A stretch of DNA of 29,977 nucleotides from a virus, in the IMG/VR virus record IMGVR_UViG_3300033571_015411, positions 1 to 29,977 of that record; one strand, written 5' to 3'. Shown one piece after another: positions 1 to 29,977 of the stretch. The notes under the pieces are model-generated. The model saw only the letters and a list, made by a program, of their open reading frames with translations, was not told where the DNA came from and ran no database searches. Numbering within the stretch: the stretch's first letter is position 1; the number at the start of each line of letters is the position of its first letter. The translations under genes were made by a program, and so were the position numbers.

Positions 1-54
1 AGTCAGGCGCTGGGTCAACGGATCAGTAATGGGTCCTGCGATAAAATCAGACAT
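1..54 (-). CDS. Partial late gene, N-terminus only (unknown)
   Basis: Only the first 18 codons are inside the window, reading MSDFIAGPITDPLTQRLT, with no stop before the edge. The ATG at 54 has a GGAG ribosome binding site about seven bases upstream and lies 18 bases after the stop of the preceding gene, so it fits as the next gene of the late operon. The product cannot be identified from so little sequence. By position after the ejection-type proteins it could be another virion or tail-fibre gene, but this is inference only. Confidence 0.6.
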   Translation of the reverse strand, partial: MSDFIAGPITDPLTQRLT

Positions 55-72
55 GGCACGCTCCAGATGTGG

Positions 73-432
73 CTAGTCGCCACCGCTAATCCGGACGTTC
101 GCGACCGCGCCGCCGGCAAAGTTGTCCACAAGCGCGAAAGCACGGATGGCTCCCGTCGCCTCGATAGTCGAGAAGTTGCTCGTCGCGACGTTGACCGACG
201 CGATACGAGAGAACCAAGGTTCGTCCACTGCGTACTGCAGGAACACCTCGACATCGAAACTTCCCACTGCTGCAGTGTTGAACGAACGGATCGTCAACTT
301 GCGGCGGTTGGCACAAAGCACACCGACTTTGTCAGTCGGGTTGGGTGCCGACTGGTTGACGGCAACATTGACGACGGCCTCTTGGCCTTGGTCAGTGAGC
401 AGCCGTTGCCACTGTGAATGCGGAGTACTCAT
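73..432 (-). CDS. Hypothetical small late protein (119 aa)
   Basis: I do not recognise this protein. It is mostly beta-strand-like (alternating short hydrophobic stretches such as KLTIRSF, VEVFLQYA and AIRAFALVD), with no membrane segment or signal peptide, and looks like a compact virion accessory protein. The ATG at 432 overlaps the TGA of the upstream gene in a TGATG junction, which favours coupled translation; a GTG one codon earlier is also open but less likely. It lies downstream of the 1643-residue ejection-type gene and a 109-residue gene. A structural or adaptor role is inference from position. Confidence 0.7.
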   Translation of the reverse strand: MSTPHSQWQRLLTDQGQEAVVNVAVNQSAPNPTDKVGVLCANRRKLTIRSFNTAAVGSFDVEVFLQYAVDEPWFSRIASVNVATSNFSTIEATGAIRAFALVDNFAGGAVANVRISGGD

Positions 433-761
433 CACGCCCCCTTGGTCTTGCGGTAAGAAGCGCGCTCTTCCGCAGTCATGTTGCGGTACGACTTCTTCGT
501 ACCGTCAGGATTGTACTCAGCCTGCACATCCACTAGCGCGGCTTGAGGCTGCGCGGACTTGAGTGTAGCAATCTCCTGCTTGATTGCAGCAATTTCTGCA
601 TCCTTGTCCTCGACCAGTCGGAGGAGGTACCCGAACACATGCCCATAGGGGGTATTGGCAACCGTGTTGATGCCGTACTCGACGCAGGCATGGCGTCCGT
701 CGCTCACGGCTTTAGAGGTCGGAATCGCTTGGCCTTCAGTATCAAACGAGAACTTACGCAT
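432..761 (-). CDS. Hypothetical protein with coiled coil (109 aa)
   Basis: No family is recognised. Residues about 50-70 (LVEDKDAEIAAIKQEIATLK) form a short heptad-like coiled coil, and the C-terminal 35 residues are polar and basic (YNPDGTKKSYRNMTAEERAS). The ATG at 761 overlaps the TGA of the 1643-residue gene as TGATG, and its own TGA overlaps the next ATG in the same way, so three genes are chained by one-base overlaps. This suggests co-translation at the end of the virion operon. The coiled coil could mediate oligomerisation; no enzymatic motif is visible. Confidence 0.7.
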   Translation of the reverse strand: MRKFSFDTEGQAIPTSKAVSDGRHACVEYGINTVANTPYGHVFGYLLRLVEDKDAEIAAIKQEIATLKSAQPQAALVDVQAEYNPDGTKKSYRNMTAEERASYRKTKGA

Positions 762-3700
762 CAATCACTCCTTTTTTCGCCGTCTTCGCCCTCGATATCC
801 TCAAGAGCATCGACCATAACTTTGTTCATGTGATCGTGGAAACCGTTCATCCTCTCGTTGTCAAACATGTGAATGAGAATCTCGCCGTTAGGCTTCTGCT
901 CTTTCAACGCCTTGATAGCATCAACGCGCATCTTTTCCAACCGCGCAGATTCAGTCATCGCCTCGTCGAGCGAAATGAACCCATACGGCCAGCCGTAGTT
1001 CAACCGCATCTGCGCTGCCTTGATTGTCGCGTTGATATGGGCTTCGCTTACAAGTGAGTTCCTGATTTCATCTGCAATGTTTGCTGGCAAAGACGACTTG
1101 TAGATGCGTTCGTCATTCTTGATGACGTTGGCTTCGTGACGCATACGGCGTTGCAAAGCCTCCATGTAGGCCATGGAGTCTACAGCGTTAGGCATGAACC
1201 AGCCGACTTCCTTTCCTGCCACATCAAGCGGACTGATTTCTGCGCCATGTACATTTTTGTACACTGGCTTGTCGTTCATAATCGCGCGGACTTGTTCTGC
1301 TGTTCCAGACAATGCGCGTCCAAACGGCATGACAATCGGGACTTCCCTTGTAAAGCCAATGTTCTTGACCTGCAAGGTAGAGGGAAACGTTGCAAGCGTA
1401 AGCGAGCGGAGCGTAGCTTTGGCCCAAGGAGAAATCCCTGGGTCACCAGGCATCGGCATAGAACCTGGGTCGTTGAAGTTCTTGTTCAACCGATCAATTT
1501 GTTGCGACAAGACAGGTCCGTAAACGCCAAACTGGAAGAAGTAATCGCCACCAGACCTGTCAGGGTTGATCTGGTGAAAGAACGTCCTGCCGCCAGTAGG
1601 GTCAACCAGACTCATGTTCAACGAAGACTTCTTGTCGCCGAGCCTGTCTACCCAGGTCTTGGGCCAGCCAATTTCGACAAGCGACCGTTGAACATTGTCT
1701 AGGGTTCCAAGGGGCATTTCTGCAACCGCAGACCGTTGCAGGTGCATCTTGGCCAACCTGCCTTTGTATGCAGAGTCTCCAAAGTCTTCTTGCAAAACAG
1801 CGTGTTCATTTCCTGCACGCAATCCTTGCTGTAGAACGTAAGACATCCAGAGGTTTGGGTCGTTAAGTGCGCGACGGGAGTTCTTGCTCAACTGCCAAAC
1901 ACCGAAATTGAAGAACATCGGGGTTGTGATCAAGGCAAGCGGGTTGTTGGCAATAGCGCGAACAGTAGGGTTGGCTGTTTCATGCCCGTAGATAGACTCT
2001 CTCGTAAAGATTGCTGCACGCTCAGGAGACAAACCAAGTTCTCTTCGCGCCAACGTGTACGACCAGATAGCTCGCTCGCGCTCCATTTTGGCGGCAGCGT
2101 AAGTAATCGCGGTCTGGTGCAGATGCTTGTTGAGATTGGCCATGTATTGAGACGGCCAGATAGTCGGATAGTCAGGGTCGTTGACTCGCAGATCCGATGC
2201 TTTTGCCTGTTCGATTGTCTGATTGATGCGGTTGTTTGCCTGCGCAACTTCGGACGTCAATCTGGCTACTTCTGCAGATGCTGCTTGTTGGGCTGCAACA
2301 TCTTTCTGATTCTTGGCAATTTCTACCTTGCGCTTCTCTTGTAGGATGCGCGTTTCGAGGATCTCAATTTCATGTTGATTCTCAAGAACGACCTTCTCAA
2401 AGTTGCGCGTCTTGCGCGTGTCGTTGAAGGCTTTCCAGATTGCCATCGTGCCGCCGCTGACTGTCTTAGCGTATGCACGGGTGTACATAGCGGCGCGGCC
2501 AGCAGCGCCAATCCTGTCCATGGGATTGGTAGCTTCGACGGTGGCGTTGTGGATGTAATCGCCTGTGCGCTGGACTACGCCACGCATGCTTTGCGGCAAG
2601 TCGTTCAATACCGAAGTCGCGCGAAGGTCGAACCCCTGCTGGATCATTTCTCTCATTTCGGGAGAAAGCACTGCGCCTTCAGGAGAATCGACTGTGCGGT
2701 CAAAGCGGTCAGATGCCGCTTGAACCTCAAGCAACACTTTCTTGCCTTTGCCGCTGTACGGAGTCTGTCCAGTCGCCGCCATTGTAATCAGCGGGTCGTT
2801 TGTCGCGTTTGTCCGCAGGTATCCGTATGAGTTCAACATGGTGTGCGTAAACCTGTTGAACTTCAGTACCTCACCACCCAAGTCTGTGAACACTCGCGCC
2901 CAAGGCTGAGAATCATTAAACTTCTGGACGGCATCTCGCACCATGCCAAGCTGGTTAGCGACATCGGAGCGGATGTACTTTGTTGCAAGTTTGCCATAGA
3001 CAAAGTTGTACGGATCGTCGCTAGCAGCTTGTTTACGATCTGTAACGCGCTTGCTGTATGGCTTTGTGTACCCAGGTCGTGGAGTGTCGGACGTCACACC
3101 AAGGGCAACTAGCTGGTCGGTGATTGCTGCCATGTTGGCCAGGTGCTTGTTGACGTTCATCGCGCTGACAACCGTCATGGCCAAAGCGTCGTGCAGCGAA
3201 ATGTCTCCACGGTTGACCATGTCAGTAAACCGCTCGTTGCTGGACTCTTGCGATAGCCTGCGCTTGAACCGTGAACTCTGTATGACCGTTGCAGCTTTGC
3301 CCAAAGCTGGCGATTCGCTTTCCATCTTGCTGATGAAATCTGCAAGTTTGGAACTCGCGTCTATGGCATCCGTAAACGCACGCGACAGGTACATGTCGTA
3401 TCGCTTTGCGATTACCGCAGGGTCGTAGCCGTAGTTCTCAGCCGCTTCGATAGCGGCCTGGTTCAACAGGTCAACAAGTTGACGGCGAGGCCCACCTGGC
3501 TTGTTCGAAAACGCAGCCAGCGCTTGGATGTGCGCAGGCGCAGTCGGGTTTGCAGCCATGCGCGAAAGCGGTTGAGAACGCAGCATGTTCAGCACGCGCT
3601 CTTGACCCTGCGGGCTGCTGCGCAAATCGTCGATCAGGTTGTTGTACAACTGGAACGTATAGTCTTTGCGCAGTTCACCAAATTCAGGAATGCTGATGTC

Positions 3701-5692
3701 GAACACAGTCCTGCCCATCTGGGCATCTTTCTCCCTGATGGACTCCAACGCACGCACATAGCCTTCTCGCGCCATGACTTCGCGTCCTGGCGTCCAGCGG
3801 TACACGTTGGTTCCGATAGCAACTTCTTTCTTGTTTGACCAGAACGCATCCGCAGCAGCGAAGAACGCGGGATCGTTCCTGCGCGAGGTAATGAACGTGT
3901 CGATAGCCTGAACCAAAGCAGCAGCTTCTTGCGGGTTGGACTTGGCAATTTTGTCCTGTATTTCTGACAGGACTACAAACGGATCTGCTTGTTGGACTTG
4001 CTCCTTTACGCCTCTAAATCCTTCAATCTGCGTTGCTGTTGCTTTCTCGTTACGCAGCGATTCGAAGATGAGGAACGGAATAGCGTGTTGAGCCGTCTCT
4101 ACGTTCATGCCGTTGGCGACAAACAATTCGCCCAGGTTGGTAGCAACCTGCCTGCTATCCCTGTCCAACACAGGAACGTCCCGCATCGACGTTGTTTCGC
4201 CAAGGGTGCCTTCGATTGCTTGGAACTTCTGCAACGCTGTTGCGCCGTCGTATTGGGGGTCTGCAAGTTCTGTTTCAATATCGCGTAGCAGGTTGTAGTC
4301 GTGTACGGCAACCTTTAGCTTGTCTGCCGCTTCGCTGCGGTTGGCGTATTGCGGAGCCCTCGCAGCCGCTACAGCGCGTTGCTTCTGCATTTCCCGCTGT
4401 GTGACTACGTCGAACGCAAACTTCTGCCAGGCAGGCTCAACGCGCTCTTTGCCGTATCGCAACACGTCGACTGCACTGTCTCCGAGTTTGGCGCGCAGTG
4501 CGTCGTTGTATTTCTCTGCCGTAGTAAACGGCTCAAACACAACACGTCCGACATCGTTCAATTTGACAGGTTCGCCTTTGATAGTGCGAACGACTTCTAC
4601 ATCTACGGGAACAACAGCTTCTGAAGCAGGCACGCGTGCAGGTGCAGCTTGTCCAGACAACTGGGCTTGTTGCGCGGCTTCAACTGGACGTACAGGGATC
4701 TCTTTGCCACCGACACGGAGAGCACCTTTGGCTGCATGAGCAACAGGCAAAATGCTTTCTAGCGGATACGCGGCAAAGGCTTCCATCGCTTTGTCGAACG
4801 CAAGAGGGTCTTTGTTGGCCTTGCCTTTGATGAAGGTGTATATGGTCGGGTTCAAGCCAAAGGCCAAACCCTTGACGGTTTCTTCAGCAACAGCATCAAT
4901 GTCCTTTCTCCACTGATTGTAAATCTGTGAACGTGGAGCGTTCAAGGCTTTGTCGTATGCCGCTATTGCTTCTGGAGATTCTGGGTTCAACTGTAGACGT
5001 TCGCCAGCGTCTTTGAGATTTTTTTCGTACTCTTGTTCGAACAGCTTTTCTGACTTGGAAAGACTTCTTGCAGTTTCTTTCCCGAACATCGCTTCTGCCA
5101 AACCAGGAAAGCCTTGGTCGTATAGAGCAACTGCTCCTTGACTAGACAGAGTAGCTGCTGCACCACCAAGATATCGGCCAGCATACACTGCTGCTTCAAG
5201 AGGAAGACTGACTACAGAACCGACTACGCCTACCGCTCCAGCAGCAACATTAGCTGCTCCTTGGATAGCAGACCGTGCACCGAATCCTTGCAGTTTACGG
5301 TACTCAGGCAAGTCAGATTGTCTTGCTGCCATTTGCATGTCTTGCGAGGCCTGAGCGCCTGTAGTCTTCGCAGGGCCGAGAATCTTAGTAGGCAATTCAG
5401 CTACTGGCTCGCCAATCAACATGTGCCTGGCTTTCTGGACGTAAGAACCTACAGGAATTCCAAAGATCTCAGTCTCTGTAAGGTCTTTCTCTGCGTTTAC
5501 CATCGCAGATGGCTTTTCCTGCGCTGGCGTTTGAGCTGGAACAGAAGGCGCCACAGGTGCTGTTGCGGCAGATGGAGCAGCATTCAGTTGCTTGATAAGT
5601 TCTGGATCGGTCACAGCAGAAGGAACAGAAACCTTTGCGCTGGGTTTCCCTTCTAGTTGTTCAAGAATACTTGGATCTGTGACCTTCGGCAT
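761..5692 (-). CDS. Very large internal virion / DNA-ejection-type protein (1643 aa)
   Basis: This is by far the largest gene. Its N-terminus carries two copies of a short motif, VTDPSILEQLEG (about residues 4-15) and VTDPELIKQLNA (about 27-38), of a kind I associate with large phage virion proteins. An Ala/Pro-rich linker follows, then a Gly/Ala-rich hydrophobic stretch (about 139-180) that could insert in a membrane. The middle is long and mostly helical, with a coiled coil near 1100-1165 (ILETRILQEKRKVEIAKNQK). Size, helicity and position after the nozzle and two other internal-type genes match the role of T7 gp16-like ejection proteins, which extend a channel across the cell envelope. I see no clear lysozyme or transglycosylase motif. 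The ATG at 5692 has an AAGGTGA ribosome binding site. Ejection function is inference from architecture and order. Confidence 0.75.
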   Translation of the reverse strand: MPKVTDPSILEQLEGKPSAKVSVPSAVTDPELIKQLNAAPSAATAPVAPSVPAQTPAQEKPSAMVNAEKDLTETEIFGIPVGSYVQKARHMLIGEPVAELPTKILGPAKTTGAQASQDMQMAARQSDLPEYRKLQGFGARSAIQGAANVAAGAVGVVGSVVSLPLEAAVYAGRYLGGAAATLSSQGAVALYDQGFPGLAEAMFGKETARSLSKSEKLFEQEYEKNLKDAGERLQLNPESPEAIAAYDKALNAPRSQIYNQWRKDIDAVAEETVKGLAFGLNPTIYTFIKGKANKDPLAFDKAMEAFAAYPLESILPVAHAAKGALRVGGKEIPVRPVEAAQQAQLSGQAAPARVPASEAVVPVDVEVVRTIKGEPVKLNDVGRVVFEPFTTAEKYNDALRAKLGDSAVDVLRYGKERVEPAWQKFAFDVVTQREMQKQRAVAAARAPQYANRSEAADKLKVAVHDYNLLRDIETELADPQYDGATALQKFQAIEGTLGETTSMRDVPVLDRDSRQVATNLGELFVANGMNVETAQHAIPFLIFESLRNEKATATQIEGFRGVKEQVQQADPFVVLSEIQDKIAKSNPQEAAALVQAIDTFITSRRNDPAFFAAADAFWSNKKEVAIGTNVYRWTPGREVMAREGYVRALESIREKDAQMGRTVFDISIPEFGELRKDYTFQLYNNLIDDLRSSPQGQERVLNMLRSQPLSRMAANPTAPAHIQALAAFSNKPGGPRRQLVDLLNQAAIEAAENYGYDPAVIAKRYDMYLSRAFTDAIDASSKLADFISKMESESPALGKAATVIQSSRFKRRLSQESSNERFTDMVNRGDISLHDALAMTVVSAMNVNKHLANMAAITDQLVALGVTSDTPRPGYTKPYSKRVTDRKQAASDDPYNFVYGKLATKYIRSDVANQLGMVRDAVQKFNDSQPWARVFTDLGGEVLKFNRFTHTMLNSYGYLRTNATNDPLITMAATGQTPYSGKGKKVLLEVQAASDRFDRTVDSPEGAVLSPEMREMIQQGFDLRATSVLNDLPQSMRGVVQRTGDYIHNATVEATNPMDRIGAAGRAAMYTRAYAKTVSGGTMAIWKAFNDTRKTRNFEKVVLENQHEIEILETRILQEKRKVEIAKNQKDVAAQQAASAEVARLTSEVAQANNRINQTIEQAKASDLRVNDPDYPTIWPSQYMANLNKHLHQTAITYAAAKMERERAIWSYTLARRELGLSPERAAIFTRESIYGHETANPTVRAIANNPLALITTPMFFNFGVWQLSKNSRRALNDPNLWMSYVLQQGLRAGNEHAVLQEDFGDSAYKGRLAKMHLQRSAVAEMPLGTLDNVQRSLVEIGWPKTWVDRLGDKKSSLNMSLVDPTGGRTFFHQINPDRSGGDYFFQFGVYGPVLSQQIDRLNKNFNDPGSMPMPGDPGISPWAKATLRSLTLATFPSTLQVKNIGFTREVPIVMPFGRALSGTAEQVRAIMNDKPVYKNVHGAEISPLDVAGKEVGWFMPNAVDSMAYMEALQRRMRHEANVIKNDERIYKSSLPANIADEIRNSLVSEAHINATIKAAQMRLNYGWPYGFISLDEAMTESARLEKMRVDAIKALKEQKPNGEILIHMFDNERMNGFHDHMNKVMVDALEDIEGEDGEKRSD

Positions 5693-5701
5693 ATCATCAC
5701 C

Positions 5702-6622
5702 TTAGTCTGCTGAATACCAGCTTCCACCGCGTTTCTCGTACTTCTTGCCGTTGATTGTCTTTGTTTCTGTCACTGGCGGCAATTGGGCAGCCTGAGAGGA
5801 GTTGGGTGCCGCTGGTGCTGCTGGCGCTGGTGCTGTTGTAGGAGTTGTTGTAGGAATACCAATTTCTCGCAACGCAGCAGCCGCTTCTTGCGCTTGTTTT
5901 TTGACGTTTGGATCAACTGAATCTCTGCCAGCATTAACAAGCGCTTTCAACGCTTCGATTCTATTTTGAGTTTGTCGGGTAGATTGATCGGGTTCTTGTC
6001 CTTTTCGTGCGGACGCAAGTTCCAACGCAGACTTTGCCTTTGCTTCTTGTGATCGTTCTCCAAGTTGAGCTTTGGTGCCAACTCCAGACGGGACATATCC
6101 ACGCGGAGAACCAGCGTGGAAGTCCTCCAAGAACTGCCTTCCGCTTGCTCCGCTGCGCTTGATAGATGCTTCTAGGGCTGCGAGCTTGTTGGCGGTTCGC
6201 TGTGCTTGTGTCGGCTCAGCGGGCATGTTGATAAAGGTGTCCATGTACTCTTTCTGTAGCTTGCTCAAGTAGCCAGCGCCTCCACCACCGCCTGTGCGCT
6301 TGGGAGCGTACTTGGCCTGCAACTGCATCTTGTACGCCAAGCTCTCGCGTTCTCCCTGCTCTCGCGCCGCGATTTCCGCAAGGCGCTGCTGGTGCTGCAA
6401 CTGCATCTGCTCGAGGTTTGCAGCCCGTACAGCAGCCCTGTCGGCGCCATGCTGCCAGTCGATAGGCAACCTGGTCGGCTGCTGTGGAGCAAGGGGCTGG
6501 ATGTCAGCAAGTTGCCTGAGCGTAGCGGCCTCTTGCGAGGCTGCTTGCATCTGCTGCTGAGCGAGGATCTGGCGCTGTTGTGCGTCCTCTGCAACTTCTT
6601 CGTTGGTGCGCGTGAGTGCCAT
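5702..6622 (-). CDS. Probable internal virion protein (306 aa)
   Basis: The N-terminal 115 residues are Gln/Ala/Glu-rich and helical (for example QRQILAQQQMQAASQEAATL), followed by a poly-Gly hinge (GGGGGAG, about 114-120), a second helical region and an Ala/Pro/Thr-rich linker. The C-terminus is a small folded motif, TKTINGKKYEKRGGSWYSAD, with the look of a short beta hairpin common at the ends of phage virion proteins. It lies between two other putative internal proteins with nine- to fourteen-base gaps. An AGGGGG ribosome binding site precedes the ATG at 6622. Assignment as a core/ejection component comparable to T7 gp14 or gp15 is by order and composition, not sequence identity. Confidence 0.7.
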   Translation of the reverse strand: MALTRTNEEVAEDAQQRQILAQQQMQAASQEAATLRQLADIQPLAPQQPTRLPIDWQHGADRAAVRAANLEQMQLQHQQRLAEIAAREQGERESLAYKMQLQAKYAPKRTGGGGGAGYLSKLQKEYMDTFINMPAEPTQAQRTANKLAALEASIKRSGASGRQFLEDFHAGSPRGYVPSGVGTKAQLGERSQEAKAKSALELASARKGQEPDQSTRQTQNRIEALKALVNAGRDSVDPNVKKQAQEAAAALREIGIPTTTPTTAPAPAAPAAPNSSQAAQLPPVTETKTINGKKYEKRGGSWYSAD

Positions 6623-6636
6623 CTGTTCCCCCTGTC

Positions 6637-8049
6637 CTATTCAAAGGCGGTCGTATCAACTCCAGCCCCGTTGAGCGCGTCCAAGATAGCTTCGTTGTCG
6701 TCGCCCCAAGTGTCGTCCAAGACTTCTTGAATGATATTTGGATATGTCTGCGCAAAATTCTTGAGAGTCTGTTTCGGCATCGTTTGAAAGGCGTTGACAA
6801 TCCAGCCTTCGGCATCCGCAGAAAACGAGTTGAGCCACTTTCGGATTTGTTCAGCGGTGTTTTTCAGTTGAGTATCTTTTTTGCTGGCGACCCCGCTGAG
6901 CGTGGAGTTGATGGACTCAAGAAATTGACCGCTAGTTGGATTGGGCCCGTACTGGTTTACGGCATCGGCAGCCAGTTTGTTGAAGTCCATATCGTCAACA
7001 CTCAAGCCAAGGTCTTTTGCCAAAGCCATCATTTTGTTTTTTGTTTCTACAACAGCGTTTGCATAAGCCATCTGGTTGGCAAACTGCTGCTGTTTGGCAG
7101 CTTGCTCCAACTGTGCGCGCTGAGATTCATACTGCAGACCAGCCAACTGGTTGGCGTAGTTCTGAGACACTTGAGCAATGTTGCCGCCACGGCCAGCAAG
7201 ACGGCTCTGTGCCGACATCATCATGTTCTGCTGGCGGATCTTCTCGTCAAGCAGACGGCGTTGTGCAACATCAAACTCCCCGCCGACGTTGTACTGCTGG
7301 CCCATCTTGTTGATTTCGTCTAGGTAGTTGTACCCAGTCGGTGTCGGCGTCGGAGCGGCACCACCAACAGGAGCTGTCTTTGCAGCAGCTTCCTCTGCCT
7401 GCTTCTCCATAATGGCTTGGGTGTCAAAGTCAAAACCACCTTGTCCTTGCGGAAAGGTTCCTCCTCCAGAATATGCAGGTCCTTGTCCAGACGGCAAGAA
7501 ACCATCAGAACCAAGAGTTTTTAGTTCTGTAGTTGGAGCATATGGTCCGCTTTGCATCGGTTGGATTTTCTGTTGCTGTTGTCCTTGTGGTTGGACTGAC
7601 GGCGTAGGCACATTCTGCTGCGGCTGTCCTTGCGATTGAGCAGGAGGATTGGGATTGAAACCTTGTTGACCGCCGCCAAAGAAACTGGCGCCACTCTGCT
7701 GGTTCATCTTGATTGGCGTCGAACCTGGAAGCGAAGGTCCACCAGGTTGCGAAAACATCGTAGACACGCTTGGAATGGCGACAAAACCTGCAACAGACGG
7801 CGACATCGGTTGCGCAGCGGTCTTGTACTGTGCGCCTTGGACAGCCCCACCGTTGAGCGTGCCACGCCCCATAGGAGCGGTGCTTGGCGTCGGGATGTTG
7901 GTCTGCGCACGCTTCTGCTCAAACGGCGCCTGCGCGCGCTGTGCAGGAAGACGTCCTGCGTTGGCGCTGGTTTCGCCAGAAGTCGGATAGCCTTCTTGCT
8001 GGGCGATGCCGTTGCTCAGTCCAGTCTTGCGGGGGTCCAACAGTGCCAT
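6637..8049 (-). CDS. Probable internal virion protein, Gln/Pro-rich (470 aa)
   Basis: The open frame extends 24 codons upstream, but MALLDPRKTG at 8049 is chosen because an AGAGGT ribosome binding site sits just before it and the extension would run into the upstream gene. Residues about 60-220 are a low-complexity Gln/Pro/Gly region; the C-terminal half is helical (for example RLLDEKIRQQNMMMSAQSRL and QRAQLEQAAKQQQFANQMAY). It begins the series of three internal/ejection-type genes. There is no enzymatic motif. Such Gln-rich helical proteins occur in podovirus inner cores; that role is inferred from composition and neighbours. Confidence 0.65.
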   Translation of the reverse strand: MALLDPRKTGLSNGIAQQEGYPTSGETSANAGRLPAQRAQAPFEQKRAQTNIPTPSTAPMGRGTLNGGAVQGAQYKTAAQPMSPSVAGFVAIPSVSTMFSQPGGPSLPGSTPIKMNQQSGASFFGGGQQGFNPNPPAQSQGQPQQNVPTPSVQPQGQQQQKIQPMQSGPYAPTTELKTLGSDGFLPSGQGPAYSGGGTFPQGQGGFDFDTQAIMEKQAEEAAAKTAPVGGAAPTPTPTGYNYLDEINKMGQQYNVGGEFDVAQRRLLDEKIRQQNMMMSAQSRLAGRGGNIAQVSQNYANQLAGLQYESQRAQLEQAAKQQQFANQMAYANAVVETKNKMMALAKDLGLSVDDMDFNKLAADAVNQYGPNPTSGQFLESINSTLSGVASKKDTQLKNTAEQIRKWLNSFSADAEGWIVNAFQTMPKQTLKNFAQTYPNIIQEVLDDTWGDDNEAILDALNGAGVDTTAFE

Positions 8050-8059
8050 TTTGCACCTC

Positions 8060-8644
8060 TTACGAACGCAGCGGGTTCTTGATGTTGATTTGCGACATGC
8101 AGACGTCAATGGCAGTTCCAACGCCGATGGTTTCCACCTTTACGCGGACCCAGTCGCCATCAGCCAAAGCGGGCAGGTTGTTCAAAACGGCAGTCTGGCA
8201 GTACAAGTCGTACGCGGGATCTGCAACCCGATCGGCCAGCGTGGTGTTGGTGGCGTCGAACGTGATAAAAAGAGGCAAGTCTACCCACACGTCAATGGCC
8301 TTTGGGCCACTGCTGTTGGAAGGCGTAGTCTTCTGCCACTTCACTACGACGCTCTGACCTGCGGCAAGCGGTCCAGCACCAGCAAGACCGAGGCTGGCGG
8401 TAATCTCCATGCCCACAGGCGTGCCACCTGCATCGACCTTCTGGTATCCACCGTAGGCAATTGCAGCACCTGGTCCAAGCGGGCCGACGTTACCTTGACC
8501 AGACCAAGTGTACTTGTACTGAAGCAGGTTGTTGGAGGGGATAGCGCGCAGGAAGTCCACGATGGACTGGAAGTTCTGCATGACGGTATCTGCTACTAGC
8601 GCATCGCCCGCCTTGATGAATTGCAGCTTCGGCCCGTATGCCAT
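8060..8644 (-). CDS. Hypothetical virion protein (194 aa)
   Basis: I do not recognise the family. The sequence is beta-rich and contains a Gly-rich loop (GQGNVGPLGPGAAIAYGG) and strands such as SVVVKWQK and IDVWVDLPLFITFDA, which suits a small virion surface or tail-attached protein. The ATG at 8644 follows a strong GGAGGG ribosome binding site. It lies between the beta-helix protein and the internal protein block, a region where tail-associated proteins are often encoded, so a tail decoration or fibre-accessory role is possible but unproven. Confidence 0.65.
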   Translation of the reverse strand: MAYGPKLQFIKAGDALVADTVMQNFQSIVDFLRAIPSNNLLQYKYTWSGQGNVGPLGPGAAIAYGGYQKVDAGGTPVGMEITASLGLAGAGPLAAGQSVVVKWQKTTPSNSSGPKAIDVWVDLPLFITFDATNTTLADRVADPAYDLYCQTAVLNNLPALADGDWVRVKVETIGVGTAIDVCMSQINIKNPLRS

Positions 8645-8655
8645 CTGTCCCTCCG

Positions 8656-9336
8656 CTATCTCACGTTGACGATACCCGCGTTGCCGTTTGCAGACTCAGT
8701 CAGGTTATCAACCCAACGGTAGTCTAGAACAAAACTGCCGACAGTGCGACTCCACATGTTGCCGCATGCCGTGCCCCAGATTGCGCCGTCTGCCCAGTAC
8801 ACGTCGCTGTCACCTGCTACCCTGCTCGCGTTTTCAAGGAACCTGTTGTTCTGCGCCGAACAGTAGTCTCCGTCCACCTGCAAGCCCCTTGGCCCAGGTG
8901 TCGAGATGACGCAACCGTCTACGAGCGCTGCGTTGCCAGATACCAGTACAGCGGCGCTAGTAGGCCCTGCAGCCACGCGAGTAGTGCGTTCGAAGCCGAC
9001 GTTGCGGATCTCGCATTGATCGGCTTGTAGGTCAAGCAAGAGGCCTTCTCCGCGAATCGTTGCACCCAAGCCCAAGATGTTGATGCTGCGGTCTACGGTG
9101 ATTGTGCTGTACGCGTCGTAGATACCTGGCAGCAGCAAGATCGTGTCCCCGTCGTTGCAGGCCCTGAACATGTTTACAAGGTCGTCAGACGGTGCGCAGA
9201 CAACCCCTACCATGTTGCGCAAGCGGAGGCGGTCTTGGAACAGCGCGCGCAACGCGGTGTCGACAGACAGGTTGCCTGTCGGCAGCGGTGAAGACGGAAA
9301 GACGTTGCCGACATTCCTGTTGCTGGGGAACCGCAC
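8656..9336 (-). CDS. Parallel beta-helix (pectate-lyase-like) tail-associated protein (226 aa)
   Basis: Residues about 48-210 show the rung pattern of right-handed beta-helix proteins: DDLVNMFRACNDGDTILLLP resembles the start of NosD/pectate-lyase folds, followed by repeated strands such as ITVDRSINILGLGATI, CEIRNVGF, AVLVSGNAALVDGCVI and CSAQNNRFLENA. Such folds bind or cut surface polysaccharide in phage tailspikes, but this protein is short and no catalytic pair can be assigned. The start is GTG at 9336, overlapping the TAG of the nozzle gene by one base, with a strong GGAGGGG ribosome binding site. It may be a small spike or a structural adaptor on the tail. Confidence 0.7.
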   Translation of the reverse strand: MRFPSNRNVGNVFPSSPLPTGNLSVDTALRALFQDRLRLRNMVGVVCAPSDDLVNMFRACNDGDTILLLPGIYDAYSTITVDRSINILGLGATIRGEGLLLDLQADQCEIRNVGFERTTRVAAGPTSAAVLVSGNAALVDGCVISTPGPRGLQVDGDYCSAQNNRFLENASRVAGDSDVYWADGAIWGTACGNMWSRTVGSFVLDYRWVDNLTESANGNAGIVNVR

Positions 9337-11477
9337 TATCCCCTCCGCGTGCCGTAGTTTGGCACCATCTCGACAGACGTGGACATGATGAGGGTCGGCG
9401 ACGAGTTCTCTTCAAGAACGACCTTGGACAAGGCGATGCGGAACCACTGCGTCACGCGCGACGGGATGTCGATGCGGCGGTCTACAGGTGCGAGAGGATA
9501 CCAGCGCTTGATCCAAGTGTTGTTCCACCCAGGTGGAAAGGTTCCTGTGCCACCGTACATGCCAGACACAGGCGCACCTGGTGCAGGTTGCCAATACGAA
9601 GCGCCTAGCTGGCTTTCGCGCCAAGTGCTGAGCGCTTGCTCTGAGGTCACAGAAGTCGTGTCTGTGCTGTTGACGATGTCCGTGTGCCCGTCTTCTGGGA
9701 TGATGTGCAACGTCAACTCAGGGATGAACATGTCCACTTCGTTGGGACGAACGCCCATCGTGCGCATGAACAAACGGCGTTGCAGCTTGTGTTCGCTATC
9801 ACCGAGGAACACTGGCGCCGAGATGGCCAAGAACGCAAAGCGATTCTTGTCGATAGCAGTAGTCGTTTCGTAGCTGAAGGCGTCATCTGTGTCGCCGTGA
9901 AGGACGCAGATAGAAAGCATCGGCACATCGGTCGTATAGCTCTCGTATGCGTAGCACTGGGCAAACAGCAGGGTAGGATCTGCTTCCGACACCATGAGGG
10001 TGTGACGGCCCACAGCAGCGCTCTTGGGCGCACTGAAGTTCTGCTGCCAGTACTCGTTGGGGGCGACGCCAGCAATCTGGAACTCTGGCGTAGCAGGCTC
10101 GACAGAGTCCAGCCACCACTGGTTGCTGGTCGGATTCCAGCACAACACCAAGTCGTTTCCTTCCTTCTGCGTGCCAGAAGTAACAGCAATCGCGACGTAG
10201 TTGTTGGCCGCGTTGAACACCGCACATGCGTCGTCTGACTTTGTGGTCAGCGCACGGAAAGGCATAGCCGCAATCTGACCGATGTCGTATGTCGGCGTGT
10301 TGAAGTTCCACCGCCAGAAGCCCTGTGTGCCTTCTCGAAATAGCGTCTGGATCTGCTCTGACACAATCTGTGGGATGCCGCCGCCATTCCAGCCATAGAC
10401 GTTTGTGTCTCCGAGGAATATCAAAGCTCCTTGCGTAGTCTGGCAGAAAGCACGCTTTCCCATGCACCCGATGTTTGTCGAGATAATCTGGAACGAAATC
10501 TGGTTGGCAATGTCGATTGCGCCAGACAGAACGCCCATCTCGTGTTGCGACCAGACGACAAGCCGTCCAGTGTGCGAAGCCATCGCTGAGATAGGCGAAG
10601 CCAACGGCACCTGATAAGTTCCTGAAACTTGAAAGCAGTTTGGAGACAGTGCGTCTGACACCATGATGTAGTACGGATTGAACACAACACCGTTGTCATC
10701 TGGCGTGATCAACACTGGACCAGGTACGCTTGGATTGTTGCGGACTGGCGCAGCCGAATTGTTGGCCTTGACTGTTTTGTCGAAAGCAATTGTCGTTCCT
10801 TGGGAAAACCCAGAAAGGACAAGCGATTCAAGGTGGACAGTGACGATGCTGGCGCCGTAAATGGGTCCGACAGCGTAGTTGCCTGCAGTGCCGTTGTTGG
10901 TGTTGCGAAAGGCAGAGATGATTTCTGGGCGGTGGATCGAACGCAGGGGTTCCCAGCGCCACAGGTACCCGCCGTTGCAAAAGAACACCGTGTCGACAAA
11001 CCGCGCGAAGCAATACGTCTTGTCTGTCGGGTCCGCAAGCATATCGTCAAAGCTGCCGTACAAGGCGCCGTTCTCTGCGGGCACAAGCAGTCCGATAGCA
11101 AGGTTGGCGTTGTCGGTGACTTTCTGTCCGCTAGTAGTCCAGATGTCGAACTTGTTGAACGGAGATCCGTCGTTGCGGATGCTCAAGATCCACTCGTCAC
11201 CTGTAGGTGCAGAGAACAGGAACGAACCCAGCGGCTTGCTGGAATCGTTGATTGCGTTCTCGTAGTCGCCTACCTGATAGGCAAAGCCGTCTGGCGAAGA
11301 CGGGTCCGCAACTGCGGTGTACGTTTTTGGCGCGTGCAATACTTCCCAACCTGGGCGCGTCTGCAAGACGCCATCGACGATGCGCCCGTTGACCAGCAAG
11401 GACCAATCTACAGGCCGCTGCTCCGCAACGGACAACTGCATCGATCCTTGCTGTGGCTGGTAGTTTACAATAGACAT
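9336..11477 (-). CDS. Tail nozzle / tail tubular protein B-like (713 aa)
   Basis: The protein is long, beta-rich and without membrane segments. It starts with a short N-terminal arm and a region typical of nozzle proteins (RIVDGVLQTRPGWEVL). About residues 300-370 hold a pattern of the podovirus tail nozzle family: GRLVVWSQHEMGVLSG, then IGCMGKRAFCQTTQGALIFL, and DTNVYGWNGGG followed by QIVSEQIQTLF. In T7 the nozzle (gp12) closes the tail below the adaptor. The gene directly follows the adaptor gene with a TGATG overlap at 11477, the same order as T7 genes 11 and 12. Length is close to that of T7 gp12. The family call rests on pattern and order. Confidence 0.75.
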   Translation of the reverse strand: MSIVNYQPQQGSMQLSVAEQRPVDWSLLVNGRIVDGVLQTRPGWEVLHAPKTYTAVADPSSPDGFAYQVGDYENAINDSSKPLGSFLFSAPTGDEWILSIRNDGSPFNKFDIWTTSGQKVTDNANLAIGLLVPAENGALYGSFDDMLADPTDKTYCFARFVDTVFFCNGGYLWRWEPLRSIHRPEIISAFRNTNNGTAGNYAVGPIYGASIVTVHLESLVLSGFSQGTTIAFDKTVKANNSAAPVRNNPSVPGPVLITPDDNGVVFNPYYIMVSDALSPNCFQVSGTYQVPLASPISAMASHTGRLVVWSQHEMGVLSGAIDIANQISFQIISTNIGCMGKRAFCQTTQGALIFLGDTNVYGWNGGGIPQIVSEQIQTLFREGTQGFWRWNFNTPTYDIGQIAAMPFRALTTKSDDACAVFNAANNYVAIAVTSGTQKEGNDLVLCWNPTSNQWWLDSVEPATPEFQIAGVAPNEYWQQNFSAPKSAAVGRHTLMVSEADPTLLFAQCYAYESYTTDVPMLSICVLHGDTDDAFSYETTTAIDKNRFAFLAISAPVFLGDSEHKLQRRLFMRTMGVRPNEVDMFIPELTLHIIPEDGHTDIVNSTDTTSVTSEQALSTWRESQLGASYWQPAPGAPVSGMYGGTGTFPPGWNNTWIKRWYPLAPVDRRIDIPSRVTQWFRIALSKVVLEENSSPTLIMSTSVEMVPNYGTRRG

Positions 11478-12229
11478 CAGCCCACCCCGCGGACTTGGAC
11501 AGGGTTCTGGATCTGCTGGTCGATTGCCAGCGACTGCTTGCTCGACTCCATGCGCGAGTCAAAGATGCTCGACAGGTGGTTGTCGGGGTCGCCGACAGCC
11601 GTCTTCGCCTTGACCGCAGCAAGCAGCGGCACAAGCTCATGGTGGTCGAACAACTGCGTCGGATTGGTAAACCGCCCTGGTACAAGCAACTCGTTGTTGT
11701 CCGTAGTCGGTGTGGCGACTGTCGGGATCTGGAACAGGCTGATGATCAGGTCTGTCTGGGGCACGGGCCAGCAGTAGATGTCAGGACCGAGCAGGCAATA
11801 GCTGTATGTGATGCTCGCCGACAGGTTGCTGGGATAGCTGGTCGCAATAGACGGCACAACCGTGTAGTTGTTGAACTTGACCTCGTACAGGTCAGAGATG
11901 CGCGTCTTGGGAATCATCGGGTACGGCGGGTTGTCCACGTTGACGTTGCCGATCTTCTGCAGGACGAACACACCGAGGACACGGCGCACGTCGCCAATGG
12001 CGTTGCCTGTAGAATCAAGCCTAGTCGGGATGTTGATCTTTGGCGTCATGGCTGGCCAAGTGAACTGCTTCTCACTGGCAAACCACTGCGGGCAGATCGA
12101 CACAAGGCGGTTGTACACCTCGCGGTTGGCCTCTTGGATGATGCCGTTCAATTGGGCATCGCTCCAAGTCTGCGCCTTGGGTTCGTTGATGTACATGCGG
12201 ACTAGCGCCCGAGCTTCGCCAAGGTTCAT
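11477..12229 (-). CDS. Tail adaptor / head-tail connector (tail tubular A-like, 250 aa)
   Basis: The N-terminus MNLGEARALVRMYINEPKAQ followed by WSDAQLNGIIQEANREVYNR is the helical signature of phage adaptor proteins that dock under the portal (gp6/gp11-type). A beta-rich middle (YEVKFNNYTVV, ASITYSYCLLGPDIYCWPVP) and helical C-terminus (LLAAVKAKTAVGD) complete the usual layout. The length is near the 200-250 residues expected. It is coupled to the nozzle gene by a one-base overlap. The ATG at 12229 has a GGGGTAA-type ribosome binding site. It should form a ring between portal and nozzle. Confidence 0.75.
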   Translation of the reverse strand: MNLGEARALVRMYINEPKAQTWSDAQLNGIIQEANREVYNRLVSICPQWFASEKQFTWPAMTPKINIPTRLDSTGNAIGDVRRVLGVFVLQKIGNVNVDNPPYPMIPKTRISDLYEVKFNNYTVVPSIATSYPSNLSASITYSYCLLGPDIYCWPVPQTDLIISLFQIPTVATPTTDNNELLVPGRFTNPTQLFDHHELVPLLAAVKAKTAVGDPDNHLSSIFDSRMESSKQSLAIDQQIQNPVQVRGVG

Positions 12230-12246
12230 GGCTTACCCCTGCCGGC

Positions 12247-12678
12247 CTAGTCTGTCGCGGACACCGATACCGGCTTGATGTCACCGCGCATTTCTTTGAA
12301 GGCGCTGCGTACCTTGTCGGGGTCGATTGCTTCTACAGTAGCCTTGACCTGCTGGTCGTGTTGCTCCTGCAGCTTCTTCCGCTCGATTTCGGCGTACATG
12401 CCTTCTTTGTACCGCATCGCGTTTGCACGCATTTCGCGTAGCGTATCGTGCAGTTTGTACATGTCTTCGCGAGGAATGTCATCCAAGAAGCGGAGCGGCA
12501 GCTTGCCGCTTTCGCCGATGGACCACAGTTCCATCTTCTCAGTCCTGAGATTCCACATGACCTCTACGCCTGGGAACTCGTCCTTGATGACGGACAGTTC
12601 GTCAGCATCAAAGCCGTAGTAAATCCCACGGCGTAGATGGGCCATGTTGTGCAAGATCGTGTATGCACTCTCGTTCAC
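12247..12678 (-). CDS. Hypothetical protein with C-terminal coiled coil (143 aa)
   Basis: I do not recognise the family. Residues 1-65 form a small mixed alpha/beta unit (YYGFDADELSVIKDEFPGVE, VMWNLRTEKMELWS), and residues 70-125 are charged helix likely to form a coiled coil (EMRANAMRYKEGMYAEIERK). The GTG start at 12678 overlaps the TGA of the preceding gene in a GTGA junction; an ATG twelve codons in is the alternative. It sits between a capsid accessory gene and the adaptor, so a virion assembly role is plausible. Confidence 0.65.
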   Translation of the reverse strand: MNESAYTILHNMAHLRRGIYYGFDADELSVIKDEFPGVEVMWNLRTEKMELWSIGESGKLPLRFLDDIPREDMYKLHDTLREMRANAMRYKEGMYAEIERKKLQEQHDQQVKATVEAIDPDKVRSAFKEMRGDIKPVSVSATD

Positions 12679-13118
12679 AGGATACCCTCGATCTTTTCGT
12701 CAACGTACACGTTGTCGTTCACGTTGGTGCGAGCCGAGTAGACGACCTCAACGCGGAACGACCAGCTATCAGCGCCAGCGGCGTTGTCGACAGCGAACGC
12801 AATGCCGTTGAACGAGGCGCTCATCTTGACCAGGTTCTTGTCCAGAGCAGCCTCGTCAGCAACGACGTAGGTGTTGGCAAGTTGCTTGATGTTCAAACCA
12901 CCGACAATGTTGGTCAGCGATGCGGCACCCTGCTTGACGGCGAGCGTCAGGGGTCCGACAGCAGCGCTGTTGTCAGCGGTCACCACAGCAATCTTGCGGA
13001 TCTGCTTGGGACCAGTAAGCGGGAATTCAATGGTGGCATCGCCAGCGCCAGCGACGTCGAAGTACGCGCGCTGCAGGCCGACAAACTGATTCTTCTTGAC
13101 GTTGTGATTGACAATCAT
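12675..13118 (-). CDS. Probable capsid accessory/decoration protein (147 aa)
   Basis: This small beta-rich protein lies directly downstream of the major capsid gene, beyond a hairpin, where decoration or head-fibre proteins are often encoded. It has a strand pattern (RAYFDVAGAGDATIEFPL, RKIAVVTADN, SFRVEVVYSA) and no membrane segment. The ATG at 13118 has a GAGGA ribosome binding site. I do not recognise a specific family; the decoration call is from position, size and composition only. Confidence 0.6.
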   Translation of the reverse strand: MIVNHNVKKNQFVGLQRAYFDVAGAGDATIEFPLTGPKQIRKIAVVTADNSAAVGPLTLAVKQGAASLTNIVGGLNIKQLANTYVVADEAALDKNLVKMSASFNGIAFAVDNAAGADSWSFRVEVVYSARTNVNDNVYVDEKIEGIL

Positions 13119-13159
13119 GGCGTCCTCGTTGGGGCTCAGCCCAAAGGGAAGGCCGAGCT

Positions 13160-13192
13160 AGGAGGGGGCAGGCACAGCACCCACCCCCTCCT
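13160..13192 (-). terminator. Strong hairpin after the capsid gene (possible terminator/attenuator)
   Basis: A 9-bp perfect stem (13160-13168 with 13184-13192, GC-rich) encloses a 15-base loop, 26 bases after the capsid stop codon. A second weaker stem lies just beyond (about 13135-13158). There is no run of U after the stem, so it is not a classical intrinsic terminator. T7-type phages carry their late terminator right after the capsid gene, and this hairpin could likewise reduce read-through into downstream genes or protect the abundant capsid message. Confidence 0.45.
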
Positions 13193-13217
13193 GTCGGCAC
13201 GCAGCCTGAGTCTACAG

Positions 13218-14576
13218 TTACAGCGGGGCGTTGGCAATCTGGATGCCCTTGACCGCACCGTGGCTGTTCAGGTTCTGGAAGCCCATGTTGAAGTACCACT
13301 TGAAGGCACCGTACACGGCATCCTGCTGCTGGAACGACTTCCACTGACCGCCGCCAGCATTGTCCCAACCAGGCTCAGCCATCGTCTTGAGCCAGAACAC
13401 CTCTTCCTTCGACAGGAAGAAGGTGATGCCGTAGGGGCAGTGCATGTCGTAGACCATCTTGATCGGACGGCCACTGGCGAACTCAGGCTCCTTGAAGCCG
13501 CCCTTCGCCTCCTGCGCAACCAGACGCTGATCGGGGATGATCGTACCAGCGTAGGTGTCCTTCATCGTGGGGTCGTTGACGATAGCCGTCTCAGGGCCCT
13601 GCGACACGATCTCGATGTTACGGTTCAGCTGATGCCAATCGGTCTGGTCGAACGGACCAGCCGAAGTGATCTTCTGCGAGAACCAGCCCAGCGGGTCGTT
13701 GCTGGTCACAGTCACGCCTTCGATCGACTGGGCAACGCCACCGAGGTCCTGCTGGTACAGGATGGTGCCGAGGCCCTGCGGCATACGACCGTAGCTGTTG
13801 TTGGTCGCCAGATCGACGTCCGCGTAGCACAGCCAGTCATTGCCAGCAGGCTGACCACCGGTGCTCGACAGCACGGTGATGCTCGCCGTGTTGGCAGAAC
13901 GGTTCACGCTGTTGATTTGCAGGTGACCCTTGACGGTGTACACGCTGCCCGAGATAGTGCCGTACGACAGCACATCGCCCGGGATCAGGTAACGCGTAAA
14001 GCGCTGCGCGCCGAGGTCGGCATTGGCGTAGCCCAGCGGACGATCCACGGTGATGGTGGTGACGGGCGGGCCACCAGCAACAGCAGTGATCTGGTTGATC
14101 ACACCGTTAAGCGACTGCTCGCCGGGAGCCAGCGCAGCACCGTTGCTCTTCTTGAACGGGTGCAGGCCGTACAGCTCGATGTTCAGCTTGCGCTTGAAGT
14201 TCTCAACCGCGAGCTGGACGATCTTGTCGGTGTTGCGCAGGAAGCCGTCGGCATCGCTCTTACCGAGCATCATGTCGAGGTTCGAGAACGCCACCAGCGT
14301 CGCGATCTGCGTGATGGGCAGGGTGGCATCCGTGATGACGGGCTTGACCGCACCAGGATACTTGCCGCCTTCCGCGTAGGCCGTGAAGCCGCCACCGGGG
14401 CCAGTGATAACCGGGAACACGAAATCGCGTCCCTTGAAGTCGAAGGACGGCGCAGCGTCCAGCCACTTGTACAGGTCAAACTTCAACGGAATGGTCTGGG
14501 CGACCTTACCGTAACGGCGCTTGAGTAGATTGGGTACGGTATTGACACCCTCAAACGCGGTAATAGGAGTAGCCAT
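13218..14576 (-). CDS. Major capsid protein (452 aa)
   Basis: The gene follows scaffold and portal and precedes the adaptor, the standard place for the capsid gene. The protein begins MATPITAFEGVNTVPNLLKR, has a loop region rich in Gly (VITGPGGGFTAYAEGGKYPG, about 59-78) typical of an E-loop, a long central helix (KIVQLAVENFKRKLNIELYG) resembling the HK97 spine helix, then beta-rich P and A domains. Length fits a HK97-fold capsid subunit with an insertion. The start at 14576 is chosen over the GTG one codon earlier because AAGGAG lies about seven bases upstream. A short palindromic hairpin is just before that site. Confidence 0.85.
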   Translation of the reverse strand: MATPITAFEGVNTVPNLLKRRYGKVAQTIPLKFDLYKWLDAAPSFDFKGRDFVFPVITGPGGGFTAYAEGGKYPGAVKPVITDATLPITQIATLVAFSNLDMMLGKSDADGFLRNTDKIVQLAVENFKRKLNIELYGLHPFKKSNGAALAPGEQSLNGVINQITAVAGGPPVTTITVDRPLGYANADLGAQRFTRYLIPGDVLSYGTISGSVYTVKGHLQINSVNRSANTASITVLSSTGGQPAGNDWLCYADVDLATNNSYGRMPQGLGTILYQQDLGGVAQSIEGVTVTSNDPLGWFSQKITSAGPFDQTDWHQLNRNIEIVSQGPETAIVNDPTMKDTYAGTIIPDQRLVAQEAKGGFKEPEFASGRPIKMVYDMHCPYGITFFLSKEEVFWLKTMAEPGWDNAGGGQWKSFQQQDAVYGAFKWYFNMGFQNLNSHGAVKGIQIANAPL

Positions 14577-14588
14577 CACACGCTCCTT

Positions 14589-14603
14589 GGGTCACACGGA
14601 CCC
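14589..14603 (-). promoter_or_regulatory. Small hairpin just upstream of the capsid ribosome binding site
   Basis: On the transcribed strand GGGTC and GACCC pair across a five-base loop immediately before the AAGGAG of the capsid gene. A second five-bp hairpin (14620-14624 with 14630-14634) spans the scaffold stop codon. Hairpins here could keep the capsid initiation region open or mark a processing site; no function is shown by sequence. Confidence 0.35.
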
Positions 14604-14630
14604 ACTACAATGATCGTTCCTAGCACCGCG

Positions 14631-15599
14631 CTAGTGCAGACCATTCTTGATTGCCTCCCGAAGGGCGGAGGCATCATTCTTGCGGGTCGAATCAAACATC
14701 TGCCGCCATGACAGACCTTGCGGCTCTGGCATGGACGACGGAGGATTGTTCCCGCGACCGACTGGCCCCGGCGTCTTGGCGCGCGGGGCAAAATTGTGCT
14801 TGAGCGGCTCCATGCTCTTGAGCATTTCCTGAGCCTTGCGGATGCCGATAGCGTAGCCTTCAGGCTTGTAGCCGTGAGCGTGCCACTCTGCATCCACAGT
14901 GTTTGCTGCCATGTTCTTGAGCGACTGCACCTGGGGCGAGTCGGGCCATCCTTGGAAAATGTAATCGACTGCACGGCCAAGGTCGTTACTCACCGACGAC
15001 ACAAACGCCTGTTGCGCTTGCTGCGCCTGATGCTGCTGGACAGCCTGCTGTTGCTGCATGCGCTCGCCTTCAAGGCGCTCCATGAGCATGCGGTTCTGCT
15101 TCTCCAGCTTGGCGATGTGAGCATCGGTCTTCTTGAAGAAGTAGTCGGGGTCATCGGGGTCAAGCGCTGCAATCGGATCGACTTCCTCTTGCACCTGCTC
15201 CTGCCTGCCGAGGCCCATCTGAGCAAGAGCGGCCTGCACCGCAGCGGCGACCTGGTTGGTCTGCGTCGAGGCGAGTTGCTGCTGCATCTCTTGAAACATC
15301 TGCAGTTGCTGCTGCTGCATTTGGAGCATCAGCGACTGCATGTCCACAGGTCCAGTCTTGGCTGGCTTGCCGACAGGCTGCTCGACTTGGACTTCGCTTT
15401 CGCTGGAATCGCCTTCGTCGCTGTAGTCCTCTGCGCGCATATGCTCGCCGAGGTCGCTGTCCGAATCCTCTCCTTGCGTGCCGCGCGCAAACTCTGCCAT
15501 TCCCGATGCGAACTCATCGCCGTTGGGTAGGTTGCGCCACGAAAACTGTTCGCTTCCGCTGCTTTCGCTAGTGCTGGTCTGGACGTTGTTATCAGCCAC
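14631..15599 (-). CDS. Scaffolding protein (322 aa)
   Basis: The gene lies between portal and capsid, the conserved place for scaffold. The N-terminal 75 residues are strongly acidic (EDSDSDLGEHMRAEDYSDEG). The middle is a Gln/Met-rich helix (about 86-125, MQSLMLQMQQQQLQMFQEMQ) followed by another coiled coil (about 155-200), and the C-terminus is basic (KHNFAPRAKTPGPVGRG) as in scaffold proteins that bind capsid subunits through a basic tail. The start is GTG at 15599, three bases after the portal stop, with GGAG seven bases upstream. It should guide procapsid assembly and then leave or be lost. Confidence 0.8.
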   Translation of the reverse strand: MADNNVQTSTSESSGSEQFSWRNLPNGDEFASGMAEFARGTQGEDSDSDLGEHMRAEDYSDEGDSSESEVQVEQPVGKPAKTGPVDMQSLMLQMQQQQLQMFQEMQQQLASTQTNQVAAAVQAALAQMGLGRQEQVQEEVDPIAALDPDDPDYFFKKTDAHIAKLEKQNRMLMERLEGERMQQQQAVQQHQAQQAQQAFVSSVSNDLGRAVDYIFQGWPDSPQVQSLKNMAANTVDAEWHAHGYKPEGYAIGIRKAQEMLKSMEPLKHNFAPRAKTPGPVGRGNNPPSSMPEPQGLSWRQMFDSTRKNDASALREAIKNGLH

Positions 15600-15602
15600 G
15601 GG

Positions 15603-17603
15603 CTACTCCATTGTTGTTGCGTTGATGACACCGAGCGCCGCGTTATCCCTTTCGCTCACAGGGGCATTGATCGGGATGACAGCATTCGACGCGTTAGCGG
15701 CAGGTACTTCTGCCATGGCGCCTATCGCATTGTCTTGACCACCCTCTTGATTTGTCAAGCCGTTTGGTGGTGCTTGGCCCATTCCGAGTTGCGCTTGGAT
15801 AAATTGACGGTGCAGGTTGATATGGTTCCTGTAGTTGTTCTTGATCTCTTCGTCGTACAGGTACCACTTTTCCTGCTTCATCTCCGACAGATGCTCCTCC
15901 AAGTGTGCAGCGTGATCTTCGAACTCTTCGACGCCAACCATCTGCACGGTCAGCATGAGGTTCTCGTTGCGCGCACGCTCACGGTCGAGGTTGCTGCTGC
16001 CCATGGCATCCTGCACGTCACCAAACTCCATGAGCTTGAGTGCGCGATCCTTGTCGAGCATGCCCGCCTGGTACAGCAAGAGGATCTGCTCGCGCTTGGC
16101 CTGACGGTTCAGCGGCAGAGCAGAGTCGATGCTCATTTCGACGTCGCTGTACTTGATCTCGTTTGCGACAAACGCGCGCACATCGCTTTCTGCGTTCTGG
16201 TCGGAGACTGCATACAGAAGGTCAAACTGCGCATTGTCGCGGTACAGGTTCAGGATCTTCATCGCCGAACGCTTCAAGAACGAGTGCAGGCTGCGCAGTG
16301 CAGGGCCGAGCTTGGTGTTGTCTTGCTCTGCCGCGTACAGGCGGTCTTTGCCGCTTGTAGCCTGCTCTGTGTCCGTCACGCCTGAGGTCTGTCCTAGCAG
16401 CGCATGGAACGTATCGATCATGCGGTAGGCAGAATCCGAAGTGGGCTGCGGTTGTACGAAGGTGGGCTTTCCAGACGTGTCGTTGTAGCCAAGGACTTCG
16501 TGTGGCGCGCCCGTAGGGATGTCCATGTTGGCGCCGCGGGGCTGGACCCAAGCGCCAAACATACCGCGTGCGCGGCCATCGGACAGTTGCGACAGCAATC
16601 CGTTCAACTCGATCTGCGGACGGCGCGCATAGGTCATGGGCGTCGTGCCGTAGAAATTGTCGCAGTCGGGATCGAACTCGCAGTAGATGAACGGGAACTC
16701 TCCGCCGACAAGTTCGTCTTCAAAGTGCAGCACGTTGGCGCCGCTGATGACGGCGTAAAACCCTGTCGGGTACTGCTCGCACGGCTTGTACCAGCACTCG
16801 ATGATGCGGCAGACGTCGTCTGCAAGCAGGCGCTGCGGGTTGAGCAGCCAGTCGGGAGTCAGGATGGACGGACGGGTACCTGCGGCATCGGCGTAGACGC
16901 TCTTGCCCCAGCGGCGCTCAGCGACCTCTGTGGACATGTACGACACGCGCATAATCCACATGGCATCGCGCAGGCGCATAGCGGCAGGATCGACGCGCAT
17001 TTCGAAGTTGGACACAAAGTGACAGACAACGTCGCCAGTCTTGACCTTTTCGGTCTTGGGTTGCTCGACGGACAGATCCATCACGTTGGGTGCGACAACG
17101 ACTTCTTTCTCTTCGCCTGCGGTCGGATCCCAGTAGATGTGCCACCAGCCACCGCCGCAATCGACAACGTCGCCAGCCATGTAGTCCAGCTCGCGCGACA
17201 GCTCGTTCTTGCGCCAGTACCAGCGCAGCAGGTGTTCGCATGCGCGAGCCGTAGCACGGTCGTCCGAAGAAGACGTAGCTGGAGTCACAACAGGAATAGG
17301 CTGTTGTGCTGTGAACTTGGAGATAAGCGTGCGGCGCTTGTCAGAGAAGACGTTGACCGTGATGCGCTTGGCGTTCTGCGGGACAGGTGCCAGCATGATG
17401 GTGTGGTCACCAGCGCTAGCCAGGTATTGCAGGCCCTTGGAGAACAGCTTGTTCTGCAACCAGTCCGTGGCAATGGGCAAGAGTCCAGTCTCGCAGGTGC
17501 GCATCCACTGGGTGATTTCGCCTGCGCTAGGCGCAAGCGACTTTGTCTCTGCGCCCTCGTAGCCCTTGGTAATGGGCGGCGATTTCGTCTTGCCCTGTGC
17601 CAT
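15603..17603 (-). CDS. Portal protein (666 aa)
   Basis: The gene sits two genes upstream of capsid. The N-terminal third (LPIATDWLQNKLFSKGLQYL, then KRRTLISKFTAQQPIPVVTP) is the wing/clip pattern of large podovirus portals; the middle has MTYARRPQIELNGLLSQLSD and the segment GQTSGVTDTEQATSGKDRLY, common in portals near the stem and crown; the C-terminal 60 residues are flexible. Length, about 75 kDa, fits the portal family. The ATG at 17603 has AAGGAG upstream. It forms the dodecameric DNA channel at one capsid vertex and docks the terminase, then the adaptor. Confidence 0.85.
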   Translation of the reverse strand: MAQGKTKSPPITKGYEGAETKSLAPSAGEITQWMRTCETGLLPIATDWLQNKLFSKGLQYLASAGDHTIMLAPVPQNAKRITVNVFSDKRRTLISKFTAQQPIPVVTPATSSSDDRATARACEHLLRWYWRKNELSRELDYMAGDVVDCGGGWWHIYWDPTAGEEKEVVVAPNVMDLSVEQPKTEKVKTGDVVCHFVSNFEMRVDPAAMRLRDAMWIMRVSYMSTEVAERRWGKSVYADAAGTRPSILTPDWLLNPQRLLADDVCRIIECWYKPCEQYPTGFYAVISGANVLHFEDELVGGEFPFIYCEFDPDCDNFYGTTPMTYARRPQIELNGLLSQLSDGRARGMFGAWVQPRGANMDIPTGAPHEVLGYNDTSGKPTFVQPQPTSDSAYRMIDTFHALLGQTSGVTDTEQATSGKDRLYAAEQDNTKLGPALRSLHSFLKRSAMKILNLYRDNAQFDLLYAVSDQNAESDVRAFVANEIKYSDVEMSIDSALPLNRQAKREQILLLYQAGMLDKDRALKLMEFGDVQDAMGSSNLDRERARNENLMLTVQMVGVEEFEDHAAHLEEHLSEMKQEKWYLYDEEIKNNYRNHINLHRQFIQAQLGMGQAPPNGLTNQEGGQDNAIGAMAEVPAANASNAVIPINAPVSERDNAALGVINATTME

Positions 17604-17622
17604 TTAGGACTCCTTGTTGTAA

Positions 17623-18081
17623 CTACCTACCGAACCGTGCGCGGGTAGGATATGGCAAGCTACCGAAATTTGCACCAAACTCATATTCGTCAATTGGAGA
17701 AGGTCCTCCCAAAGAAGGAACCATCGGCATGTTTACTGGAGAAAGATTGGGCTGTTGAGGTTGACCCACGTTGAGGTTGGTCTGTGCCTCTTTGTCCTTG
17801 CGACGCAGGTACGCTTCGTACGTGTTGCCAACGGCAGGGGCGGCGCCGTACAGACTCTGTTGAGTCTTGGCGGTGCTGTAAGGATCATCCGAAATCAGGC
17901 CACCAAGTGCGCTTCCTAGCTGTTGACCCGCTTGTGCACCACTAACAGCACCAGTAGGACCACCAAATTTGCCGCCAATAATTCCTCCAGCAACAGCGCC
18001 AGCAATTGGCAAGCCTTTGTTGACCAGCTTGTCGGACCAGTCCTCACCAGTCTTTTCCAGTTTGACTTTCTGCGTGAACAT
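17623..18081 (-). CDS. Glycine-rich small protein with glycine-zipper segment (152 aa)
   Basis: Residues about 20-65 (GLPIAGAVAGGIIGGKFGGP and AQAGQQLGSALGGLIS) form a Gly-zipper-like hydrophobic stretch similar to membrane-active phage virion proteins. The remainder is polar and Pro-rich. A strong AGGAGG ribosome binding site is placed so that it contains the stop codon of the preceding gene. A role as a minor virion or membrane-penetration protein is possible; I do not know the family. Its place, between the 883-residue gene and portal, is unusual for known podovirus maps. Confidence 0.65.
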   Translation of the reverse strand: MFTQKVKLEKTGEDWSDKLVNKGLPIAGAVAGGIIGGKFGGPTGAVSGAQAGQQLGSALGGLISDDPYSTAKTQQSLYGAAPAVGNTYEAYLRRKDKEAQTNLNVGQPQQPNLSPVNMPMVPSLGGPSPIDEYEFGANFGSLPYPTRARFGR

Positions 18082-18090
18082 GGCGTCCTC

Positions 18091-20742
18091 CTAGTAATTC
18101 CGCATTGGCCTCAATGGCCTGAATCGCAAAATATCTTCGTCTGGCTGAACATACGGTTGCGGCTGGAGCGGAATGCCTTCTGGCAGTCTGAGTGCTTCCC
18201 GCTCTGCCTGCATGTTTGCTTTGCGCCAGTAGTCGCGTTCGGCAAGATTGCCCTTTGAGGCTTGCGAACCAGCAATAGCGCTATGACCTGGCAACGGCGT
18301 AGCCATTTCGTACTTGCCGAGCTGGTATGCGTCTTCTGGGATTTGTTCCGTGCCAAACTGCGGCATGCCCCGCATAGCCATCTGTGCCTGAGCGCGAGGA
18401 GTAAACGCTTGCGGTTGCGACTGACGCAACGGGCTGACCGTTGGTGGCTCCATCTCGCCAACACTAGGTCCGCGACGCATTTCCATCATGCGGGTGCTTT
18501 GACCAACAGGCATTGGAGCAGATGGGGCTTGCGGCGCCGCAGCAGGACGGGCTTGACCAGCCTTTTCTGCTTCGAGTTCTGCAAGCATCTGCTTGCGATC
18601 TTCAGAAGTCGTAGACGGTCCGCTCTTCAAGGCCTGCATGCTGTACTTGCCAAGTGAAGCATCGCGAGCGACCTGCGATCCAGGCAAAAACTTCTGCTTG
18701 TAATCGGCATTTGGCAAACCCTTTCCAAGGGACATTCCAAGCGGCTGATCTTTGTCTGCTTGTTCTTGAGCAAGTTCTGCAAGCATCTGCTTGCGCTCCT
18801 GAGAAGTCGTAGACGGTTCGTATGGCTGGTCAAACTTGGAAAAGTCATCTGCCACACTGCCGATGCGCTGTCCGAGCTGTTCAAGCGGAAAATCGCGCAT
18901 GCGTTGCAGCGGGCTCTTTCCAATGTCCAACGAGCGCAGCGCCGACGGCGTCGGCATCTGACCACCTGGTTCGCCCGAGGTGCGAGGCGCTGCAGCAACA
19001 GCGCCATCTGCTTTGGTGGACGGCAACTTGCGCCAGAACCCAAAGTCTGGCGTCGTGTCGGCATTGGTTCCAGGCGGCATGTTGTAGCGTGCCAGCGGCT
19101 TGGATGAACGGTCCATCCAGTCCGACATGTGGTTGATGTCGATGCCAATCTTCTCTGCAACCCGACGGTACTCGCGCACATCTTCAGGCTTGCTCATGTC
19201 GAGGACAACGTCTGAGCCGTCCGCGTTGACGAAGTAAATGCGGTTGGCGCGGTCGTCGCGGATCGGCACAAACTGGTAGCGCATGTTGGATGCAGCGGCT
19301 TCGCGCGCAGCAGCACGGGCTTGGTTGCGCAAGTTCAAAAAGTCGCGGTAGTAGGCATCGTTGCTGTCCGCGGCGTTCAGCATGTCCGCGTAGTACTTGT
19401 AGTCGGGACGGCCAGACGACGTGTTGGGGACGACGCTTGTGTCTGTAGGTGCTGGAGCGGCTCCAGCACCTTTTTGCGAGCTTTGCGCAATTGAAGCGGC
19501 AGACTGTGCGGCAGCAAGCGCGCCCGCATCGCGAGCGCTCATTGCTTTGCCTGCTGTGCCTTTGCCCTGCTTTGACGTAGGTGCAGCTTGCGTAGGTGCA
19601 ACGCCAACAGTCGGCAATGACGGCATCAAGTTCTGGTACATCGGGTCTTGCGACGGATCGTACTGGTCGCCAGGGCTTACCGCTGCAACAGAAGGCTGTT
19701 GTGCAGGAGGCATACCTGCTGCTGCGCGTGGCTTGAATTCGGTTTTCGAATCTGAATCAGATGCAACATAACCAGCAATTCCAAGCGCTCCCAAAGCGCC
19801 AGATACTTTTAGACGTTTTTTGACCTGATCAGACAAGCTGTTCCATTTTGATGCGATTGTCCTGCCAAGACTCATTCTCGCAGCTGGAGTCATTGAAGCT
19901 ACTGATTGCGCAGTAATTGTTTCAATAGCAGGGGCTGCTTCTGCTGCCGCTGCTACTGCAGGAGCTACTTCTGCTGCCGCCGTTACCGCAGGGGCTGCTT
20001 CTGCTGCCGCCGTTACTGCAGGAGCAGTGTTTGTTGCTGCTTGTGCGTCAAAGCCTGGACTTTCCCACCAAGGTGCCGTTTCGTTGCCCATCAGTACTTG
20101 TCGATCTGATTCGGTAAGCCAATCAACACTAGAAGAAGGATTTGTAGCAGGGGCAGGAGCGGCAGCAGATTCGGCTGTTGGTGCAGCAGCGGGTTCTGGT
20201 GCTGGTGCGGCAGCGGGTGCAGGTGGTTTTTTTCTTGTTGCTCGACCCGCTGCGGCAACAGGATTTTGTGCTGCAGGAGCAGGAGCAGGAGCAGGTGCCG
20301 CTTCAGGGACTGGTGCTGCAGTCTGTGGTTTTGGCATTTTGACGCGTCTTGCGCCACCGAGAGCTACAGAAGAACCGCGTGGAACTACAACAGACGGAGA
20401 AGCCACACCACCGCCCATCATGCCTTCAAGCATCATGTTGCTCATTTCTGAGGCATCTTGTTCCAATAGGGCTCTTTTTTCCTTTTCATTTAGCGGAACA
20501 TACTGCTCGTTCATATTGGCAAGCTGTTCCCATTCAGCTTGGTATTCTGGCCTTGCGCCAACAAAACGAGCGGCTTTGTTGACCATTCCACCTACAACAT
20601 CTTTGGCATGCCTGATGTGTTGAACAAACTCCAGCGGGGTCATGGTCTGGTTGTACTCGTCCACATACAGACGACGTTGTGGATCGTAACGCCAACGGCC
20701 AGCATACCCGTATGTTTTAGTTTGTTGAACTTTATCAGCCAT
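18091..20742 (-). CDS. Large Ala/Pro-rich putative virion protein with internal repeats (883 aa)
   Basis: The N-terminal 125 residues look folded (WRYDPQRRLYVDEYNQTMTP). Residues about 140-280 are an Ala/Pro low-complexity region that includes three tandem decapeptides of the type APAVTAAAEA. A hydrophobic segment, SGALGALGIAGYVA, occurs near 315. The C-terminal half has a pair of near-identical peptides, PSTTSQERKQMLAELAQE and PSTTSEDRKQMLAELEAE. No catalytic motif is seen. It lies between terminase and portal. A large, flexible virion or scaffold-like protein is possible. The ATG at 20742 has a GAGGGG ribosome binding site. Function is not assigned. Confidence 0.7.
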   Translation of the reverse strand: MADKVQQTKTYGYAGRWRYDPQRRLYVDEYNQTMTPLEFVQHIRHAKDVVGGMVNKAARFVGARPEYQAEWEQLANMNEQYVPLNEKEKRALLEQDASEMSNMMLEGMMGGGVASPSVVVPRGSSVALGGARRVKMPKPQTAAPVPEAAPAPAPAPAAQNPVAAAGRATRKKPPAPAAAPAPEPAAAPTAESAAAPAPATNPSSSVDWLTESDRQVLMGNETAPWWESPGFDAQAATNTAPAVTAAAEAAPAVTAAAEVAPAVAAAAEAAPAIETITAQSVASMTPAARMSLGRTIASKWNSLSDQVKKRLKVSGALGALGIAGYVASDSDSKTEFKPRAAAGMPPAQQPSVAAVSPGDQYDPSQDPMYQNLMPSLPTVGVAPTQAAPTSKQGKGTAGKAMSARDAGALAAAQSAASIAQSSQKGAGAAPAPTDTSVVPNTSSGRPDYKYYADMLNAADSNDAYYRDFLNLRNQARAAAREAAASNMRYQFVPIRDDRANRIYFVNADGSDVVLDMSKPEDVREYRRVAEKIGIDINHMSDWMDRSSKPLARYNMPPGTNADTTPDFGFWRKLPSTKADGAVAAAPRTSGEPGGQMPTPSALRSLDIGKSPLQRMRDFPLEQLGQRIGSVADDFSKFDQPYEPSTTSQERKQMLAELAQEQADKDQPLGMSLGKGLPNADYKQKFLPGSQVARDASLGKYSMQALKSGPSTTSEDRKQMLAELEAEKAGQARPAAAPQAPSAPMPVGQSTRMMEMRRGPSVGEMEPPTVSPLRQSQPQAFTPRAQAQMAMRGMPQFGTEQIPEDAYQLGKYEMATPLPGHSAIAGSQASKGNLAERDYWRKANMQAEREALRLPEGIPLQPQPYVQPDEDILRFRPLRPMRNY
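18575..18795. repeat. Two copies of a 23-base identical repeat inside the 883-aa gene
   Basis: The 23 bases at 18575-18597 recur unchanged at 18773-18795. They encode the shared core RKQMLAEL of two near-identical peptides. Flanking codons differ, which fits an internal duplication under protein-level selection. Confidence 0.8.
19928..20017. repeat. Three tandem 30-bp repeats encoding Ala-rich decapeptides
   Basis: Three consecutive 30-base units (19928-19957, 19958-19987, 19988-20017) differ at only a few positions and encode APAVTAAAEA-type decapeptides of the 883-residue protein, with a degenerate fourth unit beyond. Copy number could vary between related phages through slippage. Confidence 0.85.
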
Positions 20743-20752
20743 TTGACACCCC

Positions 20753-21037
20753 TCAGTCGCTGGATTGGAACGAAGCCTTGAGCGCCGCGAGCTCTTCGTT
20801 CTTCTTGCGCAGGTCGGAGTCGGTCATCAACCCCAGATGCTTCTGCACTTTGTCGGACTGGACTGCGGCAAGCACGGCGATAAGCCGTTCGCGCTCGTTC
20901 TTTGAGTCGCGCATAGCGTCCTGCAACTGCGTGTCTGCAACTTTGAGTTGACCGCGCAAACGGTAAATCTCAAGGCAAAGCAGCAGGGAAACACCCGATG
21001 CGGAAACGAAAGCGGCAATCTGGTACAAGTCGTTCAA
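20753..21037 (-). CDS. Small membrane-anchored coiled-coil protein (94 aa; possible spanin/lysis protein)
   Basis: The frame is open up to 21124, but that extension lacks a good ribosome binding site and overlaps the terminase end. A TTG at 21037, preceded by GAGGTGG, gives a protein with an N-terminal membrane segment (IAAFVSASGVSLLLCLEIY, about 7-25) and then a charged helix (LKVADTQLQDAMRDSKNERE) to the C-terminus. One membrane helix followed by a periplasmic coiled coil is the layout of inner-membrane spanins (Rz type), which in T7 also lie next to the terminase genes. A virion or unknown membrane role is equally possible. No outer spanin lipoprotein was seen nested here. Confidence 0.6.
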   Translation of the reverse strand: MNDLYQIAAFVSASGVSLLLCLEIYRLRGQLKVADTQLQDAMRDSKNERERLIAVLAAVQSDKVQKHLGLMTDSDLRKKNEELAALKASFQSSD

Positions 21038-21084
21038 GACCCACCTCGCGATGCAGTGTGCAGCAATACTGCCGCAAAATGCAA

Positions 21085-23433
21085 CTAATCGTTGTCGTAA
21101 ACGTGGTTTGTTCCTGACCACCAAGCGTTGCCGCCGCCAGGCAGCTTGCCGTCGTCAACGGCTACTGGAGAGATGAACGGGCGATCAGGCATGCGCTGGA
21201 CGACCGAAGACATGTCGCGCGGGGCGATTGCAGCCATAGCGTCCTTTACGGCTTCTTGACGGGCGTTGTTGACCTGGTGGCGGGTCTTGCCCGCATCGAG
21301 CGGGAACGCATCGTCTAAATGGCAAGCGATAGCTGTGCAGATGACATGGTCGTCGTTGCAGTTCTTGGCCGCTTCCTTCTTGCCAGTCGTCTCGTTGACG
21401 ATGAACGTGTGCATCTCTGAGTACAGATCGTCATCGGGGTCGACCAACCTGCCGTCGCGGATGTACCTGTCGAGCGTAGCGAGGCACACAGCGCGGTTGC
21501 TCTCCGACATCCAGAAGCCGACTGCGTCCTCCAGCTTGCTGCCGTCGATGACGTTGATGCGCGGCCTGCGCAGGAGCTTGGGGTAGTTGCGGTTGCGGAA
21601 CTCGTTGATGTGTGCTTCGCCCTTGTTGGCCTCGATTGCGAGCAGCGGCAGACCGTACCAGGACAGCAGACGCTCGCACAGGTCGCAGAAAGGCGACGGC
21701 TGCAGCTTGGATTTGATCTTGGCGCACAGCACGAAAGAGTCCATTTCGCGCCTGTAGATCTTCATAACAGACCAGTCTGCTTGGGCAGAACCGCCGAAAC
21801 TGGTGTCCATGACCGCAAGATAGCGGTTCTCTTCCATGACCTTGGGGTCGGGCTTCTCGCGCACCTTGTAGACGCGCATATCCATGTCCATGTGCAGGCT
21901 GCCGTTGCTGTCGTAGGACAGGCCGCAATTGACCATCTGGTCGCGCATGGCATCGCACTGCTTCTTGATGGCGTCGATTTCCTCATGCTCGTAGGCAAGA
22001 CGCGCAGCAGTGAGGAAGCACGATACATCGTCGTCGCCGTACTCCTGCTTCATGGACAGGATGTTGCCGCCGTGCCTGTTGCGCAGGGTATCGCACCACC
22101 ACAGGTACTGTTGGCAGGTCAAGCCGAAGCGTACAATGCGGTTCTCTGTGTCTTCCAAGACGATGGGTTTGCCCGTCGCCGTAGTGCCCATGGCGATACG
22201 GTACTTGTCATCCCCTGTGTCCCGCCACAACTGCCAGAAGTGCAGTTGGTCTACGGTTGCCGTGAGAACGTAGTCGTTCACAGCGTGCCACGGCACATAG
22301 TACGCGAAGTAGTCGGACAAGCCCTGCTTGGCCTCCTGGTACATCGTGTAGAACTTGCCGTAGGCGCCCTGCGGCGTACTCTCGACGACGACCCCTGTAT
22401 TCGAATTGAGATAGACGGAAGACAGCGCTGCAATGAAGGTCTGGTCGGGTGCGTGCCAAAACGGGACCTCCGTGAAGTGCGCCCACTGGTAGCCCGTTGA
22501 TCGGCCTACGGAGTCGGCAGTCTGCTTTGTACCAGCAGTGTAGAAATCCACAAGCGAGCCGTTGTCGAGGCACAACTGCGAAGCGTTGTCAATCACTACC
22601 TTGGGCGCGAACCACTGCGGCAGCGACAGGAACACCTGCTTGTAGCGGCGCCTGAACTCGCCGAGGTAGTCCTTGTGGTGCAGGACGAGCATGATGCGCG
22701 TATTCGGACTGCGCAGCATCATCCACGCCATCCAGTGCACGATGAGCAGCGAGCAGCCCCACTTGCGGGCCTTGGCGACTACACCGAGTACAGGCTTGCC
22801 TGTGACCAGCCTGACGCACAGGAGCTTGGCAAGTTGACGCTGAGGCCTGTTCCAGACGAACTGCACCATCCGTCCGTCCTTGCCTTCGATCTTGCACTTG
22901 AGGCAGAACTCGCGGAAGTTGTTGAGCAGGATGCGGCGGATGTCTCGCTTGGACAGACCAGGTACATCGGCGAGGCACTGCCGCTTGGGCAGGTTCTCCT
23001 GCACCATGGACATGCTGACATCGCGCATCTGCTTGGCAAGTTCGGGCCCCAGCCTCGCATCGGGGATCATCGCGCGGATTTCCTTGTTCGTCGTGAGGAT
23101 CGAACGCTTGTTCTCCACTGCAGCCTCCCTGCGCTGTATCTTCCTGGCCCTTGCGAGGTTGGCAAGCCGCTCGCCTTCTACCATCTTGCGCACGGCATGC
23201 TTGCACCACCGCACATCCCTGTTGCACCAGTACCCGCGCACCCGCATGCACATAAGCAGAGTCTCGTAGACTACCTTGTCGAACCTCGACTGCGGGGGCT
23301 TGCCGTAGTACTTCGTCTCTTCCGCATCGTCGTCTACTTCGGGCTTGCGCACATACTGCATGCCCATCGCGAGATACGGAGCTTCCTCCGTCCGCGTAAG
23401 CCTCTTGAAGCGGAACTTGTGTTCCTTGGGCAT
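21085..23433 (-). CDS. terL: Terminase large subunit (782 aa)
   Basis: This is the DNA-packaging motor. The ATPase domain has a Walker A-like segment AKARKWGCSLL (about 217-227), comparable to the KARQxGxST form of this family, a Walker B-like strand WAHFTEVPFW (about 316-326; Glu catalytic) and the coupling motif VVVESTPQG (about 345-353). The RNase H-like nuclease domain has Asp in AVMDTSFGG (about 540), Glu in AIEANKG (about 598) and Asp-Asp in NCNDDHVI (about 692). It is long because of an N-terminal extension of about 200 residues. MPKEHKF at 23433 is chosen because the longer frame (to 23601) overlaps the upstream gene and AGAGTAGG lies just before this ATG. Confidence 0.9.
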   Translation of the reverse strand: MPKEHKFRFKRLTRTEEAPYLAMGMQYVRKPEVDDDAEETKYYGKPPQSRFDKVVYETLLMCMRVRGYWCNRDVRWCKHAVRKMVEGERLANLARARKIQRREAAVENKRSILTTNKEIRAMIPDARLGPELAKQMRDVSMSMVQENLPKRQCLADVPGLSKRDIRRILLNNFREFCLKCKIEGKDGRMVQFVWNRPQRQLAKLLCVRLVTGKPVLGVVAKARKWGCSLLIVHWMAWMMLRSPNTRIMLVLHHKDYLGEFRRRYKQVFLSLPQWFAPKVVIDNASQLCLDNGSLVDFYTAGTKQTADSVGRSTGYQWAHFTEVPFWHAPDQTFIAALSSVYLNSNTGVVVESTPQGAYGKFYTMYQEAKQGLSDYFAYYVPWHAVNDYVLTATVDQLHFWQLWRDTGDDKYRIAMGTTATGKPIVLEDTENRIVRFGLTCQQYLWWCDTLRNRHGGNILSMKQEYGDDDVSCFLTAARLAYEHEEIDAIKKQCDAMRDQMVNCGLSYDSNGSLHMDMDMRVYKVREKPDPKVMEENRYLAVMDTSFGGSAQADWSVMKIYRREMDSFVLCAKIKSKLQPSPFCDLCERLLSWYGLPLLAIEANKGEAHINEFRNRNYPKLLRRPRINVIDGSKLEDAVGFWMSESNRAVCLATLDRYIRDGRLVDPDDDLYSEMHTFIVNETTGKKEAAKNCNDDHVICTAIACHLDDAFPLDAGKTRHQVNNARQEAVKDAMAAIAPRDMSSVVQRMPDRPFISPVAVDDGKLPGGGNAWWSGTNHVYDND

Positions 23434-23435
23434 GC

Positions 23436-23783
23436 CTACTCTTCGTCGTCGAAGCCCGTAAAGTCGAGTTCGTACAGCATCTGTTCCTGCTTGCCCGCAG
23501 GCAACCGCTCTTCCTGCTGTACAGAACCCGCCCTCTCCTCCAGCTCCTCTTCCCCTAGATTGCCGCAGACCTTGGCTACCTGCAACAGCGAAGAGAACCA
23601 CTTGCTTCTATCTATAGCCCTGTCCGCCTTCCTGTACTCTAGCATCGCAAGCTCCGCAAGAGCCTGCATCGCCCTATTTGGATATCCTACTTCCGCAAAC
23701 GCACCCTCTACAGAATGCAGCTGGGAAAGCACTTCTGCGTCCGATTCCTCAACCTCTTCAACCTCTTTGACTCGACGGCCCAT
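23436..23783 (-). CDS. Candidate terminase small subunit (115 aa)
   Basis: The gene is the first of the late operon and ends two bases before the terminase large subunit start, where small terminases are usually encoded. The ATG at 23783 has an AAGGAGGT ribosome binding site eight bases upstream, much better than the ATGs further out. The protein is acidic and mostly helical (RAMQALAELAMLEYRKADRA about 37-56), with an acidic C-terminus (LDFTGFDDEE) that could contact the motor. There is no clear helix-turn-helix. Size and place fit, but the family is not recognised. Confidence 0.55.
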   Translation of the reverse strand: MGRRVKEVEEVEESDAEVLSQLHSVEGAFAEVGYPNRAMQALAELAMLEYRKADRAIDRSKWFSSLLQVAKVCGNLGEEELEERAGSVQQEERLPAGKQEQMLYELDFTGFDDEE

Positions 23784-23926
23784 AGGTACAACCTCCTTGA
23801 CAGATCTATCTGCACGCATACTGCTCCGCAATCGAGAATACGCCTATTCCTTTTTTTCTGAAAGTATGCTACAGGGGGGGAACCTTAGCGCAGCGCGGAG
23901 GGGAGGCAGTACGCATCCAATCTTCG

Positions 23927-23978
23927 CAACACTAGCAGGGACGAAGTTGCGTAGCAACAAGTCCCGTCGCGAGTGTTG
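23927..23978. promoter_or_regulatory. Long imperfect hairpin in the divergent region
   Basis: Three nested paired blocks, CAACACT/AGTGTTG (outer), GGGAC/GTCCC and GTTGC/GCAAC (inner, three-base loop GTA), are separated by small internal loops. It can form on either strand. It may be part of the 5' leader of the late operon, a protein-binding site or a replication structure. Confidence 0.5.
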
Positions 23979-24034
23979 ACTATCCCAGACAAGACTCCTT
24001 CTAGGATGTGTACGCGGCGGGGGTATAGGGGTCG

Positions 24035-24087
24035 GTCGTTAGAACGACGGTCCATGTCCTGAGAACGACAGCCTGCTTCCAAACGAC
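24035..24087. promoter_or_regulatory. Operator-like palindrome with two additional half-sites
   Basis: GTCGTT-AG-AACGAC at 24035-24048 is a perfect inverted repeat. The half-site AACGAC recurs at 24064-24069 and 24082-24087, 21 and 18 bases apart, so roughly on one face of the helix. This layout suits cooperative binding by a dimeric regulator, none of which is encoded in the window. Confidence 0.4.
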
Positions 24088-24154
24088 ACAACACAGCAAA
24101 AAAAAACAAATCTGGCAGCGGATATAGTGTGTGAGAGGGGCTCGACGTAAAGTT

Positions 24155-24420
24155 TTACGCGCGCGCAACGCACCCGCCCTTATGCGCACCCATACCCGCC
24201 CCTGCGCATGCGTGTATGCGCACCTACGCCCACGTGTGCATGCGTGGCCAGGCGCACATGCGTGCGTGTGTGTGCCCCTGGGCGGATGTGCGCGCGCCAA
24301 GGCGCGCTCTCGCCCGCGGATATGCGCGTGGATGCGCGTATGCGTGCCCGTGCCCGCCCTGCCCTGCCCCGACGCTAACCCCATCCCCTGCCCTCTACCT
24401 GCCCCACCCTGCCCTGCGAT
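24155..24420. other. Alternating purine-pyrimidine (Z-DNA-prone) and C-rich tract
   Basis: About 200 bases are dominated by CG, GC, TG and CA steps (runs such as CGCGCGCG, TGCGCATGCG and GTGTGTGTGC), then grade into C-rich text made of TGCCC/CGCCC units to about 24420. Composition and strand asymmetry differ sharply from the neighbouring genes. Frames that cross it encode only His/Arg/Ala/Pro-type repeats and are not considered genes. Confidence 0.7.
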
Positions 24421-24508
24421 CTCTGGTACCGTGCAACGCGACACTAGCCGACAATTGCTTGTGATATAGATAGCTTGCAACTTTTTTTCGTGACGTTGAA
24501 AAAAGTTC

Positions 24509-24537
24509 TTGACACTGGTTGGTGGTAGCTGTAGCTT
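24509..24537 (+). promoter_or_regulatory. Sigma70-type promoter for the rightward small-gene block
   Basis: TTGACA at 24509-24514 and TAGCTT at 24532-24537 are separated by 17 bases. Upstream, T-rich and A-rich runs (24481-24508) could act as an UP element. Transcription would start near 24544, about 60 bases before the first small gene. The -10 box is imperfect. Confidence 0.5.
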
Positions 24538-24567
24538 GTGATCCATCGGGGCGCTGTTGCCCTGGTA

Positions 24568-24604
24568 GCTAGCGCCGGCAAATCGGCGCATCGGAGCCAG
24601 TACC
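24568..24604 (+). promoter_or_regulatory. Leader hairpin (GCGCC/GGCGC type) of the first small gene
   Basis: GCGCCG (24572-24577) pairs with CGGCGC (24584-24589) across the loop GCAAAT, then ATCGGAG forms the ribosome binding site and the ATG follows eight bases later. A 29-base block (24568-24596) is identical to that before the next gene (24833-24861). Confidence 0.65.
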
Positions 24605-24814
24605 ATGATCAACGCTTGCCGCACCCTCTCCATCGTCTGCTACGTTCTCGCTGCTACTTGCGCCATCGCGATTGTGCGTGACTTTGTGTGCCTCGACACC
24701 GTCGGCGCTGCCAACGTCGTCTTGGCGGTCTGCACTATCGCTGCGTGCATCGGACTTGCGCAGCTGTGGTCGCTCGCCACGCGCTGCGAGATCGCCAAGG
24801 CTGCACGCAGCTAG
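24605..24814 (+). CDS. Small two-helix membrane protein (69 aa)
   Basis: The protein has two hydrophobic helices, about 7-24 (LSIVCYVLAATCAIAIV) and about 33-55 (GAANVVLAVCTIAACIGLAQ), separated by a short loop and followed by a basic tail. It should lie in the cytoplasmic membrane. It is the first gene after the rightward promoter, where phages often encode small host-takeover or superinfection proteins. The ATG at 24605 follows a CGGAG site and a conserved hairpin. No family is recognised. Confidence 0.7.
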   Translation: MINACRTLSIVCYVLAATCAIAIVRDFVCLDTVGAANVVLAVCTIAACIGLAQLWSLATRCEIAKAARS

Positions 24815-24832
24815 TCTACGCCCCCCCAACCT

Positions 24833-24868
24833 GCTAGCGCCGGCAAATCGGCGCATCGGAGTCACACC
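24833..24868 (+). promoter_or_regulatory. Leader hairpin (GCGCC/GGCGC type), second copy
   Basis: GCGCCG (24837-24842) and CGGCGC (24849-24854) enclose GCAAAT; the CGGAG ribosome binding site follows and the ATG begins at 24869. The block is an exact 29-base copy of that at 24568-24596, although the genes downstream are unrelated. Confidence 0.65.
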
Positions 24869-25096
24869 ATGGTTAGCCAATTCCGCACTATCCGATCGAT
24901 CGATATTCTGGCAGTCCGGCCGTCTGCAGACGGTACCACGTGGATCGTACTCGCAGCGCGCGCAGCCGATCCACTCCATCCCTGGGCAACCTATAGCGCC
25001 CTGCAGTCTGTAGACGGCGAGACGCTAGAATTGCGCCATCCCGTCTACTGTGTGACCTTGGATTGCGCCCGATCCAGCTATGCCGCGCGCGCGTAG
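24869..25096 (+). CDS. Hypothetical protein (75 aa)
   Basis: I do not recognise this small, probably soluble protein. It has an N-terminal strand-rich part (IRSIDILAVRPSADGTTWIV) and a C-terminus with two cysteines (YCVTLDCARS). The ATG at 24869 lies seven bases after CGGAG and downstream of the repeated leader hairpin, so the start is well supported. It is followed by a gap with three hairpins before the next gene. As an early-region small protein it may act on the host, but nothing in the sequence shows how. Confidence 0.65.
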   Translation: MVSQFRTIRSIDILAVRPSADGTTWIVLAARAADPLHPWATYSALQSVDGETLELRHPVYCVTLDCARSSYAARA

Positions 25097-25111
25097 CTTG
25101 TGCCCTCCATG

Positions 25112-25185
25112 CTGCACACTAGGCGATCGGCTTAGTGTGCAGACTGGAGCGCATACGCTCCCACAATGCGCCTGTAGCGGGCGCA
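25112..25185 (+). promoter_or_regulatory. Three consecutive hairpins in the leader of the cysteine-rich gene
   Basis: First stem: ten perfect pairs, 25112-25121 with 25133-25142, 11-base loop. Second: GGAGCG (25146-25151) with CGCTCC (25156-25161), four-base loop. Third: TGCGCC (25167-25172) with GGCGCA (25180-25185), the shared leader type, followed by AAGAGGG and the ATG at 25198. None is followed by a U run, so termination is less likely than a structured leader. Confidence 0.6.
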
Positions 25186-25197
25186 AGAGGGTACACC

Positions 25198-25947
25198 ATG
25201 AGCCAGATCCTTTATCGTGGCGCGCCGATCGGTGGCGCGTATTCCGGTGGCAATATCCAAGCGCTTATCGCGGAAGCAACGGGCAACGCAAAGACGGGCC
25301 CGGCGCTTACGCTCTGGATCCTGCCCGACACTGCAGACGACGGCCCCAACCCTTGGGCGCTGATCAAGGCTAACGGTAGCGCGTCCACGTGTGGCGATTG
25401 TCCACTGCAGGACGGACGCTGCTACACTCATGCAGGGGCCAGCCAAGTTCTAACCGCTGGCGCTGCGTCGATCGTCAAGGCGCGCACTTGCGATACGGTC
25501 ACACCGTCTAGGCGTGTGCGTCGCGCCAGGTCTGCAGCATTCGGCGACGCTGCAGCGCTGCCCCTGGACGTACTTGAGCGATGGCGATCCATCCGCGCGC
25601 AGCACGATCTTGCGCCACTAGGCTACACGCATGCTTGGCGCACACGTCCCGATCTCGCCGTTGACCATATGGCCAGCGTGGAGACGGTAGACGACGCTGC
25701 GGCAGCGCGCGCGGCCGGCTGGCGTTACTTCCGTGTTCGTCCAGTCGGCTCGCCGTTGCTCGCAGGCGAGATCCAGTGCCCTGCGTCGGCAGAGTCTGCG
25801 CGCGCTAATGCCATCGACTGCAACCGCTGTGGCCTGTGCGACGGCAATACGCGCGGCAACCGTCGCCCTAGCGTATCGATTGAAGACCACGGCGCTGGCG
25901 CCAAGGTCGCCAGACGCGCAGCTAATTCGCTGCGCATCGGAGCCTAG
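25198..25947 (+). CDS. Cysteine-rich phage protein with CxxC clusters (249 aa)
   Basis: The N-terminal part contains ATGNAKTGPALTLWILP and then C65-x2-C68-x6-C75 (TCGDCPLQDGRCYTHAG). The pattern of a TGNxKTG stretch followed by CxxCP and CY recalls a group of phage proteins of unknown function I have seen described, but I cannot name it with certainty. A second group, C194, C208, C211 and C214 (CNRCGLCDG), gives enough ligands for a metal or iron-sulphur cluster. The frame is open to 25135; the ATG at 25198 is chosen for its GAGGG site. The last 30 bases form a hairpin resembling the shared leader element. Confidence 0.7.
   Translation: MSQILYRGAPIGGAYSGGNIQALIAEATGNAKTGPALTLWILPDTADDGPNPWALIKANGSASTCGDCPLQDGRCYTHAGASQVLTAGAASIVKARTCDTVTPSRRVRRARSAAFGDAAALPLDVLERWRSIRAQHDLAPLGYTHAWRTRPDLAVDHMASVETVDDAAAARAAGWRYFRVRPVGSPLLAGEIQCPASAESARANAIDCNRCGLCDGNTRGNRRPSVSIEDHGAGAKVARRAANSLRIGA
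25916..25943 (+). promoter_or_regulatory. Leader-like hairpin inside the 3' end of the cysteine-rich gene
   Basis: GCGCAG (25916-25921) pairs with CTGCGC (25930-25935), followed by ATCGGAGCC exactly as after the leader hairpins at 24572 and 24837. It ends two bases before the stop codon, and no start codon follows at the right distance. It may be a relic or a processing site. Confidence 0.45.
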
Positions 25948-25958
25948 GCTAGACTGCC

Positions 25959-26005
25959 ATCCGCGCCCCGGTGGGCTTGTCGCGGTCCGACTCCGCGACG
26001 CGGAT
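25959..26005 (+). ncRNA. tRNA-like three-way junction, copy 1
   Basis: A seven-bp closing stem (ATCCGCG 25959-25965 with CGCGGAT 25999-26005) encloses a CCC/GGG arm with loop CGGT (25966-25975), a linker CTTGT, and a five-bp arm CGCGG/CCGCG with the seven-base loop TCCGACT (25981-25997). The loop has T, C, G and A at the places of tRNA T-loop 54, 56, 57 and 58. There is no anticodon arm and no CCA end. Copy 2 at 26750 has the same architecture with different paired bases. It lies in the leader of a zinc-ribbon gene. Confidence 0.6.
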
Positions 26006-26007
26006 CC

Positions 26008-26047
26008 GCTGCAATCCTGCAGCACCTTGCGCCAGACTATTGGCGCA
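26008..26047 (+). promoter_or_regulatory. Two hairpins between the tRNA-like element and the first zinc-ribbon gene
   Basis: GCTGCA (26008-26013) and TGCAGC (26018-26023) form the first stem, matching a hairpin in the same place after copy 2. TGCGCCA (26028-26034) and TGGCGCA (26041-26047) form the second, which is the shared GCGCC/GGCGC leader type, followed by TGAGG and the ATG at 26063. Confidence 0.6.
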
Positions 26048-26062
26048 CAATGAGGCTACACC

Positions 26063-26227
26063 ATGATCATGCGTCACCAGTGCCCCCGATGCCTTGCCGT
26101 GCACACTACCGCGCGCGGCCTGTGCCCTTCCTGCAACCGTCGCCAAGCTATCGCCGACGCCGTAGGCACGGCGATCGTGTTCGCCGTCGTCGCCTTGCTT
26201 GGCCTAACCTTGGTCGCAATTCGCTAA
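26063..26227 (+). CDS. Zinc-ribbon membrane miniprotein A (54 aa)
   Basis: The protein starts MIMRHQCPRC and has C7-x2-C10 and C21-x2-C24, a zinc-ribbon or rubredoxin-like knuckle pair, then a membrane helix from about 30 to 53 (GTAIVFAVVALLGLTLVAI). It is a paralogue of the 57-residue protein at 26825, with the same start, cysteine spacing and membrane helix. Topology would place the ribbon in the cytoplasm if the basic residues stay inside. The start is supported by TGAGG seven bases upstream and by the paralogue. Function unknown; a membrane-tethered metal-binding regulator is one possibility. Confidence 0.7.
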   Translation: MIMRHQCPRCLAVHTTARGLCPSCNRRQAIADAVGTAIVFAVVALLGLTLVAIR

Positions 26228-26238
26228 CGTCTACGCTG

Positions 26239-26256
26239 GCGCCAGCATATAGGCGC
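26239..26256 (+). promoter_or_regulatory. Leader hairpin (GCGCC/GGCGC type) of the 90-aa gene
   Basis: GCGCC (26239-26243) and GGCGC (26252-26256) enclose AGCATATA, followed by AAAGG and the ATG at 26268. The 5' half also belongs to the perfect palindrome GCTGGCGCCAGC (26235-26246), so two alternative folds are possible. Confidence 0.5.
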
Positions 26257-26267
26257 AAAGGTATCCC

Positions 26268-26540
26268 ATGACCTACGTTGACCAGTTGATCCGTGCCGTC
26301 CATGACAGTTTCTGGCACAACACGCCGCAGCATATTTACCACTGCCACGACCTCGCAGAGGCGCGCGACGAAATTGACGCCGCTTGGCTCGAGCTGAATT
26401 TGCATCGAGATCGCTTTGACGCCGTCGACACAGACTGGGAAATGGACGGCGACACTATGATCGTCCACGGCTGGACCGACGACGACGCGCGCACCATCCA
26501 GATCCACCTGCACCGTGGGGGTCGCAATGCTGCGTTGTAG
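26268..26540 (+). CDS. Hypothetical acidic protein (90 aa)
   Basis: The protein is acidic and His/Asp-rich (HNTPQHIYHCHDLAEARDEI; TDWEMDGDTMIVHGWTDDDA). The N-terminal half is helical and the C-terminal half ends in two or three strands (TMIVHGW, TIQIHLHRGG). I do not recognise a family. Small acidic early phage proteins sometimes mimic DNA or bind host enzymes, but this is not shown here. The AAAGG ribosome binding site is about six bases before the ATG. Its last 14 bases overlap the next gene. Confidence 0.65.
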   Translation: MTYVDQLIRAVHDSFWHNTPQHIYHCHDLAEARDEIDAAWLELNLHRDRFDAVDTDWEMDGDTMIVHGWTDDDARTIQIHLHRGGRNAAL

Positions 26541-26742
26541 CTACATGTCGCCGCCGCGCGAGGGCGACTGGCTAGCCTACACTGCAGACCGTAGCCAGTT
26601 CATATCGGCGCGCAGCCTCGACGCACTGCGCACAAAGGTGCAAGTCCTGCGACGCAAAGGCGCTGACTTGGGACGCACAGCCTACCTGCGACACGGCCAC
26701 GGCGCCGACGCATACGACACCGCCCATCCTTGGGCATTGTAG
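26527..26742 (+). CDS. Hypothetical basic protein (71 aa)
   Basis: The gene overlaps the end of the upstream gene by 14 bases in another frame. The ATG at 26527 follows GTGGGGGT; a GTG four codons earlier is an alternative start. The product is basic, with a helix in the middle (SLDALRTKVQVLRRKGADLG) and a Trp/His-containing tail (HGADAYDTAHPWAL). No family is recognised. Overlap suggests coupled translation. It ends eight bases before the second tRNA-like element. Confidence 0.6.
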   Translation: MLRCSYMSPPREGDWLAYTADRSQFISARSLDALRTKVQVLRRKGADLGRTAYLRHGHGADAYDTAHPWAL

Positions 26743-26749
26743 CCACACA

Positions 26750-26796
26750 CTGCGTGCCCTAGTGGGCAAGTCCAGGTGCGATCCCTGGTCACGCAG
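26750..26796 (+). ncRNA. tRNA-like three-way junction, copy 2
   Basis: CTGCGTG (26750-26756) pairs with CACGCAG (26790-26796). Inside are CCC/GGG with loop TAGT (26757-26766), a linker CAAGT, and CCAGG/CCTGG with the seven-base loop TGCGATC (26772-26788). Every arm has the same length as in copy 1 while most bases in the seven-bp stem and in the five-bp arm differ and remain paired, so there is compensating change. The loop again has T, C, G and A at T-loop positions 54, 56, 57 and 58. Confidence 0.6.
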
Positions 26797-26797
26797 C

Positions 26798-26813
26798 CGC
26801 TGCATCTGCAGCG
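26798..26813 (+). promoter_or_regulatory. Hairpin between the second tRNA-like element and zinc-ribbon gene B
   Basis: CGCTGC (26798-26803) and GCAGCG (26808-26813) enclose ATCT, the counterpart of the hairpin at 26008-26023. ATGGTGGTGCCATG follows directly and can also fold so that the GGTGG ribosome binding site sits in a small loop next to the start codon at 26825. Confidence 0.55.
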
Positions 26814-26824
26814 ATGGTGGTGCC

Positions 26825-26998
26825 ATGATCATCCGCAACCAGTGTCCCAATTGCCTGCGTGCCCACGCACGCGGGCGCGGCTACCTGTGCCAAGAATGCG
26901 ACGACGCAGCCGCAAGGCTCAACCGCTCGCTCGACATCGGCGCCGTGGTCTATCTCATTCTGGCGGCGCTATTCATCTACGCCTTTGTGCGCGAATAA
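26825..26998 (+). CDS. Zinc-ribbon membrane miniprotein B (57 aa)
   Basis: It starts MIIRNQCPNC and has C7-x2-C10 and C22-x2-C25, then a membrane helix about 37-55 (GAVVYLILAALFIYAFV) and a short charged tail. It is a paralogue of the 54-residue protein at 26063: same N-terminus, cysteine pairs and helix, with one extra residue between the cysteine pairs. The longer open frame starts at 26762, inside the tRNA-like element, so the ATG at 26825 is chosen by comparison with the paralogue. Function unknown. Confidence 0.7.
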   Translation: MIIRNQCPNCLRAHARGRGYLCQECDDAAARLNRSLDIGAVVYLILAALFIYAFVRE

Positions 26999-27008
26999 AG
27001 GGGCGACT

Positions 27009-27263
27009 ATGTACCTGCAACTCGTGAACCTTACGGTAAACCAGCAACACGCACTGCAAGACTATTTGGACACGCCGATTGGCGACTGGCCTGAGACTGA
27101 CAAGGCTTGGCGCAGACTGCTAGGCTTGCTGCCTGATGACAGGCGACGCAATGCCAGCGTGACCGAGCGCAACCTGTCACGCACTAGGCGAGCGCAAGAG
27201 CTAGTGCGCTTGGCCACAGGGTGCAGCTGGTACAGTTGCCACCCGTCACGCAAGGGCAGGTAG
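27009..27263 (+). CDS. Hypothetical basic protein (84 aa)
   Basis: A small protein of mixed structure: MYLQLVNLTVNQQHALQDYL forms a strand plus helix, then DKAWRRLLGLLPDDRRRNAS and a basic C-terminus with CSWYSCHPSRKG. I do not recognise a family. The ATG at 27009 is ten bases after the upstream stop, with AAAGGGG as ribosome binding site, so the pair is probably translated together. The longer open frame back to 26859 lies inside the zinc-ribbon gene and is rejected. Confidence 0.65.
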   Translation: MYLQLVNLTVNQQHALQDYLDTPIGDWPETDKAWRRLLGLLPDDRRRNASVTERNLSRTRRAQELVRLATGCSWYSCHPSRKGR

Positions 27264-27325
27264 CCTCTTGCATATGGGCACATGCGCCCGCATCATATTG
27301 CCTACGCCGCCGCTGCGAGGTACAT

Positions 27326-27787
27326 ATGGACACGCCTGTAGGAACAGATTGCAAGACCAAGTGCAAGAATTTGCTGGCCATGTTGCGAGCGATGCACCTG
27401 CTACACCACACCGCACACCTGCAAGCCAGCGGCGAGACGTCCTACCAGGATCACCTGCTGTTCGAGCGCCTCTACGGTGGACTTGTCGGCGAGGCAGATG
27501 GACTGGCAGAGAAGTTGGTTAGCCTGTACGACAACGACGCCGTCGATGCCGTCGATCAGGCTGGACGCATCGACACTATTTGTCAGCGCGCCAAACAAGC
27601 AAGCAAGGATCCCATCAAGCGCGCCTACATGCTCGAAGAGGGCCTGCAGGATGTCATCGACGCAGTTCGGACTTCTCTCAAGAAGGAAGATAAGCTGTCA
27701 ATTGGCATGGACAACTTCCTTCAGGGACTTGCCGACACTCACGAGACGGCCTGCTACTTGCTCAAGCAGCGCATGCGGAAAGGTTGA
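27326..27787 (+). CDS. Dps-like ferritin-family protein (153 aa)
   Basis: Four-helix ferritin-like fold of the Dps type. H31, H43, D58 and E62 (in HHTAHLQASG, YQDHLLFERLY and GEADGLAEKL) fall at the numbering and spacing of the inter-subunit ferroxidase centre known from Listeria Dps. The last helix, FLQGLADTHETACYLLKQRM, matches the C-terminal helix of the family. The length (153) is typical. Dps proteins form dodecamers that oxidise and store iron and can bind and protect DNA; here it may protect phage DNA or lower free iron. The frame extends to 27221, but the ATG at 27326 has GCGAGG upstream. The stop codon overlaps the -35 box of the next promoter. Confidence 0.75.
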   Translation: MDTPVGTDCKTKCKNLLAMLRAMHLLHHTAHLQASGETSYQDHLLFERLYGGLVGEADGLAEKLVSLYDNDAVDAVDQAGRIDTICQRAKQASKDPIKRAYMLEEGLQDVIDAVRTSLKKEDKLSIGMDNFLQGLADTHETACYLLKQRMRKG

Positions 27788-27811
27788 CACCTACGCCGCC
27801 GCCTGTATCAT
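27784..27811 (+). promoter_or_regulatory. Sigma70-type promoter for the replication genes
   Basis: TTGACA (27784-27789) and TATCAT (27806-27811) are 16 bases apart. The -35 box contains the stop codon of the Dps-like gene. Transcription would start near 27818 and make a leader of about 155 bases before the initiator gene. Confidence 0.6.
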
Positions 27812-27824
27812 AGACCCCGCCACC

Positions 27825-27857
27825 CGCTGGTAGCGCAGCGATGGCAGAGGAAAGCCA
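27825..27857 (+). promoter_or_regulatory. Paired hairpins at the start of the replication leader
   Basis: CGCTG (27825-27829) pairs with CAGCG (27836-27840); next, TGGC (27842-27845) pairs with GCCA (27854-27857) with AGAGGAAA in the loop. The layout and several bases match the hairpin pair at 26798-26824 before zinc-ribbon gene B, with a GTG at the place of its ATG. Confidence 0.45.
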
Positions 27858-28004
27858 GTGACCAAGAACCTCCAAAGCATAGCGGACTTCACGGGTTGCC
27901 GACTGCGCGCTACTGGCTACGCGCAGGAACGGACGCTACCTCCCGTGGAGTCCGCTATGCGGTGGAGGGCAGATGCCTCCCTCTTTCCGTCTGGTCTACG
28001 CTGA
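27858..28004 (+). CDS. Possible small leader ORF (48 aa, GTG start)
   Basis: A GTG at 27858 follows AGAGGAAA at a good distance and opens a 48-codon frame beginning MTKNLQSIADFTGCRLRATG that runs through the 19-bp stem and ends 32 bases inside the initiator gene. Agreement of its start with the ATG position of the zinc-ribbon gene B leader supports it. Against it, the frame is constrained by the inverted repeat and the product matches nothing I know. If translated, ribosomes would open the stem and couple to the initiator gene. Confidence 0.3.
   Translation: MTKNLQSIADFTGCRLRATGYAQERTLPPVESAMRWRADASLFPSGLR
27877..27960 (+). ncRNA. 84-base structured element with a 19-bp closing stem
   Basis: 27877-27895 and 27942-27960 pair over 19 positions without a gap; 18 are Watson-Crick and one is a U-G wobble in RNA. 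Inside, CTGCGCG (27903-27909) pairs with CGCGCAG (27920-27926) across a ten-base loop. The initiator ribosome binding site (GGTGGAGGG) begins directly after the stem. It could be a regulatory leader fold, a processing site, or, as DNA, a single-strand initiation or protein-binding site. Confidence 0.65.
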
Positions 28005-28986
28005 CATCTGGCCGCAGCTAGCAGGTACGAGCGCGCTATCCCAGGCGTTGTACTTCAGGCTCGCTGCAGGCCCCGACGCCAGAGCGTTTCCCGTCACGCC
28101 GATGCGCATGCGAGCGCTTGCCGACGATCTGCAGGTATCCCTGCAGGCGCTGCGCCCCGCTCTGCAGACGCTCGTCGAGCGCAACCTCATCATGCTCGAC
28201 AACGCCGCAGCACCGACTCTTGCCTACTGCCCCGCCAGAATGAGGCACGAATTTCCCCGACATCTTGCCCACCACAAGGCATGGTCACGCCAAGTTCTTG
28301 ACTACCACTGGGCTAGCTTCGGTCAGCAACTCGCTGAAGATATTCAACTCAGACCCCCCACCCCTTACCCCACCCCTCCCCCCACCCCTACCCCCACCCC
28401 TTACCCCAGGGGTGGGGTAGGTAAGGATAAGGATACAGATACAGATAGTACTTCGTACTATCTATCGCCTGCTGCTGACGCAGCCGCCGACGATTGGGAT
28501 CGGCTCGTAGCGGACATGGGCAGCAAGCAGGGTGAACTGCTCGACGCAGCAGATGCCCCTAGGACGCGCGATACGGGCGCGAAGCAGGCCAAGGCCATCC
28601 TCCACAGGAAACTCGCGTCTGAGGCGGCAAAGCGTTGGTTGCAGACTATGGTGCCGCCCAATGCGCCTGTGCAGGCAGACGCTGCGTGGATGAAGCTGAA
28701 CGCACGCAACGTGACTACCGTAGTGGCTGCGCTTGGAAACATCAGGTACTTGCAGACGTTGTTTGAGTACAGCAAGGACAACCTGCCCTACTACGCTGGC
28801 CTGCCCTACGGACAGCACGCCCAGGTCAGGGTTTGGACGATGACGGAGTGGTGCAGCAGGGCGAACGTCGAGAAAGTCCACGCCCAACTTGCTGCATGGA
28901 TGCTGCGCGAACACGGCAGGGAGACACGCATCGTACTGGACTGGTCGCGCAAGCCTGAACCCGAAATGCTGGAGGACGTCCAATGA
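27973..28986 (+). CDS. Replication initiator / helicase-loader-like protein (337 aa)
   Basis: The N-terminal 100 residues look like a winged helix-turn-helix domain (TPMRMRALADDLQVSLQALR, then PALQTLVERNLIMLDN), as in phage replication initiators of the lambda O or DnaT/DnaD type. A Pro/Thr-rich linker (PPTPYPTPPPTPTPTPYP, about 127-145) and a charged stretch separate it from a helical C-terminal domain (about 220-337). It overlaps the DnaB-type helicase gene by ATGA, so the pair is likely one functional unit: origin binding and helicase loading. The linker DNA is C-rich and repeat-rich and may be the origin. The ATG follows GGAGGG. The exact family is not recognised. Confidence 0.6.
   Translation: MPPSFRLVYADIWPQLAGTSALSQALYFRLAAGPDARAFPVTPMRMRALADDLQVSLQALRPALQTLVERNLIMLDNAAAPTLAYCPARMRHEFPRHLAHHKAWSRQVLDYHWASFGQQLAEDIQLRPPTPYPTPPPTPTPTPYPRGGVGKDKDTDTDSTSYYLSPAADAAADDWDRLVADMGSKQGELLDAADAPRTRDTGAKQAKAILHRKLASEAAKRWLQTMVPPNAPVQADAAWMKLNARNVTTVVAALGNIRYLQTLFEYSKDNLPYYAGLPYGQHAQVRVWTMTEWCSRANVEKVHAQLAAWMLREHGRETRIVLDWSRKPEPEMLEDVQ
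28354..28463. other. C-rich, repeat-rich core inside the initiator gene (candidate origin)
   Basis: 28354-28407 is almost pure ACCCC/TACCCC units, ended by the stem TACCCC/GGGGTA (28402-28407 with 28414-28419). Two AAGGAT units (28423-28434), two ACAGAT units (28435-28446) and a nine-bp inverted repeat AGATAGTAC/GTACTATCT with three-base loop (28443-28463) follow. Lambdoid phages carry iterons inside gene O in a comparable position. The opposite strand is G-rich enough for quadruplex formation. Confidence 0.45.
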
Positions 28987-29977
28987 ACATCGCAGATGTG
29001 TGCGACGTGACGGCAGAGCGCGTGGTACTGGCTACGATGGTGGCCAACGGCGAACACGCAGCCAAGGCGTGGCAATCGTCGGGCTGCACTGTGGACATGC
29101 TGACGGACAGCGTGGTCCGCAGGGCCGTGTCCGCGTGGCTGGATGCCTACGCAATCCGCAAGACGGCAGGATTGCTCGACGCTACAGCGACGTTGCCGGA
29201 GCAGGAACGCGACCGCGTGATGGCAGACCTTCACCTCGACGTCGCAGACTGCGCACCCTACCTGCGCAGTATCCGCGTACACCATGAGCAGCGCGAAGCC
29301 ATGATCGCGATCCAGCAGCACATGTGGGCAGCAGCTACGGCACGCAGCCCCGAAGACAGGCTCGACGCACTGAGCGCAGCCAAGGCTGTGCATGTGCCGC
29401 GCATCGACGGGCAGGCAAGCAAGGACAAGGCCACGCTGCTGGCCGAACTCTTCGCAGAGGATGTGTCGGGTGTCGAGAAGCTGCCGCCCGTGTCGACCTC
29501 GCTGCGCTGCTTGGACAACGCAATGGCTGGAGGCTTCCGTGCGAACAGGTTGTACATCCTGAGCGCTCGACCTGGTGGAGGCAAGACCTCGTTGGCGCTG
29601 GCGATGATGGCGTCCGCATGCAGGGCTGGCAAACGGGTCATGTTCGTCTCGCTGGAGATGGAAGCGAGCGAACTGCACCGCAGGCTGGCAAGCTACCTGT
29701 CGGGCGTCCCGTTGCTAGGGTCGAGGGCTGCGACACCTACGGAAGCTGCCGCATTGCGAGATGCCTACGCGCAGATGGCTGGGTGGGACTACGAAATCTG
29801 GGACAGGCCTCCGCGCAGCTACGACGAGGTGGTGCAGTGGCTGTGTGCGCAGCATGAGACGAAGCCGCTAGGCATGGTCATCCTCGACTACCTGCAACTG
29901 CTCCCCAGCACAGGCGCAGAGCGCGATGATCTGAGTATCGGTCAGCACACTACCCGCAGCAAGAACCTGGCCAAACT
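28983..29977 (+). CDS. DnaB-type replicative helicase, 3' end outside the window
   Basis: The frame begins at ATG 28983 (MNIADVCDVTAERVVLATMV) and stays open for 331 codons to the window end. An N-terminal helical domain (about 1-115) and linker precede the RecA-like motor. Walker A is ARPGGGKTS (about 195-203), followed by VMFVSLEME (motif 1a, about 220) and Walker B VILDYLQLL (about 299-307). These are the signatures of hexameric DnaB helicases, which unwind the fork 5' to 3'. The start overlaps the stop of the initiator-like gene (ATGA). The C-terminal arginine finger region lies beyond the edge. Confidence 0.85.
   Translation, partial: MNIADVCDVTAERVVLATMVANGEHAAKAWQSSGCTVDMLTDSVVRRAVSAWLDAYAIRKTAGLLDATATLPEQERDRVMADLHLDVADCAPYLRSIRVHHEQREAMIAIQQHMWAAATARSPEDRLDALSAAKAVHVPRIDGQASKDKATLLAELFAEDVSGVEKLPPVSTSLRCLDNAMAGGFRANRLYILSARPGGGKTSLALAMMASACRAGKRVMFVSLEMEASELHRRLASYLSGVPLLGSRAATPTEAAALRDAYAQMAGWDYEIWDRPPRSYDEVVQWLCAQHETKPLGMVILDYLQLLPSTGAERDDLSIGQHTTRSKNLAK

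Follow-up and report, generated by a model that had tools for sequence, protein, structure and literature searches.

Short GC-rich hairpins stand just upstream of the ribosome-binding sites (RBS) of five small early genes in an uncultured phage, whose complete IMG/VR record (29,977 bases, analysed as a whole and called the window below) also holds two tRNA-like elements (TLEs) between early genes. The best explanation, to which we assign a probability of about one half, is that these hairpins form the part nearest to the Shine-Dalgarno sequence (SD) in composite leaders on a polycistronic early mRNA, some intercistronic stretches holding a TLE or a long hairpin, then a short hairpin and then the RBS. 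Host RNase P would recognise the TLE and cut on the 5' side of it, the long hairpin may be a target of RNase III, and the operon RNA would be divided into pieces, each starting with a folded 5' end; the short hairpin would be a compact cap upstream of the RBS, limiting 5' attack or read-in.

The late genes of the window (terminase, portal, capsid) lie on the minus strand and the small early genes on the plus strand, from about 24.6 kb onward. Named relatives of its terminase and portal are distant only, and the window was compared with the contigs G001 (19.5 kb), G002 (41.6 kb) and G003 (31.3 kb), whose terminases are 99%, 99% and 73% identical to its own, as well as with G004, a fragment starting within terminase. 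Searches with terminase, portal and E3 led to the same few relatives and to two contigs with a distant E3 homologue, while a portal profile search of genome contigs gave no match. Gene starts in the contigs were taken as those of open reading frames having an SD. The early genes of the window referred to here are as follows:

24605-24814, plus strand: E1, 69 aa, without a family match
24869-25096, plus strand: E2, 75 aa, 42% to the first early gene in G001 and G002
25198-25947, plus strand: E3, 249 aa, PHROG 2554 (unknown function)
26063-26227, plus strand: E4, 54 aa, CxxC-type protein, paralogue of E7
26268-26540, plus strand: E5, 90 aa, 54-58% between relatives (its neighbour E6, 96%)
26825-26998, plus strand: E7, 57 aa, paralogue of E4

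A hydrophobic tail is present in both of the small CxxC proteins, E4 and E7, and each of the two genes has a TLE in its leader.

Five hairpins of the form GCGCC-loop-GGCGC were found where the original prediction had placed them, 11-15 nt before the starts of E1 to E5:

24572-24589, plus strand: hairpin 1, GCGCC-GGCAAATC-GGCGC, 15 nt before ATG 24605 (E1)
24837-24854, plus strand: hairpin 2, 18-mer identical to hairpin 1, 14 nt before ATG 24869 (E2)
25167-25185, plus strand: hairpin 3, TGCGCC-TGTAGCG-GGCGCA, 12 nt before ATG 25198 (E3)
26028-26047, plus strand: hairpin 4, TGCGCC-AGACTATT-GGCGCA, 15 nt before ATG 26063 (E4)
26239-26256, plus strand: hairpin 5, GCGCC-AGCATATA-GGCGC, 11 nt before ATG 26268 (E5)

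The loops had been thought to be all different, which has to be corrected, as hairpins 1 and 2 are identical 18-mers and an RGNNNAT-like loop is common to four of the five. A search of the window for GCGCC-N4-10-GGCGC returned six exact matches, as against a mean of 1.27 in shuffled windows (sd 1.09, maximum 5, none of 100 reaching six); the sixth copy (25222-25238) lies within the E3 coding sequence and is probably due to chance. The pattern is also far from equally frequent in shuffled sequence when position is considered: a hairpin lies 8-19 nt upstream of 5 of 10 early starts, and on average of 0.013 starts in 2000 shuffles of the early region (maximum 1). E6, E8 and the later genes are without a GCGCC/GGCGC hairpin, and E7 has a different one. 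The folding energies of the single hairpins are unremarkable (z from -0.8 to -2.3), so that what makes them significant is their common sequence, their position and their conservation.

The SD lies outside the stem of the short hairpins, and the RBS stretches differ from gene to gene (ATCGGAG, AAGAGGG, CAATGAGG, AAAGG). Thermodynamic folding gave no change in RBS accessibility due to the hairpin (0.49 vs 0.52), so that a simple accessibility role is unsupported. Consensus scans gave no promoter of the sigma-70-like type at the hairpin sites (other promoter types being outside the scan) and no intrinsic terminator, the stems having no T-run, and both roles were dropped for the short hairpins.

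Hairpins of identical or altered sequence lie 11-16 nt upstream of early starts in G001, G002 and G003; hairpin 3 is kept before E3 in G001 and G002, and GCGCG-GATTAT-CGCGC takes its place in G003. When 19 hairpins were aligned, 98.9% of stem cells were paired, compared with at most 54% when slid; the inner stem pair varies between C-G, G-C and U-A, the middle pair is once G-U, and loop length ranges from 4 to 8 nt among relatives. A covariance model (R1) run on the four genomes containing the early region gave matches of 22-46 bits, all on the sense strand and before early starts. Among them is one member that was not in the seed, before the G001 gene at region position 3358, with the stem GCACC/GGTGC (26 bits, E-value of 1.9e-6, rough because of a short calibration), and the next-best match, of 18 bits, lies in late coding sequence. 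As the hairpin is kept with a varying loop and with paired stem changes, it most likely acts as RNA. The common post-transcriptional signal that had been proposed is thereby supported: pairing is kept, on the sense strand and just upstream of the RBS, without a recognisable promoter or U-tract. The R1 model found no strong match in the unrelated contigs that bear TLEs, so that, although the layout may be shared, the sequence family is specific to the lineage, and in the IMG/VR pattern scan and model search it was seen in this phage lineage only. A broad IMG/VR scan with hairpin plus loop was uninformative, its matches beyond the lineage lying in apparent coding DNA, as expected by chance.

A loop G and AT are common to most of these hairpins (RGCANATM; GCTGAT, GGCTAT and GATTAT in G003), their distance to the start is constant and they occur at multiple genes, all of which would be expected if they were operators, with a phage or host protein reading stem and loop and controlling translation of all five genes, the TLEs being a separate matter. 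We consider this unlikely, since the E3 hairpins of three genomes carry the unrelated loop TGTAGCG, the likeness of the other loops may only reflect the copying of cassettes (identical repeats of 29-40 nt, see below), the SD is not within the stem, and no RNA-binding candidate was identified. For an antitermination element of the HK022 put type, in which nascent RNA binds the polymerase and which had also been proposed, nothing specific speaks.

The leaders of E1, E2 and E5 contain the short hairpin with neither a TLE nor a long hairpin. In front of E3, E4 and E7 further structures are present, all on the plus strand:

25112-25142, plus strand: long hairpin, 13 bp, CTGCACACTAGGC/GCTTAGTGTGCAG, E3 leader
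25146-25161, plus strand: hairpin GGAGCG-CATA-CGCTCC, E3 leader
25958-26007, plus strand: TLE 1, before E4; acceptor of 5-6 bp, hairpin GCCC-CGGT-GGGC, 7-bp T-stem, loop TCCGACT, 3' TCC
26008-26023, plus strand: hairpin GCTGCA-ATCC-TGCAGC, directly 3' of TLE 1
26749-26798, plus strand: TLE 2, before ATG 26825 (E7); acceptor, hairpin GCCC-TAGT-GGGC, T-stem with one U.U mismatch, loop TGCGATC, 3' GCC
26798-26813, plus strand: hairpin CGCTGC-ATCT-GCAGCG, directly 3' of TLE 2, 11 nt before ATG 26825

Both TLEs were overlooked in the original prediction, the first lying inside the range that it covered. Folding of the E4, E7 and two G003 leaders gave a three-way structure of 46-47 nt, with a closing stem, the hairpin GCCC-NRGT-GGGC, two bases, and a 7-bp stem with a T-loop. 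In tRNA, the acceptor and T-stem stack is 7+5 = 12 bp; the window TLEs have a 12-bp acceptor/T-stem stack, a T-loop, a D-like hairpin and a 3' GCC or TCC. The anticodon arm is absent, as there is no room for it between the D-like hairpin and the T-stem. Of 52 parsed TLEs, 28 have a 12-bp stack and most others one of 11-13 bp, with a varying split (5+7, 6+6); most copies outside the window end in R-C followed by G, U or A, and some are without the D-stem. The elbow features are well kept, namely GGU in the D-like loop and TNCRA in the T-loop; in the window and in L155, an unrelated contig, A in the D-like loop is combined with G in the T-loop, and elsewhere G is combined with T or C. These loop sequences suggest that the two loops make an elbow contact. 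At the E3 gene, the window has the 13-bp long hairpin in the leader and the orthologous leader of G003 has a TLE, as if two processing signals had been swapped.

ARAGORN called no tRNA in the window, Rfam 15 gave no family at gathering score in the window or the early regions, and in the TLE loci it gave only a real tRNA-Gln and a hammerhead, neither of them at a TLE. No TLE, those of the named phages below included, had a gathering-level Rfam match. Decayed tRNA genes as the source of the TLEs were ruled out because of covariation, the constant 12-bp stack and the placement of one per gap.

The TLE is found well beyond this lineage. Pattern scans in which the D-like hairpin and the T-loop were fixed returned 12 and 29 stretches of viral contigs; the outer T-stem and the closing stem had been left free and therefore test the structure, and they were paired in nearly all stretches, the closing stem being shifted by one base in one contig group. 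The second pattern, applied to 257 Gb of genome contigs, returned 16 stretches, nearly all unpaired. In an ungapped alignment, two-sided changes were present in 12 of 17 TLE pairs, with 93 cells as against at most 39 when slid; alignments fitted by the covariance model lean to the structure. A covariance model of the TLE picked up further copies, outside its seed and scoring 34-61 bits, both in these contigs and in Gordonia phage VanLee, the best chance match in 853 kb of other viral contigs being 20.6 bits. Searches by blast with two TLEs led to Gordonia phages VanLee, ObLaDi, Octobien14, Morgana and others, at sites that are unannotated. No TLE match above about 18 bits was obtained in ten further phage records that had been selected by similarity of protein or DNA.

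The arrangement is most regular in the leftward operon of VanLee, where all 16 gaps of 78-184 nt hold one TLE on the sense strand, mostly 26-48 nt upstream of the start, and a 362-nt gap near the operon head is without one. T-stem positions 1-6 are paired in 15-16 of the 16 copies, and at least 10 of these TLEs are followed by a hairpin, its sequence differing from gap to gap, and then the RBS. One VanLee TLE, extended to 91 nt, was called a tRNA-Val by ARAGORN. In Mycobacterium phage Indlulamithi, TLE matches occur in 11 gaps, some of them partial, and two TLEs of this phage match tmRNA weakly and in part (25.6 and 14.5 bits, cut-off 47). In the VanLee announcement one tRNA is mentioned and no intergenic repeats are (PMC8320454), and we found no earlier report of such elements in open papers.

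Some neighbours of TLEs and of E3 homologues were recorded in passing. A type II hammerhead ribozyme (Rfam, 54.7 bits) lies at 613-678 on the minus strand of L155, about 240 nt upstream of the TLE of that contig and on the same strand. In L192 (an Azoarcus MAG), a TLE-like structure at 1323-1448 has a tRNA-Ala gene directly after it. In L144 (Caulobacter phage S2B), a long hairpin with paired stem differences is repeated at 1107-1203 and 1959-2056, preceding the E3 homologue and the next gene, with the SD inside the 3' arm.

RNase P is known to cleave model hairpins made of acceptor, T-stem and T-loop, and also some phage RNAs and mRNAs (PMC11143913), with a 3' RCC pairing with GGU of RNase P RNA (PMC12710915). 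The model hairpins and the TLE are alike in the 12-bp acceptor/T stack and the T-loop, and in part in an RC(C)-type 3' end (PMC11143913), and on paper the TLE looks like a minimal substrate of RNase P. Many TLEs end in RCG, RCU or RCA rather than RCC, and some have no D-stem, which counts against the RNase P reading. Other substrates of the enzyme include phage M3 RNA, the P1/P7 C4 RNA, the 3' tRNA-like structures of plant viruses and acceptor/T-arm hairpins (PMC11143913); unlike these, the TLEs, as putative substrates, are repeated between the cistrons of phage operons and have no anticodon arm.

The tRNA-like domain of tmRNA has an acceptor, a T-arm and a D-like loop and is likewise without an anticodon arm. 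The TLE differs from tmRNA in having no tag reading frame or other tmRNA parts and in being internal to mRNA. The early mRNA of phage T7 has RNase III sites between cistrons, and cutting of that kind ahead of RBSs would lead to the outcome proposed here. The only candidate for a T7-type site in the window is the long hairpin at 25112-25142, the short hairpins (5-8 bp) being below the length needed for RNase III. The processing site that had been suggested originally gains support, which comes from the adjoining TLEs and the long hairpin and not from the 5-bp hairpins. The likeness of the TLE to minihelix substrates, together with the exchange of long hairpin and TLE at E3, favours intercistronic processing with the short hairpin as an RBS cap.

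More tentatively, at a little under an even chance, we propose that the intercistronic tRNA-like elements are a widespread family, so far undescribed, through which host RNase P cuts operon transcripts into pieces in many unrelated phages, with a hairpin and RBS directly behind each cut. Small-gene operons of phages have regular gaps, and should the TLEs prove to be sites of RNase P, an enzyme of tRNA processing would act as a general factor in phage mRNA processing. The TLE covariance model makes annotation of these elements possible, and gives a reason for gene boundaries and for gene exchange in early regions.

The kept elbow features (GGU and TNCRA) and the many copies per operon would also suit a mimic that captures tRNA-binding proteins, whether as a decoy against tRNA-targeting defence or as a translation aid, in place of a cleavage site. 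We think this quite unlikely, as the intercistronic placement, with one element per gap in VanLee, and the swap for a long hairpin at E3 fit processing better.

The position of the short hairpins recalls several start-associated repeats of actinobacteriophages. SAS/ESAS of cluster K mycobacteriophages also stand just upstream of the starts of many unrelated genes and comprise an inverted repeat with a variable spacer and an adjoining RBS (PMC3203893). However, SAS consists of an asymmetric 13-mer of fixed sequence at the RBS, whereas the RBS stretches here vary by gene; the ESAS arms are 17 bp with RNA pairing unsupported (PMC3203893), whereas the arms in the window lineage stay complementary. 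The 18-bp repeats of Microbacterium cluster EG and the 17-bp repeats of cluster O are similar in lying in short gaps, 14-22 bp upstream of starts, but in EG the repeat is of a single fixed sequence and its arms are 2 bp apart (PMC7302621), and the stem and loop of the short hairpins vary without loss of pairing. CR3/CR4 of cluster M mycobacteriophages are found between many small operon genes, with stem-loops upstream (PMC7953290); the likeness is by description, the TLE model giving in cluster M phage Diminimus T-arm-sized partial matches only, all outside the right end. Judging from the alignments, what sets the short hairpins apart from these repeats is RNA pairing kept through sequence change. 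A role of the palindromes as DNA operators bound by a dimeric repressor, as with stoperators or the start-associated inverted repeats, would be in keeping with their EG-like position (PMC7302621) but is improbable, as the arms are 4 to 8 nt apart, a range more in line with RNA than with a dimer site of fixed spacing, the stem changes in pairs with one G-U pair among them, and every copy is sense-oriented and before a start.

The hairpin-RBS units, as repeated cassettes, are also junctions for the gain and loss of early genes. At two loci, the alignment of G001 with G002 breaks and then resumes inside hairpin cassettes: at the first, G002 carries one extra gene between two hairpins, and at the second, two extra genes lie between E4 and E5 in G001, and each of them has a hairpin of its own. 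The identical repeats of 29-40 nt span the hairpin, the RBS and only a few bases upstream, so no promoter travels along. The PeSL cassettes of T4-type phages are likewise stem-loops where genes shuffle, as far as the citing account describes them, but they consist of an early promoter and a terminator stem-loop (cited in PMC4503421), neither of which was found here by consensus scan. A reading in which the units merely hitch-hike as recombination cassettes, alike by gene conversion and having no function except that of a good RBS, would account for the junctions but has little probability, since loops and flanks vary around a stem that is kept, and paired changes are seen both in G003 and at the G001 gene at 3358.

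Between the divergent operons of the window, a tract rich in alternating purine-pyrimidine sequence (GCGTGCGTGTGTG) occupies 24150-24360 and is unaligned between the window and G002; it is followed by an inverted repeat, AACTTTTTTTCGTGACGTTGAAAAAAGTT, at 24479-24507.

Follow-up and report, generated by a model that had tools for sequence, protein, structure and literature searches.

Armless tRNA-like elements recur between genes of unrelated phages and may be sites of RNase P cleavage

Results

Genes and structures around the two elements

The window, by which we mean the whole 29,977-base stretch of an IMG/VR virus record, carries two tRNA-like elements, which lie on the plus strand together with the genes and hairpins next to them. 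The first (copy 1, 25959-26005) begins 11 nts after the TAG stop codon (25945-25947) of the ORF 25135-25947, which matches phrog_2554 (annotated as unknown function), and the second (copy 2, 26750-26796) begins 7 nts after the TAG stop (26740-26742) of the ORF 26515-26742. In the predicted fold of 25945-26062 (z = -4.1), copy 1 is followed immediately on its 3′ side by a hairpin (26008-26023, GCUGCA/UGCAGC) and then by a second one at about 26028-26047, and the fold of 26740-26830 places a hairpin at 26798-26813, immediately 3′ of copy 2. A hairpin directly after the element recurs at the equivalent place in many other copies. The small genes downstream are located at 26063-26227 (54 aa, with CxxC pairs and a hydrophobic tail; no match in Pfam or PHROG) and at 26825-26998 (57 aa; no match in Pfam). 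Judging from the CxxC motifs followed by a hydrophobic tail, the two genes look paralogous, and the elements were probably duplicated together with them, a history that would make the compensating changes between the two copies meaningful.

Consensus sigma-70 promoters and terminators in the region 24400-27400 were not above chance, and a promoter role of the elements is not supported. A different repeated leader hairpin (GCGCCGgcaaatCGGCGCatcGGAG) was seen at 24568-24599, 24833-24864 and 26235-26266, abutting the Shine-Dalgarno (SD) sequence of other small genes, and imperfect 12-bp repeats of the CCCCCCACCCCT type, with a palindromic CCCAGGGGTGGGG at the end, occupy 28354-28413 within the ORF 27973-28986.

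Fold and pairing register

A sequence-only reading had described two elements of one architecture at these places, and indeed both are present, the MFE fold of each 47-nt sequence being a three-way junction (z = -2.4 for copy 1 and -3.2 for copy 2). In copy 1, a 6-bp stem P1 (25959-25964/26000-26005, ATCCGC/GCGGAT) encloses a 4-bp D-like arm (25965-25976, GCCC-CGGT-GGGC), a linker of 2 nts (25977-25978, TT) and a 7-bp T-like arm with a 7-nt T-loop (25979-25999, GTCGCGG-TCCGACT-CCGCGAC). The same parts of copy 2 are P1 at 26750-26755/26791-26796 (CTGCGT/ACGCAG), the D-like arm at 26756-26767 (GCCC-TAGT-GGGC), the linker at 26768-26769 (AA) and the T-like arm at 26770-26790 (GTCCAGG-TGCGATC-CCTGGTC), with a single T.T mismatch within the 7-bp arm; the D-like loop has the form YRGT in both copies. 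The division originally proposed, with stems of 7, 3 and 5 bp, a 5-nt linker and one unpaired base, is a close alternative register. We preferred 6 + 4 + 2 nt + 7 because, across 24 diverse copies, columns 22 and 42 are paired in 22 and columns 23 and 41 in 21, with double changes present at the latter pair. Likewise, the notion that the stems differ between copies and remain fully paired was supported by compensating changes and covariation, except for the mismatch in copy 2.

The bare stem geometry has a handful of other matches in the window and 54 in six shuffled strands. It is thus not rare by chance in GC-rich DNA, and the case for the element therefore depends on conservation, covariation and position.

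Conservation and covariation

Three related contigs cover the region, with a portal gene 99% identical in two of them and 83% in the third, and all three keep both elements. The T-loops of the 83% relative, TTCGATT and TTCAATT, are textbook tRNA T-loops. When the eight copies of the window phage and these relatives were aligned, 98.9% of the cells were paired, 8 of the 15 pairs showed changes on both sides, and the covariation score was 0.61, compared with 0.19 for shuffled and less than 0.12 for slid alignments. DNA searches against cultured phages gave no match for the right end of the window, nor for the neighborhoods of the element in three other contigs (L018, L013 and L092).

To look over IMG/VR, two DNA patterns made of the D-like arm and the T-loop were scanned, and true tRNAs were removed with ARAGORN; the first pattern often picked up genuine tRNAs with a long variable arm (Ile-TAT, Tyr, Leu), both in viral and in genome contigs, and these were discarded. 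After this removal the same junction was found in unrelated phage contigs, including forms with the D-stems GCTC/GAGC and GCCT/AGGC. A covariance model of the element (R1) scored aligned elements at 50-67 bits (63.7 for copy 1 and 57.7 for copy 2, each of which is itself in the model) and divergent copies down to about 22 bits, while real tRNAs remained below about 25 bits. Within these contigs R1 recovered additional copies that had escaped the patterns and lie in clusters on one strand, for example three each in L026, L132 and L018; the metagenomic phages have one to three clustered copies. In L135 (5407-5453) and L139 (5438-5484), the gene whose stop codon precedes the element encodes the major head protein, and C74 is absent there.

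Using an alignment of 24 diverse copies (A2), from which pattern matches without any P1 had been excluded, we obtained a covariation score of 0.650, compared with a shuffled mean of 0.18 and at most 0.16 for slid alignments. P1 was paired in 83% of cells and the T-like arm in 97%, and both covary; the search patterns had left P1 and five of the seven T-like arm pairs free, fixing only the D-like arm and the T-loop. None of the 24 aligned copies has an anticodon arm, and together with the covariation this upholds the proposal of a tRNA without its anticodon arm that is selected as an RNA. Searching with a covariance model had been suggested as a check, with a lack of further covarying copies as the opposing outcome; the element was recovered far beyond close relatives, and covarying copies were found both in relatives and in unrelated phages.

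Cultured phages and mobile elements

R1 found the element in the T7-like cyanophages Syn5 and S-TIP28, between the scaffold and capsid genes, and many uncultured relatives of these phages have it at the same place. It also matched 21 of the 247 genomes searched in the order of Streptomyces sp. NRRL F-4489, at 36-57 bits, with copies of the type C-GCCCC-GATGGTC-GTA-GGCCGGG-TTCGACT-CCCGGCC-GGGGC-[G/A]C. These loci encode DUF2637, an RRQRL zinc-binding protein and a RapZ_C-like domain, from which we infer that they are mobile islands. Among 229 genomes searched in the class of an Azoarcus MAG, only the seed genome matched; its copy (L124/L256 1501-1546, 47.8 bits) is located at a contig end, 2 nts upstream of a tRNA-Ala gene.

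BLAST with one Streptomyces copy reached Gordonia phage VanLee, mycobacteriophages Konstantine, SWU2 and Phlei, and Streptomyces phage Dagobah. By R1, VanLee has 17 copies, all on a single strand and the largest number per genome that we found, and the other four have one to three. In VanLee, 191 of the 192 pairs are formed and the double-change score is 0.60, compared with 0.10 when shuffled, in copies that had been selected for pairing. At the threshold used, no element was found in Shocker, Casserole, DS1, Bipper, Baka, Courthouse, phiC31, Bxb1 or T4. Matches of about 17 bits in FlowerPower and Immanuel3 were only T-arms of real tRNAs, and a match to the erm(55) plasmid gene, antisense within the CDS, was taken as chance.

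In the VanLee gap before gene 147 (L268 320-422), the element has an internal tandem duplication of the D-arm stretch (CCCGCCCTGGTGGGCACGCAGGAGT), which may be a snapshot of how the length of the D-arm changes. The elements of Konstantine (L287, 36-52 kb) are of two types, GGGCAGATGGTC, whose stack is 12 bp long, and GGGTGACTGGCAGACATCCGGG, whose stack is 11 bp, and in both ACGA and then a hairpin follow on the 3′ side.

Comparison with tRNA

The constant features of the element are the T-loop, the D-loop G and an acceptor/T stack of about 12 bp, and the D-like arm varies between about 2 and 5 bp. The resemblance of the last loop to a T-loop, pointed out from the two copies, held for the class, since T54-N-C56-R57-A58 is found in 24 of the 24 copies of A2; most of these were found by patterns that fix the loop, and copies found by homology or R1 also keep it. 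In the same alignment, the D-loop G13 and T-loop C30 are invariant. With tRNA (RF00005) the element shares the T-arm GGTTCRANYCC, the D-loop GG, the stack and, in most non-cyanophage copies, R73/C74. It differs from tRNA in having no anticodon arm, a length of 43-50 nts, a short D-arm and no CCA, as well as a P1 of 5-6 bp, a T stem of 6-7 bp and multiple copies between protein genes.

In VanLee the stack from the T-loop to the end is 12 bp, split 5 + 7 or 6 + 6; 16 copies fit this register, 15 of them without mismatch. When only the 12-bp register was imposed, the next two bases were purine-C in all 16. By the same counting, position 73 is a purine in 25 and position 74 is C in 24 of the 32 other non-cyanophage copies, compared with C74 in only 2 of 21 copies of T7-like cyanophages; copies within one phage are related and thus these counts are not independent. 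The stack is not universally 12 bp. An unconstrained measure gave 12-13 bp in 19 of 32 copies, the window copies can form 13 bp, and the Konstantine variants have 11. Full CCA is missing from nearly all copies, and C74 is missing in L026, L135, L139 and most cyanophage copies.

Unlike tRNA, the element lies below detection by Rfam and mostly by ARAGORN. ARAGORN called no tRNA or tmRNA in the window, and no family of Rfam 15 was matched above the gathering score, the sole exception being tRNA in the cyanophage-like contig L250; at low stringency, an antisense match to Plastid-ycf2 on the L004 copy was a chance one. Database records may list such elements as odd tRNAs: ARAGORN calls tRNA-Val over a VanLee element (L286 18227-18317) and a RunningBrook stretch that resembles the element (PQ559671 41752-41777) is annotated 'tRNA-OTHER'.

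Position between genes

About two thirds of 32 copies have the stop codon of an ORF of at least 45 aa 3-11 nts upstream, compared with 3.3% of random positions. Many copies are followed by a hairpin, an SD sequence and the next gene, whose start is about 28-60 nts from the element in many cases and about 180-205 nts away at the capsid gene of cyanophages. All eight annotated gaps longer than 45 nts in a 5-kb stretch of VanLee contain a copy, as do five of the six such gaps from gp45 to gp53 of Konstantine. The placement in leaders of small genes that had been proposed is seen, and the stop codon of the preceding gene is linked to the element just as closely.

From tRNA to armless element in cyanophages

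Among T7-like cyanophage relatives, the single site before the capsid gene holds forms ranging from a near-complete tRNA to the armless element. L250 has a tRNA recognized by both ARAGORN and Rfam, and L205 a tRNA called by ARAGORN with an odd anticodon. P60-like phages have cloverleaf-like forms, as read from the sequence, that extend into the scaffold stop, and Syn5-, L188- and L194-like phages have armless elements. Since the acceptor/T side is kept throughout and the anticodon arm is present in some members and absent from others, the series suggests that the cyanophage element was derived from tRNA and that selection is for end processing, not decoding. A similar descent outside the cyanophages would be an extension of this view.

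Discussion

The element is probably a minimal substrate for RNase P, and perhaps also for RNase Z, that serves to cut polycistronic phage mRNA between genes. What RNase P binds in every pre-tRNA is the stack of T-arm and acceptor stem; it measures the distance from the elbow and also cuts other RNAs that match this ruler (PMC4919913). Its toeholds are the elbow, the T-arm, the 3′ CC (with L15) and the 5′ leader (PMC13254310), of which bases -3 to -8 are contacted by its protein, and mRNAs and phage RNAs (M3, C4, T4 gene 32) are among its known substrates (PMC11143913). Intergenic cleavage by host RNase P is favored because the element supplies these contacts and drops the arm that RNase P ignores. 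With a coaxial acceptor/T-arm stack of about 12 bp and a T-loop that may dock on the D-loop GG as an elbow, it would mimic a pre-tRNA, offering purine-C at 73-74 except in cyanophages and leaving out the unneeded anticodon arm. The predicted cut is at the 5′ side of P1, within the short spacer past the upstream stop codon, and would separate the upstream mRNA from a downstream mRNA consisting of a structured 5′ end, the hairpin, the SD and the gene; cutting or trimming on the 3′ side could be the work of RNase Z. The spacing would keep the element near the stop codon, still folded during termination, with leader nucleotides available for RNase P. Such cleavage may affect mRNA stability or translation.

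The lack of full CCA, the copies without C74 and the stacks of 11 or 13 bp count against recognition by RNase P. For the cyanophages, the low frequency of C74 agrees with the different effects of the 3′ CCA on cyanobacterial and E. coli RNase P, as far as the work of Pascual & Vioque (1999) is represented by its citation in PMC13254310. The D-loop is conserved and is not strictly needed by RNase P (PMC4919913), which may point also to RNase Z, the CCA-adding enzyme, TruB or the ribosomal L1 stalk, all of which are readers of the tRNA elbow; for RNase Z, the CCA-adding enzyme and the L1 stalk this is described in PMC4919913. Recognition by EF-Tu, another factor considered from the sequence, is without specific support, and RNase P is favored.

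Excision at both ends (by RNase P and RNase Z or exonucleases, with CCA added) to give a stable trans-acting RNA of about 45 nts, for example a decoy for a tRNA-binding host factor, is unlikely. What RNase Z and the CCA-adding enzyme read, namely the elbow, the acceptor stack and N73 (PMC4919913), is all present in the element, and many copies per genome would raise the dosage. However, the copies within one genome differ in sequence, each at a fixed intergenic place, and a trans-acting RNA needs neither the stop-codon spacing nor one copy per gap.

That same spacing, together with the distance to the next start in many copies and the binding of tRNA elbows by the L1 stalk (PMC4919913), could suit a translation element that, in the manner of a small intergenic IRES and perhaps through the L1 stalk, influences the ribosome at termination or the re-initiation at the next gene. 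We consider this rather improbable, since many copies precede a gene that has an SD of its own and the cyanophage copies are far from the capsid start. Moreover, we know of no role for a 12-bp stack with R73-C74 in translation termination or re-initiation.

About equally doubtful is a regulatory leader that senses a protein or ligand, either as a riboswitch or as an operator for an elbow-binding host or phage protein. A small three-way junction with dockable loops in leaders of small genes would fit, but the junction bases vary freely in A2, conservation falls mainly on the bases of the tRNA elbow and ends, and no alternative terminator/antiterminator fold was seen.

Programmed stop-codon readthrough, stimulated by a structure 5-9 nts downstream, is not supported and very improbable: the spacing is like that of recoding stimulators and many upstream stops are TAG (19 of 28 in other phages), but most predicted ORFs of the window (17 of 25) end in TAG anyway, and the in-frame extension (median 23 codons) does not clearly exceed that in the other frames (18 codons) and often ends at once. 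Equally remote is the idea of tRNA-gene remnants without RNA function, kept as attP or decaying, which has a precedent in halovirus HF2 (PMC8707807) and the fuller tRNA of some cyanophages in its favor, and is opposed by up to 17 copies per genome, compensatory changes, the fixed intergenic place and the occurrence in T7-like phages; an attP fragment would be one copy, close to an integrase, that matches the end of a host tRNA gene exactly, and the elements are multi-copy and divergent.

The open-access library searched gave no prior description of an armless tRNA-like phage element, and subscription papers may contain one. As far as could be checked, a repeated armless mimic in phages is new, the nearest ideas being mitochondrial punctuation and single operon RNase P sites. 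In mitochondria, tRNAs lie between genes and RNase P and RNase Z cut the polycistronic RNA there; the arrangement of tRNA shapes between genes is alike, and mitochondria use real tRNAs whereas phages use dedicated armless mimics. A tRNA-like fold with a T-loop and little or no anticodon arm is also found in the tRNA-like domain of tmRNA and in YrlA RNAs. These are parts of long stable RNAs, unlike the element, for which the window gave no tmRNA call and no Rfam match. Operon mRNA sites, phage C4 antisense RNA, M3 and T4 gene 32 are RNase P substrates in or near mRNAs, some of them of phages (PMC11143913), but they are single cases sharing no armless-tRNA architecture, whereas the element is one motif with many copies in unrelated phages, and its cleavage is predicted. 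The SAS and ESAS of cluster K mycobacteriophages are likewise repeated between genes, before small phage genes, but they are a 13-bp sequence motif and a 17-bp inverted repeat, and neither is described as tRNA-like (PMC3203893).

On balance, it seems somewhat more likely than not that several unrelated phage lineages and some integrative islands use an armless tRNA mimic, partly derived from tRNA and tuned to the RNase P of the host, as a repeated punctuation at which host RNase P would cut mRNA gene by gene. The proposal is directly testable with Konstantine in M. smegmatis, VanLee in Gordonia, Dagobah in Streptomyces coelicolor and Syn5 in Synechococcus. If true, the class would provide annotation pipelines with a new RNA family and would be a naturally occurring series of minimal RNase P substrates that vary in step with the host. 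Polycistronic phage mRNA is cut by RNase III (T7) and by RNase E, and a self-contained, repeated RNase P mark would give phage mRNA another general processing route and account for many of the so-called empty gaps between small phage genes.
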